64,000 bases of DNA. Source: Salinicoccus carnicancri Crm. Lineage in GTDB: Bacteria > Bacillota > Bacilli > Staphylococcales > Salinicoccaceae. The notes beneath the pieces are model-generated. The model saw nothing but the letters and a program-made list of their open reading frames with translations. It made no database searches and was not told the DNA's origin. Where the stretch lies: positions 186,001-250,000 of the forward strand of contig NZ_ANAM01000010.1 in the NCBI RefSeq assembly GCF_000330705.1, read 5' to 3'. How positions within the stretch are numbered: position 1 is the stretch's first letter; each line of letters starts with the position of its first letter. This document shows, piece after piece, positions 1 to 64,000 of the stretch. Made by a program: the position numbers and the translations under genes.

Positions 1-1
1 G

Positions 2-1153
2 ATAGAAGCAAAATACGAAGATATGGTGGCGATCAGACGCCATATGCACATGTATCCGGAGGTTTCATTCCAGGAGGAAAAGACAAAACAGTATATATAC
101 GACCAGATCAGTGATCTTGGCTTTGATATAAGAAGGGATGTCGGTGGAAACGGCATCGTTGCAAGACTGCATGTGGATGATAATTTCCTGACCATCGGCC
201 TTCGTGCCGACTTTGACGCCCTGCCGATCCAGGACGGGAAGAATGTCTCCTACAGGTCACAGATCGACGGTGCCATGCATGCATGCGGGCACGATGCCCA
301 CACGGCGATGCTGATTACTGCTGCACGCATCCTCTCAGACCACAAAGAGGAGCTGCCGGTCAATGTTGTCTTCATCCACCAGCACGCCGAAGAGATGCTG
401 CCGGGCGGTGCCCGTGCGATGGTCGAAGACGGCGCGCTGGACGGTGTCGATCTTGTATTCGGCCAGCATGTCTCAAGCAACTACCCTGTCGGGACACTGT
501 CATATACATATGACTATGCATATGCCAATGCGGATTCATTCAATATCATCATACAGGGCCAGGGCGGCCACGGAGCGGAGCCACACGGCGCAATCGATCC
601 GGTAGTTGCGGCAGCCTCCCTGATCCAACAGCTCCAGTCCATTGTATCCCGTACTGTGGACCCACTGAAATCCGCAGTGGTCACAGTAGGCACCTTCAAC
701 AGCGGATCGGTGTTCAATGTCATCCCGGATACTGCGGAAATCCGGGGGACAGTCCGTACTTTTGAAAGGGATGTCAAGGAACAGGTGCAGAACCGCATCG
801 AGAACATCGCCAGAGGGATCGAATCAAGCTTCGGCGTACAGTGCACAGTGGAATACAGCGACGGCTACCCTGCCCTGCTGAATGACAACGCTCAGGTCGG
901 GCATGTCGTCCGTGCAGTCAGGGACGCGGCATATGTAAAGACTGCTCAGGAAAATCCCCCGTCCATGGGCGGGGAGGACTTCTCCTACTTCCTGCAGAAC
1001 AGACCCGGTGCCTACGTATACACCGGGGTCGGCAACAGTGAACTGGGTGCTGACTACCCCCACCATCATCCGAAATTCGATATTGATGAAGCCGGCATGA
1101 AAGCCGGGGTGGAAACACTGCTCAGAACAGTGATGGAATTTGATAATCCATAG
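2..1153 (+). CDS. M20-family amidohydrolase (5' end outside window)
   Basis: Metal-dependent cytosolic amidohydrolase of peptidase family M20 (N-acyl-amino-acid or hippurate hydrolase type). The frame is open to the left edge: codons before the ATG at 23 read IEAKYED, so the true start lies just outside the window and few residues are missing. Counting from the ATG, metal-binding motifs are HACGHDAH (86-93), HAEE (121-124), GQH (147-149) and the C-terminal MGGEDFSYF; the GGHGAEPH motif of the lid domain is also present. It converges on tuf, with two terminators between. The same type of gene follows tuf in Staphylococcus. The substrate cannot be told from sequence. Confidence 0.9.
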   Translation: MEAKYEDMVAIRRHMHMYPEVSFQEEKTKQYIYDQISDLGFDIRRDVGGNGIVARLHVDDNFLTIGLRADFDALPIQDGKNVSYRSQIDGAMHACGHDAHTAMLITAARILSDHKEELPVNVVFIHQHAEEMLPGGARAMVEDGALDGVDLVFGQHVSSNYPVGTLSYTYDYAYANADSFNIIIQGQGGHGAEPHGAIDPVVAAASLIQQLQSIVSRTVDPLKSAVVTVGTFNSGSVFNVIPDTAEIRGTVRTFERDVKEQVQNRIENIARGIESSFGVQCTVEYSDGYPALLNDNAQVGHVVRAVRDAAYVKTAQENPPSMGGEDFSYFLQNRPGAYVYTGVGNSELGADYPHHHPKFDIDEAGMKAGVETLLRTVMEFDNP

Positions 1154-1156
1154 AGA

Positions 1157-1188
1157 AACCGGGGTGCATGTGCACCCCGGTTCTTTTT
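1157..1188 (+). terminator. Rho-independent terminator of the amidohydrolase
   Basis: A perfect 12-bp inverted repeat (arms 1157-1168 and 1171-1182, AACCGGGGTGCA) is followed by a T-rich tract (TTCTTTTT) on the plus strand, directly after the stop codon. Confidence 0.9.
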
Positions 1189-1196
1189 GTGCAACG

Positions 1197-1227
1197 AAAA
1201 GAAGCCTGGACATGATGTCCAGGCTTC
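1197..1227 (-). terminator. Rho-independent terminator of the str operon after tuf
   Basis: Perfect 12-bp arms (1201-1212 and 1216-1227) close a 3-nt loop. On the minus strand they are followed by TTTTCG. It lies 18 bases past the tuf stop and faces the terminator of the convergent amidohydrolase. Confidence 0.88.
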
Positions 1228-1244
1228 AGCATTGCATATTGAAA

Positions 1245-2432
1245 TTATTTAATGATTTCAGTTACAACGCCTGATCCAACAGTACGTCCACCCTCACGGA
1301 TAGAGAAACGTGTACCATCTTCGATGGCGATTGGGGAAATGAGTTCAACTGTCATTTCAACATTGTCGCCAGGCATGACCATTTCAGTTCCTTCCGGAAG
1401 GTTAACAACACCAGTTACGTCAGTTGTACGGAAGTAGAACTGAGGACGGTAGTTGTTGAAGAATGGAGTGTGACGTCCACCTTCTTCTTTTGAAAGAACG
1501 TAAACTTCAGCTTTGAAGTTTGTGTGTGGAGTGATGGATCCAGGTTTAGCAAGTACTTGTCCACGCTGGATGTCTTCACGTGCTACACCACGGAGCAGCG
1601 CACCGATGTTGTCGCCGGCTTCTGCATAGTCAAGAAGCTTACGGAACATTTCAACACCTGTAACAGTTGTTTTACCGGATTCTTCAGCAAGACCGATGAT
1701 TTCAACTTCGTCACCGACTTTGATTTGTCCACGGTCAACACGCCCAGTTGCCACTGTACCACGGCCAGTGATTGAGAATACGTCCTCAACAGGCATCATG
1801 AAAGGCTTGTCAGAGTCGCGCTCTGGAGTTGGAATGTAAGTGTCTACAGCTTCCATCAGTTCCATGATTTTGTTTTCGTATTCTGCATCGCCTTCAAGAG
1901 CTTTGAGAGCTGAACCAGCGATTACAGGGATGTCGTCGCCAGGGAAGTCGTATTCAGAAAGAAGTTCACGGACTTCCATTTCAACGAGTTCAAGAAGCTC
2001 TTCGTCGTCAACCATGTCAACTTTGTTAAGGAATACAACAAGTGCCGGTACACCAACGTTACGTGAAAGCAGGATGTGCTCACGAGTTTGTGGCATTGGG
2101 CCGTCTGCTGCAGATACTACGAGGATACCGCCGTCCATTTGAGCAGCACCAGTGATCATGTTCTTAACGTAGTCAGCGTGTCCCGGGCAGTCTACGTGAG
2201 CATAGTGACGGCTATCAGTTTCATATTCGATGTGGGACGTGTTGATTGTGATACCACGCTCTTTTTCTTCTGGAGCGTTATCGATCTGAGCATAGCTCTG
2301 AGCTGTAGTGTCACCATGTTTAGCAAGTACAGTTGCGATTGCAGCTGTCAAAGTTGTTTTACCGTGGTCAACGTGACCAATTGTACCAATATTGGCATGT
2401 GTTTTGGAACGGTCAAATTTTTCTTTAGCCAT
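1245..2432 (-). CDS. tuf: Elongation factor Tu
   Basis: EF-Tu, the GTPase that carries aminoacyl-tRNA to the ribosomal A site. At 395 residues it has the usual length. The G motifs are GHVDHGKT (19-26), DCPGHADY and NKVD, followed by the beta-barrel domains 2 and 3. It is the last gene of the str operon rpsL-rpsG-fusA-tuf. A separate promoter in the fusA-tuf gap (2516-2544) probably adds extra expression, as expected for the most abundant cell protein. The gene start has an AAGGAGAGG ribosome site. Confidence 0.99.
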
Positions 2433-2478
2433 TTTGTTATACCTCTCCTTAAAGTAAGTTGTTTTTATTTGAAACTCA

Positions 2479-2497
2479 GGACGGGGTCTCCCCGCCC
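2479..2497 (-). other. GC-rich hairpin in the fusA-tuf spacer
   Basis: Eight-bp arms (2479-2486 and 2490-2497) with one G.T pair and a 3-nt loop lie in the tuf 5' untranslated region. No T run follows, so it does not look like a terminator. It may be a processing or stabilising structure on the tuf mRNA. Function is inferred only. Confidence 0.4.
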
Positions 2498-2515
2498 GGA
2501 GGTGTTTCTAAATCA

Positions 2516-2544
2516 CTTATAAATGATTCAGGGGCAAAAATCAA
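2516..2544 (-). promoter_or_regulatory. Sigma-A promoter for tuf
   Basis: On the minus strand TTGATT (2539-2544) and TATAAG (2516-2521) are separated by 17 bases, in the gap between fusA and tuf. This would give tuf its own transcript besides the str operon read-through. Confidence 0.65.
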
Positions 2545-2553
2545 GCCAGCTGA

Positions 2554-4635
<2,082 letters not shown>

Positions 4636-4694
4636 TGGTATTCTTTTCTCCTTCCAGGAATGGGTTGAAATTTAAAGGCTGTATTACCCGCCTA

Positions 4695-5165
4695 CTACCA
4701 ACGGTAATGGGCGAATGCTCTGTTAGCCTCTGCCATTTTGTGAGTTTCTTCACGTTTCTTGACAGCTCCGCCTGTGTTGTTGGCAGCGTCAAGAATTTCG
4801 TTTGCAAGACGTTCTTCCATTGTCTTCTCCCCACGCAGACGTGCGTAGTTCACAAGCCAACGAAGTCCGAGAGTCGTACGGCGCTCTGCGCGTACCTCAA
4901 CTGGCACCTGGTAGTTGGATCCACCAACACGGCGGGCTTTAACTTCAAGTACCGGCATGATGTTATCGATTGCTTCATCGAAGACTTCCATAGCATCTCT
5001 GCCAGAACGTTCCTGTACAAGATCAAATGCAGAATAGAGAATTCTTTGGGATGTACCGCGTTTGCCGTCAACCATCATTTTGTTGATGAGTTTGGTCACA
5101 AGCTTGGAGTTGTGGATCGGATCCGGCAGTACGTCTCTTTTGGCAACTGGTCCTTTACGTGGCAT
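4695..5165 (-). CDS. rpsG: Ribosomal protein S7
   Basis: Small-subunit protein S7, which nucleates assembly of the 3' domain of 16S rRNA and lines the tRNA exit site. The start is taken at the ATG giving [16 protein letters not shown], preceded by GGAGGCAAAACT. This yields 156 residues, the family norm; an upstream in-frame ATG at 5183 has no ribosome site. It is the second gene of the str operon. Confidence 0.97.
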
Positions 5166-5221
5166 AGTTTTGCCTCCCTTCAAATAATTTTTTCAGAACA
5201 GAACCGTTGGATACGGCCTGT

Positions 5222-5641
5222 TTATTTTTTAGCTTTAGGCTTTTTGGTACCGTATAGGGAACGGCCCTGTCTGCGAGTGTCGACACCGGAAGTGTCAAGA
5301 GCACCGCGCACGATATGGTAACGTACACCTGGCAGGTCTTTTACACGGCCGCCGCGGATGAGTACCACACTGTGCTCCTGGAGGTTATGTCCAATTCCAG
5401 GAATGTATGCATTCACTTCGACATTATTTGAAAGTCTCACACGAGCATATTTACGGAGAGCAGAGTTCGGCTTCTTAGGAGTCATCGTACCCACACGAGT
5501 GCAGACACCACGTTTTTGTGGAGCAGTTTCGTTGGTAACACGTTTCTTAAGGCTGTTGAATCCCCTGTTCAGAGCTGGTGAGTCTGATGTTTTTGATTTA
5601 GACTGGCGAGATTTTCTGACAAGCTGGTTAATAGTTGGCAT
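5222..5641 (-). CDS. rpsL: Ribosomal protein S12
   Basis: Small-subunit protein S12, a decoding-centre protein and the classic site of streptomycin resistance changes. The start [12 protein letters not shown] is preceded by GAGGAGGAAGAAC; an upstream in-frame ATG at 5671 lies before this site and is not used. The product has 139 residues. The [11 protein letters not shown] and [13 protein letters not shown] signatures are intact. It is the first gene of the str operon. The L7Ae-like gene that usually precedes it in Bacillus and Staphylococcus is absent. Confidence 0.97.
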
Positions 5642-5785
5642 GTTCTTCCTCCTCTCTTTTCTTAATACCACACATCCAGGTGGTTCATTTTTTGGGTATA
5701 AAAAATGTGTAAGAAAAAATTCTTACATTTCAACATTTTGTATCTCCATATAAAGGCACAAAAGCCCCACATAGAGTAACCTTAA
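5642..5785 (-). promoter_or_regulatory. str operon leader with two weak hairpins
   Basis: The untranslated leader between the str promoter and rpsL holds an AT-rich hairpin (GTAAGAA and TTCTTAC arms near 5708-5726) followed on the minus strand by a T-rich stretch. Nearer the gene there is a second possible stem (ACCAC/GTGGT near 5675-5693). They could be an attenuator or an autoregulatory site, but the pairing is weak. No L7Ae-like coding frame can be found here. Confidence 0.35.
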
Positions 5786-5787
5786 TT

Positions 5788-5816
5788 ATAATATCATCCG
5801 GACTTTTCAAAGTCAA
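5788..5816 (-). promoter_or_regulatory. Sigma-A promoter of the str operon
   Basis: On the minus strand TTGACT (5811-5816) and TATTAT (5788-5793) are spaced by exactly 17 bases. The site lies downstream of the rpoC terminator and about 145 bases upstream of rpsL, so the str operon is transcribed separately from rpoBC. Confidence 0.8.
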
Positions 5817-5857
5817 GGTCTATAAATTTCAAAACCTGATATTTCATATGGAGTTAA

Positions 5858-5888
5858 AAGAATAACAGCCGGGATGCTCCACCCCGGC
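5858..5888 (-). terminator. Rho-independent terminator of rpoBC
   Basis: Nine-bp arms (5868-5876 and 5880-5888, one G.T pair) with a 3-nt loop are followed on the minus strand by TGTTATTCTTTT, just past the rpoC stop. Confidence 0.8.
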
Positions 5889-5909
5889 CATATATCCCCC
5901 GGCGAAGAA

Positions 5910-8900
5910 TTACTCTTCGACCAGTACTTCTTCCTGTACTTCTTCGACTGGTTTTGCTGCGACATCAATTTCAACATCACGGTATTTTGGCATGCCGGTA
6001 CCGGCAGGGATCAATTTACCGATGATGACATTTTCCTTGAGTCCGAGCAGTTCATCGCGCTTGCCTTTGATTGCGGCATCTGTGAGCACTCTTGTTGTTT
6101 CCTGGAAGCTCGCTGCGGACAGGAAGCTTTCTGTTTCAAGAGATGCTTTGGTAATACCAAGCAGGACTGGTTTTGCTGTTGCAGGGCGCTTGCGCTTCTT
6201 GAAGATGTCTTTGTTGGAATCCGTAAACTGGTGGATGTCCACAAGAGCACCCGGCAACAGTGAAGTATCCCCTGCATCGATGATCCTCACTTTTCTGAGC
6301 ATCTGTCTTACCATGACCTCAACGTGTTTATCATCTATTTCAACACCCTGCATGCGGTATACCTTCTGGACTTCTTTGAGAAGGTATTCCTGAGTGCGAT
6401 TCAGCCCGGCGATTGTCAGCAGTTCTTTAGGTTCGATCGAACCTTCATTGAGCGGCTGACCCGGTTCGACGACATCACCGATGTCCACTATCAGCCTTGC
6501 AGTGGCAGGTACAGTATACGTCTTCGTCTCCTGTTCGCCTTTAATTTTGACTTCCTGCTGGCGATCTTTGACGATTTCGATATCAGTTACCGCACCGCGG
6601 ATCTCTGAGACGGCTGCCTGACCTTTCGGGTTACGGGCTTCGAACAGCTCCTGGATACGCGGCAGACCCTGGGTGATGTCGCTTCCCGCAACACCGCCCG
6701 TATGGAACGTACGCATTGTGAGCTGTGTGCCCGGCTCACCGATTGACTGCGCAGCGATTGTACCGACCGCTTCACCGGCTTCGACTTTTTCTCCTGTCGC
6801 CAGGTTTTTACCATAGCAGCGTTCACAGACGCCGTGCCGTGTGTTGCATGTGAATGCAGAGCGGATATACATCTCTTCGACGCCGCTTGTCACGATTTCC
6901 TTGGCAAGATCGGATGTGATCAGTTCATTGGAACGCACAAGGATTTCGTTTGTTTCCGGATGCCTTACCGTCTCTTTTGAATAACGGCCTTCAAGGCGGT
7001 CAATCAGCGGTTCGATCAGCTCGGAACCTTCGGTAAGTGCTGAAACCAGCAGGCCTTTGTCTGTTCCGCAGTCTTCTTCGCGGACGATGACATCCTGTGC
7101 AACATCGACAAGACGGCGTGTCAGGTAACCTGAGTCGGCTGTCTTGAGCGCTGTATCCGCAAGACCTTTACGGGCACCGTGGGTGGATATGAAGTACTCG
7201 AGCACTGTCAGACCTTCACGGAAGCTTGATTTGATCGGGAGTTCGATGATCTGTCCGGACGGGTTGGCCATCAGACCACGCATGCCGGCAAGCTGCGTGA
7301 AGTTAGATGCGTTACCACGGGCACCGGAGTCACTCATCATGAAGATAGGGTTCAGACGGTCAAGCGACTGCATCAGGCGCTCCTGTATGACATCCTTCGC
7401 CTTCGTCCATAGTTCAATGACAGCACCATAGCGTTCTTCTTCTGTAATGAGACCGCGTGTAAACTGTTTTTGGACTTTCTCCACTTTCTCTTCCGTTTCA
7501 TTGATGATCTCCTGCTTATCAGGAAGGACCACGATGTCGGACACCCCTACTGTGATACCCGCTTTGGAAGAATACTTGAATCCAAGGTCTTTCATAAGGT
7601 CCAGCATTACAGATGTTTCTGTAATGTGGAACTTGTTGAATACTTCGGCAATGATCTGACCGAGGAATTTCTTGTTGAACGGATCGCCGACAGGCGACTC
7701 TTCAAATCTGGCCCTCAGTCCCTTTTCACCAAGTTCGGATGCCCTGACGAAGTATTTTTCCGGTGTCTTGAACTCCAGGTTCTCCCTTGTCGGTTCGTTT
7801 ATATAAGGGAAGGACGGGGGCATGATCTGGTTGAAGATGACTTTACCCGTAGTCGTCATCAGGATCTTGCCTTCGTTATCTTCAGAGACTTTCTCCGTTC
7901 CGTACGCATTAGTATGGACACCGATACGTGTATGCAATCCGACGTAGCCGTTCTGGTACGCCATGACCACTTCATTGGCATCTTTGAAGATGTGCCCTTC
8001 ACGCTTTTCGTTCTCCCTTTCAAGCGTCAGGTAATAGTTACCAAGAACCATATCCTGTGAAGGTGTAACAACCGGCTTACCGTCTTTCGGGTTGAGGATG
8101 TTCTGTGCCGCAAGCATCAGCATGCGCGCTTCCGCCTGGGCTTCTTTTGAAAGCGGTACGTGGACGGCCATCTGGTCACCGTCAAAGTCGGCGTTGTAGG
8201 CTGTCGTCACGAGCGGATGGAGACGAATCGCACGCCCTTCCACCAGCGTCGCCTCAAACGCCTGGATACCCAGACGGTGGAGTGTCGGCGCACGGTTGAG
8301 CAGTACCGGGTGTTCCTTGATAACATCTTCAAGAACGTCCCATACTTCGTTCTCCATGCGTTCAATCTTGCCTTTGGCATTTTTGATGTTCGTCGCCATT
8401 TCACGCTCAACAAGTTCTTTCATGACGAAAGGCTTGAAGAGTTCGAGCGCCATCTCCCTCGGCAGACCGCACTGGTACATTTTGAGGGAAGGGCCTACGA
8501 CGATGACGGAACGTCCGGAATAGTCGACACGCTTACCGAGCAGGTTCTGACGGAAACGCCCCTGTTTACCTTTGAGCATGTGCGACAGGGATTTGAGCGG
8601 ACGGTTGCCCGGTCCTGTCACAGGACGGCCGCGGCGTCCGTTATCGATCAGCGCATCCACGGCTTCCTGCAGCATGCGTTTCTCGTTCTGCACGATGATC
8701 CCGGGTGCACCGAGGTCAAGCAGGCGTTTCAAGCGGTTATTACGGTTGATTACACGACGGTAGAGATCATTCAGGTCACTCGTTGCAAAACGGCCGCCGT
8801 CCAACTGTACCATCGGACGGATTTCCGGCGGGATGATCGGCAGTACATCAAGGATCATCCATGCAGGATTGTTGCCGGAGCTGCGGAAGGACTCGACGAC

Positions 8901-9533
8901 TTCAAGGCGTTTGATTGCTCTTGTCAGGCGCTGTCCCGTCGCGGTCTCGAGTTCCTTTCTGAGCATTTCAAGCTCTTCTTCGAGCTTTACATCCTCCAGA
9001 AGGTCCCTGATTGCTTCAGCACCCATCTTTGCAGTGAAAGTGTTGCCGTGCTTGTCGTAGTATTCACGATACTCACGCTCTGTCAGCAGCTGTTTCGGTT
9101 CAAGTCCGGTGGAGCCGGGCTTGACCACCACATAGGAGGCGAAATAAATGACCTCTTCAAGGGAACGCGGTGACATGTCCAGCAGCAGCCCCATGCGGGA
9201 AGGGATACCTTTGAAATACCATATGTGGGAAACCGGGGCAGCCAGTTCAATGTGCCCCATTCTCTCACGGCGTACTTTGGCACGGGTCACTTCGACGCCG
9301 CAGCGGTCGCAGACCATGCCTTTGTATCTTACACGTTTATATTTGCCGCAGCTGCATTCCCAGTCTTTGGTTGGGCCGAAAATCTTCTCACAGAACAGAC
9401 CATCACGCTCGGGCTTAAGCGTTCTATAGTTGATTGTTTCTGGCTTTTTCACTTCACCGAAAGACCAGGAACGGATCTTTTCAGATGAAGCCAAACCTAT
9501 TTTCATATATTGGAATCTATTAACATCTATCAA
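5910..9533 (-). CDS. rpoC: RNA polymerase beta' subunit
   Basis: Beta' subunit of RNA polymerase, 1207 residues. The N-terminal zinc site [20 protein letters not shown] is present, as is the catalytic NADFDGDQ that holds the active-site magnesium; the bridge helix and trigger loop regions are intact. The start is a TTG (9531-9533) preceded at 8 bases by GGGAGG, the same start codon used in S. aureus, giving [23 protein letters not shown]. It follows rpoB by a short gap in one operon and ends at its own terminator. Confidence 0.99.
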
Positions 9534-9570
9534 TGAGCTTTCCTCCCTAAAGTTTTATCAAGCTCAGTCA

Positions 9571-12500
9571 TCATTCAGTCACATCTTCAGTTTTAGCATC
9601 AGTGTTCTCACTCAAGTTAACCTGATTGGATGCTTCATCCTCTTCGGTATCTCTCATTTCAATCTCTTCATCGTTCTCATCGAGAATGTTGACATCAAGA
9701 CCAAGACTTTGAAGTTCCTTCATCAATACGCGGAAGGACTCAGGTACACCAGGTTTAGGGACGTTTTCTCCTTTGACAATCGCTTCATACGTCTTCACGC
9801 GCCCGACTGTATCATCGGATTTTACTGTCAGGATTTCCTGCAGAGTATACGCGGCACCGTATGCTTCAAGCGCCCATACCTCCATCTCACCGAAACGCTG
9901 TCCGCCGAATTGTGCTTTACCACCAAGCGGCTGCTGTGTAACGAGTGAGTATGGTCCTGTACTTCTGGCGTGCAATTTATCATCTACCATATGTGCGAGT
10001 TTCAGCATGTACATTACGCCTACGGATATACGGTTCTCGAACGGTTCGCCTGTACGTCCGTCATAGAGGACTGTCTTACCGTCGCGGGCAAGCCCTGCTT
10101 CTTCCATTGTACTCCACACATCTTCTTCATTCGCACCATCAAATACAGGTGAAGCCATCTTAAGGCCCATGGCTCTTGCCGCCATGCCCAGGTGAAGCTC
10201 TAGAACCTGCCCGATGTTCATACGTGAAGGCACCCCGAGCGGGTTGAGCATGATGTCGATTGGTGTGCCATCCGGCAGGTAAGGCATATCTTCTTCCGGG
10301 AGAATCTTGGAAATTACACCTTTGTTACCGTGGCGGCCGCACATCTTGTCCCCTACGCTGATCTTCCTCTTCTGGACGATATAAACCCGGACAAGCTGAT
10401 TGACACCCGGGGAAAGCTCGTCGCCATCTGCACGATTGAAGACTTTGACATCGAGGACGATTCCGCCTGCACCGTGTGGCACACGGAGTGATGTATCGCG
10501 GACTTCCCTCGCCTTTTCACCGAATATTGCATGCAGGAGACGCTCTTCCGCTGTGAGTTCGGTAACACCCTTAGGCGTCACTTTACCAACGAGAATATCG
10601 CCATCCTTGACCTCGGCACCGATGTGTACGATACCTCTGTCATCGAGTTTCTTCAATGCGTTATCCGAAACGTTTGGAATATCGCGTGTGATTTCTTCAG
10701 GCCCGAGTTTCGTATCGCGTGACTCGGATTCATACTCCTCGATATGGATGGATGTATAGACATCATCCTTCACGAGGCGTTCACTCATGATGACAGCATC
10801 CTCATAGTTGTAGCCGTCCCATGTCATGAAGCCGACCACCACATTCCTGCCGAGCGCCATCTCACCATTGTCCATGGAAGGACCATCGGCAAGGATTTCA
10901 CCTTTGGATACAACATCTCCCGCCGATACGATCGGCTTCTGGTTGTAGCATGTCCCTGAGTTGGAACGTATGAATTTGGACATGTTATAGATATCTTTTT
11001 CAGTTTCAGTCTCTTTGCCGTTCTCTTCTTCGATACGGCGCACATGCACTTCACTCGCTGCCACATGCTCTACACGGCCTCTGTAGCGGGATACAATCGC
11101 CGCTCCGGAATCACGTGCTGCCACGTGTTCCATGCCGGTGCCGATATGCGGGGACTCGGGAATCAGGAGAGGTACCGCCTGACGCTGCATGTTCGCGCCC
11201 ATGAGAGCACGGTTGGAGTCATCGTTCTCAAGGAACGGGATACATGCCGTCGCTGCAGATACCACCTGTTTCGGTGAAACGTCCATGTAGTCCATGCGTT
11301 CCCTTGCCATTTTGGTGTTATTGCCGCGGAAACGGCAGAGGATCTCTTCATTGATGAACGCTCCATCCTCTTCCAGCGCGGCGTTCGCCTGTGCGACTAC
11401 ATAGTTGTCCTCTTCGTCAGCTGTAAGGTAGTCGATATGGCCCGTCACCCTGTTCGTTTCAGCATCCACCCTGCGGTAAGGGGTCTCGATAAAGCCGAAT
11501 TCATTCACCCGTGCATAGCTTGACAGGGAGTTGATGAGACCGATGTTCGGCCCCTCCGGCGTTTCAATCGGGCACATGCGCCCGTAGTGGGAGTAGTGCA
11601 CGTCACGCACTTCCATGCCGGCGCGTTCACGTGTCAGACCGCCGGGTCCGAGAGCTGAGAGACGGCGTTTATGTGTGAGTTCCGCAAGCGGGTTCGTCTG
11701 GTCCATGAATTGTGAGAGCTGCGAGCTTCCGAAGAACTCTTTGATTGATGCAATCACAGGCCTGATGTTGATCAGCTGCTGCGGCGTGATGGATTCTGTA
11801 TCCTGGATGGACATACGTTCCCTTACGACACGCTCCATACGGGACACACCAATCCTGAACTGGTTCTGCAGCAATTCGCCGACAGAACGCAGACGCCGGT
11901 TGCCGAGATGGTCGATATCATCTGTATTACCCACTCCATGCAGCAGATTGAAGAAATAGCTCATGGAAGCGATGATATCTGACGGTGTGATCGATTTAAC
12001 TTCCACATCAGGGAATGCGTTACCGATGATGGTCGTCGTTCCCTCTTCCTGGTTCGGCGCTTCAACTTTGATGGACTGGATTTCCACCGGTTCATCAAGA
12101 AGTCCGTTTTCCAGATGGTATGTTTCAAGGTTGGCACTTGATTCCAGCACCTCGATGATGCTGTCCAGTGTGCGGCGGTCTATTGTTGTTCCAGCCTCCG
12201 CCACGATTTCGCCGGTCTCTTTATCAACGATGGGTTCCGCCAGCACTTGGTTGAACAGGCGGTTCTGAAGGTGAAGTTTTTTGTTCATCTTGTAGCGGCC
12301 GACGTTTGCAAGATCATAACGCTTCGGATCGAAGAACCTTGAGTACAGAAGATTCCTTGCATTCTCAACTGTAGGTGGTTCACCCGGGCGAAGTCGTTCG
12401 TAGATTTCTAGGAGCGCCTGGTCTACTGTTTCTGTCGTGTCTTTTTCCAGTGTGTTTCTGATATATTCATTGTCGCCCAGTAATTCTACAATCTCCTGGT

Positions 12501-13107
12501 CTGTGGAAAAGCCGAGAGCCCTGAGCAATACTGTCATAGGCAGCTTGCGGGTACGGTCAATCCTTACATATACGATATCTTTGGCATCGATTTCGTATTC
12601 GAGCCATGCGCCACGGTTTGGAATCACCGTAGCACCAAAGCTTGTCTTGCCGTTCTTGTCGAGTTTCTCTGAATAATAGACAGACGGGCTCCTGACAAGC
12701 TGGGATACGATAACACGTTCAGCACCATTGATGATGAAAGTGCCTGTATCCGTCATCAGCGGGAAGTCACCCATGAACACTTCCTGTTCCTTGACCTCTC
12801 CCGTTTCCTTGATGACAAGGCGCACTTTAACACGCAGCGGTGCAGAATATGTTGCATCGTGGTTCTTTGCTTCATCCTCATCATATTTCGGCTCACCCAG
12901 CTTGTAATCCACAAACTCAAGTGACATATTGCCAGTAAAGTCCTCGACAGGAGAGATATCCTTGAACATCTCAATCAGACCAGTTTTGAGGAACCAGTCA
13001 TAGGACTTTGTCTGAATTTCGATCAGGTTAGGCAGATCCAATTTCTCTTCGATACGTGCATAGCTTCTGCGTTTAGCGTGTCTTCCATATTGAATCAGTT
13101 GACTCAT
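9571..13107 (-). CDS. rpoB: RNA polymerase beta subunit
   Basis: Beta subunit of RNA polymerase, about 1179 residues. The rifampicin region is recognisable ([21 protein letters not shown]). The start is placed at the ATG giving [19 protein letters not shown]: the ribosome site AGGGGTGA lies 8 bases upstream and overlaps an in-frame GTG at 13119 that would otherwise add four residues. It heads the rpoBC operon, with a sigma-A promoter about 190 bases upstream. The C-terminal tail is acidic ([14 protein letters not shown] type), as in relatives. Confidence 0.98.
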
Positions 13108-13293
13108 CGACAGATTCACCCCTATTAAAAATTACGTAAAACATTCACCGAAGCAGTTAAACAGCCAATAAGACAAAAAGAAAACGGAATCGCTTCACAA
13201 CCCCATTTCCTATTTATATTGATCGACTATATTTAATACGCTCCTATCAACAGCGCACAAAAATGCATACTTATTGACATTATATTTTTACAT

Positions 13294-13323
13294 TCTATAA
13301 CTATATCACAGTACATTTGTCAA
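13294..13323 (-). promoter_or_regulatory. Sigma-A promoter of rpoBC
   Basis: On the minus strand TTGACA (13318-13323) is followed after 18 bases by TATAGA (13294-13299); TTATAG at 17 bases is an equal alternative. The transcript would carry a leader of nearly 190 nt before rpoB. Confidence 0.65.
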
Positions 13324-13336
13324 GTCAAATTTATAA

Positions 13337-13942
13337 TCAGTGATTCTTGACACCTTTCAGCACATGATAACCCTTTTCGTTGTGAATGGATACGGCATCG
13401 CCGAAGGATGCTTCCATCGCCTTCCTATATGACGGCATGCCCTGTTTTTTCTGAACCACCATATAGAATATTCCCCCTGGAGAAAGTTTTTCTGACGCAT
13501 CATCAATGATGCCCATCACAACCTTTTTCCCCGCACGGAAGGGGGGGTTCGTCACATACAAGCCGACATCTGAAAAAGCACTATCTGCATCGTACTCTGC
13601 ACGTGTCAGCACTTCGGCCTGGACATCGTTGGTCTCGGCATTCCTGGCGCAGAGCCGGACCGCATCCTCATTCACTTCCACCATGACAGGCTTCATGCCG
13701 AGGGCATCCCCGGCTATAATGCCGATCGGACCGTATCCTGCCCCCATATCAATGAACTGCGCATGTTCCACCCCGTTGAAGTCAGTGATCACAGCTTCGA
13801 TCAGCACCCTCGACCCGAAATCGATACGCTCACGCGAAAACACTCCGCGGTCGGTCGTGAATCGGTACGTTCTGCCTGCATGCACATATTCTATTTCCCT
13901 GAAATCATGTTCGGTATCATCATTTGTAAAATAATGCGCCAT
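13337..13942 (-). CDS. RsmC-like class I methyltransferase (YbxB type)
   Basis: SAM-dependent methyltransferase of the RsmC/YbxB family, which methylates a guanine of rRNA in the characterised members. At 201 residues it is the short Gram-positive form with only the catalytic half. Visible are the SAM-binding loop DMGAGYGPIG at about residues 70-79 and the base-methylation motif NPPF near 135. Its position between rplL and rpoB is conserved in Bacillales. Target is inferred from the family. Confidence 0.88.
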   Translation of the reverse strand: MAHYFTNDDTEHDFREIEYVHAGRTYRFTTDRGVFSRERIDFGSRVLIEAVITDFNGVEHAQFIDMGAGYGPIGIIAGDALGMKPVMVEVNEDAVRLCARNAETNDVQAEVLTRAEYDADSAFSDVGLYVTNPPFRAGKKVVMGIIDDASEKLSPGGIFYMVVQKKQGMPSYRKAMEASFGDAVSIHNEKGYHVLKGVKNH

Positions 13943-13978
13943 TCAATCACTCCCAAAAAGTCATCAATGCCCAAGCAA

Positions 13979-14020
13979 TTAAAAAAGGCCCATTTAAACG
14001 TGATGTTTAAGATGAGCCTT
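13979..14020 (-). terminator. Terminator after rplL
   Basis: An imperfect stem (arms 13985-13999 and 14005-14020) with a 5-nt loop is followed on the minus strand by TTTTTT, 17 bases past the rplL stop. It separates rplJL from the methyltransferase and rpoBC. Confidence 0.8.
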
Positions 14021-14036
14021 CGGGTTTACACAAAAA

Positions 14037-14402
14037 TTATTTAAGTTCGATGCTGGCGCCAACTTCTTCAAGTTGAGCTTTGAGTTCTTCAGCCTCTTCT
14101 TTAGAAGCGCCTTCTTTGACGACTTTAGGAGCACCGTCAACGAGTTCTTTAGCGTCTTTCAGGCCAAGACCAGTTGCTTCACGCACAACTTTGATGACTT
14201 TGATCTTGGAAGATCCGGCATCAGTAAGTTCTACGTCGAATTCAGTCTGCTCTTCAGCTGCCGCTTCACCAGCACCGGCACCTGCTGCTGCTACTGGAGC
14301 TGCTGCAGTTACGCCAAATTCTTCTTCAATTGCTTTAACGAGATCGTTAAGTTCTAGAACGGACATTTCTTTAATCGCTTCAATGATTTGTTCGTGAGTC
14401 AT
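14037..14402 (-). CDS. rplL: Ribosomal protein L7/L12
   Basis: Stalk protein L7/L12, which recruits the translation GTPases. The 121 residues comprise an N-terminal dimerisation helix, an Ala/Gly-rich hinge (about 33-50) and the C-terminal domain with [15 protein letters not shown]. It follows rplJ in the L10 operon under the L10 leader. Confidence 0.98.
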
Positions 14403-14438
14403 TATAATTCCTCCATCAATAGTTTTTTAGTTTGGATA

Positions 14439-14939
14439 TTAAGCTTCTTCGTTCTCTTTCTGTTCGCCGACAGCTTTAACTGCATAAGCGAAGTTGCGGA
14501 CAGGAGCCTGAAGTACGGACAGCAGCATGGAAACAAGGCCGTCTTTATCCGGCAGTGTCGCAATTGCCTTGACATCTTCAGCCGGTGTGAACGCACCTTC
14601 GATGATGCCGGCTTTGATTTCGAGAGCTTCATGGTCTTTTGCGAATTCATTGATGATCTTCGCCGGCGAAATCACATCTTCGTTTGAAAATGCAAGCGCG
14701 TTCGGACCAGTGAGGAATTCGTTGATTTCCGTCAGTCCAGCTTTTTCAGCTGCACGGCGGGTCATCGTGTTTTTGTAAACCTTGAATTCAACACCCGCGT
14801 CACGAAGCTGTTTACGAAGTTCTGTCATTTCAGACACTGAAAGACCGCGGTAGTCAACAAGTACTGTTGATACAGAGTTCTTGAGCTGTTCAGAAATGGC
14901 ATCGACATGCTGTGACTTAGCTTCAATTACGTTTGACAT
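14439..14939 (-). CDS. rplJ: Ribosomal protein L10
   Basis: L10, the base of the ribosomal stalk that anchors L12 dimers, about 166 residues. The start [15 protein letters not shown] is preceded by GGAGGTGTAACT; the in-frame ATG at 15002 lies inside the L10 leader and is not used. It autoregulates the operon through the leader directly upstream in characterised Firmicutes. Confidence 0.97.
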
Positions 14940-15118
14940 AGTTACACCTCCATAATTTTTGTGTATCCGGTGCATTAAAAAAGCACCTTTTACCCACGGC
15001 AAAAAGTGCTTGAATATTAAAAATTAAGATTCAAGTCGTTTTCATTGCCTCGGCAGGATGATGTTTTAAGCACTGTGTGCTCCTACTGTCTTAGGTAATC
15101 ATTTAAAATACAACTGCA
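14940..15118 (-). promoter_or_regulatory. L10 leader (autoregulatory mRNA structure) with attenuator stem
   Basis: The minus-strand leader of rplJL carries ACCTAAGACAGTAGGAGC and CCTGCCGAGGC, the hallmark segments of the Firmicutes L10 leader that binds the L10(L12)4 complex. A terminator-like stem near 14976-15012 (AGCAC...GGTGCT arms) follows, with a run of six T. This supports premature termination when L10 is in excess. Confidence 0.85.
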
Positions 15119-15147
15119 ACTATACACAATCAGGCTGCAGTTGTCAA
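15119..15147 (-). promoter_or_regulatory. Sigma-A promoter of rplJL
   Basis: Near-consensus minus-strand promoter: TTGACA (15142-15147), 17 bases, TATAGT (15119-15124). It lies between rplA and the L10 leader. Confidence 0.85.
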
Positions 15148-15154
15148 TATACAA

Positions 15155-15856
15155 TTACTTGGTTTCTTCAACAGCATTCAAGTCAACTTTGATTCCAGGC
15201 CCCATAGTTGAAGACACTGCAGCAGACTTGAAGTAAGTACCTTTTGCAGATGCAGGTTTCGCTTTTTGAAGCGCATCGTAGATTGCCCGGAAGTTATCTT
15301 GGAGCTTCTCTCCGTCGAAGGAAACTTTTCCGATAGCTGCATGGACGATACCGGCTTTCTCGGCACGGTACTCGACCTTACCGGCTTTGATCTCTTCTAC
15401 AGCTTTAGTTACATCCATAGTCACAGTGCCGGTTTTAGGATTCGGCATAAGGCCTTTCGGTCCGAGCACGCGCCCAAGTTTACCAACTTCGCCCATCATG
15501 TCAGGTGTTGCCACGATGACATCGAAGTCGAACCATCCACCGTTGATCTTGTCGATGTATTCTTTTTCCCCTACATAATCTGCCCCTGCAGCTTCTGCTT
15601 CTTTAGCTTTATCGCCTTTGGCGAATACCAATACACGCTGTGACTTGCCAGTACCGTGCGGCAGCACGATTGCTCCGCGGATCTGCTGGTCATTTTTACG
15701 TGTATCAATACCGAGACGGAATGCTACTTCTACAGAAGCGTCGAAGTTAACAGTGCTTGTCTCTTTAGCAAGTTTTACCGCTTCTTCTACTGAATATGCA
15801 GAAGTCTGGTCGAACTTTTCAAGAGCTGCCTGATACTTTTTACTTCTCTTAGCCAT
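15155..15856 (-). CDS. rplA: Ribosomal protein L1
   Basis: L1, the mobile stalk protein at the E site, 233 residues. The signature [15 protein letters not shown] lies near residues 135-150. It follows rplK in one operon, with a good ribosome site (AAGGAGGAATAGTA) before ATG. In many bacteria L1 represses its own operon; no L1-binding fold was confirmed here. Confidence 0.97.
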
Positions 15857-15933
15857 TACTATTCCTCCTTGTGGTTATAGCGGGTTATCCTCCCACGTTT
15901 GTATTAATACTCATTCGTTAAAATTTGTTTTAA

Positions 15934-16359
15934 TTACTTTTCTACAGAGAAGCCCATGCTTCTTGCTGTACCTTCGACCATGCGCATAGCCGCTTCCACG
16001 CTTGCAGCGTTCAGGTCTTCCATTTTTGTTTCAGCAATTTCACGTACCTGTGCTTCAGTTACAGTTGCCACCTTGTTTTTATTAGGTTCGCCTGAACCTT
16101 TTTCAACACTTGCCGCTTTCTTAAGCAGAACAGCAGCCGGCGGAGTTTTTGTAATGAAAGTGAAAGAACGGTCCTCAAATACGGATATTTCAACCGGAAT
16201 GATGAGACCAGCCTGTTCCTGTGTACGCGCATTGAATTCTTTACAGAATCCCATGATGTTTACACCAGCCTGACCCAGCGCCGGACCTACCGGTGGTGCC
16301 GGATTCGCCTTACCTGCAGGAATCTGCAATTTCACAACGTTGATTACTTTTTTAGCCAC
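15934..16359 (-). CDS. rplK: Ribosomal protein L11
   Basis: L11, part of the GTPase-associated centre and the sensor for RelA. The start is the GTG at 16357-16359 ([20 protein letters not shown]), 8 bases from GAGGAGG, giving 141 residues, the family norm. A GTG three codons upstream overlaps the ribosome site itself and is rejected. The [11 protein letters not shown] signature follows. It heads the rplKA unit with its own promoter. Confidence 0.96.
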
Positions 16360-16430
16360 GATGTGCACCTCCTCGTTATCGTGATGTGGTCATAGGATGT
16401 TGTAGTTTTCATCCTCCCACTCGCATCCAT

Positions 16431-16459
16431 AAAAAGATGGCCGAATAAAATTCGACCAT
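16431..16459 (-). terminator. Terminator of the nusG transcript
   Basis: Nine-bp arms (16437-16445 and 16451-16459, one wobble pair) are followed on the minus strand by TCTTTTT. The stem begins at about the start point of the rplK promoter, so it probably ends nusG transcripts rather than attenuating rplK. Confidence 0.7.
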
Positions 16460-16462
16460 AAT

Positions 16463-16491
16463 AATATACCATCTTCATGCATGAATTACAA
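16463..16491 (-). promoter_or_regulatory. Sigma-A promoter of rplKA
   Basis: Minus-strand TTGTAA (16486-16491) and TATATT (16463-16468) are spaced by 17 bases immediately after the nusG stop. Confidence 0.65.
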
Positions 16492-16499
16492 GTGACTTA

Positions 16500-17039
16500 T
16501 TACAATTTCTCGATCTGGTCGAATTCAACTTCAACCGGCGTCTCACGGCCGAACATTTCAACCAGTACGGTGAGCTTGTAACGCTCTTCATCGATATGGC
16601 TGATCTCGCCTGCCTGATTTTTGAATGGACCGTCGACAATGCTCACGGATTCACCGACTTCCACTTCGAAATCGACTGTGCGCTCGACCATGCCCATGGA
16701 TTTGAGGATGAACTTCGCCTCTTCCGGCAGAAGTGGATTCGGTTTACTCCCCGCTCCCTGGGAACCGACAAAACCTGTGACTCCCGGCGTGTTCCTCACC
16801 ACGTACCAAGACTCATCGGTCATGACGAGTTCGACCAGGACGTAGCCCGGGAAGGTTTTCTTCATCGCAGTTTTACGCTTGCCGTCTTTGACAGTCGTCT
16901 CTTCCTCTTCCGGAATGACCACCCTGAAGATCTGGTCCTGCATATTCATGGAGTCGACGCGCGCCTCGAGGTTTTTTCTTACTTTGTTTTCATATCCGGA
17001 ATAAGTATGGACAGCATACCAATTCTTTTCTCCTGACAT
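16500..17039 (-). CDS. nusG: Transcription elongation/pausing factor NusG
   Basis: NusG, which binds RNA polymerase and couples transcription to translation or pausing. The 179 residues start with the NGN domain (NWYAVHTYSGYENKV) and end in a KOW domain (VDGPFKNQAGEISHIDEERY). It follows secE in the conserved rpmG-secE-nusG order. Confidence 0.97.
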   Translation of the reverse strand: MSGEKNWYAVHTYSGYENKVRKNLEARVDSMNMQDQIFRVVIPEEEETTVKDGKRKTAMKKTFPGYVLVELVMTDESWYVVRNTPGVTGFVGSQGAGSKPNPLLPEEAKFILKSMGMVERTVDFEVEVGESVSIVDGPFKNQAGEISHIDEERYKLTVLVEMFGRETPVEVEFDQIEKL

Positions 17040-17058
17040 AGCAGTATCTCTCCTTTTA

Positions 17059-17235
17059 TTACATTAAGTCTATGATAGCGGAGATACCCAGGTCCAGCGC
17101 GTAGAAGAACGCCAGAAAGAATATCACTGTGAGCATGACGACCGTAGTATAACGTACTGTCTCCTGGCCTGTCGGCCAGCTTACTTTTTTCATTTCGCTA
17201 ACGACATTCTGTAGGAAATTCTTATTATTAGCCAT
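17059..17235 (-). CDS. secE: Preprotein translocase subunit SecE
   Basis: A 58-residue protein. Translation of the minus strand from ATG at 17233-17235 reads MANNKNFLQNVVSEMKKVSW, then PTGQETVRYT and one transmembrane helix (VVMLTVIFFLAFFYALDLGI). This is the single-span SecE of Gram-positives, which clamps SecY in the membrane. The MKKVSWP motif is diagnostic. A GGAGGAAAC ribosome site precedes it, and it sits directly before nusG. Confidence 0.95.
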   Translation of the reverse strand: MANNKNFLQNVVSEMKKVSWPTGQETVRYTTVVMLTVIFFLAFFYALDLGISAIIDLM

Positions 17236-17252
17236 TCTGTTTCCTCCTGTGA

Positions 17253-17390
17253 TCAGATGGAACTCTTATGAGTCGTATGCCGGTTGCACATTTTGCAGTA
17301 TTTCTTTATAACGAGCCGTTCGTTATGCTCAGTTTGTGTCGTATAGTTACGCGACCCGCATTCAGTGCACAGTAGTGCCACTTTCATCAT
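17253..17390 (-). CDS. rpmG: Ribosomal protein L33
   Basis: A 45-residue (or 44, if the second of two tandem ATGs is used) zinc-ribbon L33. It reads [18 protein letters not shown] and later [14 protein letters not shown]; the two CxxC pairs bind zinc. GAGG lies 5 bases from the first ATG and 8 from the second. Position before secE-nusG is conserved in Staphylococcus and Bacillus. Confidence 0.93.
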
Positions 17391-17427
17391 AAAATCCTCA
17401 TTTCAATTCTAATTTACTATAACGATT

Positions 17428-18066
17428 TCAGGCCATGTTGTCAAATGACCCTTCAGGCTCCGGATCAAGGTCCAGCTGTTCTTTTTTGCGCCTGACACGG
17501 TACAGGCTGTTCGACACGGTCCTCCTGTCCACCTTCAGACGCTCAGCTATATTATCCATGCTCCAGCCGCTTCTGAAAAGTCTGAGTATCCGCTGTTCGA
17601 ACGGTGAACAGACGCTCTTTTCACCGAGAAGGTAACCGATCTGCTCCTCCTTGACCAGATGCTCCGCCGGATCCTCCATGCGCCTGTCCCGGGACTCCCC
17701 CACATCAAAGTTGGCAATCCGTCCGCGGAGGACATGCTCCCCACTTTTTGCGGAGTGGTATTCCTTGATGCGCTTATACATTTCAAAGCGTATGGAGCGC
17801 ATTACATAATGCCGGAAGTGTCCACTGTCATGTTCATACCGGTAGCACAGGCGAAGGGCATACTCCATCATATCCTGCTCGATGTCTTCCCTTTCATTAT
17901 ATGCATTCGTGTATTTGAAGCTCATGTGTATGACACCTGGGCGAAGATATCTGTCGATTGCATCGAATGCTTCCATATCACCATCGTAGACTTGAAGGGC
18001 AAGTCGGTCCAGCTCATCGTCCATGCTTTCTTTTATAATGAAATGAAAGTCCGTAATCCGGTACAA
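17428..18066 (-). CDS. sigH: Sigma-H family RNA polymerase sigma factor
   Basis: Alternative sigma factor of the SigH/ComX type, 212 residues, at the conserved locus between rae1 and rpmG. Region 2 (EDIEQDMMEYALRLCYRYE, then FRHYVMRSIRFEMYKRI) and the region-4 helix-turn-helix (GWSMDNIAERLKVDRRTVSN) are visible. In staphylococci this factor drives competence genes and prophage integrase genes. The start is a TTG at 18064-18066, chosen because AGGAGGGG lies 5 bases before it; the next in-frame ATG has no ribosome site. Confidence 0.9.
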   Translation of the reverse strand: MYRITDFHFIIKESMDDELDRLALQVYDGDMEAFDAIDRYLRPGVIHMSFKYTNAYNEREDIEQDMMEYALRLCYRYEHDSGHFRHYVMRSIRFEMYKRIKEYHSAKSGEHVLRGRIANFDVGESRDRRMEDPAEHLVKEEQIGYLLGEKSVCSPFEQRILRLFRSGWSMDNIAERLKVDRRTVSNSLYRVRRKKEQLDLDPEPEGSFDNMA

Positions 18067-18128
18067 AACAACCCCTCCTATACTGTATTAAACAAATGAT
18101 AAGAGGGATCGCCTTTTAATTCAATATG

Positions 18129-18656
18129 TCAGAAACGGCCGCGCCGCCATTTTTCCAGTTTTGCGTGGATATCCTCGCCGATATCTATTTTCTGCCTGGG
18201 CATTTTTTCATTAATCGCATCCACTTTCCTGCTGATATTCTTTTCCGCCTCCGACAGTGAAATCCACATTTCACGCGAAGAGATTCTGTAGGCACCGAGG
18301 GCGAAGATCGCATTCTGCTCCGTGAGATCGCTTGTGACAACGCTGATCTCGCAAAGGTGCGGATGATAGTTGTCATGGACAAACCGCTCTATATACTCAT
18401 CTGCCGTCTCCTTTTCCTTCGTATATATTACAGTGACTCCGTGAAAATCAAATATGCTCTCCTTCGATTTTACTTCATAGGCATCAAATACACAGATGAT
18501 TTCGCAGCTTACGACCGACTGGTATTCGCTCAGTGCAGCCAGCACCTTCTCCCTGGGAACGATCATTGAGTGGAGAGATTCGCGGTGAAGTTCCCTGTTC
18601 GCCCCGATCAGGTTGTAGCCGTCCACCACGAGCAGCCGCCGCTTTTTCCGCTTCAT
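18129..18656 (-). CDS. rae1: NYN-domain ribosome-associated endoribonuclease (YacP/Rae1)
   Basis: PIN-like NYN-domain nuclease of 175 residues, orthologous by position and motif to B. subtilis Rae1, which enters the ribosomal A site and cuts certain mRNAs. Acidic active-site positions are seen in VVDGYNLIGA (N-terminus), CVFDAYE and VVTSDLTEQ. The C-terminus is basic (AKLEKWRRGRF). The gene is almost fused to rlmB, which stops two bases past its start. Confidence 0.88.
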   Translation of the reverse strand: MKRKKRRLLVVDGYNLIGANRELHRESLHSMIVPREKVLAALSEYQSVVSCEIICVFDAYEVKSKESIFDFHGVTVIYTKEKETADEYIERFVHDNYHPHLCEISVVTSDLTEQNAIFALGAYRISSREMWISLSEAEKNISRKVDAINEKMPRQKIDIGEDIHAKLEKWRRGRF

Positions 18657-18658
18657 GG

Positions 18659-19399
18659 CTATTCACTTCCGGCAGGGTTCTGCTTACGGTACACTTCATA
18701 CATCAGAAGCGCTGCGGAGACCGATGCATTCAGGCTGGTAATATGTCCCACCATCGGAATCCTGACGATGAAATCGCATTTTTCCAGCGTCTTTTTACTG
18801 ATTCCCCTGCCTTCACTGCCGATGACCAGGGCGGTGTTCACATCGGCGGTAAACTCACGGAAATCCATCTCCCCTTTGCCGTCACTGCCGGCAATCCAGA
18901 ATCCCTTTTCCTTAAGTTCATCTATCGTCTGGTTGATATTCGTCACCCTGACTACGGGTACGTGTTCAATCGCACCGGTCGAAGTCTTGGCGACCGTATC
19001 CGTCAACTGCACCGATCTGCGGTTCGGAATGATAATACCATCAAAGCCGGTGGCATCACACGTCCTTAGAATCGACCCCAGATTATGGGGGTCCTCAAGC
19101 CCGTCCAGGATGACCAGGTTCGCCCGCCTGCCCTCAATATTACGGAGAAGCGTTTCAAGCGGCATGTATTCATGCGGGCTCGCCATGGCGACCACGCCCT
19201 GGTGACGCTCCGCCGTCAGGCCGTCAATCTTGTTCTTCGGTACCGCCTGGACGACAATCCTTCGTTTTTTGGCAGTGTCCAGTATTTCCCGGATCTGTCC
19301 TTTGTTGATTGAATCCTGTATCATCACTTTGTTGATGTCTGCGTTATTCTGAAGCGCCTCCTTGACAGCGTGGCGCCCGACAATTACGGAATCACTCAT
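18659..19399 (-). CDS. rlmB: 23S rRNA 2'-O-methyltransferase RlmB
   Basis: SPOUT-family TrmH-type enzyme that methylates the ribose of G2251 (E. coli numbering) in the ribosomal P loop. It has an N-terminal RNA-binding domain and the C-terminal knot with GSEGRGIS and RIPMVGHITSLNASVSAA. The start [16 protein letters not shown] is six bases from GGAGGG; the ATG two codons upstream abuts that site. It overlaps the end of mrnC. Confidence 0.93.
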   Translation of the reverse strand: MSDSVIVGRHAVKEALQNNADINKVMIQDSINKGQIREILDTAKKRRIVVQAVPKNKIDGLTAERHQGVVAMASPHEYMPLETLLRNIEGRRANLVILDGLEDPHNLGSILRTCDATGFDGIIIPNRRSVQLTDTVAKTSTGAIEHVPVVRVTNINQTIDELKEKGFWIAGSDGKGEMDFREFTADVNTALVIGSEGRGISKKTLEKCDFIVRIPMVGHITSLNASVSAALLMYEVYRKQNPAGSE

Positions 19400-19796
19400 C
19401 GCCATCCCTCCCTCTTTCTATGATTTTCTGCATGAGGATCCCTATGCGGTCCTGTGCCCCGTGCAGTTCGAGCCAGCCGATTAGCGCCTCTATCCCCGAA
19501 GCATTCCGGTATTCTTTGATCGTGGCATTTTTGGCACGGGTCGCGCTGGACTTGTTCCGCGCACGTTTGGCCATATCCCATTCGGCAGCCGTCAGTACAC
19601 CTTCGTTTTTCAGGTGAAGCAGCGCCTCCGACTGTGCACGCGCACTGACAAGCATATTCGCTTCCCTGTGCAGCTGGTCCGGCTTCAGATACGGCTTCTC
19701 CTTTATGAGGAATGTGCGGATGTACACGGCATACACCGCATCTCCTAAAAAGGCGAGCGACAGGGCCGGGACGTCATCCAGTGTGAACCTAGCCAC
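19392..19796 (-). CDS. mrnC: Mini-ribonuclease III
   Basis: Mini-III, a dsRNA-binding-domain-free relative of RNase III that matures the ends of 23S rRNA. The 134 residues contain the RNase III signature [14 protein letters not shown] near residue 13 and a second acidic site near [11 protein letters not shown]. The start is GTG (19794-19796) overlapping the cysS stop by 8 bases, so it depends on translational coupling; the upstream ribosome site is weak. Confidence 0.92.
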
Positions 19797-21183
19797 GTTT
19801 GAAACGCACGCCTTCCCTGGTGTCTTCGAGCACGATGCCCTGAGCCTTCAATGAATCGCGTATTTCATCAGCACGGGCAAAGTCCCGGTTTGCCCGTGCT
19901 GCATCGCGCTCTTCAATCAGTGCCTCGATTTCCTCATCCAGCAGTATCTCTTCACGCACGAGCGTCACTCCAAGCACTTCGCTGAATATATCGAATGCTT
20001 CCATGAATGCTTTCAGCACTTCTTTGTCCGTCGTGCTGCCCCGCATATATTTGTTGAGTTCCGTAGCAAGTTCATGCCACACGGTGATTGCATTAGCCGT
20101 GTTGAAATCATCATCCATGTGACGCTCAAATGAGGCGACCTTGTCCTCTACCACACGCACATAGGCCCCGGCGTCGCCGCTGCCGACGGATGTTTCAAGG
20201 CGCTCCTGCGCCTGCGCGTAACTTGACTGGATGCGCTCGAGACCTGCTGCCGCCGCTTCGACAAGCTCACGGTTGTAGTTGATCGGGTTGCGGTAATGGA
20301 CACTGATCATGAAGAACCTGAGCACATTCGGATCGATTTCCCTGATGATGTCGTGCACAAGAATAAAATTCCCTAGTGATTTGGACATCTTTTCATTATC
20401 GATGTTGATGTAGCCGTTATGCATCCAGTAGTTCGAAAATGTCGCATCCGTCATGCACTCACTCTGCGCAATTTCATTTTCATGGTGGGGGAACGTCAGG
20501 TCCTGCCCCCCCGCATGGATATCGATTGTGTCACCAAGATGATGGCGGGCCATGACGCTGCACTCGATATGCCAGCCCGGGCGTCCCTCCCCCCAGGGGG
20601 AGTGCCACTTGATTTCACCTTCCTTGGCCTGTTTCCACAGGACAAAATCGAGCGGATCCTCCTTCTTCTCACCGGATTCGATGCGTGCCCCGACTTTGAG
20701 ATCGTCCACCGACTGGTGGGACAGCTTGCCGTATTCATCGAATGAGCGCGTTTTGAAATAGACATCCCCTTCCGACTCATAGGCATGCCCCTTGTCGACA
20801 AGCACCTGGATGAATTCGATGATGTCATCCATGTGATCCATCACCCGCGGGTGTTCAGTCGCCCGTTTCACATTGAGCGCACCCGTATCCTCGAAAAATT
20901 CATGGATAAAACGGTCTGCAATGGCTGGGACCTCCTCTTTCAGTTCCATCGAAGCCCTGATCAGCTTATCGTCCACGTCGGTGAAATTGGATACGTAATT
21001 CACATCGTATCCCTTATACTCCAGATACCGTCGCACCGTATCAAATGCGATGGCCGGGCGTGCATTGCCGATGTGGATATAGTTATAGACCGTCGGACCA
21101 CACACATACATTTTCACTTTGCCGTCCTCGATCGGCCTGAAATCCTCCTTGCGTCTTGTTAAAGAATTATATATGCGAACCAT
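19789..21183 (-). CDS. cysS: Cysteinyl-tRNA synthetase
   Basis: Class I CysRS, 464 residues. The zinc cysteine and nucleotide site are in [18 protein letters not shown] (HIGN motif), and the KMSKS loop is present as [10 protein letters not shown]. The C-terminal tRNA-binding helix bundle is complete. It overlaps cysE upstream and mrnC downstream, so the cys operon runs on through rlmB and rae1. Control by the cysteine T-box ahead of cysE is expected. Confidence 0.98.
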
Positions 21184-21823
21184 TCTCTACCTCGTTTCTG
21201 ACTTCACTTCTAAAGTCCTTGATTTCATCTTCCAGCCCTAGGATCATATCCAGTATAGGATCGGGGAGGTCGGTCTGGTTAAGATCCCGGGCATTCTTCA
21301 CTTTTTCCCCGGCCTGTTTGACTACATGCCCCGGGATGCCGACAACTGTCGAATCCTTCGGCACATCGTAGAGCACTACGGAGTTCGCCCCCACTTTCGA
21401 GTTTTCGCGGATCCGGATGTTGCCGAGCACTTTCGCACCCGCGGCGATAAGCACGTTATCATCCACATCAGGATGCCTTTTCTTTTCTTCTTTACCCGTA
21501 CCGCCGAGCGTTACTCCCTGGTATATCGTCACGTTATTGCCTATCCGGCATGTTTCACCGATTACCGTACCCATGCCGTGATCTATGAAAAGCCTCCTGC
21601 CGACCTGCGCTCCGGGATGAATTTCAATGCCCGTGACAAAACGGCTCACCTGTGAAATGATACGCGCGCTCGTCGTAAAGTTTTTCCTGTAGAGCCTGTG
21701 CGCCAGCAGATGGGACCACACTGCATGGAGACCGGAATACGTAAAGAATACTTCAAGGCGGTTTTTTGCCGCCGGGTCCAACTCAAGCACCATGTCGATA
21801 TCTTCATTTATTCTCCGAAACAC
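21167..21823 (-). CDS. cysE: Serine O-acetyltransferase
   Basis: CysE makes O-acetylserine, the carbon skeleton for cysteine. The 218 residues have an N-terminal helical region and the C-terminal left-handed beta-helix of hexapeptide repeats, with the active-site [15 protein letters not shown] near residue 105. The start is GTG (21821-21823), 7 bases from AGGAGGG. It is the first gene behind the cysteine T-box. Confidence 0.95.
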
Positions 21824-21857
21824 TATTCATCCCTCCTGTATTGACACCGTATATAAA

Positions 21858-22050
21858 AAGCCTCTGCCCCGATGATGGGACAGAGGCGCAATATGCACGG
21901 TTCCACTCTGTTTGCAGACTGAAAATACAGTCCGCACTTCAAAATTATGAAGTTGCATACAGGGTGCAATTCTGATCAGTGGCCGGTCATCCTCGCAGCT
22001 TCCGGATGATCTCTGATTTCCGCCGCCAATCCTACTCCTGGTCCCCATAT
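21858..22050 (-). promoter_or_regulatory. Cysteine T-box riboswitch
   Basis: Minus-strand leader with the T-box consensus AGAGTGGAACCGTGC (near 21895-21909), which pairs with the uncharged tRNA acceptor end. Stem I has the conserved GAGTAGG segment (near 22030), and the specifier loop contains TGC, a Cys codon (21966-21968, context AATTGCACC). The terminator stem (arms GCCTCTGTCCC and GGGGCAGAGGC, 21860-21887) ends in TTTTT. Low cysteinyl-tRNA should open cysE-cysS. Confidence 0.92.
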
Positions 22051-22057
22051 CGTCTTA

Positions 22058-22086
22058 ATCATAAGGCATAAGCCCTGCATCTGCAA
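22058..22086 (-). promoter_or_regulatory. Sigma-A promoter of the cys T-box operon
   Basis: Minus-strand TTGCAG (22081-22086), 17 bases, TATGAT (22058-22063), just past the gltX stop and directly before stem I of the T-box. Confidence 0.7.
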
Positions 22087-22098
22087 GGTGTTTGCCCG

Positions 22099-23550
22099 CT
22101 ATTTCAATTTTGCGATGCGATCCATCACTTTCTCTTTACCAAGCAGCGAAATCGTATCCGGAAGCTCAGGCCCTCTTGTCTGACCGGTTACCGCTACGCG
22201 GATCGGCATGAAGAGTTTTTTGCCCTTGTATCCTGTCGACTTCTGGACATCTTTGATTGCAGCCTTGATCGTTTCGGGGGAAAAATCCTCAAGTTCACCG
22301 AAGCGTGTATGCAGGGCTGTCATAAGTTCCGGTATATGCTCATCCGAAATCACTGCATTGGCATCCTCGTCAAACTCGATATCTTCCTTGAAGAACTGCT
22401 CGGAGAGCGTCGTGATCTCCCCGGCAAAACTCATCTGCTCCTGATAGAGTGCGACAAGTTTACGCGCCCAGTCCAGCTCCTCCTCTGAAGCATTCTCCGC
22501 AACGAGCCCTTCCTTGACAAGGTGCGGCAGCGCCATCTCGAACACAGTCTCCGTATCCTTTTCCTTCATATACTGGTTATTGATCCATGTCAGCTTCTGC
22601 TTGTCGAAAAACGCCGGAGATTTGGACAGGCGCTTTTCGTCGAACAGCTCGATGAATTCCTTTTTGGAGAAGATTTCCTCCTCCCCTTCAGGTGTCCAGC
22701 CAAGCAGCGCGATGAAGTTGAACAGTGCTTCAGGCAGGTAACCCAGATCCTTGTACTGCTCGATGAACTGGATGATTGAACCATCACGCTTGGACAGTTT
22801 CTTCTTATCCTCATTGACGATGAGCGTCATGTGTCCGAACTTCGGCTCCTCCCAGCCAAATGCCTCATAGACCATCTGCTGCTTCGGCGTATTGGAAATA
22901 TGATCGTCGCCGCGGAGGACGTGGGAAATTCCCATGTAATGGTCGTCTACGACAACAGCGAAGTTGTATGTCGGCACACCATCCTTCTTCACAATGACCC
23001 AGTCGCCTATACCGTTCGATTCAAACGACACATCGCCTTTGACGATATCGTCGAATGTGTATGTCTTGTCCCGGGGCACGCGGAGCCGGATGCTCGGCTG
23101 CCTGCCTTCTGCGATCAGCGCCTCTTCCTCTTCCTCGCTCAGGTTGGCATGCTGTCCGCCATAACGCGGCATCTCACCGCGGGCAATCTGCGCTTCACGC
23201 TCCGTTTCCAGCTCTTCAGACGTCATATAGCAGCGGTATGCCTTGTTTTCATCCAGCAACTGCTGGACGAGTGGATCATAGATGTGTCCGCGTTCAGACT
23301 GGCGGTACGGTCCGTAGCCTCCGTCCTGGTCGACACTCTCATCCCATTCGAGACCGAGCCATTTCAAATAGTGCAGCTGCGACTCTTCGCCGGTTTCCAC
23401 ATTCCTCGCCTTGTCGGTATCCTCGATGCGGATGACGAAATCCCCGCCGTAATGACGCGCAAAAAGATAGTTGAACAGCGCGGACCTTGCATTGCCGATG
23501 TGCAGATATCCAGTCGGACTGGGTGCATACCTTACTCTGACTTTATCCAT
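22099..23550 (-). CDS. gltX: Glutamyl-tRNA synthetase
   Basis: Class I GluRS, 483 residues, with [15 protein letters not shown] (HIGH-type motif) at about residues 9-23 and [10 protein letters not shown] (KMSKS-type) near 255. The length suits the non-discriminating enzyme of bacteria that charge tRNA-Gln through amidation, as is known for staphylococci. It is coupled to ispF (stop and start share a base). Confidence 0.98.
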
Positions 23551-24035
23551 TATGATTCCTCCATTTTTTCAAGTAGTACCACCGCTTCGCTTGCGATGCC
23601 CTCTCCTCTGCCGGTGAAGCCAAGCTTTTCTGTAGTCGTCGCCTTAATGTTAACATTGCCGGTTTCCGCCTTCAAAAGCGAGGCGGATATTTCACGCATG
23701 TCGTCTATATAAGGTCTGAACTTCGGCTTTTCCGCCATGATCACAGCATCGATGTTACCGATCCTGTAGCCTTTTCCCTCCATCATTTCCACTACTTCTG
23801 CAAGCAGCACTTTGGAATCCATACCCTTGTACGCTTCATCAGTGTCAGGGAAGAATTTGCCTATATCACCGAGTGCGAGCGCTCCGAGTATCGCATCCGC
23901 CATCGTGTGCAGCAGTACATCCGCGTCCGAATGACCCCTGAGTCCCATCTCGTGCGGAATTTCAATGCCACCGATGATGAGCGGCCTGCCCGACTCGAAA
24001 GCATGGACGTCAAAACCGTGCCCGATTCTAAACAT
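23550..24035 (-). CDS. ispF: 2-C-methyl-D-erythritol 2,4-cyclodiphosphate synthase
   Basis: IspF closes CDP-methylerythritol 2-phosphate to the cyclodiphosphate, fifth step of the MEP pathway. The 161 residues include GHGFDVHAF (zinc ligands Asp and His), [27 protein letters not shown] split across the zinc and trimer sites, and FTGRGEG near the C-terminus. It overlaps ispD by 8 bases. Its presence at a Staphylococcus-like locus is notable because most Staphylococcus use mevalonate instead. Confidence 0.97.
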
Positions 24036-24714
24036 GATGATCCACCATTCTTTTTATGATTGCTTCCGCCATGATCAGATCCTCCATGGTAGTGATTTTT
24101 ATATTGTCGTAATTCGATGTGACAACATGGACTTCCTCGCCCAACGATTCCACCATGCCCGCATCATCCGTCACACTCAGGTTATTCTTTTCCGCTTCAC
24201 TGTAGGCCCTCATGATGAGGTCATAGCTAAATGCCTGTGGGGTATGCGTCACGAAAAGTTCGTCCCGGGGGACGGTCTCTTTGACTTTGCCGCCTTCAAC
24301 CCTCTTGATGGTGTCCTTCACCTTCACGCCACAGATCACAGCAGACTTGTGCTTGACGTTTTCATACAATTCAAAAAGTATATCCTGTGAGACAAACGGC
24401 CGCGCCCCGTCGTGAATAAGCACATACTCGCACTCAGGGATATTTTTCAGAACGTTGAAGATACTGTGCTGCCGCTCGTCCCCGCCCTCGAACACACCTT
24501 TTACTTTATAGGACGAGGAGAACAGGTCGATCATGCTGTCCATCTCTTCTTTCCTGGCCGCAAGATAGATGGCATCACAGTTCCTGTCCTTTTCAAATTG
24601 TTCAATCGTCATCTGTATGATCGCCATTTCATTGATCTGGATGAAGACTTTATTATAATCATAACCCATCCGCTTGCCGAGGCCCGCGGCTGGTATTACT
24701 GCAACATATCCCAT
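24028..24714 (-). CDS. ispD: 2-C-methyl-D-erythritol 4-phosphate cytidylyltransferase
   Basis: IspD transfers CMP from CTP to MEP. The 228 residues open with [13 protein letters not shown], the nucleotidyltransferase loop, and have [12 protein letters not shown] near residue 100 and the TDDAGMVE site. It overlaps ispF and follows yacL by 2 bases in the Bacillus-type yacL-ispD-ispF-gltX order. Confidence 0.96.
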
Positions 24715-24716
24715 AT

Positions 24717-25769
24717 TTAGCTCACTTTCTTTGAAAAGATTATTCTCCCTGAGTTGGTCTGGAGAACACTTGTCACTTCTACTTTTATCGTCTGGTTTAT
24801 CAATTTTCTGCCGTTTTCTACAACTACCATTGTACCATCTTCGAGGTAGCCGACACCCTGTTTTTCCTCTTTGCCGGCTTTCGACACGAGAAGGTCGAAT
24901 GTGTCCCCCTGGATGACGACCATCTTGATGGCGTCTGAGAGTTCATTGACATTGAGCACTTTGATCTGATGAAGCTGGCAGATTTTGTTGAGGTTGTAAT
25001 CTGTGGTGACAACAGCGCCGTTCTCCTCTTTGGCCAGTTCTATCAGCTGGTGGTCCACATCAAGTTTTTCGTAGGCAACCGGCATAATATTAACGCTTCT
25101 GCTCAGTTCCTGCAACGCATTGAGCATATCCAGACCCCTTTTGCCCTTGTCGCGTTTGATCGGATCCGTCGCATCCGCGATGAGCTGCAGCTCATCGAGC
25201 ACAAACTGCGGGATGATGAGCTCCCCTTCAACGAATCCCGTTTTCAATACATCCACTATTCTACCATCTATGATTGCGCTGGTATCAAGAAATTTCTTCT
25301 GCCCCCGTGCTGCTTCTCCGGCATCTTTCGAGGCGCCGGCTTTCGGAAACAGATCCAGCACTTCACTGAATTTCTTGAGACCGATCTGGAACCCGAGATA
25401 GCCCAGGACAACCGCAAGAACGAACGGGATGATATCGCCGAAGATGGGAATGTCCATGGTGTTGATCAATAATGAAATTAAGACAGCAATTAAAAGTCCT
25501 ATGATCATTCCCAGAGTGGCAAATACGATTTCCGAAAGGTTGCGGTTCATGATCAGTCCCTCGCCCCTCCTGATGAGCGACTCGAATTTCGGTACGGTCC
25601 AGAGGAACAGCCCGAGGAACAGAAAACCGCCCAGAACGCCGTATACGAGAACATTGCCGACGATGGCGGGCACCGCCACCGGCAGCACCTGGACGAGTTC
25701 CGGGAACAGCCAGACCCCGAGCGAAATCCCTATGAGAAAATAAAGAACATACAGCAGATATTTCAGCAT
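24717..25769 (-). CDS. yacL: PIN/TRAM-domain membrane protein (YacL)
   Basis: YacL-type protein of 350 residues. Four transmembrane helices occupy the first 130 residues or so, followed by a PIN nuclease-like domain (KFLDTSAIIDGRIVDV, then VVTTDYNLNKICQ) and a C-terminal TRAM domain (QGVGYLEDGTMVVVENGRKL). It is conserved next to radA across Bacillales; its cell role is not settled. Confidence 0.93.
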   Translation of the reverse strand: MLKYLLYVLYFLIGISLGVWLFPELVQVLPVAVPAIVGNVLVYGVLGGFLFLGLFLWTVPKFESLIRRGEGLIMNRNLSEIVFATLGMIIGLLIAVLISLLINTMDIPIFGDIIPFVLAVVLGYLGFQIGLKKFSEVLDLFPKAGASKDAGEAARGQKKFLDTSAIIDGRIVDVLKTGFVEGELIIPQFVLDELQLIADATDPIKRDKGKRGLDMLNALQELSRSVNIMPVAYEKLDVDHQLIELAKEENGAVVTTDYNLNKICQLHQIKVLNVNELSDAIKMVVIQGDTFDLLVSKAGKEEKQGVGYLEDGTMVVVENGRKLINQTIKVEVTSVLQTNSGRIIFSKKVS

Positions 25770-25792
25770 AACGGCCTAACCTCCTTGTCTTC

Positions 25793-27163
25793 TTATTTGA
25801 CAGCAGCCTTCAGGGCATCCTTCAATGTGCGGGCACCGATGACTTCAATGCCTTCCGGAACCTCGATGCCCTTCATGTTCGAAGCCGGGATGACGGCACG
25901 CCTGAAGCCGAGTTTGGCTGCTTCCATGAGCCGCTGATCGATTTTCGTGACCCGTCTCACTTCCCCCGTCAGGCCGACCTCGCCGATGAAACAGTCATCA
26001 CCGCGTACCGCAGAACCCTTGAAGCTCGAGGCGATGCTCACGATGATGCTCAGATCCACCGCCGGCTCTTCCAGTTTCCCGCCGCCGGCTACTTTAATGT
26101 AGGCATCATGCTGCTGCATGAGCAACCCTTCACTTTTCTCGAGCACCGCCATGAGGAGCGACAGGCGGTTATGATCTATGCCCGTTGCCATCCGTCTCGG
26201 ATTGTGGAAATGCGTCGGTGTAACCAGCGCCTGCACTTCAATGAGCATTGCACGCGTCCCTTCCATGGTTGCAACAATCGCAGAACCCGGGACATTTTTG
26301 GAACGTTCCTCTAGAAATATCTCCGACGGATTCAATACTTCAGTGAGGCCCACATTCTTCATTTCGAACATACCCATTTCGTTCGTTGAACCGAAGCGGT
26401 TTTTGACCGCCCTCAGAATGCGGTAGGTATGATGCTGGTCCCCTTCGAAATAAAGGACCGTATCCACCATGTGCTCAAGCATCCTCGGGCCTGCGATCTG
26501 ACCTTCCTTCGTCACATGGCCGACGATGAATGTAGCAATATTGCCGCTTTTCGCGATGTTCATTAGACTTTGGGTACATTCACGCACCTGTGAGACACTG
26601 CCCGGCGCGCTCGTGACATCCGGGTGGAAGATGGTCTGGATGGAGTCTACGATGAGGAAATCAGGTTTGGTGTTCTTGATTTCATCGTGGATATGGAAGA
26701 GATTTGTTTCGCTGTATACGTTCAGATTGTCGCTCGCTTCAAGCAGCCGGTCCGCGCGCAGTTTTATCTGCTCGAGTGATTCCTCACCAGAAACATAGAG
26801 TACTTCATGGTCTTCCGACAGTTTCAAGGCCGTCTGCAGCAGAATCGTCGACTTCCCTATTCCCGGATCTCCTCCGATGAGGATCAGTGAGCCGTCCACG
26901 ATGCCGCCGCCGAGCACGCGGTCCAATTCCCCGCTCTGGGTCAGCGTCCTGGGGGTATGGCTTTTTTTGACACGGTCCAGCTTGCGGCTCCGCTGCCGCT
27001 CCTGCTTTTCAGGTTTGCCGAATGTCCCCCTGCCCGTGGTCTCTTTATGGACCAGCTTCTCCTCCATCTGGTTCCATGCGCCGCAGTTCGGACATTTCCC
27101 CGCCCATTTCGGGGATTCATATCCGCAGGCCATACATTCGAATACATTTTTCGCTTTAGCCAT
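25793..27163 (-). CDS. radA: DNA repair protein RadA
   Basis: RadA/Sms, a RecA-like helicase acting in branch migration during recombination. The 456 residues show the N-terminal zinc finger ([19 protein letters not shown]), Walker [11 protein letters not shown], the [11 protein letters not shown] motif and a Lon-like C-terminal domain. In most Bacillales it follows clpC and precedes disA or yacL. Here clpC is 11 kb away and disA is absent from the locus. Confidence 0.97.
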
Positions 27164-27325
27164 CAGGCACTATTCCTCCTATTTTATTTTTGTTTATCGT
27201 TACTATTGTATTACTATTTAATGTAATTTTAAAGCTTGGACCCCCTGCACAGGGATAATATTCCCCGCAGCCCGGAAAATTATCAATGAAGTTCAAGAGA
27301 ATACCCGCATATTCCTATTCATACC

Positions 27326-27351
27326 GTATAACCTCTCCATAATCCGGGTAT
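27326..27351 (+). promoter_or_regulatory. Possible SigB promoter before the PIMT-like gene
   Basis: GTATAA (27326-27331), 14 bases, GGGTAT (27346-27351) matches the staphylococcal SigB pattern (GTTTAA, 12-15, GGGTAT) except for one -35 base, 28 bases before the ATG. It would make the gene part of the general stress response. Confidence 0.5.
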
Positions 27352-27378
27352 GGGGATTAAAAGGCAGGTGAGCATTCC

Positions 27379-27960
27379 ATGAAGTATCCAAAGGATGAAA
27401 TCACAGCATTCTTCCGGAATCTCGACCGGAGCGTATATATGGATGAGCACAAAGACGATGCAGATATGGACATGCCGTTCCCCATCGGGCACGGCCAGAC
27501 CATATCCCAGCCGTCACTCGTCTTGAACATGACACTGCATCTGAAGCTTGAAGATGACAGCAAAGTACTGGAAATCGGAACGGGGTCCGGCTTCCAGACC
27601 GCCCTTCTCGCCAAATTTTCAGAAGACGTCCATACAGTCGAAAGGATCGGGCCGCTCCATCAGCAGGCGAAGGAGCGGCTTCATGCGGAAGGGTATACCA
27701 ATATCCATTTCCACCTTGGTGACGGCAGCCGCGGATGGGAAGCACACGCCCCGTATGACAGGATCATGGTCACAGCCGCCGCCCCTGAAATCCCCGATGC
27801 ACTTACCCGCCAGCTCGCACCCGGAGGCAGGATGATCATCCCCGTCGGGGACACCTTCAGCCAGAAACTCCTGCTGATCGAAAAAGACGAATCTGGAAAT
27901 ATCAGCAGCACCTTTCTCGAGCACGTCAGATTCGTCAGACTGGAGGAAGGCGGAGGATAA
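27379..27960 (+). CDS. Protein-L-isoaspartate O-methyltransferase-like protein
   Basis: Class I SAM methyltransferase resembling Pcm, which repairs isoaspartyl damage in aged proteins. The 193 residues contain motif I VLEIGTGSGFQTALLA (about 58-73), the acidic residue after it (HTVERI), AAAPEIP and the PGGRMIIPVGD loop, plus the GHGQTISQP segment typical of PIMT. A ribosome site AGGTGAG and a SigB-like promoter precede it. It is a single gene closed by a shared terminator. A demethylmenaquinone-type role cannot be excluded but the motifs favour PIMT. Confidence 0.82.
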   Translation: MKYPKDEITAFFRNLDRSVYMDEHKDDADMDMPFPIGHGQTISQPSLVLNMTLHLKLEDDSKVLEIGTGSGFQTALLAKFSEDVHTVERIGPLHQQAKERLHAEGYTNIHFHLGDGSRGWEAHAPYDRIMVTAAAPEIPDALTRQLAPGGRMIIPVGDTFSQKLLLIEKDESGNISSTFLEHVRFVRLEEGGG

Positions 27961-27984
27961 CACCGGGTTATTCACAGCAACATG

Positions 27985-28022
27985 AAAACCGGCGGATGCA
28001 CCATGATGCATCCGCCGGTTTT
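27985..28022. terminator. Bidirectional terminator, PIMT-like gene and PTS operon
   Basis: A perfect 16-bp stem (27985-28000 and 28007-28022) with a 6-nt loop is flanked by A4/T4, so it works on both strands. It ends the plus gene at 27960 and the minus PTS operon at 28048. Confidence 0.92.
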
Positions 28023-28047
28023 CGATGTATTCGACCACCGTGTCGAT

Positions 28048-28335
28048 TCATTGATTGATTTTTTCCTCTATCCTGTCATACATCTCATCTACTCCCATTC
28101 CTGTAAGCAATGGCACACCGTCGATCACTTTGTCCCGGATGTCATCCGGGACAATGGTCGTGGAAACGATGATATCATAGTCATCGATGCGGTTTAACTC
28201 ATCACTTATCTTCGACTGATGCAGCGAGACTTTATCCTCCAGACCGTTATCTTCGAGCCATGTTTTCACTTTCCCCGTCACCACTGTCGAAGTCGCTACA
28301 CCAGTTCCGCACATTATCAAAAGTTTCTTCGTCAT
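28048..28335 (-). CDS. gatB: PTS system galactitol-family IIB component
   Basis: Cytosolic IIB phosphocarrier of 95 residues. The N-terminal loop LIMCGTGVATST carries the phospho-accepting Cys9. The GatB-type fold is shared with several polyol PTSs, so galactitol itself is not implied. It is the last gene of the minus operon and follows the matching IIC. Confidence 0.9.
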   Translation of the reverse strand: MTKKLLIMCGTGVATSTVVTGKVKTWLEDNGLEDKVSLHQSKISDELNRIDDYDIIVSTTIVPDDIRDKVIDGVPLLTGMGVDEMYDRIEEKINQ

Positions 28336-28356
28336 TTTCTTCGCCTCCTTAACTAT

Positions 28357-29715
28357 TTATGATTCCTGTTCTTTTTTCAAGTCACTGACTTTATTCTTAT
28401 ACACTATCAGAACCAGCGTAACCAAAAATACAATTCCAATGCCAATCCAGCCGGCCAGGTCGCCCAGCCCGCCAAACAGGATGGTTGTCCACGCACCTCC
28501 GTCACTCAGCACTGTGATTGATGTATTCCCCCCCAGATCAAAATTGGCCGATTTTGCAGTTTCGGTAATGAACGGCGTTGCCCATGAAGAAATATACAAT
28601 GCACCTGCAAGAAGGATTCCGCCCCCTATGACACTCCTGAAAATATCCCCTCTGAAAACAGGCACCATCAGACAGATGATGAAAGGAATGGTTGCCAGGT
28701 CTCCAAGCGGCAGCGTGGTATTGCCCGGGAGAATCACTGCCAGGAGTAAAGTAATTGGAACGAGCAACAAGGAGGCCGCCAGCACTGAAGAATGCCCCAC
28801 TGCCAGTGCGCTGTCCATCCCGATGAACAGTTCTCTGCCGGGAAACCTCTTCTTGACCCAATCCGTCGCCGCCTCAGATATTGGAGAAAGCCCTTCCATA
28901 AGAAGGGACACCATTCTCGGCAAAAGTAGCATCACTGCACCTGTCGCCACACCAAGCCCCAATGTTTCTCCTACACCGTAACTTGCAAGCAGACCGATTA
29001 TTATACCTATGAAAAAACCCAATACTGTATTATCACCAAAAATCCCGAACCTCTTCTGTATCGATTCGGGGCTGAGGTTGAGTTTATTCAAACCCGGGAT
29101 TCTGTCAAAGAGCCAATTCAACGGCAGCGCCAATACAAGCCCTGCCACCGAGAGGCCGTGAGGAAAGGACATATTGGCAAGGCCGTAATATTTCTGCACA
29201 TATTTGGCACTTATATCCCCCAAGTAATAGATTAGCATCGAATGTGTAATCATGGTGAATATTCCCAGCCCAAAATCCCCTGTAATGGCATAGACGATGG
29301 AACCCGAGAATGCGATATGCCAGAAGTTCCATATATCGACATTGAGGGTTTTCGTCATACCTGTCACCAGTAATAAAACATTGACTACTATTCCTACTAT
29401 GATTGCCATACTCCCCAAAAATGTGCCATATGCTATGGCGGCAGCAGCCGGCCATCCTACATCTATGGTTTGCATTGACAACCCATAGTTCTCGACCATC
29501 GCTTCAGCTGCAGGTCCCAGGTTGTCGGTCAGAAGACCGATCACCAGGTTAAGTCCTATGAAGCCGACACCGATGGTCAAAGCCGCTTTAAACGCTTTGC
29601 CGAATTTCACTCCTAGTATCAGTCCAAAAACAAGAAAAATTATAGGGAGCATGACACTTGCCCCTAAATCAAGAAACCACTGCATTACCTGTTCAAAAAC
29701 CTGCACACCCCTCAT
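28357..29715 (-). CDS. gatC: PTS system galactitol-family IIC permease
   Basis: Membrane channel of a galactitol-family PTS, 452 residues with about ten hydrophobic helices. Family segments such as FPHGLSVAGL and RELFIGMDSALAVGHSSVLAAS are visible. The start is uncertain among closely spaced ATG and GTG codons. It lies between IIA and IIB genes of the same system. It probably imports a polyol as its phosphate. Confidence 0.9.
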   Translation of the reverse strand: MRGVQVFEQVMQWFLDLGASVMLPIIFLVFGLILGVKFGKAFKAALTIGVGFIGLNLVIGLLTDNLGPAAEAMVENYGLSMQTIDVGWPAAAAIAYGTFLGSMAIIVGIVVNVLLLVTGMTKTLNVDIWNFWHIAFSGSIVYAITGDFGLGIFTMITHSMLIYYLGDISAKYVQKYYGLANMSFPHGLSVAGLVLALPLNWLFDRIPGLNKLNLSPESIQKRFGIFGDNTVLGFFIGIIIGLLASYGVGETLGLGVATGAVMLLLPRMVSLLMEGLSPISEAATDWVKKRFPGRELFIGMDSALAVGHSSVLAASLLLVPITLLLAVILPGNTTLPLGDLATIPFIICLMVPVFRGDIFRSVIGGGILLAGALYISSWATPFITETAKSANFDLGGNTSITVLSDGGAWTTILFGGLGDLAGWIGIGIVFLVTLVLIVYKNKVSDLKKEQES

Positions 29716-29736
29716 CCCCTTTTATCCAAATCGGAT

Positions 29737-30198
29737 CTAGTTTTTCTGCTCTTTAAAATCATCCAGCACCTTGTTGCACTCATCGATACTCCGTACTGTG
29801 GCGAGCTTCGAAACAACCCTTTCATCCTGCACCATCTCTATAAGGTTCTGCAGGGTGGTCACCTGTTCACCGGGCGCGTCTACGGCAAGCATGAATACTA
29901 TTTTCACACCGACCTCCAGCTCCGCATTCCCCATACTTGAAAATGGCACCGGTTCTTTTAATGTCGCCAGAGCAATTCCGGGCTCGATCACTTTATCAGT
30001 ATCAGTATGCGGGATGGCAACAGCGTAGGGAGAAGTGGGAAGACCTGTGGGGAAATTCTCCTCTCGGTCTAAGACATTCTCTATGAAATCATCCGCGACA
30101 TACCCTAACTCGTACAGCCTTGTGCCCATCGCTTCCAAAACTTCCTCCTTCGTTTGAAAATCGATGTCGATCATCATCAACTCTTCGTCAATCTGCAT
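29737..30198 (-). CDS. PTS IIA component (fructose/Ntr-type fold)
   Basis: IIA phosphocarrier of 153 residues. The active His is in YAVAIPHTDTDKVI near residue 64, and the family region FMLAVDAPGEQVTTLQNL follows. This IIA type serves galactitol-family PTSs. It begins the IIA-IIC-IIB set downstream of the SAF oxidoreductase, after a 130-base gap without a visible terminator. Confidence 0.88.
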   Translation of the reverse strand: MQIDEELMMIDIDFQTKEEVLEAMGTRLYELGYVADDFIENVLDREENFPTGLPTSPYAVAIPHTDTDKVIEPGIALATLKEPVPFSSMGNAELEVGVKIVFMLAVDAPGEQVTTLQNLIEMVQDERVVSKLATVRSIDECNKVLDDFKEQKN

Positions 30199-30328
30199 TG
30201 TCTTCTCCTTCCATTGCAGCCCTTCTTTCAGATGAAAGATGTTCGCTTTAAACCAAAATTCATATTTCCCCCAAAATCATGAACCCTCCTGTTCACAGAT
30301 CCATGGTTATTCCAGTAGATGCCATAAT

Positions 30329-31624
30329 TTATCGCTCAAGCATTGCATCCTGCTTTTTTCTGAGTTCCCATATGAGGGAGGACTCATCATGGTCGACGTC
30401 ATCGTAAGTGATGACATCCCCTTTTCGGACATCATTCTTCAGCACCAGTTTATTGCTGACAAGTCCGACAGGCAGGGCATTCATGGATTTGGCCTCTTCA
30501 TAATCGTAGATTCTTCCGTATATTGTATACCCTCCGATTGTATCCAGGCTGTCTCCTGCTTTCAGGTCAATTTTGGCTACTGTTGCAGTTTCGGCAACCA
30601 TCCCTTTGTATGGTGCAATGGTCGGTGTGTTATGCAGATAGGCTTTTGCAACTGACAGCGGCGTCTCAAGGCTTGTCAGATGATATGGCCTGTAAAGTAC
30701 ATAGTTCGGCCCTTCCCCCATGCTCAAATATTTCATTTCTTCGTTCACTTCTTCCTTTTCTGATGAGATGATGGCGAATACACCGGGGGCGATACCCTGC
30801 ACAAAATCGACGATTTTATGATTCCTCACCTCTCCACCTTCAGACTCGAGCCTGAAGATTTCCGGAAGTTCCTTGACACCGGCTTTAAAACCATGCATAC
30901 CCGGCTGGTCCGGCAGGAATCCGGTGGCATTGGCCACTGCATTCATCTCCACCATGGTCTTGGTGCCATCCTGGAATGAAGCGATCATTTTGGGGTTGGA
31001 TTTCTTCTTTCTCGCCGCCTCTGCAACACTGTCAGGGTTGGCATCTTGATTTAACGGATTGTTCTTCCCTTTACCCAGCCCGACCACTTCAAACCCAAGT
31101 GCATCGGCAAAATCGTACAGTTCCATTATCGCTCCCGGTTCATCACCTGCAGACCCCGTATATACGACTCCCTGCTCCTCTGCCAGACTGTTAAGGTAGA
31201 CACCGACTGTAATATCAGCTTCGACATTCAGCATGACGATGTGCTTTTTATGCTCGATTGCCCCGAGGGCAACTGAAGCGCCGACTTCCGGGATCCCGGT
31301 TGCATCAACAATCACATCGATACCGTCCACCTGGCACAGAAGGCCGGAATCTATCATTGCAACGCTCTTGTTCTCCTTCACCGCCTGTGCCGCCTGCCCG
31401 AGAGTATCTGCGACCATCACTTCTTCGGAAGGGATGCCTGCCAGTTCATACGCACGAATCACATTATCAATCTGTATATCTGATGTTGCAACGACCTTCA
31501 TGCCATTCATGGAGGCGATTTGAGAAATCATGCCTCTGCCCATCTGGCCTGCACCTACCAGTCCTACATTTATCTGTTTGCCTGATTTCTCCAGCTTTTC
31601 AAGTTCTCTGTTTATTCCAAGCAT
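30329..31624 (-). CDS. Rossmann/SAF-domain NAD(P)-dependent oxidoreductase, DXR-like (DRL) family
   Basis: A 431-residue enzyme of the family often annotated as predicted homoserine dehydrogenase with SAF domain. It has an N-terminal nucleotide loop GLVGAGQMGR (21-30), a central catalytic region with VYTGSAGDEPGAIMELYDFA and GKGKNNPLNQDANPD, and a C-terminal SAF-like domain (about 340-420). Characterised relatives are Brucella DRL, which makes MEP from 1-deoxyxylulose 5-phosphate, and apionate oxidoisomerase; both couple skeletal rearrangement to redox. True homoserine dehydrogenase is unlikely in this polyol PTS operon. I infer it acts on the imported polyol phosphate. Confidence 0.78.
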   Translation of the reverse strand: MLGINRELEKLEKSGKQINVGLVGAGQMGRGMISQIASMNGMKVVATSDIQIDNVIRAYELAGIPSEEVMVADTLGQAAQAVKENKSVAMIDSGLLCQVDGIDVIVDATGIPEVGASVALGAIEHKKHIVMLNVEADITVGVYLNSLAEEQGVVYTGSAGDEPGAIMELYDFADALGFEVVGLGKGKNNPLNQDANPDSVAEAARKKKSNPKMIASFQDGTKTMVEMNAVANATGFLPDQPGMHGFKAGVKELPEIFRLESEGGEVRNHKIVDFVQGIAPGVFAIISSEKEEVNEEMKYLSMGEGPNYVLYRPYHLTSLETPLSVAKAYLHNTPTIAPYKGMVAETATVAKIDLKAGDSLDTIGGYTIYGRIYDYEEAKSMNALPVGLVSNKLVLKNDVRKGDVITYDDVDHDESSLIWELRKKQDAMLER

Positions 31625-31643
31625 GATTTACTACCTCCATGTT

Positions 31644-32003
31644 TTAGTTAGATTTGATGATGACTTTCTGCCCTATTTCAAGACTGGGAATTTCTTTTTT
31701 CTCGAGGCATATCGTACCGGGCAAGTCTGAATCGCTCTGACCATTGAACTGGAATGTCGCATGTCCCAGCTCACGGAGTGTTTCATTCGCTTTGCCGCCG
31801 ACAAACAATATGTCATAAGATTCATCACCAAGTTCCATAACATCTCCTGCTTCCACTATCTCTGAAACAGCACCATCATGGACCACTGAAATGTCCCGCA
31901 GTTCCTGTGGTGAGTCTTCGTTGAACAGAATCACCATATTTTCACTTTTCATCATTTCCCATTCGTTGCCGAGTTCACTGATTGTTGCGTTTAATTTTTC
32001 CAT
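31644..32003 (-). CDS. srlB: PTS glucitol/sorbitol-type IIA component
   Basis: SrlB/GutB-type IIA of 119 residues. The phospho-accepting His is in DISVVHDGAVSEI (about residue 41). FVGGKANETLRELGHATFQFNG is the family's conserved middle and is interrupted by no gap. It follows the membrane components srlA and srlE. The family's known substrates are hexitols, but relatives with other polyols exist. Confidence 0.92.
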   Translation of the reverse strand: MEKLNATISELGNEWEMMKSENMVILFNEDSPQELRDISVVHDGAVSEIVEAGDVMELGDESYDILFVGGKANETLRELGHATFQFNGQSDSDLPGTICLEKKEIPSLEIGQKVIIKSN

Positions 32004-32025
32004 TGCTCAAAAATCTCCTTTGCTG

Positions 32026-33042
32026 TTAATAAATGAAGAAACTGAAACCGAATGCAATCAGAACAGCAAGTGGTCCTGTGATCGCTCTTGAGAACAGCAC
32101 TGCCGGCACACCGACTTCGATCGTCTCCGGCTCTGCCTCCCCCAGGGTCAGTCCAACCGGCACAAAATCCGCACCTGCCTGAGGGTTGATTGCAAATAAT
32201 GCAGGCAGGGCCATTTCCGGTGGTATATTGCCATTGCCGATTTCTACACCAATCAGGACACCGACTACCTGGGCGATTACCGCACCAGGGCCCAGTACAG
32301 GTGACAGTACCGGCAGTGATACGATTACCGAAAGCAGCAGCAGACCCAGAATGTTTCCGGCAAGCGGGGTTACTGCATTGGCGATGAGATCGCCGATGCC
32401 GGTGAATGTAATGATACCGATGAGCATTGATACGAATGCCATGAATGGAAGTATGTTTTTGATGACCTGATCAATCGTTTCGCGTCCGGCCTGATAGAAT
32501 ACGCTGACTATGCCACCCATGGCACGGCCGATACGTTCAATGAATTTTTTCTTTTCAGGTTCCTTTTTGTTGTCGGCAACTTTCTGCTTTGCTTCTTCTT
32601 TCAATTCTTTCGAGGTTTTCCTGCCGGCAGCAGCCGGTTTGACCGGATTGGTTCCATCTGACGATGTCCCCCCATCTTCAGACAGTTCAATATTCCTCTC
32701 CCTTACCCCGGAGACGAAATTATCTTCTTTAATGAACTGCATGAGCGGCCCCGATGGACCCGTTCCGTGCAGATTTACCGTAAGCACATCATTTTTTGGA
32801 TAGATGCCGCATCTTGCAGTGCCTCCGCAGTCTATGATTACACACGCCATTTCATCGTAATCCACTTTCGTATTGAACCCATCCACTGCTTCTGCCCCTG
32901 TCTGGTCAGCAATGTATTGGGCAAGCGGATCGATGCCGCCACCTGTAACCGAGACTACATATGGCTTTTCTGCACTGGGGGTGACCATAAGAGGACCGCC
33001 CCATCCGCCGGAACCTTTTGAAATTTTAACTGATTTATACAT
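32026..33042 (-). CDS. srlE: PTS glucitol/sorbitol-type IIBC component
   Basis: A 338-residue protein with an N-terminal IIB domain, whose active Cys72 lies in [15 protein letters not shown], a charged linker (about 120-165) and a C-terminal half-channel of several helices (from about 185). The second half-channel is encoded by srlA. This split is the hallmark of the glucitol family. Confidence 0.93.
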
Positions 33043-33053
33043 TTCTGAACCCC

Positions 33054-33587
33054 CTATTCATCCTTTAAAAGCCCTTGTTTTTTCATCATCCTCACTGTGA
33101 TTATCTCCGTTAGTATCCCCCGGATCAGAATGACCACAACACCGGTCACAAAATACATAAGAGCCAGCGGTCCGAGAGGCATGCCGAGTGTCGTGAGTCC
33201 TGCTGACACGCCCAGGTACACAAACAGTTCCGCCGGGTTTGCGTGCGGGAACAACCCTGTAATCGGGTGAACAAAGGAAACGGCTGAGTCATAGAAAGCC
33301 GGTTTCTGCTTTTCCGGCAGAAATTTCCCGAATGTATACGCCATCGGATTGGTCAGGAAAAACACTGCCAAAATCGGAAATAGTGTATAGCGGAGTATGA
33401 AATATTTCGTGAGTTTCTGTGCAAATCTGGTCACCCTATCTTCACCGACAAACCTTACAACTGCATTCACGGCGGTAATCAGTACAATCAGCAAGGGAAT
33501 GATATCTGTCACCATCCCCATGAATGTATCCCCGCCTTCCTGGAACATGCCGATGAAACCTTCTGCAATCCTGACTACAAAGTCCAT
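33054..33587 (-). CDS. srlA: PTS glucitol/sorbitol-type IIC component
   Basis: Membrane half-channel of 177 residues with four or so helices. The family segments [22 protein letters not shown] and [15 protein letters not shown] are visible in part. It is the second gene of the minus operon, between gutM and srlE. Confidence 0.92.
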
Positions 33588-33589
33588 AG

Positions 33590-33979
33590 TTACCCCTGCC
33601 TTTCCTTATCAGCTTTAGTCACTTCGATTTTCTCTACTGCACTTACAATCGCCTGCTGCAGTTGTGGCTCCGCTTCATAGGAGAGAAGGGATGACATTTT
33701 TTGCCCTGCAAGCTCCGAGTATTCCTCAAACCTGGAAAAGACTGTGACACCTTCCATTTTTCTCGCTTCTACCACAACATCATCCACATCAGCCACCAAA
33801 ACCATGACTACCCCTTTGCCAAATCGCCTTTTGCTTCTTCCTACTCCCAAATATCCTGAACCCCTTTTGCTCATCTCGCGTATCGTCTGATGATAATTTT
33901 TCAACTGATAGTGAGTGAGCAGAAACTGAAGCCCCCATAAGACGGCAAACAATAATGCAATGAATATCCATGTCTGCAC
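33590..33979 (-). CDS. gutM: GutM-like protein, first gene of the PTS operon
   Basis: A 129-residue GutM/SrlM family protein with one N-terminal membrane helix (WIFIALLFAVLWGLQFLL), then a cytosolic part with GYLGVGRSKRRFGKGVVMVL. In E. coli GutM is described as an activator of the glucitol operon, but the membrane anchor makes a PTS accessory role possible. It leads the operon, 15 bases after the operator. Confidence 0.85.
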   Translation of the reverse strand: MQTWIFIALLFAVLWGLQFLLTHYQLKNYHQTIREMSKRGSGYLGVGRSKRRFGKGVVMVLVADVDDVVVEARKMEGVTVFSRFEEYSELAGQKMSSLLSYEAEPQLQQAIVSAVEKIEVTKADKERQG

Positions 33980-33993
33980 TCCCGACTCCCCCT

Positions 33994-34026
33994 TTTACAT
34001 TTGTTCCAATAAAGAACTTATGTAAA
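33994..34026. promoter_or_regulatory. 33-bp palindromic operator at the PTS operon start
   Basis: TTTACAT-TT-GTTC, 7 bases, GAAC-TT-ATGTAAA: a nearly perfect inverted repeat with both outer and inner arms matching. It lies over the expected start of the minus-strand promoter and directly before gutM. The same pattern recurs at 34129-34161, so it is probably the site of the SorC-family regulator encoded at 37512. Confidence 0.8.
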
Positions 34027-34054
34027 TAGTAAAGCGTTTCCATCCGCATGTCAA
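34026..34054 (-). promoter_or_regulatory. Sigma-A promoter of the PTS/oxidoreductase operon
   Basis: Minus-strand TTGACA (34049-34054), 17 bases, TACTAT (34026-34031). The -10 touches the 33-bp operator and the spacer contains a cre site. Confidence 0.85.
34029..34042 (+). promoter_or_regulatory. cre site (CcpA) in the PTS promoter
   Basis: GTAAAGCGTTTCCA fits the cre consensus TGWAARCGYTWNCW at 12 of 14 positions, the two mismatches being at its 5' end. It lies between the -35 and -10 of the minus promoter, a position that would give catabolite repression. Confidence 0.7.
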
Positions 34055-34097
34055 TAGATATCTGAAAATTAAAACTTAAAATAAAATTCAGTTATGT

Positions 34098-34126
34098 TTG
34101 ACATGATGCGTCTTATCCATTATCAT
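34098..34126 (+). promoter_or_regulatory. Sigma-A promoter of the acoABC-type operon
   Basis: TTGACA (34098-34103), 17 bases, TATCAT (34121-34126) on the plus strand, directly upstream of the second operator copy. Confidence 0.82.
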
Positions 34127-34128
34127 TT

Positions 34129-34161
34129 TTATCAAATGTTCCATAGTTGAACATATGTAAA
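34129..34161. promoter_or_regulatory. Second operator copy at the acoABC-type operon
   Basis: The right half GAAC-AT-ATGTAAA matches the first operator exactly outside the two free bases. The inner palindrome ATGTTC-7-GAACAT is perfect, and the left outer arm TTATCAA is degenerate. It starts just after the -10, as a roadblock or start-site repressor would. Confidence 0.72.
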
Positions 34162-34178
34162 TGAAAGGGGTATGTCAT

Positions 34179-35159
34179 ATGAACCTGAAATTGCCGGAAG
34201 CTGTTTCCACAGAGAAGTTGACAGAACTTTATGAACAGATGTGGCTTATCAGACTTTTTGATGAAAAAGTCGACGAATTTTTCGCAAAGGGAAAGATACA
34301 CGGAACAACCCATCTGGCGGTGGGACAGGAAGCATCTGCCGCCGGCGTATGCGCTCTGCTTGATGACAGTGATAAAATCACGAGCACACACAGGGGCCAC
34401 GGGCACTGTATTTCAAAAGGTGCGGACACGAGATATATGATGGCAGAACTTTTCGGCAGAGAAACTGGGTACTGCAAGGGGAAAGGCGGTTCAATGCACA
34501 TCGCCGACCTCAAAAAAGGTAATCTCGGTGCAAACGGGATCGTCGGAGGCGGGTTTGCAATCGCAGCCGGCGCAGCCCTCACCTCCCAGATGAAAGACGA
34601 AGGATATGTCGTAGTCTGCTTCTTCGGAGACGGTGCATCAAACGAAGGAAGTTTCCACGAAGCTCTGAATCTTGCATCCATATGGAAATTGCCTGTCATT
34701 TTTGTATGCGAAAACAACCAGTACGGGATGTCCGGATCAGTAAATGATATGACAAATGTCAGCGATATCGCTGACAGGTCCGCCTCCTATGGCATCCCCG
34801 GCAGCGTCGTGGATGGAAATGACATATTCGATGTCATGCAGGCGACAGATGAAGCTGTCAGATTCGCAAGGGAAGGAAATGGGCCAAGCCTTGTGGAATG
34901 CAAAACCTACAGATGGAAAGGGCATTCGAAAAGTGATGCGAAAAAATACAGAACCCGTGAAGAGGAAAAGCAATGGAGAGACAGAGATCCGATCAGACTG
35001 ATGAAGGAAAAGCTCATCGAGGCCGGCCATTTTACAGAAGAGGACGCTGAGGATATCAAAAAGAAAGCTGTGGAGATGATTGAGGAGAGCGTCCAATTCG
35101 CACTCGACAGCAAAGAACCCGATGTATCCACACTGCTTGAAGATGTCTACGCTGAATAG
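34179..35159 (+). CDS. acoA: TPP-dependent dehydrogenase E1 alpha (acetoin dehydrogenase type)
   Basis: E1 alpha subunit, 326 residues from [14 protein letters not shown], the ATG 8 bases after AAAGGGG. The TPP/magnesium motif starts [18 protein letters not shown] and ends ENNQYG; the [12 protein letters not shown] and GKGGSMHI segments are typical of the acetoin dehydrogenase branch rather than pyruvate dehydrogenase. It works with the E1 beta and E2 encoded next. No E3 gene is here, so lipoamide dehydrogenase must come from elsewhere. The real acyloin substrate is open. Confidence 0.88.
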
Positions 35160-35170
35160 GAGGGAAAAAC

Positions 35171-36157
35171 ATGAGAGAAATAACTTATTTAGAGGCTGTC
35201 AGAGAAGCTTTGTCGCAGGAAATGAGAAATAACGAAGATGTTTACATGCTCGGAGAAGATATCGGTGTATATGGAGGCGCATTTGGTGTCTCCAGAGGCA
35301 TGATTGAAGAGTTTGGGCCCGAACGCATCAGGAACACCCCCATTTCAGAAGCTGCGATATCCGGTACCGCAGTCGGCTCTGCACTTACAGGAATGCGCCC
35401 GATACTGGAACTGCAATTCTCAGACTTCATCACTATCGCAATGGATAACCTGGCAAACCAGGCGGCAAAAATACGTTATATGTACGGCGGGAAGGGAACG
35501 ATTCCGATGGTTCTCAGGACGCCATCAGGTTCCGGCACAGGTGCTGCAGCCCAGCACTCACAGAGCCTCGAGGCATGGGCTGCGCATATACCCGGTCTTA
35601 AAGTCGTACAGCCTTCAACAGCCGGAGACGCAAAAGGCCTGCTCAAAGCCGCAATAGATGATAGCAATCCGGTCGTTTTCTATGAACATAAACTGTTGTA
35701 CAAAACATCGGGGGAAGTGCCTGAAGAACAATACAGCATCCCTCTCGGCAAAGCGGATATCAAACAAGAAGGCACAGACGCGACGATTGTCGCCACCGCA
35801 ATGATGGTCCACAAATCCCTTGAGGCCGCCAATCTGCTTTCAGAAAAAGGAATCGATGTAGAGGTGGTGGATCCGAGAACACTGGTGCCGTTCGATACGG
35901 AAACAGTCGTGGAATCAGTCAAAAAGACCGGAAGACTGCTTGTAGTGCATGAAGCTGTCAAATTCGGAGGGATTGGCGGAGAAATTGCTTCCATAGTTGC
36001 GGAAAGCGAAGCTTTCGATTATCTTGACTATCCTATAAGGCGTCTCGGAGCGGCGTTTGTCCCGGTTCCGTACAACCCGGTGCTGGAGAAGGCATCTGTT
36101 CCTTCTGTAGAGGAGATTGTCGAAAATATTCAGGAAATGGTCAATTACCAATCTTAA
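35171..36157 (+). CDS. acoB: TPP-dependent dehydrogenase E1 beta (acetoin dehydrogenase type)
   Basis: E1 beta subunit, 328 residues, beginning [18 protein letters not shown]. The family signatures [29 protein letters not shown] and [20 protein letters not shown] are present, and the C-terminal transketolase domain contains [11 protein letters not shown]. It is 11 bases after E1 alpha with an AGGAGGG ribosome site. Confidence 0.92.
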
Positions 36158-36169
36158 GGAGGGTTAATC

Positions 36170-37432
36170 ATGCCGAACGAAATATTCATGCCCAAGCTTA
36201 GCAGTACCATGGCCGAAGGTACTGTGATCGAATGGTTCAAGGATGAGGGGGAGACCGTAGAGATTGGCGAGCCCATCCTTGAGATCATGACTGATAAGAT
36301 CAACATAGAGGTGGAAGCCTACCATGAAGGTATTCTTCTGAAAACATACTTCGGAGCCGACGATGTCGTACCCGTAAACCATGTGATCGGATACATCGGG
36401 GAAGAAGGTGAGGGAGTGCCTGATACCGCTCCAGGATTAAGCTCAGAAGCTTCTGCTGAAGAAACAGGGGGAAAAGGCAGCAGAGAGGATAATGCCGCAT
36501 CTTCCGATACCGGGACACCAGAAGAAAAAGCGCCATCAAAGAGTGATAGGACCGTGTCCGGAACCAGGGAAAACAGCCTTGGAAAAGTAAGGGCTACGCC
36601 TGCCGCACGCGCCCTGGCCAGAAATGAGGGAATTGATATCCATGATGTTTCAGGTAGCGGAAGAAACGGGCGCATCCATAAGCAGGATGTGGCAGATCAC
36701 ACATCCGGTTCTGAGGAACATCAGAAGACTCCCGTCAATCACCTGGCAACTGGAGTCCGCACTGAGAAACTGAAAGGAGCCAGAAAAACTGTCGCTGACA
36801 GGATGGCTGACAGCAGCACGTCCATTCCACATGTAACAATCGACTTTGAAGTCGAAATGGACAATCTCATCGACCTCAGAAACCGTGTAAATCAGCAGAA
36901 TCCGGATGATAAAGTGTCATTCAGCGATCTTTTCATTCTCATCACTTCCAGAGCACTCAACAGACATCCTGAGATCAACATCACCTTCGAAAACGATGTG
37001 ATACAATATCATGATGCCCGAAACATCGGTCTTGCTGTTGCCGTAGACAAAGAGCTGCTTGTCCCGGTCATCAAAAATACAGAGTCGAAATCCCTTCTTT
37101 CCATCAGGGATGACAGTAAAGAACTGATCAGTAAGGCAAGGGATGGAAAATTAATTCCTGCTGAAATGCAGGGAGGGACATTCACGATTTCCAACCTCGG
37201 CATGTACAGCATCAGGCAGTTTACACCGATTATCAACAAGCCTCAGGCAGGTATACTCGGCATAGGCGGTACAATGGATAGGCCAGCCGTCCACGATGGC
37301 CGCCTTATCAATAAAAAGGCGGCAACGTTCAGCCTGTCGTTTGATCACAGGGGGGTAAACGGTGCCCCCGCTGCAGCATTCTGCAATACTGTAAAGCATC
37401 TTGCAGAAAATCCAGTTGAATTGATACTCTGA
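36170..37432 (+). CDS. acoC: Lipoyl-bearing E2 acyltransferase (acetoin dehydrogenase type)
   Basis: E2 of 420 residues: lipoyl domain with the modifiable Lys43 in TDKINIEV, a Ser/Glu-rich linker (about 85-135), an E3/E1-binding domain (RATPAARALARNEGID, about 143-175) and the catalytic domain. The active-site motif reads DHRGVNGAP: the His is kept, but Asn replaces the Asp of the usual HxxxDG. Relatives with this Asn exist, so it need not be inactive. It transfers the acyl group to CoA. Confidence 0.9.
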   Translation: MPNEIFMPKLSSTMAEGTVIEWFKDEGETVEIGEPILEIMTDKINIEVEAYHEGILLKTYFGADDVVPVNHVIGYIGEEGEGVPDTAPGLSSEASAEETGGKGSREDNAASSDTGTPEEKAPSKSDRTVSGTRENSLGKVRATPAARALARNEGIDIHDVSGSGRNGRIHKQDVADHTSGSEEHQKTPVNHLATGVRTEKLKGARKTVADRMADSSTSIPHVTIDFEVEMDNLIDLRNRVNQQNPDDKVSFSDLFILITSRALNRHPEINITFENDVIQYHDARNIGLAVAVDKELLVPVIKNTESKSLLSIRDDSKELISKARDGKLIPAEMQGGTFTISNLGMYSIRQFTPIINKPQAGILGIGGTMDRPAVHDGRLINKKAATFSLSFDHRGVNGAPAAAFCNTVKHLAENPVELIL

Positions 37433-37477
37433 CTCAGACTGCCATTCCTTGAACGGGATGGCATTCGATTTATTAAA

Positions 37478-37486
37478 TGATATAAT
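37478..37486 (+). promoter_or_regulatory. Extended -10 promoter for the SorC regulator
   Basis: TGATATAAT (extended -10 TGN-TATAAT) lies 25 bases before the regulator start; the -35 (ATGGCA, 37458-37463) is poor. A small hairpin (GCCATTCC / GGGATGGC, 37441-37462) lies just upstream and may weaken read-through from the E2 gene. Confidence 0.5.
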
Positions 37487-37511
37487 TGTTACGATACAAG
37501 GAGGTTGGCCT

Positions 37512-38462
37512 ATGGCAACAATCACAGAAGACAAAAGGCTCATCGTCAAGGTGGCTAAACTTTATTATTTCGATGGGATGACGCAGGCTGAGATTGCCAG
37601 GAAAATCGGTGTATCCCGCCCCATCGTTTCCAAAATGCTCACCAAGGCACGGGAAGATAAGATTGTTGAGATTTTCATCAAGGATGAGTCTGCCCATACT
37701 GTCGATCTCGAGCTCCGGCTTGAAAAACAATACTCCCTGCAGGAAGCGATTGTCATTCCGAGCTCTGACTATGCCCAAAAAGAAACACTCAGTCTTCTGG
37801 GCCAGGCTGCCGCGGCTCATGTATCCAAAAGAATGGACAGCGTAAGCTCTGTCGGTATCAGCTGGGGCAATGCAGTCTCTGCTTTTGTCAACGCATATCC
37901 TTTTGAGAAAAATCAAGGTGTGAATGTTGTCCCCCTCATCGGAGGCATGGGAAGAAGCGAACTCGATCTTCATTCAAATATGCTTACTTTGAAATTTGCC
38001 CAAAAATTAAACACGACATGCAGCTACCTGTATGCGCCTGCTATGATAAAGAATATAGATACTAAAAACAGACTGCTGGAGTCAGAAGATATATACGGGG
38101 TCCTTGATGAAGGCAGATCCGTAGATATGGCAATAGTCGGCATGGGGAATCCTGTCGTGGATTCCACTATGGAGACGATCGGCTACCTGTCAAAACAAGA
38201 TGTCGAATCGTTAAGGGCTGCAGAAGCTGCCGGGGACATCAACTCAGTATTCTTTGACAAGAACGGAGTCAGCCTTGACCATCATATCAATGAAAGTGTC
38301 ATCGGCATTGATATGGACGGCCTTAGACAAATCCCAGAAACCATTGCCATCGCGCACGGGGACAACAAAGTCCCAAGCATCCACGCCGGCCTGCTCAGTG
38401 GCGCTGTCGATGTGCTCGTTACCGATGATGAGACTGCGCAGAAAATCCTCTCTCTAAACTAA
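37512..38462 (+). CDS. SorC-family sugar-responsive transcription regulator
   Basis: A 316-residue SorC-type regulator. The N-terminal helix-turn-helix is MTQAEIARKIGVSRPIVSKML (split motif at about residues 24-44), followed by the sugar-phosphate-binding domain with VGISWGNAV, PLIGGMGRSELDLHSN and HGDNKVPSIHAGLLSG. The start MATITEDKRL follows AAGGAGG by 8 bases. It is last in the plus operon and is the obvious candidate for the two 33-bp operators; its effector is expected to be a phosphorylated sugar or polyol. Confidence 0.9.
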   Translation: MATITEDKRLIVKVAKLYYFDGMTQAEIARKIGVSRPIVSKMLTKAREDKIVEIFIKDESAHTVDLELRLEKQYSLQEAIVIPSSDYAQKETLSLLGQAAAAHVSKRMDSVSSVGISWGNAVSAFVNAYPFEKNQGVNVVPLIGGMGRSELDLHSNMLTLKFAQKLNTTCSYLYAPAMIKNIDTKNRLLESEDIYGVLDEGRSVDMAIVGMGNPVVDSTMETIGYLSKQDVESLRAAEAAGDINSVFFDKNGVSLDHHINESVIGIDMDGLRQIPETIAIAHGDNKVPSIHAGLLSGAVDVLVTDDETAQKILSLN

Positions 38463-38463
38463 A

Positions 38464-38500
38464 AGCGGCGGCCCCCATATAATCGGGAGCCGCCGTTTCT
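38464..38500. terminator. Bidirectional terminator between the SorC gene and clpC
   Basis: CGGCGGC and GCCGCCG arms close an inner imperfect stem (CCC/GGG) and are flanked by AAAA and TTTCTT. It serves the convergent regulator and clpC transcripts. Confidence 0.75.
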
Positions 38501-38504
38501 TCAT

Positions 38505-40946
38505 TTATTTTTCCACTTTTTCCTTCTCGTCTGTACTGACATCAAACTCATCATTTTTGTAATCAATTGTCACTACTCTTCCTTCCAGCTGTGCGCCGGA
38601 CAGGAGGGATTCACTCAGCCTGTCCTCAATATGGCGCTGGATGGAGCGTGCGAGGGGCCTTGCTCCGTATTCCGGATCATAGCCGTCATCGGCGATTTTT
38701 TCTTTCGCCGCATCTGTGACTTCAAGATGGATCTCCTGTCCGGCAAGCCTTGTTTTCAGCTGACCGATCATGAGTGTCACTATTTCTTTCAGATGTTCTT
38801 TCTCGAGACTGTGGAAGACGATGGTATCGTCGACACGGTTGATGAATTCCGGACGGAATGTGTTTTTCAGCTCTTTCATCATCGTGTTTCTGATCGTGTC
38901 ATAGTCCCTCGCGTTATCTGTAGTACCGAAACCTGCGAACTTCTGATCTTTGAGTTCCTGGGCTCCGATATTGGATGTCATGACAATGATCGTATTGCGG
39001 AAGTCCACTGTACGGCCATTGGAGTCTGTCAGCCGGCCGTCATCAAGCACCTGCAGCAGCATGTTGAATACATCGGGGTGCGCTTTTTCGATTTCGTCGA
39101 AAAGGATGAGTGAATAAGGCTTCCTTCTCACCTTTTCAGTGAGCTGACCGCCGTCATCATAGCCGACGTAGCCCGGAGGTGAACCGACAAGCCTCGACAC
39201 GGAGTGTTTCTCCATGTACTCACTCATATCAACGCGGATCATCGCATCCTCTTCACCGAACATCGCCTCGCTCAGCGCTCTGGCGAGCTCTGTCTTACCG
39301 ACACCTGTCGGCCCGAGGAAGATGAAGCTGCCGATCGGCCGTTTTGGGTTCTTGAGGCCGGCACGGGCACGCCTTACAGCTTTGGAGATGGATTCCACTG
39401 CATCATTCTGGCCGATCACCCTGTCGTGGAGTATGGATTCCAGATTAAGCAGCTTCTCCGACTCCTCTTCCGCAATCTTTGCGAGTGGTATGCCCGTGAT
39501 GCCGCTGATGACGAGTTCGATATCGCTCCTTGTCACGGACTGCGAAGACTGGCCCTGCTCTTTCTTCCAATTGTCTTCACGGTCTTCGAGCTCTTTTTCA
39601 AGTTTTGTCTGCTGATCGCGGAAGTTCGCCGCTGCTTCAAATTCCTGACTTTGAACCGCCGCATTCTTCTCTTTTTTGATTTCCTCAAGTTTATTTTCAA
39701 GATCCTTAAGATCCGGAGGAGACGTGTAGCTTCTCAGCCTCACTTTGGAGGAGGCTTCATCTATGAGGTCAATCGCCTTGTCCGGCAGGTATCTGTCCTG
39801 GACATAGCGGTCGCTCATCGTAACCGAAGCTTCCAAGGCTTCATCACTGATTGTGATCCTGTGGTGCGCTTCATAACGGTCGCGCAGCCCTTTCAGGATG
39901 AGGATGGCATCCTCCACATTCGGCTCGTCCACCTGCACCGGCTGGAAGCGGCGTTCGAGTGCCGCATCCTTCTCAATGTGCTTGCGGTACTCTTCCAGTG
40001 TCGTCGCACCGATACATTGCATTTCACCGCGGGCAAGCGCCGGTTTCAGAATATTGGATGCATCTATTGCGCCCTCGGCTCCGCCGGCACCGATCAGTGT
40101 ATGCAGCTCATCGATGAACAGCACTACGTTGCCGGCCTTGTGTATTTCCTCCATGACCTTTTTCATGCGTTCCTCAAATTCACCGCGGTACTTGGTGCCC
40201 GCCACAACCGTTCCCATGTCGAGTGACATGACGCGCTTGTCCTTCAGTGTTTCAGGCACTTCGTTTTTGACGATCTGCTGTGCAAGCCCTTCGGCAATCG
40301 CAGTCTTACCCACACCAGGTTCACCAATCAGCACAGGGTTGTTCTTCGTCCTTCTGCTCAGGACTTCGATAACCCGTGTGATCTCGCTTGAACGACCGAT
40401 GACCGGATCCAGCATATCATCACGGGCTATCTGTGTGAGATCGCGGGCGAGCGAATCCAGTGTGGGTGTGTTGTGGTCCTTCTTCATATTATCTTTCTGC
40501 TGGAGCGCCTCAGGATTGCCGAGCATCTTGATCACCGCAGCACGCGCTTTGGTTATATTCAGGTCAAGGTTGGATAGTACTCTGGCGGCCACGCCTTCGC
40601 TTTCACGGATCAGGCCGAGGAGCAGGTGCTCCGTACCGACGAAATTATGATGCAGTTTTCTCGCTTCATCCATTGAAAGCTCGATGACTTTTTTCGCCCG
40701 CGGCGTATAGTGGATGGAAGAAGAGGATTCTGACCCTTCATTGATGAGGTTGAATACCTCTTCTTTGACTTTATCCTCTGTAATATTGAATGATTCCAGC
40801 ACTTTCGCTGCGATGCCTTCATTCTCCTTAACGAGACCGAGGAGCAGGTGCTCTGTACCAATATTCGAATGCTTGAGGTTGATTGCTTCTTCCTGCGCGT
40901 ATGCGAGCACTTTCTGTGCACGTTCTGTCAGTCTGCCAAATAGCAT
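38505..40946 (-). CDS. clpC: ATP-dependent Clp protease ATPase subunit ClpC
   Basis: AAA+ unfoldase partner of ClpP, about 813 residues. Two N-domain repeats (each with [19 protein letters not shown]-type motif) precede two Walker ATPase modules ([15 protein letters not shown] and [17 protein letters not shown]), with the UVR-containing middle domain between. The start is [11 protein letters not shown], 8 bases after AGGAGGG; the ATG two codons earlier is only 2 bases away. It is last in the CtsR-controlled operon. Confidence 0.98.
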
Positions 40947-40948
40947 AT

Positions 40949-41977
40949 TCATTTCCCTCCTGATAATTCTCTTAATAGTGTTGCACGTTCTTCATCGACC
41001 GCCTGTTCAAGAGATGTATAGTGTTTGTGCTGTTCGTTCAGTCTCATTTTGAGGAAAGCCGGCTGGATCAGCTGGATCCATTTCTGGAACTTGAAACCGT
41101 CATGCTCAAGGACTCCAAGATCAATGCCCAGCTTGACATCACTCAGACATTTCGCCGCTTCTTTAAGAGACATCTTATATGCATGCTTCAGCAGCCCGTA
41201 GGAACGGGATGCTGAATCTTTCACTTCAAGAAGATGTTCGCTTTCAAGACGTGAGCGCATCTCAAGTTCCTCTTCGATGATCTGCGACTTCAGCTCATCC
41301 AGGTTCTGGATAATCTCTTCCTCTCCCTGTCCCAGTGTGAGCTGATTCGACAGCTGATATATATGTCCGAGAGGAACGGACCCTTCTCCATATATACCTC
41401 TTAACGTAAATCCGAAACGGTTTAAATTGCCTGACAGCCGTTCAAGTTTCCTCCCCAGTGTAAGCGCGGGAAGATGGAGCATGACAGAGGCCCGCATGCC
41501 GGTTCCGACATTCGTCGGACAGGCTGTCAGGTAGCCGAAATGTTCATCGAAGGCATAGTCCACCACGTCTTCCAGGGATTCATCTATCTTTTCAGCTTCT
41601 TTGTAGAGTGCATGGATCGGCACTCCCGTGCCCATCGTCTGGATACGTATATGATCCTCTTCATTGATCATGATGGAAACCGATTCATTCTCATTGATGA
41701 AACTGTGCAGTCCCTGCCTGGTAAAGAGCGGACTGATCAGATGCTTTTCCACAAGCAACGCCTTGTCTTCGAACTTCAGCATGTTCATCGACACTTTCTG
41801 ATAGTCATCAAAAGCCGTGCTGAGTTTTTCCAGGACTGCATCCAGTCCATCGTCGTCCCTCATCATATGCGGAAAAGGGACATGCCTGACATTCCTGGCA
41901 AGCCGCACCCGTGCTGACATTTCAACAGGAAGCTCGGCGGACTCTTCTATCCAGGGGCTCACATTATTTTGCGCCAT
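40949..41977 (-). CDS. mcsB: Protein arginine kinase McsB
   Basis: McsB phosphorylates arginine residues of misfolded proteins, marking them for ClpCP, and relieves CtsR repression. It is a phosphagen-kinase-fold enzyme with [10 protein letters not shown] near the N-terminus and [20 protein letters not shown] mid-protein. The start [12 protein letters not shown] gives 342 residues and a short overlap with mcsA; the upstream ATG at 42016 would overlap mcsA by more than 50 bases. Confidence 0.95.
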
Positions 41978-42485
41978 CCATTCCACCTGCCTTCTCAAGT
42001 TCCCTGATTTCATCACGGACGACTGCCGCTTCCTCGAATTCCTGTGATTCTATAAGTTCCGACAGTTTCTGCCTCAGTGTTTCAATCTGTTTTTTGACCT
42101 TTATCTGTGAACGGGCCTTTTTCGGCACTTTACCGATATGCTCCGTCTGATGCGCCTGGACACGTGTAATTATTTCCGGGGCCTGCCTGTCAAATGTGCT
42201 ATAGCAGTCCGGGCAGCCGAACTTTCCATTCTTGACAATTGAGTCGATGGTCGATCCGCACGTCTCACACTCCTTGCGTTTCCTCTCTTTCTGCTGCGTG
42301 GTCTTCTGCTGCGATAGTGATTTCAGCAACTGGTGGATGTTGAATGAATCGTCCGGATAGCTGAAGTCACTTTCAAAGGAGGCATTTGCACACTGTTCAC
42401 ACAAAAATTTTTCCGACTTATCCAATCCACTGCCTTTTGTAATGTGGATGGTCGCTTCACGCACATTGCATGATTCGCATTTCAT
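41964..42485 (-). CDS. mcsA: McsA, activator of McsB
   Basis: McsA, 173 residues, is a zinc protein needed for McsB kinase activity. CxxC pairs are seen in CESCNVREATIHI, CEQCANASF, CETCGSTI and CPDCYSTF, followed by a C-terminal UVR domain (LRQKLSELIESQEFEEAAVV). It sits between ctsR and mcsB in the class III heat-shock operon. Confidence 0.95.
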   Translation of the reverse strand: MKCESCNVREATIHITKGSGLDKSEKFLCEQCANASFESDFSYPDDSFNIHQLLKSLSQQKTTQQKERKRKECETCGSTIDSIVKNGKFGCPDCYSTFDRQAPEIITRVQAHQTEHIGKVPKKARSQIKVKKQIETLRQKLSELIESQEFEEAAVVRDEIRELEKAGGMDGAK

Positions 42486-42489
42486 CCGC

Positions 42490-42957
42490 TCACTCCTCGC
42501 TGTATAGAATAACGTCTATCACTCTTCTCAGAATACTCGCCCTTAATGTATCGCGGTAAGGGAGCTCCAGCATCAGTGTTTCACGTTCCACCGCGGCATT
42601 TATAATCTTTGCCTCTTTGATGGTTATGACCTCATTTTCGAACATGGACTGGATGATACGGTTTGCATTCTGTTCAGATACACCATCGCCGATGAGTTTC
42701 TTCAGATGGGCAAGATATTCAGACTTGGAATGCGTCTCCACTTTGGTAATTCTTATATATCCCCCGCCGCCGCGCTTGCTTTCCACGGTATACCCATGTT
42801 CATTTGTGAAGCGGGTCTTGATGACATAGTTCAGCTGCGATGGGACGCAATCAAATTTTTCAGCAATATGTGCCCGTTTTATCTCAACAACCTCACCGCC
42901 GGAGTCCTGGATCAGCTGCTTCAAATATTGTTCGATGATGTCCGACATATTACGCAT
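42490..42957 (-). CDS. ctsR: Class III stress gene repressor CtsR
   Basis: CtsR, 155 residues, is the winged-helix repressor of clp genes and acts as its own thermosensor. The HTH and glycine-rich wing are visible (AEKFDCVPSQLNYVIKTRF, then SKRGGGGYIRI). The C-terminal domain is the McsB-sensitive part. GAGGTGAT precedes the ATG at 42957. A perfect CtsR box lies just upstream, so the operon is autoregulated. Confidence 0.96.
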   Translation of the reverse strand: MRNMSDIIEQYLKQLIQDSGGEVVEIKRAHIAEKFDCVPSQLNYVIKTRFTNEHGYTVESKRGGGGYIRITKVETHSKSEYLAHLKKLIGDGVSEQNANRIIQSMFENEVITIKEAKIINAAVERETLMLELPYRDTLRASILRRVIDVILYSEE

Positions 42958-42969
42958 TTCATCACCTCT

Positions 42970-42986
42970 TTTGACCTTCTTTGACT
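42970..42986 (-). promoter_or_regulatory. CtsR operator
   Basis: Minus strand AGTCAAAGAAGGTCAAA is a full match to the CtsR heptad repeat RGTCAAANANRGTCAAA. It lies between the -10 and the ctsR ribosome site, so bound CtsR would block initiation. Confidence 0.95.
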
Positions 42987-42989
42987 ATA

Positions 42990-43018
42990 ATTATATAATC
43001 TCAGTCGGAATAAGGCAA
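42990..43018 (-). promoter_or_regulatory. Sigma-A promoter of ctsR-mcsA-mcsB-clpC
   Basis: Minus-strand TTGCCT (43013-43018), 17 bases, TATAAT (42990-42995), immediately upstream of the CtsR box. Confidence 0.82.
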
Positions 43019-43050
43019 ATGGAAAGTTTTATAAATTCCCCCTTTATTTC

Positions 43051-43071
43051 TGTAAACGTTTGCATTATAAT
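43051..43071 (+). promoter_or_regulatory. cre site and -10 of nupC
   Basis: TGTAAACGTTTGCA (43051-43064) matches the CcpA cre consensus at every position. A TATAAT (43066-43071) follows after one base and a weak -35 (TTTATT, 43043-43048) precedes. CcpA bound here would cover the spacer, giving catabolite repression of the nucleoside transporter. Confidence 0.85.
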
Positions 43072-43158
43072 AATTAAGGACTATTTTACAATCAGGTTTT
43101 AAACGCACATAATGGATTCATACATAATTGTAAATAAAAAACTTATGAGGTGACCGTA

Positions 43159-44373
43159 TTGAGTATTCTACTGGGTATTATCGGTATTGCTTTCACGCTG
43201 TTTTTAGCATGGCTTGCCAGCAGCAACCGTAAACTCGCCTTCAAAAACTGGAAGAACATCCTCGTTCTTCTCGCCATCCAGCTGCTTTTTGCATTCCTTC
43301 TTCTTTCCACAGGTGCTGGACAGTCCATCATCGGCGCATTGGCTTCAGGATTTAACGTGCTGCTCGGTTTCGCAGCAGAAGGTGTCGGATTCGTAATGGG
43401 GGATCTCACAACTCTTGAAGATGGTGCCCCTGCAGACGTGTTCTTCTTTAATGTTCTTCTGCCTATCATCGTCATTTCCGCACTGATCGGCATTCTGCAG
43501 TTCACGAAGATCCTTCCGCTCATCATCCGTGGAATGGGAATTCTGCTGACTAAAGTGACCGGCATGGGTTACCTTGAATCATACAACGGTGCAGCATCCA
43601 TGATTCTCGGGCAGTCCGAAGTATTCATCTCCCTGAAAAACCAGCTGCCTAAACTGACAACACACAGGCTGTACACTCTTTCGGCACAGTCCATGGGGTC
43701 CGTTTCACTGTCCATCGTCGGCGCATACATGACGATGCTCGAGCCCCAGTATGTAGTTGCAGCAATCGTACTCAACCTGTTCGGTGCATATGTCATCGTA
43801 CACGTAATCAATCCTTATATACTGACAGAAGAGGAAGAGGCTGCCACTGACATCGGCGGCAGCCCGGATGACGGAAAATCCTTCTTCCAGATTCTTGGGG
43901 ACTACATCATGGATGGTGCCAAAGTCGCGATGACTGTTGCAGCGATGCTGATCGGCTATATTGCCCTGATCGCCATCCTGAACCAGGCATTCCTGCTCAT
44001 CCCCGGTGTCAGCATCACATTCCAGGACGTTCTCGGCTACATTTTCATGCCAATTGCATTCCTTATCGGGATACCTTGGTCTGAAGCACAGCAGGCAGGC
44101 GCCCTCATGGCAACGAAGCTCATCACCAATGAATTCGTAGCGATGCTCGACTATCAGGCGATTGCCGATCAGTTCAGTGAGAAGTCACAGGCGATGATTT
44201 CAGTATTCCTTGTTTCATTCGCCAACTTCTCAAGCATCGGCATCATTGCAGGCTCTGTCAAAGGCCTCCATAACGAAAGTGGCGACAAAGTTGCAAAATT
44301 CGGCCTCAAACTCGTCTATGGTGCTTCACTCGTGAGTCTGCTTACAGCAACAATTGTCGGGTTCTTCGCATAA
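43159..44373 (+). CDS. nupC: Concentrative nucleoside transporter NupC
   Basis: CNT-family nucleoside/cation symporter, about 404 residues with eight to ten helices. Diagnostic segments are GMGYLESYNGAASMILGQSE and FANFSSIGIIAGSVKGL (shown in part). The start is taken as TTG at 43159 (MSILLGIIG), 5 bases after GAGGTGA; the GTG at 43150 overlaps that ribosome site. In Staphylococcus nupC sits between pdxT and ctsR; here about 18 kb has been placed between nupC and pdxT. Confidence 0.94.
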   Translation: MSILLGIIGIAFTLFLAWLASSNRKLAFKNWKNILVLLAIQLLFAFLLLSTGAGQSIIGALASGFNVLLGFAAEGVGFVMGDLTTLEDGAPADVFFFNVLLPIIVISALIGILQFTKILPLIIRGMGILLTKVTGMGYLESYNGAASMILGQSEVFISLKNQLPKLTTHRLYTLSAQSMGSVSLSIVGAYMTMLEPQYVVAAIVLNLFGAYVIVHVINPYILTEEEEAATDIGGSPDDGKSFFQILGDYIMDGAKVAMTVAAMLIGYIALIAILNQAFLLIPGVSITFQDVLGYIFMPIAFLIGIPWSEAQQAGALMATKLITNEFVAMLDYQAIADQFSEKSQAMISVFLVSFANFSSIGIIAGSVKGLHNESGDKVAKFGLKLVYGASLVSLLTATIVGFFA

Positions 44374-44392
44374 TGAAATACCGTTTTACATT

Positions 44393-44419
44393 GGAGACCG
44401 GACGGCCGGTCTCCTTTTT
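44393..44419 (+). terminator. Terminator of nupC
   Basis: Nine-bp perfect arms (GGAGACCGG, 44393-44401; CCGGTCTCC, 44406-44414), 4-nt loop, then TTTTT. Confidence 0.92.
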
Positions 44420-44511
44420 ATATCTTCAAATGGTCACAGCTTTCCAAGATGGCATTTGGAATTCAGCATGATAGAATTGAAGCCAACAATAGAAAGACGG
44501 AGAGATTCATT

Positions 44512-45321
44512 ATGAAAATTGGCGTCATTTCCGATCTGCATATCGATCGCGGAAATATAGGAACTGATATATATGAGACACTGCTGTCGGAAGAAGTGAA
44601 ATCCCGCGAACTGGATCTCCTGCTCATTGCCGGAGATGTTTCCAGTCATTATACAATGACTGCGGAATTCCTTGAAAACATGCGCAGCCTCACGGAGATG
44701 GAGATTCTCTTCGTACCCGGCAACCATGACTACTGGCTCGGCAGCAGGGAGGATATGACGACACGGGATGTGTATGAATTCTATAAGCACATGCCGGGCA
44801 GTCTCCTGGAATCGCCCTACATCGTAAATGACGACTGGGCAATTGTCGGCCACAGCGGTTGGTATGACTATACTTATGCAGATGAGCGCTTCGGTGATGA
44901 GAAGCTCACCCGAGGAAAATTCTACGGCGGTACCTGGCAGGATAAGCTGAAGGTGGACTGGCAGATGCATGACAGGGAATTATCCAGGGTCTTTGCGGAC
45001 AAAGTGGAGACTGACATGGAAAAAACCGATGGCAGGAACATCATCATGATGACTCATGTTGTCACCAACAGAAGATATGCCGTCCCCATGCCCCACCGCC
45101 TTTTCGACTATTTCAATGCATTCATCGGCACCTCGGATTTTGATACACTGTATGAAAAGTATCCCATCAGATACAGCATCATGGGGCACGTCCATTTCCG
45201 CCACCAATTCAGGCAGGACAACCTCACGTATATATGTGCCTGCCTCGGCTATCAGCGCGAATGGCGGACCGATGATATCAAAACGGAGATAATGAATACT
45301 TTGCAGGTGATAGAAATATGA
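44512..45321 (+). CDS. Calcineurin-like metallophosphoesterase
   Basis: A 269-residue metallophosphoesterase with all five family motifs: ISDLHID (residues 6-12), AGDVSSHY, GNHDYW, MMTHVV and MGHVHFR. The two-metal centre should therefore be active, and the substrate is unknown. The start MKIGVIS follows GGAGA; longer upstream reading is not needed. It is a single gene closed by a terminator shared with yerC. Confidence 0.88.
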   Translation: MKIGVISDLHIDRGNIGTDIYETLLSEEVKSRELDLLLIAGDVSSHYTMTAEFLENMRSLTEMEILFVPGNHDYWLGSREDMTTRDVYEFYKHMPGSLLESPYIVNDDWAIVGHSGWYDYTYADERFGDEKLTRGKFYGGTWQDKLKVDWQMHDRELSRVFADKVETDMEKTDGRNIIMMTHVVTNRRYAVPMPHRLFDYFNAFIGTSDFDTLYEKYPIRYSIMGHVHFRHQFRQDNLTYICACLGYQREWRTDDIKTEIMNTLQVIEI

Positions 45322-45331
45322 CTGCGAACCG

Positions 45332-45368
45332 AAAAACCGTATGCGGCACAAACCCGCATACGGTTTTT
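45332..45368. terminator. Bidirectional terminator, phosphoesterase and yerC
   Basis: Perfect 15-bp arms (45332-45346 and 45354-45368) with A5/T5 at the outer ends. The minus yerC stop codon lies in the outer arm. Confidence 0.9.
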
Positions 45369-45654
45369 ATTCCATACGGTCTATGATCCTGTGATAGCCG
45401 TCACTGCCGTAATCAAGGCACCGTTTCACCCGTGAGACTGTGGCGCTTGAAGCCCCGGTTTCATCCTGCACTTTCTGATAAGTCTGCCCTTCTTTGATCC
45501 TCTTGGCCACCTGGAAGCGCTGCTTGAGCGACACCAGCTCATTCGTGGTGCAGAGATCATCAAAAAAATGGTAGCAGTCATCGAGATTCTCGAGTTTCAT
45601 GATTCCTTCGAACAGGTCATCAAGTTCTTTTCCTCTCAGTCTATCTATCTGCAT
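45367..45654 (-). CDS. TrpR-like repressor, YerC/HisR type
   Basis: A 95-residue TrpR-fold DNA-binding protein of the YerC family, with SLKQRFQVAKRIKEGQTYQK and the helix-turn-helix TGASSATVSRVKRCLD. In several Firmicutes a member of this family (HisR) is inferred to repress histidine biosynthesis, and here it is divergent from the whole his operon with a palindrome between. The start MQIDRLRGKELDD follows GGAGGGAAC. Effector inferred to be histidine or a derivative. Confidence 0.85.
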   Translation of the reverse strand: MQIDRLRGKELDDLFEGIMKLENLDDCYHFFDDLCTTNELVSLKQRFQVAKRIKEGQTYQKVQDETGASSATVSRVKRCLDYGSDGYHRIIDRME

Positions 45655-45688
45655 GGCGTTCCCTCCATTAATACGACCATCATAACAA

Positions 45689-45712
45689 AACACTTTAGCT
45701 ATTTAAAGTGTT
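45689..45712. promoter_or_regulatory. Palindromic operator between yerC and hisZ
   Basis: AACACTTTA, 6 bases, TAAAGTGTT is a perfect inverted repeat. It overlaps a likely minus-strand yerC promoter (TTTAAA, 17, TATGAT at 45679-45684) and lies 21 bases upstream of the his -35. A half-site-like CTAAAGT recurs near 45790. It is the probable YerC/HisR site. Confidence 0.7.
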
Positions 45713-45733
45713 GAATCAATTGTCTGAAATGTC

Positions 45734-45762
45734 TTGCATTGGATAGTTTTATTTGTTACTAT
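45734..45762 (+). promoter_or_regulatory. Sigma-A promoter of the his operon
   Basis: TTGCAT (45734-45739), 17 bases, TACTAT (45757-45762), about 50 bases before hisZ. No T-box or leader peptide was seen between it and hisZ. Confidence 0.7.
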
Positions 45763-45813
45763 TCTATTTATTGATTATTCTTTATCACGCTAAAGTATTA
45801 AAGGAGACAGCCT

Positions 45814-46617
45814 ATGAAGAACGAATTGATTATGAACCGTCTGGCACTTGCACAGGACTATACCCGGCTGCTTGATGATGAAGGGTACCAGCTGATCGAT
45901 ATGAACATGGTGGAACCGTTCCGGATTGATGATAAACGGCACCATTCCTCCACAATCATCTTCGAAAAGAATGAACAGCTCTTCTCCATCCGCAGCGACT
46001 GGACGAGATCCCTCCTGAACTATAACGATAACTACTACCTCAGCCACCGTTTCTTCGGATACTTCGGACCGGTGGTCAGGAATTATAAAACATTCTATCA
46101 GGCAGGCGTGGAGCTCTATGGTCCGACAGAGACAGACGTGCTGGGCAGCATCGATATGCACCTGTCATTCATCAGAGAGACATACGGCCGTGAATTCAGC
46201 TCGATTGTCGTCAATGACGACAAACTCCTCGATCTGTATATCGAAAAGTATGGACTTCCCGAGGACATCCGCAAACTTGTCCATGAAAAGAACCTGTCCG
46301 AACTGCAAAAGCGCCTGGGCCGGACGCATCCGCTCTATAAACTGATGACGGCGAAAGTCAGCGATCAGATTACACTTGTGAACAGGGAATTCGGAGAGAC
46401 GGATATCATGAAGTTTCTCAACCATCTCGACGAATATCTCAGGAAGTACGGCATGAAGTTCATCCTGGACCTGTCATTCCGCTCCCCGCAGTCATACTAC
46501 AACGGATTTTATTTCCAGGTGTTCCTGGACCATGACTATCCGCTGTTGAGCGGCGGCGAATACAACAGCAGTGCATTCGGCATTGCGGTGAACCTGTCCA
46601 ATGGAGGTCTCCTATGA
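45814..46617 (+). CDS. hisZ: ATP phosphoribosyltransferase regulatory subunit HisZ
   Basis: HisZ is a HisRS-like paralogue that forms the active enzyme with short HisG. At 267 residues it is much shorter than the usual form near 390, but short HisZ is normal in staphylococci and the frame is intact. Class II synthetase-like motifs remain (LFSIRSDWTRSLLN and the C-terminal LLSGGEYN). AAAGGAGACAGCCT precedes the ATG. It overlaps hisG by 4 bases. Confidence 0.88.
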   Translation: MKNELIMNRLALAQDYTRLLDDEGYQLIDMNMVEPFRIDDKRHHSSTIIFEKNEQLFSIRSDWTRSLLNYNDNYYLSHRFFGYFGPVVRNYKTFYQAGVELYGPTETDVLGSIDMHLSFIRETYGREFSSIVVNDDKLLDLYIEKYGLPEDIRKLVHEKNLSELQKRLGRTHPLYKLMTAKVSDQITLVNREFGETDIMKFLNHLDEYLRKYGMKFILDLSFRSPQSYYNGFYFQVFLDHDYPLLSGGEYNSSAFGIAVNLSNGGLL

Positions 46618-47216
46618 TTACTGTTGCATTGACAAAAGGACGTCTTTTCAAAGACTTCATCGAATATATGGAAGAAAACGGACTGAATGACTATATCGGG
46701 GCGCTGACCGGCGAAACACGCTCCCTCTATACTGTAGTGGATGATGTGAAATTCATCTTCGCCAAAGGCCCCGACGTCCCGACCTATGTCGAAAGCGGCG
46801 TGGCGGATCTCGGAATCGTCGGTTCGGATATCATCGCTGAAGATGAGTTCAACATCCTGAACGTCTCCCAGCTGCCGTTCGGCGACTGCCACTTCTCCGT
46901 CGCCGCCCTCCCGGGGCAGGAAGCGTTCGGCACCATCGCAACCAAATATACAAATGTCGCATTCGAACACTTCAAAAACAGGAAAATGGATGTGTCGCTC
47001 GTACATCTGAACGGTTCTGTCGAACTGGCGCCGCTCCTCGGGCTGTCCGACGCAATCGTCGACATCGTACAGACAGGCGGAACCCTCAGGGACAACGGGC
47101 TGATCGAATACGAAAAGATCATGGACATACACGCCCGGCTCATCGCAAACAAGCGCACATTCTATACCAAAGAAGACGGAATATATGCATTTTTAAAAGA
47201 AATCGGGGTGGTCTGA
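46614..47216 (+). CDS. hisG: ATP phosphoribosyltransferase catalytic subunit (short form)
   Basis: HisG, first step of histidine synthesis, joining ATP and PRPP. The 200 residues are the short form lacking the C-terminal regulatory domain, which fits the presence of hisZ. TVALTKGRL opens the protein, LGIVGSDII follows, and the PRPP loop is DIVQTGGTLRDNGL. It shares bases with both neighbours. Confidence 0.96.
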   Translation: MITVALTKGRLFKDFIEYMEENGLNDYIGALTGETRSLYTVVDDVKFIFAKGPDVPTYVESGVADLGIVGSDIIAEDEFNILNVSQLPFGDCHFSVAALPGQEAFGTIATKYTNVAFEHFKNRKMDVSLVHLNGSVELAPLLGLSDAIVDIVQTGGTLRDNGLIEYEKIMDIHARLIANKRTFYTKEDGIYAFLKEIGVV

Positions 47217-48448
47217 TGAATGCACTGGAATTCAGGGAAATATTTCAGGACAGGACGGAAACAGCCGGATTTGAAGGCATGCGCGGTGTAATGGAAATCA
47301 TAGAAGATGTGAGACGGGACAAAGATGCAGCACTCCGGTCATACACGGAACAATTCGACGGACGTACTCCCGACACATTCAAAGTTCCCCCGGAAAAACT
47401 TAAGGACAGCTACGATGCACTGCCGGAGGACAGGAGGCGGGCACTTGAAAAAATCAGGGAACGCATCGAAGACTACCAGAGAATGATCAGATACGAAGAC
47501 CGCGATGACGGAGAATTCAAATATGTCTATCATCCGATTGAGAAAGTCGGCGTATACGTACCTGGCGGAACAGCGCTGTACCCTTCCAGCGTGCTCATGA
47601 CGGTTGTGCCGGCAATGGTTGCCGGCGTCGGCGAAATACATGTCGTGACACCGACATTCGAAGACAGCAACATCACTTTCGCCGCCCTCCATATATGCGG
47701 CGTGGAGAATGTGTATACCGTGGGCGGCGCCCAGGCCGTCGCTGCGCTTGCGTTCGGCACTGAATCCATACCAAAAGTGGACAAGATCGTCGGCCCCGGC
47801 AACTACTATGTCGCACTTGCCAAGCGCCTGCTGTTCGGGGAGGTCGGGATCGATATGATCGCCGGACCGAGTGAAATCCTGATCTATGTGGATGAAGACG
47901 TGAATGTGGATGCCATCGTCTATGACATTTTTGCACAATCAGAGCATGACAGGAATGCACGCACATTCCTGCTCAGCGAAGATCAGAGCATCATCGACCG
48001 GGTTGAAGACAGAATCGGAGATCTGATCGACCGGCAGCCGCGTGCCGAAATCATAAAGCAATCGATAGAAACCAATCATTACGCAGTCGTGGATTCCCGC
48101 CAGTCCCTCCTCGCACTGGTGAACCACATTGCACCGGAACACGTTTCCGTGCAGCACAGGGATTCCGACATGATCATCCGCAACATCAAATATGCCGGTG
48201 CAGTGTTTGAAGGATACTATTCTCCTGAAGCCATCGGCGACTATGCTGCCGGCCCGTCCCATGTGCTGCCGACAGACCGGACGGGACGTTTCAGCCACGG
48301 GCTGAACGTCAATGACTTCCTGACAAGCCATGCAGTCATCTCTCTCACGGAAGATACCTTCGGCAATATCGCAGAACCGGCGATGACAGTCGCAGAGCAG
48401 GAACAGCTGGATGCACATTATCAATCATTGAAAATAAGAACGGAGTGA
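47216..48448 (+). CDS. hisD: Histidinol dehydrogenase
   Basis: HisD performs the last two oxidations from histidinol to histidine. The 410 residues carry YVPGGTALYPSSVLM, the KIVGPGNYYV cofactor region, DMIAGPSEI and the catalytic Glu/His segment HIAPEHVSV. The SHVLPTDRTGRFS loop near the C-terminus is also family-typical. Start and hisG stop overlap by a base. Confidence 0.97.
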   Translation: MNALEFREIFQDRTETAGFEGMRGVMEIIEDVRRDKDAALRSYTEQFDGRTPDTFKVPPEKLKDSYDALPEDRRRALEKIRERIEDYQRMIRYEDRDDGEFKYVYHPIEKVGVYVPGGTALYPSSVLMTVVPAMVAGVGEIHVVTPTFEDSNITFAALHICGVENVYTVGGAQAVAALAFGTESIPKVDKIVGPGNYYVALAKRLLFGEVGIDMIAGPSEILIYVDEDVNVDAIVYDIFAQSEHDRNARTFLLSEDQSIIDRVEDRIGDLIDRQPRAEIIKQSIETNHYAVVDSRQSLLALVNHIAPEHVSVQHRDSDMIIRNIKYAGAVFEGYYSPEAIGDYAAGPSHVLPTDRTGRFSHGLNVNDFLTSHAVISLTEDTFGNIAEPAMTVAEQEQLDAHYQSLKIRTE

Positions 48449-48452
48449 TCAG

Positions 48453-49487
48453 ATGATCCACATGGACAGGAACACAAGTCCGCTCTCCCCGCTTTCCGAT
48501 GAAACTGTCGGTGAAGTCGCAAGGAGTACAGTCCTCAATGAATACCCGAGTGATGAAATCACCCGGTTCAAACAGCTCTACGCCGATCATTACGGCATCC
48601 GTCCGGAACAGATGGAAGTCGCCAACGGCTCTGATGAGTGGATACAGAAGACTATCATGACACTTGGACAGCGTGGCGTCATGGCCCTCTCCCCCGATTT
48701 CGTCATGTACGAAGAGTATTCCAGGCAGACGGACGCCCCGTTCTACACGGTGCCATGTGATGCAGGGTTCCGTTTCAACTTTGATGAGGTGATACGCTCC
48801 ATCGAGGAGAAACGGCCGTCTTTATTCCTGATATCCATGCCACACAATCCTACCGGCCAGCTCTTTGATGCTGAAGTGCTCGAGCGTCTCTCACAGGCTA
48901 TGAAGGCTGCCGGCGGCTATCTCGTGCTGGATGAAGCATATGCTGAATTCGCACCGGCCTACCGGAGACCTGCAGGGGAACATGTCATCATCATACGCAC
49001 GCTCAGCAAGATTTTCGGCATTGCCGGACTCAGGGTCGGCATCGCAGTTGCGGATGGGGAAACTTTCAGCCGCATCACCCGGCTGAACCACCCCTACCCC
49101 GTGAACTCCCTGTCTTTGAACCTCGCATCACGGATATTCGAAAACAGGGATCAGCTGAAAAAGTTCACAGATTACCAGCTGGCATCAAAGAAACAGCTTG
49201 ACGCAGCGTTCCGCCCGCTCGGGAACAGGATAAAGACAATCGAATCCAGTACCAACTTCATCTTCACCTACGGCAGGAACGCACGATCCCTCGGAGAGTA
49301 CCTGGAAGAAAACGGCTATCAGCCGAGGATGTACGATACACCGCCTTTAGGCGATGTCGTCCGCTACTCCATCATCAGGCTTGAAGATTATACGGGTCTC
49401 AAAAAATTAATCAATGAATGGAGCACACAATATGATCAGGAAAGAAAGATCGACACAGGAAACACGGATTTCCATTTCACTCGATGA
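48453..49487 (+). CDS. hisC: Histidinol-phosphate aminotransferase
   Basis: PLP-dependent class I/II aminotransferase of 344 residues. VLDEAYAEF holds the PLP-contacting Asp and Tyr, and the Schiff-base Lys is in RTLSKIFGIAGLRVG; the C-terminal Arg region is PRMYDTPPLGD. Its 3' end runs about 56 bases into hisB in another frame, so the last 18 or so residues (ending GNTDFHFTR) are probably a non-conserved extension. Confidence 0.94.
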   Translation: MIHMDRNTSPLSPLSDETVGEVARSTVLNEYPSDEITRFKQLYADHYGIRPEQMEVANGSDEWIQKTIMTLGQRGVMALSPDFVMYEEYSRQTDAPFYTVPCDAGFRFNFDEVIRSIEEKRPSLFLISMPHNPTGQLFDAEVLERLSQAMKAAGGYLVLDEAYAEFAPAYRRPAGEHVIIIRTLSKIFGIAGLRVGIAVADGETFSRITRLNHPYPVNSLSLNLASRIFENRDQLKKFTDYQLASKKQLDAAFRPLGNRIKTIESSTNFIFTYGRNARSLGEYLEENGYQPRMYDTPPLGDVVRYSIIRLEDYTGLKKLINEWSTQYDQERKIDTGNTDFHFTR

Positions 49488-50010
49488 TGAAAAATCATTC
49501 AAAGAATCAAAGATCTCCACAAATGTCGGCTTTTTCGACCACATGCTGACCCTCCTCAGCTTCCATTCGGAACTCTTCCTTGAAGTGGAGGCAGACGGCG
49601 ATAATGAAGTGGATGACCATCATACAGTCGAAGATGTGGGCATCATACTCGGCCAGCTGATCCGGGAACTGTATACAGAAAAGGAGTCGTATCAGCGTTA
49701 CGGAACGACATATATCCCCATGGATGAATCTCTGGCGCGTGTTGTGCTCGACCTGTCGGGACGCCCGCATCTGAATTTCCAGGCGGAATTCTCCAAAGAG
49801 AAAGTCGGCACGTTCGATACAGAGCTCGTCCTGGAATTCTTCAACGCCCTCAGCATGAACAGCAGGATGACGCTGCATATCGACCTTCTCAAGGGTGGTA
49901 ATACGCATCATGAAATTGAAGCGGTGTTTAAGGCGTTCGCGAGAAGCCTGAAAGCAGCGCTAAAGGCCGGCGGGTCTGGCATTCCCTCCTCCAAAGGAGT
50001 CATTGAATGA
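49432..50010 (+). CDS. hisB: Imidazoleglycerol-phosphate dehydratase
   Basis: HisB dehydrates imidazole glycerol phosphate. Start MIRKERSTQETRISISL follows GGAG by 9 bases and gives 192 residues; the upstream ATG at 49414 precedes that ribosome site. The manganese-binding motifs DDHHTVEDVGI and GGNTHHEIEAVFKAFARSL are intact. The gene starts inside the 3' end of hisC. Confidence 0.96.
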   Translation: MIRKERSTQETRISISLDDEKSFKESKISTNVGFFDHMLTLLSFHSELFLEVEADGDNEVDDHHTVEDVGIILGQLIRELYTEKESYQRYGTTYIPMDESLARVVLDLSGRPHLNFQAEFSKEKVGTFDTELVLEFFNALSMNSRMTLHIDLLKGGNTHHEIEAVFKAFARSLKAALKAGGSGIPSSKGVIE

Positions 50011-50582
50011 TCGGCATCGTCGACTATTCCCTGGGCAATATCCAAAATGTCAAAAACGCTCTGGACAAGCTGGGATATCCATATCTCCTCTCCAGTGAGC
50101 AGAGTGAGTTAGAAAGCTGCGACACCGTCATCCTGCCGGGAGTCGGGCATTTCGGGAATGCAATGCAGGCGATTGAATCACTCGGCATAAAAGACACACT
50201 GCTTGAAATCGCCGGATCGAAGCGGATCATCGGCATCTGTCTGGGCATGCAGCTTCTGTTCGAATCAAGTTCCGAAGGGAACAGGGAAGGTCTCGGTCTG
50301 CTGAAAGGGCATGTCCGCAGAATGGATACACCGTTCACCATCCCCCATCTCGGCTGGAATACACTGGACAGCGGATATAAGTCCCTCGACGGCAGGGATG
50401 TTTATTTCATCCACAGCTATATGGTCACGGAGGCAGAAGACGTCATCGCCACCAGCGGATACGGCACTGATGTGCCGGCCATCGTCCAAAAAGACAGCAT
50501 CATCGGTATCCAGTTCCATCCCGAAAAGTCCGGCGCCGCCGGACTCGAAATACTGAAAAATGCCATTGAAGGAGGCTTCTGA
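50007..50582 (+). CDS. hisH: Imidazole glycerol phosphate synthase, glutaminase subunit
   Basis: HisH releases ammonia from glutamine for HisF. The 191 residues have the class I amidotransferase triad: the nucleophile in GICLGMQLLF (Cys near residue 79) and the His/Glu pair in GIQFHPEKSG. It overlaps the hisB stop (ATGA). Confidence 0.97.
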   Translation: MIGIVDYSLGNIQNVKNALDKLGYPYLLSSEQSELESCDTVILPGVGHFGNAMQAIESLGIKDTLLEIAGSKRIIGICLGMQLLFESSSEGNREGLGLLKGHVRRMDTPFTIPHLGWNTLDSGYKSLDGRDVYFIHSYMVTEAEDVIATSGYGTDVPAIVQKDSIIGIQFHPEKSGAAGLEILKNAIEGGF

Positions 50583-50583
50583 T

Positions 50584-51285
50584 ATGAATATCATTCCGGC
50601 CATCGACATCATCGACGGCAGAAATGTCCGACTGAAGCAGGGGGACTATGACCAGAGAACAGCAATGAAACGTACACCGGAAGAAGCCATCCGCTTCTAC
50701 TCCGGCTTCAGACAGGTGGGACGCATCCACATCGTCGACCTCATGGGCGCACTCAAACAGGATGCGCAGGAGTCGACCGTAATCGAAAAGCTCAAATCCC
50801 AGACAGACCTCCCCCTCCAGATCGGCGGCGGACTGAGGAACATGGAGACTATACGGCAATATGACAGAATCGGCATCGATTACTTCATACTCGGCACAAA
50901 AGCGATTCTGGATACTGACTGGCTCAAAGAAGCTGTCCGGGAGTTCCCCGGTCGCATATTCGTGGGCACAGACGCCAGGGAGAATGATATCTATGTCAAC
51001 GGCTGGACGGAAAACAGTGATATCACCATCGATGAGTACATCAGAGAGATCGAAGGTCTGGATATCGCCGGCATCATCTACACGGATATAAACAAGGACG
51101 GTATGAACCAGGGCCCGAACTTCGAGAACACCCGGCGCATCAATGAGTTGACACGGCACAAAGTCATCGCAAGCGGCGGGGTCAGAAACAAAGAGGATCT
51201 GGATAAGCTTGGAGCACTGGGTGTCCGGGACGCGATTGTCGGCAAGGCCAGTCACAACGACTCATTCTGGAGGGACATCAAATGA
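50584..51285 (+). CDS. hisA: Phosphoribosylformimino-AICAR phosphate isomerase
   Basis: HisA, a TIM-barrel Amadori isomerase. The start MNIIPAIDIIDGRNVRLKQG follows GGAGGCTTCT, giving 233 residues. Catalytic Asp residues lie in AIDIIDG and GTDAREND/YTDINKDG, and phosphate loops are IGGGLR and ASGGV. It is homologous to hisF two genes later in the pathway. Confidence 0.96.
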   Translation: MNIIPAIDIIDGRNVRLKQGDYDQRTAMKRTPEEAIRFYSGFRQVGRIHIVDLMGALKQDAQESTVIEKLKSQTDLPLQIGGGLRNMETIRQYDRIGIDYFILGTKAILDTDWLKEAVREFPGRIFVGTDARENDIYVNGWTENSDITIDEYIREIEGLDIAGIIYTDINKDGMNQGPNFENTRRINELTRHKVIASGGVRNKEDLDKLGALGVRDAIVGKASHNDSFWRDIK

Positions 51286-52046
51286 TAAAGAAAAGAATCA
51301 TCCCATGCCTGGACGTCAAGGACGGCCGGGTCGTCAAGGGCGTCAATTTCATCGGTCTCCGTGACATCGGAGACCCTGTGGAACTCGCCAAAAGATACAA
51401 TGAGGAAGGCGCCGATGAACTCGTCTTCCTGGATATTTCAAAGACGCAGGAGGGCCACGACCTGATGATTGACGTCATCCGCGATACGGCAAAAGAACTC
51501 TTCATCCCGCTGACTATCGGAGGCGGGGTCTCATCCGTCGGCGACATCCGCCAGCTGCTCGGTGCAGGCGCGGACAAAGTCAGCATCAATTCCGCTGCGC
51601 TCAGGGACCCCGGACTGATAAAGACAGCAGCCGATGTATTCGGCAGCCAGTGCATATGCATCGCCATCGATGTGAAATACGACGCTGTCAAAGCGGATTA
51701 TTTCGTGTTCACACACGGTGGTTCAAAAGATACCGGCATCCGCGCCTTCGAATGGATCGAACAATGCGCCGCACTCGGGGCCGGTGAACTGCTCATCACA
51801 AGCATGGATCATGATGGTGTGAAACAGGGGTTCAACACCGTATTCCTGAAGCAGGCAAAAGAACTTGTCGACATTCCCATCATTGCCAGCGGAGGCGCCG
51901 GCGACCCGGGTCATTTCATCGAACTCTTCCGTGAAACGGATGTATCCGCCGGTCTCGCCGCCTCCATCTTCCATAACCGGGAAGTCGATATTGAAGATTT
52001 GAAGTATAAGCTGCAGGACGAAGGATTCGAGGTGAGGCTCATATGA
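51282..52046 (+). CDS. hisF: Imidazole glycerol phosphate synthase, cyclase subunit
   Basis: HisF closes the imidazole ring with ammonia from HisH. The 254-residue TIM barrel has the catalytic Asp in PCLDVKDGRVVKG (residue 11 or so) and the second in SMDHDGVKQGF (usually TSMDRDG). Phosphate sites are GGGVSS and ASGGAGDP. It overlaps hisA and hisIE by 4 bases each. Confidence 0.97.
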   Translation: MIKKRIIPCLDVKDGRVVKGVNFIGLRDIGDPVELAKRYNEEGADELVFLDISKTQEGHDLMIDVIRDTAKELFIPLTIGGGVSSVGDIRQLLGAGADKVSINSAALRDPGLIKTAADVFGSQCICIAIDVKYDAVKADYFVFTHGGSKDTGIRAFEWIEQCAALGAGELLITSMDHDGVKQGFNTVFLKQAKELVDIPIIASGGAGDPGHFIELFRETDVSAGLAASIFHNREVDIEDLKYKLQDEGFEVRLI

Positions 52047-52666
52047 AACCGGACTTTGGAAAAGGCGGCGGACTCCTGTCCGTCATATTGCAGGATCACA
52101 GGACCCATCGTGTGCTGATGAACGGCTTCATGAATGAAGATGCATACCAGAAAACCCTGGATGAAGGGGTGGTGTGGTTTTATTCCCGCACTAAGGAAAG
52201 GCTCTGGAAAAAAGGCGAGACAAGCGGCCACATCCAGATCGTGAAGGAAATGGCGCTCGACTGCGACCGGGATGCCCTCCTCATCCGTGTCGAGCCGAAG
52301 GGGCCAACCTGCCACCTCGGTACAGCCAGCTGCTTCGGCGACTCAGACTTCAGCCTGCAGACACTTGAGAAGATCGTTGCTCAGAAAGTGGACCATCCAA
52401 AGGAAGGGTCCTATACTAAATATTTGACGGAGGAGGGCATCGACAAAATACTCAAAAAGTGCGGTGAAGAAATGACGGAGGTCGTGGTTGCATCAAAAAA
52501 CGATGACCGGCAGGAACTCATCAATGAAACGGGGGACCTCGTCTATCACCTCCTCGTCCTCCTCAGGAATCAGGGCATTTCGCTGAAGGATGTCGAGGAG
52601 AAGCTGAAAGAACGTCACGGGGAAACACTGTCCTACAAAGTACGCGGGGAAATAGAAGAATGGTAA
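52043..52666 (+). CDS. hisI: Bifunctional phosphoribosyl-AMP cyclohydrolase / phosphoribosyl-ATP pyrophosphatase
   Basis: HisIE fusion of 207 residues. The N-terminal cyclohydrolase has FYSRTKERLWKKGETSGH and the metal site DCDRDALLIRV with GPTCHLG. The C-terminal MazG-like pyrophosphatase (from about 115) carries the EEMTEVVVASKNDDRQEL and NETGDLVYHLLVLL helices. It is the last biosynthetic gene of the nine-gene operon. Confidence 0.96.
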   Translation: MKPDFGKGGGLLSVILQDHRTHRVLMNGFMNEDAYQKTLDEGVVWFYSRTKERLWKKGETSGHIQIVKEMALDCDRDALLIRVEPKGPTCHLGTASCFGDSDFSLQTLEKIVAQKVDHPKEGSYTKYLTEEGIDKILKKCGEEMTEVVVASKNDDRQELINETGDLVYHLLVLLRNQGISLKDVEEKLKERHGETLSYKVRGEIEEW

Positions 52667-52700
52667 TATATAGATGAATATACTACCAGGAGGTTCTGAT

Positions 52701-52922
52701 ATGGATGACGAGTCCAAAAAGACCATGAACACTTATTTGGCCATGGGCATATCTCTCGGAATCACGTTCGGCGCAGTCCTCGGACTCCTCGCGTACATCC
52801 TGTTCTGGAATGTCATGCTCATACCGGCAGGCATCATTTTCGGCATTACCGTCGGGCTTGCTGCAGGTTACATGTACGGAAGAAGACGTGCGGACAAGAC
52901 ACCGCCGAAACAAAAAGAATGA
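52701..52922 (+). CDS. Small two-helix membrane protein
   Basis: A 73-residue protein beginning MDDESKKTMNTYLAMG after the ribosome site CAGGAGG. Two hydrophobic Gly-rich helices (about 14-32 and 37-56) are followed by a basic tail (GRRRADKTPPKQKE). I do not recognise a named family. It is 34 bases after hisIE and may be co-transcribed. It resembles the next gene in layout and in the GIxxGxxFG helix pattern. Confidence 0.75.
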   Translation: MDDESKKTMNTYLAMGISLGITFGAVLGLLAYILFWNVMLIPAGIIFGITVGLAAGYMYGRRRADKTPPKQKE

Positions 52923-52930
52923 TATTGTAT

Positions 52931-52965
52931 GAAAAGCGGCTGCACCAGAGGGGCAGCCGCTTTTC
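52931..52965 (+). terminator. Terminator after the his operon and small membrane gene
   Basis: Perfect 13-bp arms (52931-52943 and 52953-52965, GAAAAGCGGCTGC) enclose a 9-nt loop; the outer end is TTTTC. Confidence 0.88.
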
Positions 52966-53060
52966 ATTATTCAGCATCAAGCATAGAAATCCCTGATTCG
53001 GGTAGAGGAATAATGAATCCGTAAAGCATATGATGATTTTTTACAAGGAAGGGGATTGGC

Positions 53061-53315
53061 ATGAGTGGAAAATTTGATGCGAAAACTGTCGCGACAGCAT
53101 TTGTCATCGGGATACCCGTCGGTCTGGTCTTCGGTCTGATGATTTCCATCCTGACAGGAAGCTATGTCTATATCTGGGCTCTCGGCATCCCGCTTGGCAT
53201 CATATTCAGCATTATCATGGCAGTACCGATGGTGAAAGGAAAAAACAAATCATCCAGGGAAATGGCCGATGATGAAGACGAGAAAAACTATCAGGATGAC
53301 ACCATGAGGCAGTAG
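53061..53315 (+). CDS. Small two-helix membrane protein, likely paralogue of the previous one
   Basis: An 84-residue protein (MSGKFDAKTVATAFVIGIP) after AAGGAAGGGGATTGGC. Two helices (about 10-30 and 34-56) with IPVGLVFGLM and IPLGIIFSIIM, then a charged tail (SREMADDEDEKNYQDD). It shares layout and Gly spacing with the protein at 52701. No known function. Confidence 0.75.
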   Translation: MSGKFDAKTVATAFVIGIPVGLVFGLMISILTGSYVYIWALGIPLGIIFSIIMAVPMVKGKNKSSREMADDEDEKNYQDDTMRQ

Positions 53316-53355
53316 AACATAAAAATTCCGGGATTGATCCCGGAATTTTTATGTT
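53316..53355. terminator. Bidirectional terminator, small membrane gene and citrate transporter
   Basis: Perfect 18-bp arms (53316-53333 and 53338-53355) with a TTGA loop contain A5/T5 tracts on both sides. It begins immediately after the plus-strand stop codon. Confidence 0.92.
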
Positions 53356-53365
53356 CTGACACAGA

Positions 53366-54676
53366 TTAGATTATTCCCATTAAAAATGCGGCTGCCATGG
53401 CAAGAAGGCTGAAGCCCCATACCCAGAAGATTGCATATCTGATGTAACGGCCCATCTCGATACCCGCGAGCCCGACGGCCAGCCAGAGTGCCGGAGAGAA
53501 CGGGCTTATGAAAGTACCGATGATATTGCCGATCATGAGTGAATAGGCGGCAGTAATCTGATCGACGCCATGCACAGAAACTATCTGCTCCACGACAGGC
53601 AGCAGTGCAAAATAGTAAGCATCTGTGTTCAGGACCAGTTCGAGCGGTGCACCGAATATACCAATGATATAATGAAGGTATGGTATCAGGAAGCCCGGCA
53701 ATATCACCACTATATCTTCTGCCAATGAATCGAGCATGCCACTGTTCTCGAGTATGCCGAGGAAAGAACCGGCCGCAAGGATGATTGCCGCCATCATCAG
53801 TGCACTCGGTGCATGTGCCCGTATACGCTGCATCTGAACATTCATATCCGTATAGTTCACAGGGAGTGCAATACTTACCGCAAGCATGAATATGAGTCCG
53901 GCAGGGAGCGCTCCCCACATGAGAAACGCCACGACAAGCAATGTCAGAAGCAGGTTGAACCATAGCAATCCGGGTCTTTCAAGCTCTGCAGCCGACTCGT
54001 CTTTCTCTTCGCTCAGTGTGAATTGATTGAAGTTTATATCGCCGTTTAACAGACCGTTCTTTTTAAGCCGGTTCTGTTCGAGTTTTCCTACCAGGGCACC
54101 CATGGATGCCAGCAGTATAATAAGGATCCCCTGCAGTGGAATGAGCGGCCGCCATAATTCCGGAGGTTCCACACTCAGCACGGCCGCTGTACGCCCGAGC
54201 GGCCCGCCCCACGGCACCATATTCATGATACTGGCACTCATACCTATAAGCATGACGAGCATATAGGGGCTCATGTTCAGTTTCTTATACAGCGGGAGCA
54301 ATGCCGGTATGGTTATCAGGAAAGTTGAGGCACCTGAACCGTCCAGGTGCGCAATCGCACCGATTAATACCGTGGCGATTGCGACCAGGACAACATTGCC
54401 GCGGGAAAGTTTAACCATCTTATTGATAATCGGATTGAACAATCCTGTATCCTGCATGACTCCAAAGAACAGGATGGCGAAGACAAACATGATAACTACG
54501 GAAATGACGGAATTTATGCCATCATTGAAGAACTCCGTAATTTCTCCAAACCCGAATCCTGCGGCGAGCGCACCGATGAACGGCACAATCACCAGCGCAA
54601 CAATCGGGTTAAGCTTTTGAGTAATTAACAATGTTACGATAATAGCTATGACCAATAAACCAATAATGCTAAGCAT
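53366..54676 (-). CDS. CitMHS-family citrate/metal symporter
   Basis: A 436-residue transporter with about eleven to twelve helices, of the CitMHS family that imports metal-citrate complexes with protons. The family motif AHLDGSGASTFLIT is near residue 108, with MVPWGGPLGR and the C-terminal FISPFSPALWLAVG. The metal preference (Mg-type or Ca-type) cannot be read from sequence. A cre-containing dyad lies about 85 bases upstream. Confidence 0.88.
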   Translation of the reverse strand: MLSIIGLLVIAIIVTLLITQKLNPIVALVIVPFIGALAAGFGFGEITEFFNDGINSVISVVIMFVFAILFFGVMQDTGLFNPIINKMVKLSRGNVVLVAIATVLIGAIAHLDGSGASTFLITIPALLPLYKKLNMSPYMLVMLIGMSASIMNMVPWGGPLGRTAAVLSVEPPELWRPLIPLQGILIILLASMGALVGKLEQNRLKKNGLLNGDINFNQFTLSEEKDESAAELERPGLLWFNLLLTLLVVAFLMWGALPAGLIFMLAVSIALPVNYTDMNVQMQRIRAHAPSALMMAAIILAAGSFLGILENSGMLDSLAEDIVVILPGFLIPYLHYIIGIFGAPLELVLNTDAYYFALLPVVEQIVSVHGVDQITAAYSLMIGNIIGTFISPFSPALWLAVGLAGIEMGRYIRYAIFWVWGFSLLAMAAAFLMGII

Positions 54677-54760
54677 AGACCTACTCCTTGATCCTCAAAT
54701 TCCCCTTATCATAATTTCATATAATCCTTCTACAATAAGTAACAACAGAAATATTGCCAG

Positions 54761-54798
54761 TTATTATGAAAACGCGTCAGCAAGCGCTTTCATAATAA
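54761..54798. promoter_or_regulatory. Large dyad with overlapping cre sites upstream of the citrate transporter
   Basis: TTATTATGAAAACGC and GCGCTTTCATAATAA arms match at 14 of 15 positions around an 8-base centre. On the minus strand TGAAAGCGCTTGCT (54779-54792) fits the cre consensus at all 14 positions; a weaker cre-like TGAAAACGCGTCAG faces it on the plus strand. CcpA control of citrate uptake is therefore likely. The extended symmetry suggests a second protein or a paired CcpA site. Confidence 0.75.
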
Positions 54799-54977
54799 GG
54801 TGAATAAAATCCCATGTGAAAACCCTTTAATGATATTTCATTATAAATGACCATCAAAATAAAATAAAGACTTGAATTTTTAGAATTTTTACTGTTCAAT
54901 AATTTGTCATTACCATCTAAACACTTCTTCAGGTTTAATCAATTTACTAATTAAATACACACTCTTCCCGTACCTGG

Positions 54978-55006
54978 TTGTAAGACTTTTGACTATTAGA
55001 TATCAT
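54978..55006 (+). promoter_or_regulatory. Likely sigma-A promoter of the lipid-type operon
   Basis: TTGTAA (54978-54983), 17 bases, TATCAT (55001-55006), 33 bases before the CDP-alcohol phosphatidyltransferase-like gene. An overlapping TTGACT (54989-54994) with TAATTA is an alternative. Confidence 0.5.
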
Positions 55007-55038
55007 AGGGATAATTATACACAGTAGGAGGAATACCC

Positions 55039-55644
55039 ATGATCAGCATCTATGAATTTAAACCACGGTTCCAGCGGATGCTGCTGCCGATCGTGGACCG
55101 TCTGTACCGTATGAATATAACGCCCAATCAGGTGACCATCGCCGCCTGCTTCCTTTCAGTCCTGCTCGGTATAATGTTCTATCTCAACCATGAGAGCATC
55201 CTGGTCTACATCATTCTGCCAATCTTCCTGTTCATACGCATGGCGATGAATGCAATTGACGGCGTGCTCGCAAAAAAATACAACATGCAGACGTCACTCG
55301 GAAAATTCCTCAACGAACTGACGGATGTCATAAGCGACGCCGCCCTCTTCCTTCCTTTCATGCTCCTTGCAGAGGGTGCGGAAATTACAGTCATTATTTT
55401 CATACTGTTCAGCCTGACGAGCGAAATGGCCGGGGTCATAGCGGAGACAGTGTCCGGCGAAAGGCGCTATGACGGCCCCATGGGTAAGAGCGACCGCGCT
55501 TTTCTGATTGGTCTGCTGTCTGTTCTCATCGCTTTGGGACTGCCTGTTGATCCATATTTGTGGATTATATTCCTCGCAGCCTCTCTCATGATTGTTCTTA
55601 ATATCTTCAAACGCATCAAAAATGGACTGGAGGTAAATATGTAA
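55039..55644 (+). CDS. CDP-alcohol phosphatidyltransferase family protein
   Basis: Integral membrane protein of 201 residues with about five helices, of the family that moves a phosphatidyl group from CDP-diacylglycerol to an alcohol. The signature region reads NAIDGVLAKKYN and, after SLGKFLNE, LTDVISD. The usual D-xx-DG-xx-AR ... G-xxx-D-xxx-D has Asn at the first and third Asp positions and Lys for Arg, so metal binding or substrate may differ. The gene heads a lipid cassette and its stop overlaps the next start. Confidence 0.8.
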   Translation: MISIYEFKPRFQRMLLPIVDRLYRMNITPNQVTIAACFLSVLLGIMFYLNHESILVYIILPIFLFIRMAMNAIDGVLAKKYNMQTSLGKFLNELTDVISDAALFLPFMLLAEGAEITVIIFILFSLTSEMAGVIAETVSGERRYDGPMGKSDRAFLIGLLSVLIALGLPVDPYLWIIFLAASLMIVLNIFKRIKNGLEVNM

Positions 55645-56582
55645 TGAACCTGAACCTTATTACCGAAGAAGTGCTCTATGTACTGGTCGCCATCGTCGCA
55701 GTCCTCATTTCGTCTTCAGTCATCTCTTTCATAATGAAGAAGCGCCGGCCAGGCAAAACCTTGGATGAAGTCTCTTTGAGAATCCGTTCCTGGTGGATGA
55801 TGTTCGCCATCTTCACCATCGCACTCGTCATTCACTCGACAATCTCCCTGATTTTCATGGCGCTGCTGTGTTTCCTTGCACTTAAGGAGTTCTTTTCACT
55901 CATACCGTTCAACCGTGCCCACAGACTTGTGCTCTTTTGGGCATACCTGACCATTCCGATACAGTTTTTCTTCATCTACATCGGTTCATACGGCATGTTC
56001 ATCATATTCATTCCCGTATACATGTTCCTGCTTATCCCGATACAGGCGATCATCGTCGGGGAGACCAAAGGCTTTCTACACTCGATCGCTTCTGTCCAGT
56101 GGGGTATCATGCTCATGGTCTTCGGACTTTCCCACCTTGCATACCTCCTTGTCCTCCCGGGCAAAGAGAACAGTGTGGCGGGTGCCGGTCTGGTGCTGTT
56201 CCTGGTAGTGCTGACCCAGGTAAACGACGTCGCGCAGTTCATATGGGGCAAGATGCTCGGGAAAAGGAAGATCCTCCCGAAAGTCTCCCCTAGTAAAACA
56301 TGGGAGGGCTTCGTCGGCGGCGCACTGACGACGACACTCATTGCGGTCCTGCTCGCACCCCTCATCACACCTTTCTCCCTGATCTCAAGCATGATTGCGG
56401 GACTGTACATCGGACTGACAGGGTTCATAGGGGATGTGAATATATCTGCAGTAAAACGTGATCTGAACATTAAAGATACATCAACCGCCATACCCGGGCA
56501 TGGCGGCATACTGGACCGGGTGGATTCTCTGACCTACACTGCCCCGCTGTTTCTCCATTTCACCCGGTTCTTCTACTTTTAG
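55644..56582 (+). CDS. CdsA-like phosphatidate cytidylyltransferase
   Basis: A 312-residue membrane protein with about eight helices. The C-terminal CdsA signature is present as SAVKRDLNIKDTS followed by PGHGGILDRVDS; SPSKTWEGFVGG is also typical. It would make CDP-diacylglycerol from phosphatidate and CTP, the donor for the preceding enzyme. A housekeeping cdsA is expected elsewhere (near uppS), so this is probably a second, specialised copy. Confidence 0.87.
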   Translation: MNLNLITEEVLYVLVAIVAVLISSSVISFIMKKRRPGKTLDEVSLRIRSWWMMFAIFTIALVIHSTISLIFMALLCFLALKEFFSLIPFNRAHRLVLFWAYLTIPIQFFFIYIGSYGMFIIFIPVYMFLLIPIQAIIVGETKGFLHSIASVQWGIMLMVFGLSHLAYLLVLPGKENSVAGAGLVLFLVVLTQVNDVAQFIWGKMLGKRKILPKVSPSKTWEGFVGGALTTTLIAVLLAPLITPFSLISSMIAGLYIGLTGFIGDVNISAVKRDLNIKDTSTAIPGHGGILDRVDSLTYTAPLFLHFTRFFYF

Positions 56583-56591
56583 GATGTGGAT

Positions 56592-57221
56592 ATGATGAGA
56601 AATATACTTTTTTCCATACTTGTCCGGCCGTTGATACTGTTCATTCTCGGCCTGAATATCAGACACTATGAAAGGCTGCCCGCAAAAGGGCCATGTGTCA
56701 TCATCGCCAATCATAACAGTCACCTGGACACACTGGTCCTGATGTCTTTATTCAAAGGCAGGTCATTCAGTAAAACGAGGCCCGTGGCTGCCGGGGATTA
56801 TTTCATGAGGAATAAATATCTGAAATTCTTCTCGACAAAGGTGATGAATATCATTCCGATACATCGCAAAATCACAAAAGATTTCAGGGGAATGTTCGAA
56901 CCAGTCCTGGAATCCCTTGACGAAGATGGTATCATCATCCTGTTTCCCGAAGGTTCACGCGGCGAGGCGGAACAGCTGAGCAAGTATAAAAGCGGCATCT
57001 ATTACCTCATGCGGGAACGGCCCGATGTCCCAATCATTCCAGTGTTCATGCATGGTCTCGGCAAAGCGCTGCCCAAAGGCTCGAAAGTCTTTGTGCCGTT
57101 TTTCGTGGATGTTCTGATCGGTGAACCTTTCAATTATACGGACAACCGGAAAGTATTCATGGAGACTCTCAACTGCAGTATGGATAAGCTGCAGGAAGAA
57201 GGGCGTTTCAGATCATGGTGA
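56592..57221 (+). CDS. 1-acyl-glycerol-3-phosphate acyltransferase family protein (PlsC type)
   Basis: PlsC-type acyltransferase of about 209 residues with an N-terminal membrane anchor. The catalytic NHNSHLD (HX4D motif) lies near residue 41, and the acyl-acceptor site is FPEGSRGEAEQ. It would supply phosphatidate or acylate a related phosphoalcohol. The start is taken at ATG 56592, 7 bases after AGGA; an in-frame GTG at 56586 has no spacing for a ribosome site. Confidence 0.85.
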   Translation: MMRNILFSILVRPLILFILGLNIRHYERLPAKGPCVIIANHNSHLDTLVLMSLFKGRSFSKTRPVAAGDYFMRNKYLKFFSTKVMNIIPIHRKITKDFRGMFEPVLESLDEDGIIILFPEGSRGEAEQLSKYKSGIYYLMRERPDVPIIPVFMHGLGKALPKGSKVFVPFFVDVLIGEPFNYTDNRKVFMETLNCSMDKLQEEGRFRSW

Positions 57222-57754
57222 TGCTGCTCATCTTCCTGTGGGGATTCAGTGAAGCGACCTGGTTCTTCATAATCCCCGATGTCATCCTTTCACTGTACGC
57301 CCTGACTGCATCGGACTTCACAAAAGTTGCCCGGACCAACATCTTCTGTCTTGCCGGCGCCATGACCGGCGGACTGATCCTTTTTCTGACAAGTGTACAC
57401 CACCATGCTTTCGTCCAGGAATGGATTTCACGAATCCCCGCCATACACGGATATATGATTGAGCATGTGAATCGTACAATGGGGGAAGATGGCCTGGCTG
57501 CCATTCTGTTCGGACCACTGTCCGGAGTACCGTACAAGTTATTTGCCATGGAAGGTCCCGCCTACACAGGTCTGTTCAGTTTCATGCTCATCAGCATACC
57601 TGCACGCCTCATTCGTTTCATCGCTGTTTCAGCCATCGCATTTTTCCTCTCCCGCATAACTTTTGCATCCCTTCATATGAAATGGAAGATTCTGATGTGG
57701 GCTGCTGTCTGGGTCATTGTCTATACCATCTATTTCGGTGTCCATCCGCTTTAA
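57215..57754 (+). CDS. Polytopic membrane protein of the lipid cassette
   Basis: A 179-residue protein with about five helices, overlapping the acyltransferase stop by 7 bases. I do not firmly recognise the family. The segment FGPLSGVPYKLFA and the overall helix pattern faintly recall the DedA/VTT (YqaA-like) membrane proteins, some of which flip lipids. Position at the end of a phospholipid-type operon fits a transport or flippase role, as inference only. Confidence 0.6.
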   Translation: MVMLLIFLWGFSEATWFFIIPDVILSLYALTASDFTKVARTNIFCLAGAMTGGLILFLTSVHHHAFVQEWISRIPAIHGYMIEHVNRTMGEDGLAAILFGPLSGVPYKLFAMEGPAYTGLFSFMLISIPARLIRFIAVSAIAFFLSRITFASLHMKWKILMWAAVWVIVYTIYFGVHPL

Positions 57755-57796
57755 ATGCTCTGGACACCCTTTTCATTTGAAATCTCTCATGCCTCC

Positions 57797-57826
57797 TTGA
57801 CAGCAATGTAAAAACTGGCATATAAT
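57797..57826 (+). promoter_or_regulatory. Sigma-A promoter of the ABC transporter operon
   Basis: TTGACA (57797-57802), 18 bases, TATAAT (57821-57826). Just downstream, TTAGTAGGAATTA (57837-57849) resembles the GGAATT part of CymR cysteine-regulon sites, which would suit a sulfonate transporter. That reading is weak. Confidence 0.75.
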
Positions 57827-57866
57827 CCTTATATGTTTAGTAGGAATTAAAGGAGGTGTGCGCACC

Positions 57867-58709
57867 ATGAAAGTCAGTTTGAAGGAAGTCAACAAATCAT
57901 TCCAGAAAGGTAAAGGGGAGACGCTTGAGGTTCTGGATGACATTGATTTCAATATTTCAGAGGGCGAATTTGTATCATTGATCGGTCCGTCGGGATGCGG
58001 CAAATCCACGATATTGAAACTGGTCGCCGGCCTGGATGCTCCGACTTCCGGGGAAGTGCTGATGAATGGCAGGACAGTCACCGGCCCCGGAACTGACCGT
58101 GTGGTCGTCTTCCAGGAGGGTGGACTGTTTCCATGGATGACAGTGATTGAAAATGTTACATACGGGCTCCTGCGCAAGAAGATGAGCAAAGAGGAAGCCC
58201 ATGAAAAGGCAATGGAGGGGCTCAGAATGGTCCATCTGGCCAACTTCACAGGTTCGTATCCCCACGAGCTGTCCGGCGGCATGAAGCAGCGTGTGGCCAT
58301 TGCCCGTGCACTCGTCATGGATCCTGATGTCCTTCTGATGGACGAACCGTTCGCGGCACTTGATGAACAGACGCGCCTTGTATTGCACAAGGAACTGCAG
58401 AGGATCTGGCAGGACACGGGGAAGACGATACTGTTCATCACACATAATATCAGGGAAGCACTGACACTCTCGGACAGGGTGCTGCTCATGAGTACAAGAC
58501 CGGGCTCCCTGAAGAGGGAGTTCACCGTTCAGGCGGCACGTCCCAGGGATCCCTCGGACAGTAATGTTGTGGATCTGGAAAGGCGCGTGATGGAAGATCT
58601 GGAAGAGGAAATGGAAAAAGTGCTTAAGGAGGAATTTGGCGATGACTACCATCTTGAGAAGAGTCGTGTTCGTGATAGTGATCATAGCAATATGGGAAGT
58701 CATATCTAA
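57867..58709 (+). CDS. ABC transporter ATP-binding protein (SsuB/TauB type)
   Basis: ATPase of the nitrate/sulfonate/taurine import family, 280 residues. Walker A GPSGCGKST is near residue 40, Q-loop FQEGGLFPW, signature LSGGMKQR and Walker B VLLMDEP follow. The start ATG is 9 bases after AGGAGGT. The C-terminal 23 or so residues overlap the permease gene in another frame. Substrate class is inferred from all three subunits. Confidence 0.88.
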   Translation: MKVSLKEVNKSFQKGKGETLEVLDDIDFNISEGEFVSLIGPSGCGKSTILKLVAGLDAPTSGEVLMNGRTVTGPGTDRVVVFQEGGLFPWMTVIENVTYGLLRKKMSKEEAHEKAMEGLRMVHLANFTGSYPHELSGGMKQRVAIARALVMDPDVLLMDEPFAALDEQTRLVLHKELQRIWQDTGKTILFITHNIREALTLSDRVLLMSTRPGSLKREFTVQAARPRDPSDSNVVDLERRVMEDLEEEMEKVLKEEFGDDYHLEKSRVRDSDHSNMGSHI

Positions 58710-59421
58710 GGCCGGAATCTTTCCGACCTTCATGTTTCCGCCCCTGATCATCCCGAGCGTGCCCGGTGGTGTCACAGTGCTCAAGACGCTGGCCGGCGGC
58801 ATAATGTCCGGTCAGATCCTAGCAGCCACGGGAGTGACACTCAGCCGGCTGCTCATCGGTTTTCTGATTGCCGTGGTCCTCGGCCTTACATTCGGGTTCC
58901 TGATCGCCCGCTTCAAATGGGTGGATGATACACTGGGATACTTCGTCACCGCTCTGCAGTCCATTCCGAGCATTGTCTGGTTCCCACTGGCAATCGTCTG
59001 GTTCGGGCTTGGGAACACGGCAATCCTATTCATCGTGGCGATCGGCGCCACATGGACGATGACCGTCAACTCAAGTGCCGGCTTCAAGAACGTGCCCTCA
59101 ATCTACATCAATGCGGCACGAACTCTCGGCTCATCAGGAGCACACCTGCTCAGAACCGTCATACTGCCCGCTTCGGTACCCCATATCATTTCAGGCCTCC
59201 GGGTCGCATGGGCATTCGCATGGCGCGCCATCATGGCCGGTGAGCTGCTCGGAGCAGCCGGCGGACTCGGCTACCTGCTCGACCTCGGCCGCTCAACACA
59301 GGCCATGGATCTGGTACTTTCGATCATGATCGTCATCGGCTTAATCGGCACCATCATAGACAACCAGGTGTTCCTCAGGATGGAACGCTCTGTCTCCAGA
59401 AAATGGGGACTCAGAACATAG
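58642..59421 (+). CDS. ABC transporter permease (SsuC/TauC type)
   Basis: Permease of about 259 residues with six helices. The EAA loop that contacts the ATPase is NAARTLGSSGAHLLRTVILP. The start MTTILRR is 9 bases after AGGAGG, and the TTG two codons upstream has no better claim. It overlaps the ATPase gene by 68 bases. Confidence 0.88.
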   Translation: MTTILRRVVFVIVIIAIWEVISKAGIFPTFMFPPLIIPSVPGGVTVLKTLAGGIMSGQILAATGVTLSRLLIGFLIAVVLGLTFGFLIARFKWVDDTLGYFVTALQSIPSIVWFPLAIVWFGLGNTAILFIVAIGATWTMTVNSSAGFKNVPSIYINAARTLGSSGAHLLRTVILPASVPHIISGLRVAWAFAWRAIMAGELLGAAGGLGYLLDLGRSTQAMDLVLSIMIVIGLIGTIIDNQVFLRMERSVSRKWGLRT

Positions 59422-59437
59422 TGAGAGGATGAATTAC

Positions 59438-60421
59438 ATGAAAAGAACACTCATCGGTTTTTTAATAATGATGACACTAATCATCTCCGGCTGCGGTGCT
59501 CCAGAAGATGAGGCGGAAGAAGTGCGCATCGGATACTTTCCGAACTTCACACATATCACTACAATAATCGCTCTTGAGAACGGCTACCTCCAGGAGGAAT
59601 TCGGAGAGGACATTTCAATCGATACGATGACATTCCCTGACGGCAGTGCATTCATGGAGGCAATGTCGACGGATGAATTCGACATCGGGACCGTCGGCCC
59701 CTCCCCGACAACAAATACTTATTTGAGGAATCCGGCCCATGAGATCATTGCAGGTGCCGTAAACGGCGGTGCGGTACTCGCTACAGCCGAGAATGCAGGA
59801 ATCGGGAGCGTGGAGGATCTGGAGGGAGCGAGAATCGCCATCCCTACCATCGGCTCCACCCAGGACATCATGCTGCGCAAAGTCCTTGAAGATGCGGGGC
59901 TCACTGCTGACGACGTTGAAATGGTGCCCCAGGCACCTGCCGACACTTCCGGCCTCTTCCTCCAGGGTGATGTGGATGCCGCGGCTACACAGGAGCCGTG
60001 GGGTGTATTCCTTGAAAACCAGGCCAACGCCGACATCCTGCTCGACGAAGAGGAATTTGCATGGGGCACTGACTCCACGACTACAGTCGTGACCGCCCGC
60101 CAGGGATTCACAGACAGCAATCCGGAACTCACAGAAGGTTATATCCGTGCACATATGAAGGCCGTCGAATTCTTCCAGCAGAACCAGGAGGAGGCCGTGC
60201 AGATATTTGTCGACCATATTGCTGAAATTTCCGGCCAGGAACTTGATTATGAGGAGACACTCGAGGCCAGCAACCGGCTGAATCCGACCTATGAGATCAA
60301 TGAGGAGGTACTGCAGGAAATGGCAGCCATCAGCAGCGAGGCTGAATACACACCTTCAGATGAAATCGAAGGGCTCGTCAATACCGAATTCCTCGATGCA
60401 GTACTTGAAGATGATGAATGA
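59438..60421 (+). CDS. ABC transporter substrate-binding lipoprotein (SsuA/TauA/NrtA type)
   Basis: Solute-binding lipoprotein of about 327 residues: MKRTLIGFLIMMTLIISGC is a signal peptide with lipobox LIISGC, so the Cys is acylated outside the membrane. The mature domain starts VRIGYFPNFTHITTIIALE, with GTVGPSPTTN and TQEPWG typical of the sulfonate/nitrate/taurine binding fold. The mature protein is very acidic (tail LEDDE), fitting a salt-tolerant host. The ATG at 59438 is 9 bases after AGAGG. Confidence 0.87.
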   Translation: MKRTLIGFLIMMTLIISGCGAPEDEAEEVRIGYFPNFTHITTIIALENGYLQEEFGEDISIDTMTFPDGSAFMEAMSTDEFDIGTVGPSPTTNTYLRNPAHEIIAGAVNGGAVLATAENAGIGSVEDLEGARIAIPTIGSTQDIMLRKVLEDAGLTADDVEMVPQAPADTSGLFLQGDVDAAATQEPWGVFLENQANADILLDEEEFAWGTDSTTTVVTARQGFTDSNPELTEGYIRAHMKAVEFFQQNQEEAVQIFVDHIAEISGQELDYEETLEASNRLNPTYEINEEVLQEMAAISSEAEYTPSDEIEGLVNTEFLDAVLEDDE

Positions 60422-60515
60422 TAAAAAGCGCGGGATCAACATGAGTTGATATGCTCCCCTTGTAGTAGACAGAGAAATAATAAACACTCTGTAAATACTA
60501 TAAGGGGAGATTTCT

Positions 60516-61325
60516 ATGTCTAAGCGAACCAGTAAACATACATTAGATGAAAAGGTGAATATCGTCCGACAGGTGGTGGATGAGAACCGATCCATCCATC
60601 GCGTATCCAAGCACTATCAATTATGGGAAAGTACACTTAAAAATTGGGTGTATCGGTATGAGACATATGGTATGGACGGTTTAAAGGAATCAAAAATGTG
60701 GAAGCACTATTCAGAAGAAACCAAGCAGAACGCTGTGAAAGATTACCTGAACCATAAAGGCAGTCTGAGAGATATCAGCCAAAAATATCAAATGAGCAGC
60801 ACTTCAGTTTTACGTCGATGGATATCCAAGTATACTGGTGGTAAATCACTTAAATCCACTGGGAAAGGGATGTCTAAGATGACTAAAGGCCGTAAAACAA
60901 TATGGAAAGAGCGTGTTGAAATCGTACAATACACGCTCGCAAGAGATCGGGATTACCATGGGGCCGCGGAAAAGTATGATGTCTCTTATCAGCAGGTGTA
61001 CAGCTGGGTAAAGAAGTATGAATCCGGGGGCACTATGGCATTACAGGACCGTCGCGGCAAAGGACTGGCGTCGAAAGAGACGTTAACAGATGAAGAACAG
61101 CTCCAGCTAAAGATCAAAGAACTGGAACATCGAAATCAATACTTAGAGGCTGAATCCGGTCTGTTAAAAAAGTTGAAAGCCATCGAAAGGCGGGATCCGT
61201 TCAACTCGGTCGATATACCCGGTACTTTCAGGCGATATATGAATACCATCAAGAGACCCACACATCGATTCAACACCTATGTGACATTCTGGGTGTTTCG
61301 CGGTCAGGATATTATAAGTGGGTGA
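60516..61325 (+). CDS. IS3-family OrfA (multi-HTH DNA-binding protein)
   Basis: OrfA, up to 269 residues, with repeated helix-turn-helix segments (VSKHYQLWESTLKNWVYRY, ISQKYQMSSTSVLRRWISKY, AAEKYDVSYQQVYSWVKKY) and a leucine-zipper-like helix (LQLKIKELEHRNQYLEAESG). AAGGGGAG precedes its ATG. The conserved part ends near the slippery site at 61166-61172; residues after about 217 are a poorly conserved tail reading over orfB in another frame. It binds the IS ends and probably regulates transposition. Confidence 0.92.
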   Translation: MSKRTSKHTLDEKVNIVRQVVDENRSIHRVSKHYQLWESTLKNWVYRYETYGMDGLKESKMWKHYSEETKQNAVKDYLNHKGSLRDISQKYQMSSTSVLRRWISKYTGGKSLKSTGKGMSKMTKGRKTIWKERVEIVQYTLARDRDYHGAAEKYDVSYQQVYSWVKKYESGGTMALQDRRGKGLASKETLTDEEQLQLKIKELEHRNQYLEAESGLLKKLKAIERRDPFNSVDIPGTFRRYMNTIKRPTHRFNTYVTFWVFRGQDIISG

Positions 61326-62083
61326 ACCGGGCGCCGACGCCCCATGAAGAAGAAAATCAATGGTTACTGGGCGTTGTGAAGACCATGTTCAATGAATTTA
61401 AGGGCATCTATGGCTACCGTCGCCTGACAATGAATATTAATCGTAGACATGGCACACAATATAATCATAAGCGAATCCGTCGATTACTCATTAAACTGGG
61501 GCTCCGGTCCTGTATCCGCCGGTCTAACGGGTATTGTACGAAGACCGGTTATCAGAATATCGAAGCCAATCACTTAAACGGCGCCTTCACTGCCACGGCG
61601 CCGAATGAGAAATGGTTGACTGATGTCACCTACCTTAAATATGGCATCGGTCAGAAAGCATATTTAAGTGCCATTAAAGATGTCTATGATGGGTCTATCG
61701 TGGCGTACAAAGTACGAAAAAGGAATGATAATCCACTGGTCATGGATACACTCAAAGACGCGATTGAAATGTATCCGGATGCCACACCGATGATCCATTC
61801 GGATCGCGGCTCACAGTATACATCTAAAGCATTTCGTCAAATCACGACAGAAGCCGGAATGACACGCAGTATGTCCCGACTGGCGACGTGCACGGATAAT
61901 GCACCCATGGAAAGTTTCTTCGGCCATTTTAAGTGTGAGTGTTACGATTTAAAGATGTATACGACGTTTGAAACATTGGAAGCTGATATTGAACAATACA
62001 TCAAATTTTATAATCACGACAGATTTCAAGCGAAACTAAACAGCCTGTCCCCGATGGAGTTCCGGGCACAGGCTGCAGCATAA
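61172..62083 (+). CDS. IS3-family OrfB transposase domain, made as OrfAB by -1 frameshift
   Basis: DDE transposase. In the -1 frame after the A6G heptamer the sequence reads VESHRKAGS... and then IYEYHQETHTSIQHLCDILG and VSRSGYYKW, the standard OrfB N-terminus, so the coding part begins at the slip and not at the ATG at 61322. Catalytic residues are in WLTDVTYL, HSDRGSQYTS and NAPMESFFGHFK (D, D, E with following K), then FYNHDRFQ. All are intact, so the element may be active. Confidence 0.93.
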   Translation, partial: VESHRKAGSVQLGRYTRYFQAIYEYHQETHTSIQHLCDILGVSRSGYYKWVNRAPTPHEEENQWLLGVVKTMFNEFKGIYGYRRLTMNINRRHGTQYNHKRIRRLLIKLGLRSCIRRSNGYCTKTGYQNIEANHLNGAFTATAPNEKWLTDVTYLKYGIGQKAYLSAIKDVYDGSIVAYKVRKRNDNPLVMDTLKDAIEMYPDATPMIHSDRGSQYTSKAFRQITTEAGMTRSMSRLATCTDNAPMESFFGHFKCECYDLKMYTTFETLEADIEQYIKFYNHDRFQAKLNSLSPMEFRAQAAA

Positions 62084-62148
62084 TTATTTTATTATTTACG
62101 TGTCTACTTGACGGGTGGCAGTTCAAGTTGATCCCGCGCTTTTTAATT

Positions 62149-62727
62149 TTACCGTGTTGTTTCCGCAGCATGCGATTCAACCATGTCAATGAAATACTGA
62201 TGGAATACTGTGGAATCGGTGAGCTCCGGATGAAACGAGATGCCGAGATGGTGTTCCGAGCGTACCGCAACGATTTTGCCGCCGGTTTCGGAAAGGATGT
62301 CCACCCCGCTGCCGACTGACACGATATGCGGGGCACGGATGAAGACCGCTTCCGCTTTTTCGTCTATGCCCTTAACATCCAGTTGTGCTTCAAAACTGTC
62401 GACCTGCCGGCCGAATGAGTTCCTCGCGACAGTGATATCGAGCTTTCCCAAGTGGCCTCCGCTCCGGTCTGTCACGTCTGCGGCAAGCAGTATCAGTCCG
62501 GCGCATGTGCCGAACATGGGAAGGCTGCTTCGCCGGAGCGCTTCTGTGAAGCCATAGCGGTCCATCAGCCGGCGCATCGTGGTGGATTCGCCGCCCGGGA
62601 GGATTAGGCCGTCTATATACTTAAGTTCCTCCACCCGTTTGATGGGCACCGCTTCATGGCCGCATGCTTCGACAAGGTCCGCATGCTCCCTCACAGCCCC
62701 CTGCAGGGCGAGTATGCCGACGTTCAT
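62149..62727 (-). CDS. pdxT: Pyridoxal 5'-phosphate synthase glutaminase subunit
   Basis: PdxT produces ammonia for PdxS. The start [15 protein letters not shown] overlaps the pdxS stop as TAATG, giving 192 residues; an ATG two codons upstream is possible. The triad is visible: [11 protein letters not shown] (Cys), and the His/Glu pair in [20 protein letters not shown] is typical. Its downstream terminator is split by the IS. Confidence 0.96.
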
Positions 62728-63611
62728 TACCATCCGCGTTCCTGCATCCTATCTTCCAGCGACAGCTGGCTGATATCGATGCCTGCCATCGCCGAACCAA
62801 GCTCTTTCGCCAGCCTGCCGATCAGTTCGTAGTCCTGGTAGTGCGTCGTCGCTTCAACGATCGCCTTGGCAAACTTCTCCGGATTCTCCGACTTGAACAC
62901 GCCTGAGCCGACGAATACACCGTCTGCACCGAGTTCCATCATGAGCGCCGCATCCTGCGGCGTCGCAACGCCGCCTGCCGCAAAATTCACGACCGGCAGT
63001 TTGCCGAGTTTCTTTATCTCCCTGAGGACATCGTAAGGTGCACCCTGGTTTTTCGCCTCGGTCATGAGTTCATCATCGCTCATCACTGAAATCTGACGCA
63101 CTTCCTGGTTGACCATCCTCATGTGCCTGACCGCTTCGACAATATTGCCGGTGCCAGGTTCCCCCTTCGTGCGCAGCATGGAGGCGCCTTCCCCGATCCG
63201 CCTTGCCGCTTCGCCGATGTTGCGGCAGCCGCATACGAACGGAACCGTATAATCATCCTTTTTTAGATGGAATACCTCATCCGCCGGCGTAAGGACTTCA
63301 GATTCATCTATATAGTCCACTCCAAGCGACTCCAGCACCCTCGCTTCGGTGATGTGTCCGATCCTGCACTTCGCCATTACCGGTATGGATACCGCGTCCA
63401 CCACTTCTTCGACGATGCGCGGATCGCATGCCCTTGCGACGCCGCCCGCTGCCCTGATATCGGATGGCACACGTTCAAGCGCCATGACCGCAACAGCTCC
63501 CGCCGCTTCAGCAATTTTGGCCTGCTCCGCATTGACGACATCCATGATTACGCCGCCCTTCTGCATTTCCGCCATACCTCTTTTGACCCTTTCAGTTCCT
63601 GTCTGCTGCAT
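62727..63611 (-). CDS. pdxS: Pyridoxal 5'-phosphate synthase lyase subunit
   Basis: PdxS builds PLP from ribose 5-phosphate, glyceraldehyde 3-phosphate and ammonia in a 12-mer TIM-barrel complex with PdxT. The length of 294 residues is standard. Catalytic Lys residues lie in [10 protein letters not shown] and [11 protein letters not shown], and [14 protein letters not shown] is diagnostic. It is divergent from pdxR. Confidence 0.98.
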
Positions 63612-63638
63612 GCTTACGACTCCCTTTCCTATTGAGAT

Positions 63639-63655
63639 TATACTAAAATAGTATA
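63639..63655. promoter_or_regulatory. Palindrome in the pdxS-pdxR promoter region
   Basis: TATACTA-AAA-TAGTATA is a perfect inverted repeat. It overlaps a minus-strand TATAAT (63637-63642) usable as the pdxS -10. It could be a PdxR site or simply two facing -10 elements; no good -35 was found on either strand. Confidence 0.5.
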
Positions 63656-63712
63656 GAATAAGATCTGAACACTCTAAAGTATCAGTTTGAAATAGATTGA
63701 GGAGGTCAGATT

Positions 63713-64000
63713 ATGCTGATCAGTCTGGACAAGAATTCGGGCATCCCTTTATTCGAACAGATTTATGATATCATCAGGCAGCAGATCATCGACGGCGAAC
63801 TTGAGAATGATGAGAGACTCCCGAGCAAGCGTCAGCTGCAGCGCGACCTTTCCATCAGCCAGACGACGATTGAAAATGCCTACGGCCGCCTGCTGGATGA
63901 AGACCTGATATACAGCAGGGAGAAAAGTGGCTATTTCGTCACCCCTGTTGCACAGCTGAAAGGGGGAAACAGGGAGACCGCAGCCGACATAGTGAGGAAA
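63713..64000 (+). CDS. pdxR: PdxR-type MocR/GntR regulator (3' end outside window)
   Basis: The first 96 codons of a protein starting MLISLDKNSGIPLFEQIYDI after TTGAGGAGGTCAGATT. They form a GntR winged helix (LPSKRQLQRDLSISQTTIEN, then SGYFV). Divergent position from pdxST marks it as the MocR-type activator whose C-terminal aminotransferase-like domain senses PLP; that domain is beyond the window. Confidence 0.9.
   Translation, partial: MLISLDKNSGIPLFEQIYDIIRQQIIDGELENDERLPSKRQLQRDLSISQTTIENAYGRLLDEDLIYSREKSGYFVTPVAQLKGGNRETAADIVRK

Follow-up and report, generated by a model that had tools for sequence, protein, structure and literature searches.

The stretch of DNA analysed here, a 64-kb window from Salinicoccus carnicancri Crm, contains two divergent operons, the gene content of which was described in an earlier note and is confirmed by open frames and Pfam/NCBIfam matches (Table 1). 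The minus-strand operon has the order gutM-srlA-srlE-srlB-DRL-gatA-gatC-gatB, and the plus-strand operon the order E1-alpha-E1-beta-E2-SorC. The regulator belongs to the SorC family based on its PF04198 sugar-binding domain and a weak HTH-like match at the N-terminus. SrlA, SrlE and SrlB all score above the Pfam cut-offs, while the NCBIfam equivalog cut-offs are passed by SrlA and SrlE, with SrlB (TIGR00849) below; assignment to the glucitol PTS family says nothing about the transported substrate. As the earlier note had remarked, no sorbitol-6-phosphate or tagatose-phosphate enzyme was seen among the genes of positions 28048-38462. The locus has srlA, srlE, srlB and gutM in common with the glucitol/sorbitol (srl/gut) operon, but differs from it in the SorC-type regulator, in the added DRL and E1 genes and in the lack of a sorbitol-6-phosphate dehydrogenase gene, for which reason a true sorbitol operon was rejected.

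Table 1. Features of the divergent operons (window positions).
Feature	Position	Strand	Evidence
G+C-rich hairpin, possible terminator 3' of gatB	27990..28020	.	minus-strand terminator-like site 28003-27990; longer stem by eye
gatB-like PTS IIB, optional second PTS	28048..28335	-	PF02302 1.5e-10
gatC-like PTS IIC, optional second PTS	28357..29715	-	PF03611 2.8e-88; TIGR00827 below cut-off
gatA-like PTS IIA, optional second PTS	29737..30198	-	PF00359 6.8e-34
DRL / DXR-II family oxidoreductase	30329..31624	-	PF21135 DRL_cat 3.9e-69; 3UPL/3UPY E about 1e-109
srlB, glucitol-type PTS IIA	31644..32003	-	PF03829 3.8e-33
srlE, glucitol-type PTS IIB(C)	32026..33042	-	PF03612/PF07663; NF049924 above cut-off
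srlA, glucitol-type PTS IIC	33054..33587	-	PF03608 4.9e-76; NF049923 above cut-off
gutM-like protein	33590..33979	-	PF06923 2e-26
Operator 1, imperfect palindrome at minus promoter	33994..34026	.	inverted repeat + direct repeat; motif copy 34002-34026
Minus promoter-like site TTGACA-17-TACTAT	34026..34054	-	10/12; consensus match only
cre-like sequence TGGAAACGCTTTAC	34029..34042	-	by-eye reading of sequence
Plus promoter-like site TTGACA-17-TATCAT	34098..34126	+	11/12; consensus match only
Operator 2 at plus promoter	34133..34161	.	inverted repeat + same direct repeat; motif copy 34137-34161
E1-alpha, TPP enzyme	34161..35159	+	PF00676 1.5e-90; Thr49 + GHSKSD; Met7 = alternative start
E1-beta	35171..36157	+	PF02779/PF02780
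E2, lipoyl acyltransferase	36170..37432	+	TIGR01349 7.9e-99, below cut-off; DHRGVNG replaces DHRxxDG
SorC-type sugar-binding regulator	37449..38462	+	PF04198 3.5e-70; NF053881 (DeoR) 1.2e-68, below cut-off
Terminator-like hairpin between regulator gene and clpC	38466..38495	.	12-pair stem, minus-strand score

The claim that both promoters carry the same operator is borne out by two exact copies of the motif TGTTCN7GAACWTATGTAAA, each adjoining a -10-like box, and these are the only exact copies in the genome. With up to three mismatches allowed, the pattern gave 6 forward and 2 reverse genomic matches, compared with 3 and 2 for a reversed control pattern. Congener loci L245, L247 and L248 each have one TGTTCN7GAAC upstream of the E1-alpha gene, and no second exact copy was found there by that pattern. 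The cre-like sequence, a candidate site, agrees with the cre consensus at about 11 of 14 positions.

The fold of the DRL is plain at its 43% identity (185 of 427 residues) with the 3UPL stretch of the Brucella DXR-II/DRL enzyme (3UPL, 3UPY; family in PMC3847144), with which it also shares the DRL catalytic domain; the family membership asserted earlier is thereby confirmed. The window DRL keeps the Brucella fosmidomycin/substrate residues K191, K193 and T229, as well as the ligand and dimer residues R320, Y322, E174, F178, G121, H250 and V351, at positions named in PMC3847144; H250 and V351 are variable among other linked DRLs. In contrast to the Brucella enzyme, it sits inside a PTS/E1 operon in a host with DXR-I, and has Asp49 where the former shows the SARR pattern. 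The DRL tree was built from 121 distinct proteins of 127 full-length matches plus the window DRL. Position 49 holds an acidic residue in 79 of the 81 DRLs near srl or E1 vs. 23 of 41 others. The two linked exceptions are L137_7 and L055_11, the latter linked by distance only and adjoining a different gene set. We propose that Asp49 marks an NAD-type cofactor site. The motif does not fix the direction of catalysis, since some acidic-49 operon DRLs in genomes devoid of DXR-I would also have to make methylerythritol phosphate (MEP).

As for the E1/E2 complex, its E1-alpha, E1-beta and E2 genes are indeed present, but the earlier description of the E1 as Aco-type needs amendment, as trees and residues place it in a separate group neighboring typical acetoin dehydrogenase E1s. 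The trees of E1-alpha and E1-beta, from which matches with less than 70% query cover or 90 bits and near-copies were removed and one match per locus was kept, separate the window E1 from E1s encoded beside butanediol dehydrogenase genes, with moderate support and two such references (L165, L166). Acetoin dehydrogenase E1 (AcoA/AcoB) forms a near group, and the proposed chemistry is alike, i.e., acyl-CoA-forming cleavage of a methyl-ketone acyloin. Yet, the window E1 has Thr49 for Phe and, with differences at residues 256-258, GHSKSD for GHFEGD; it lacks butanediol genes and is tied to PTS and DRL genes. Cassette E1-alpha proteins in general carry Thr49 and Lys/Arg257, at positions which in acetoin-type E1s are occupied by Phe and Glu. 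Thr49 and the GHS[KR]SD loop occur in all 42 linked rows, whereas 2 and 3 of the 26 unlinked rows, respectively, contain them. L113 and L118 were counted as linked in this comparison, their DRLs being duplicates of L096 and L048, and the E1 trees include 11 truly unlinked rows. The unlinked exceptions are L201 and L212, with both residues, and L215, with the loop only; L212 derives from a genome (G139) with a DRL elsewhere, L201 from one (G353) with no DRL match. An E1-beta of at least 60% identity was found in 12 of 398 genomes without a DRL match, among the matches listed, several having the E1-alpha residues of the acetoin type. A DRL-only E1 subfamily was therefore rejected (among the 30 genomes listed with such an E1-beta, 18 have a DRL match and 12 do not); the residue signature separates linked from unlinked E1s better. 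In the window E2, Asn replaces the usual Asp of HRxxDG.

Co-occurrence of the DRL with E1 and glucitol PTS genes, which the earlier note had proposed to look for, was found beyond the genus and the phylum: glucitol PTS, DRL and E1/E2 genes form a core that is met again in many Bacillota, including a Priestia plasmid, and on alphaproteobacterial plasmids of Rhizobium (beside thiamine-synthesis genes) and Pseudoroseomonas (gat PTS included). In one Sinorhizobium, the PTS is replaced by an ABC transporter together with a PfkB sugar kinase; thus, the uptake module can be exchanged. The phylum search gave 39 DRL-positive genomes, and 37 DRL loci from 33 of these were examined. At 17 loci, both a glucitol PTS and an E1 lie within 9 kb, at 5 only the PTS does, and at 15 neither, 4 of these 15 having less than 5 kb of sequence on one side; for 6 of the 37, the gene context was read from a copy of the same record. 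An E3 gene is present at 20 of the 37. Counts over the set of 80 loci favour close relatives because these loci matched best to an alignment with the window protein as its first sequence, and the 37-locus count is fairer. Among the 121 distinct DRLs, 39 are accompanied by srl but no E1, and 41 lack both. In 13 of these 39 srl-without-E1 loci we observed a trio of UPF0047, TIM-like and class II aldolase genes, which is also present at the E1 locus of G244. The gat PTS, regarded in the earlier note as a component of the system, does belong to the window operon, but is optional: besides the window, nine loci (L032, L054, L096, L116, L120, L127, L130, L131, L161) have a gat-type gene no more than 9 kb from DRL, srl and E1, and the operon of congener L247 has no gat match, so the gat PTS was rejected as part of the conserved core. 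In congener L248 and in L212, an E1 of this type is accompanied by a gat PTS, a zinc alcohol dehydrogenase (ADH) and two SDR genes. At another congener locus, L246, no PTS or E1 genes are left and the DRL is broken.

The isoprenoid pathways of the host genomes provide a further context. The window genome has DXR-I and DXS, so its DRL is not needed for isoprenoids. G244 possesses an srl-DRL-E1-type operon and HMG-CoA synthase, and IspF, IspH and DXR-I were not found in it. Conversely, G037, G176, G250 and G341 encode IspF and IspH without DXR-I, and their single DRL is located in an srl-DRL-E1 operon; G381 likewise has IspF, IspH, a single DRL and no DXR-I. None of 15 such DXR-I-less genomes with IspF and IspH has a DXS above the family cut-off. 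The best dxs-model match was examined in 12 of the 15: nine show the transketolase-type THQ motif, while three (G197, G199, G298) have no motif of those searched for, and all 12 lack the DXS motifs that three canonical controls display. G199 contains a 607-aa DXS-like frame, and G041 is only 75% complete. In 6 of the 15 (G026, G041, G079, G197, G199, G201), no E1 lies within 9 kb of the DRLs examined, the loci of G041 and G201 being cut by contig ends and the E1-beta of G079 lying about 14 kb away.

Taken together, the operon pair probably serves the catabolism of a branched C5 polyol, for which 2-C-methyl-D-erythritol (ME) is the best candidate. The glucitol-type PTS, in some species along with the gat-type PTS, would take up ME as MEP, which the DRL would oxidise and rearrange to 1-deoxyxylulose 5-phosphate (DXP) with NAD+ as cofactor. 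DXP, which is an acyloin ending in a methyl ketone, would then be cleaved by the TPP-dependent E1 to D-glyceraldehyde 3-phosphate and an acetyl group, which E2 would hand to CoA, with E3 supplied from elsewhere in the genome; the SorC-type regulator may control both promoters via the two operators. Such a route would in effect reverse the first reactions of the MEP pathway, those of DXS and DXR. We infer the substrate, the direction of the reactions and the activity of the cassette from sequence, and ME in particular from family function and the title of one paper, according to which the sorbitol PTS carries ME into Salmonella (Testa 2004, cited in PMC3994034). The PTS-DRL-E1/E2 route, already put forward in the earlier note, withstood checks that might have gone against it: the DRL co-occurs with E1 and the glucitol PTS outside the genus and the phylum, G244 has the operon although IspF, IspH and DXR-I were not found in it, cassette DRLs have an acidic residue 49, and the residues of the cassette E1 differ from those of acetoin dehydrogenase. 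Further support comes from the ligand residues shared with the Brucella enzyme, the exchangeable uptake module, the four DXR-I-less genomes whose single DRL is operon-borne, the DXR-I and DXS of the window genome and the ability of a mutant pyruvate dehydrogenase E1 (AceE) to make DXP (PMC3424233). Weighing against the route are the lack of a nearby E1 at more than half of the DRL loci retrieved, the E1-beta proteins in genomes with no DRL match, the ADH/SDR genes that go with this E1 type in L248 and L212, and the Asn in the window E2 motif. No published methylerythritol catabolic pathway was found in the open-licence literature, among the matches listed. By description, the D-apionate oxidoisomerase pathway resembles the proposed DRL step in that a branched sugar derivative is oxidised and rearranged in catabolism; unlike the window cassette, it involves no phosphorylated polyol and no E1.

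The same chemistry might instead act on another branched polyol, either a different 2-C-methyltetrol stereoisomer or apiitol, phosphorylated by the PTS and converted by the DRL to a ketose phosphate. The recurrence of gat-type PTS genes near DRL, srl and E1 agrees with this, as do the ADH/SDR genes of L248 and L212, as though the system dealt with more than one isomer; since these two loci pair this E1 type with such genes, it may also be fed by a different polyol. We nevertheless regard this as unlikely: DXR-I-less genomes suggest that operon DRLs make MEP, and apiitol phosphate would, by pathway reasoning, give a pentulose 5-phosphate, leaving E1/E2 superfluous. A linear polyol (hexitol or deoxypolyol), with the DRL as a plain polyol-phosphate dehydrogenase, would suit the glucitol and galactitol names of the PTS families and the ADH and SDR genes beside this E1 type, but is quite improbable, as fructose or tagatose phosphate requires no acyl-CoA-forming E1. 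Moreover, the sorbitol operon of Ligilactobacillus salivarius has its own sorbitol-6-phosphate dehydrogenase gene, as stated in PMC4165912 and PMC8065712, and no such gene is annotated next to the DRL operon on a plasmid of another strain of this species, in a gene table that is perhaps incomplete.

It seems very improbable that the operon runs forwards, with E1 making DXP from pyruvate/acetyl units and glyceraldehyde 3-phosphate, and the DRL making MEP. The 15 genomes that lack both DXR-I and a DXS above the cut-off would fit such a role, and a mutant pyruvate dehydrogenase E1 (AceE) able to make DXP is described in PMC3424233. Against the forward direction stand the PTS and the regulator of sugar type, the E2 gene, the E3 genes at 20 of the 37 loci, the DXS and DXR-I of the window genome, and the six DXR-I-less genomes with no E1 close to the DRLs examined, with the contig ends and the 14-kb distance noted above. 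Finally, the notion of the DRL as a spare DXP reductoisomerase amid unrelated neighbors agrees with the eleven DXR-II enzymes reported functional in complementation (PMC3847144), but is hardly credible: the window genome has DXR-I and DXS, G244 carries the operon together with HMG-CoA synthase and none of the MEP-pathway genes sought, the DRL of L246 is broken where the PTS and E1 are lost, and cassette DRLs have the acidic cofactor residue.

If ME catabolism is the correct reading, the cassette would represent a breakdown route for methylerythritol, an acyl-CoA-forming enzyme that takes a sugar phosphate as substrate, and a function outside biosynthesis for the DXR-II family, which is discussed as a drug target. 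It would also offer a testable answer to the question, raised in PMC3847144, why bacteria bearing DXR-I keep DXR-II. More tentatively, and with considerable doubt, bacteria of several phyla may catabolise ME by the reversed MEP-pathway entry (DRL, then a DXP-cleaving acyl-CoA-forming E1), this being the original role of the DXR-II family, and some lineages without DXS and DXR-I may depend on this cassette, which would let them either salvage ME from the environment into isoprenoids or make DXP with the cassette E1. The gat PTS and ADH/SDR genes would then widen the range to other 2-methyltetrols, e.g., those formed from isoprene in air. Methylerythritol is a plant metabolite and also arises, as do its isomers, when isoprene is oxidised in the atmosphere.

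As judged from sequence comparison, the PTS-DRL-E1 set (DRL, the DXR-II family oxidoreductase) would very probably form a catabolic pathway for a polyol of some kind. The more specific reading of the earlier note, in which a PTS takes up methylerythritol (ME) as its phosphate (MEP), DRL converts MEP to 1-deoxyxylulose 5-phosphate (DXP), and E1/E2 cleave DXP to acetyl-CoA and glyceraldehyde 3-phosphate, is supported at the comparative-genomics level, and ME is the probable substrate by this route. The PTS reported to carry ME into Salmonella (Testa 2004, by its title) is of the same class as that of the window operon.

We found by open frames and family searches that the minus operon of the window has the order gutM-srlA-srlE-srlB-DRL-gatA-gatC-gatB (srl, glucitol PTS; gat, galactitol-type PTS) and the divergent plus operon the order E1a-E1b-E2-SorC; family matches thus bear out the gene content and order claimed for both. 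The region between them contains two divergent promoter-like sites (consensus match), each adjoined by one copy of the palindrome TGTTCN7GAACWTATGTAAA, in agreement with the proposed common operator. These two are the only exact copies in the entire genome; with up to three mismatches the genome holds 6 forward and 2 reverse matches vs. 3 and 2 for the reversed control. The operon pair, along with a pcm-type gene, lies between genes which we take, by eye, to be clpC and radA.

Features and sets of loci or genomes (the first three located in the window)
Feature	Position or members	Remark
clpC	38505-40952	flank of locus, other side from radA
radA	25793-27163	flank of locus, other side from clpC
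E2	36170-37432	Asn at the usual Asp of HRxxDG; likewise in E2 of L032, L034, L061, L163
Thiamine-synthesis operon	L158 13439-18666	near the cassette, Rhizobium plasmid
UPF0047, divergent TIM, class II aldolase	L057, L062, L071, L075, L076, L077, L091, L092, L097, L107, L110, L111, L135	srl-DRL loci without E1
No DXR-I, no DXS over the family cut-off	G026, G037, G041, G079, G115, G149, G176, G197, G199, G201, G226, G250, G298, G341, G381	DRL genomes with IspF and IspH

Over 427 positions, the window DRL shares 43% identity with the Brucella enzyme, and it retains the residues named for fosmidomycin/substrate binding and dimer contacts in PMC3847144. That paper, whose main text never uses a word with the stem "catabol", counts 11 family sequences as functional by complementation and reports that neither pathway was found in the genome of Finegoldia magna, for which DXR-II activity is confirmed. 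In our search of 398 Bacillota genomes, 39 encode a DRL domain, 23 of them also DXR-I and 38 IspF. A genome lacking IspF and bearing the cassette, of the kind that the earlier note proposed to look for, is G244: it has no DXR-I or IspH either, carries its DRL in an srl/E1 operon and, of the 21 genomes tested, alone has HMG-CoA synthase over the cut-off. Genomes G037, G176, G250 and G341 possess IspF and IspH, no DXR-I and a single DRL each, located in an srl-DRL-E1 operon, making this operon-borne DRL the prime candidate for MEP formation there; G381 shares this profile (IspF, IspH, no DXR-I, one DRL) by gene content, its DRL context lying outside the fetched loci. These genome profiles would tie the cassette DRL to DXP/MEP. 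A DRL-family protein of Deinococcus (L162), situated inside a nucleotide-sugar gene cluster, probably has another function.

In Rossmann enzymes, one position selects NAD vs. NADP. The window DRL has Asp49 there, in contrast to the Ser-Ala-Arg-Arg pattern of Brucella DRL. An acidic residue at this position occurs in 79/81 DRLs near srl or E1 vs. 23/41 others (Fisher p 1.6e-8, related sequences not being independent). Among DRLs located in other settings in DXR-I-less genomes, those of G026, G041, G197, G201 and the second G298 copy have Ser or Asn plus Arg/Lys, and Asp is kept by the G079 DRL and by the second DRLs of G115, G149 and G226, three of these four having Arg next. Use of NAD would favour MEP oxidation.

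In the E1a and E1b trees, proteins linked to DRL by proximity separate with moderate support from PDH-type E1s and from two acetoin dehydrogenases, picked by their neighbouring butanediol dehydrogenase genes; linkage changes 3 times in the E1a and 4 times in the E1b tree, with only 11 truly unlinked rows. All 42 linked E1a rows possess Thr49 and the loop GHS[KR]SD, vs. 2/26 and 3/26 unlinked ones, and Glu257 is found in 12/26 unlinked rows and no linked row. Positions 49 and 257, which presumably line the active-site channel, align with Phe of GFCHL and Met of GHSMSD in a mitochondrial PDH E1-alpha chain. The smaller side chain and the positive charge that replaces Glu would fit a substrate that is larger and phosphorylated. 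PMC3424233 describes a mutant PDH E1 that permits DXP production, which implies that this enzyme type is able to handle that bond. Further E1-alpha/beta genes adjoin sugar-metabolism genes in L164 and L215, a hint of a broader group of sugar-linked acyl-CoA-forming E1 enzymes.

The anticipated co-occurrence of DRL with E1 and the glucitol PTS extends beyond the genus and beyond Bacillota. Within 9 kb of DRL, in 37 loci from 33 of the 39 DRL genomes, both partners were found in 17, PTS alone in 5 and neither in 15 (four with less than 5 kb on one side, four less than 40% identical to the window). Across all fetched loci, 121 distinct DRLs biased toward close relatives of the window, 37 have both, 4 only E1, 39 only the PTS and 41 neither; the five DRLs below 40% identity all lack PTS and E1 neighbours. 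The gat PTS is recurrent, accompanying DRL, srl and E1 in 9 loci, yet optional. PTS, DRL and E1/E2 are encoded on plasmids in Rhizobium (L158) and Pseudoroseomonas (L161), and on a single Priestia plasmid (L149) PTS, E1, E2, E3 and DRL are joined by two SorC-type genes and an FGGY kinase. Sinorhizobium (L160) lacks the PTS and instead encodes an ABC transporter plus a PfkB kinase, and a 9.3-kb actinobacterial contig (L086) shows regulator, DRL, E1 and E2, with no PTS in view. An exchangeable uptake part next to constant DRL-E1-E2 is expected for a polyol substrate that needs phosphorylation first; Phyllobacterium (L159), whose DRL adjoins ABC genes in a stretch devoid of E1, is a counter-case.

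Within Salinicoccus the locus is patchy: DRL occurs in 5/12 genomes, and in 0/21 other genomes of the family. The closest named relative among the matches listed is Candidatus Salinicoccus stercoripullorum (DRL 93%). We retrieved four stretches from congeners. The entire operon is present in L245, which apparently derives from the genome that also gave L032, and L247 has the core without gat PTS and pcm. L248 runs from gutM to DRL and resumes with E1a and the start of E1b, where the stretch stops; the interval between DRL and E1a holds a gat PTS of another kind, together with genes for a zinc alcohol dehydrogenase and two SDRs. L246 gave no match to gutM, srlA, srlB, srlE, E1 or E2; by eye, it retains a regulator-gene tail and an srlE piece fused to a DRL missing its first nucleotide-binding segment, and the gat genes are kept. 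Decay of DRL along with its partners is expected if it serves them, not isoprenoid synthesis.

Some observations do not fit the ME route or lie beside it. The trio of UPF0047, TIM-like protein and class II aldolase, present in 13/39 srl-only DRL loci and also in the E1 locus of G244, is perhaps an alternative lower pathway splitting the product, while L248 and L212 suggest a second polyol feeding the same E1 via ordinary dehydrogenases. DXS over the family cut-off is absent from 15 DRL genomes having IspF and IspH but no DXR-I, among them G041 (75% complete) and G199, which has a 607-aa DXS-like frame despite this; it was detected in 6/22 genomes tested, all six with DXR-I. A small conserved protein (about 100–150 aa) with CxxC motifs is encoded near DRL in 28 loci (e.g., L041, L116, L128) and is absent from the window operon; the one member tested had no Pfam match. 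A transaldolase/FSA-type gene adjoins DRL in L128, L148, L123, L124, L050, L058 and L063; 5/7 of these loci also encode the CxxC protein together with an EI gene.
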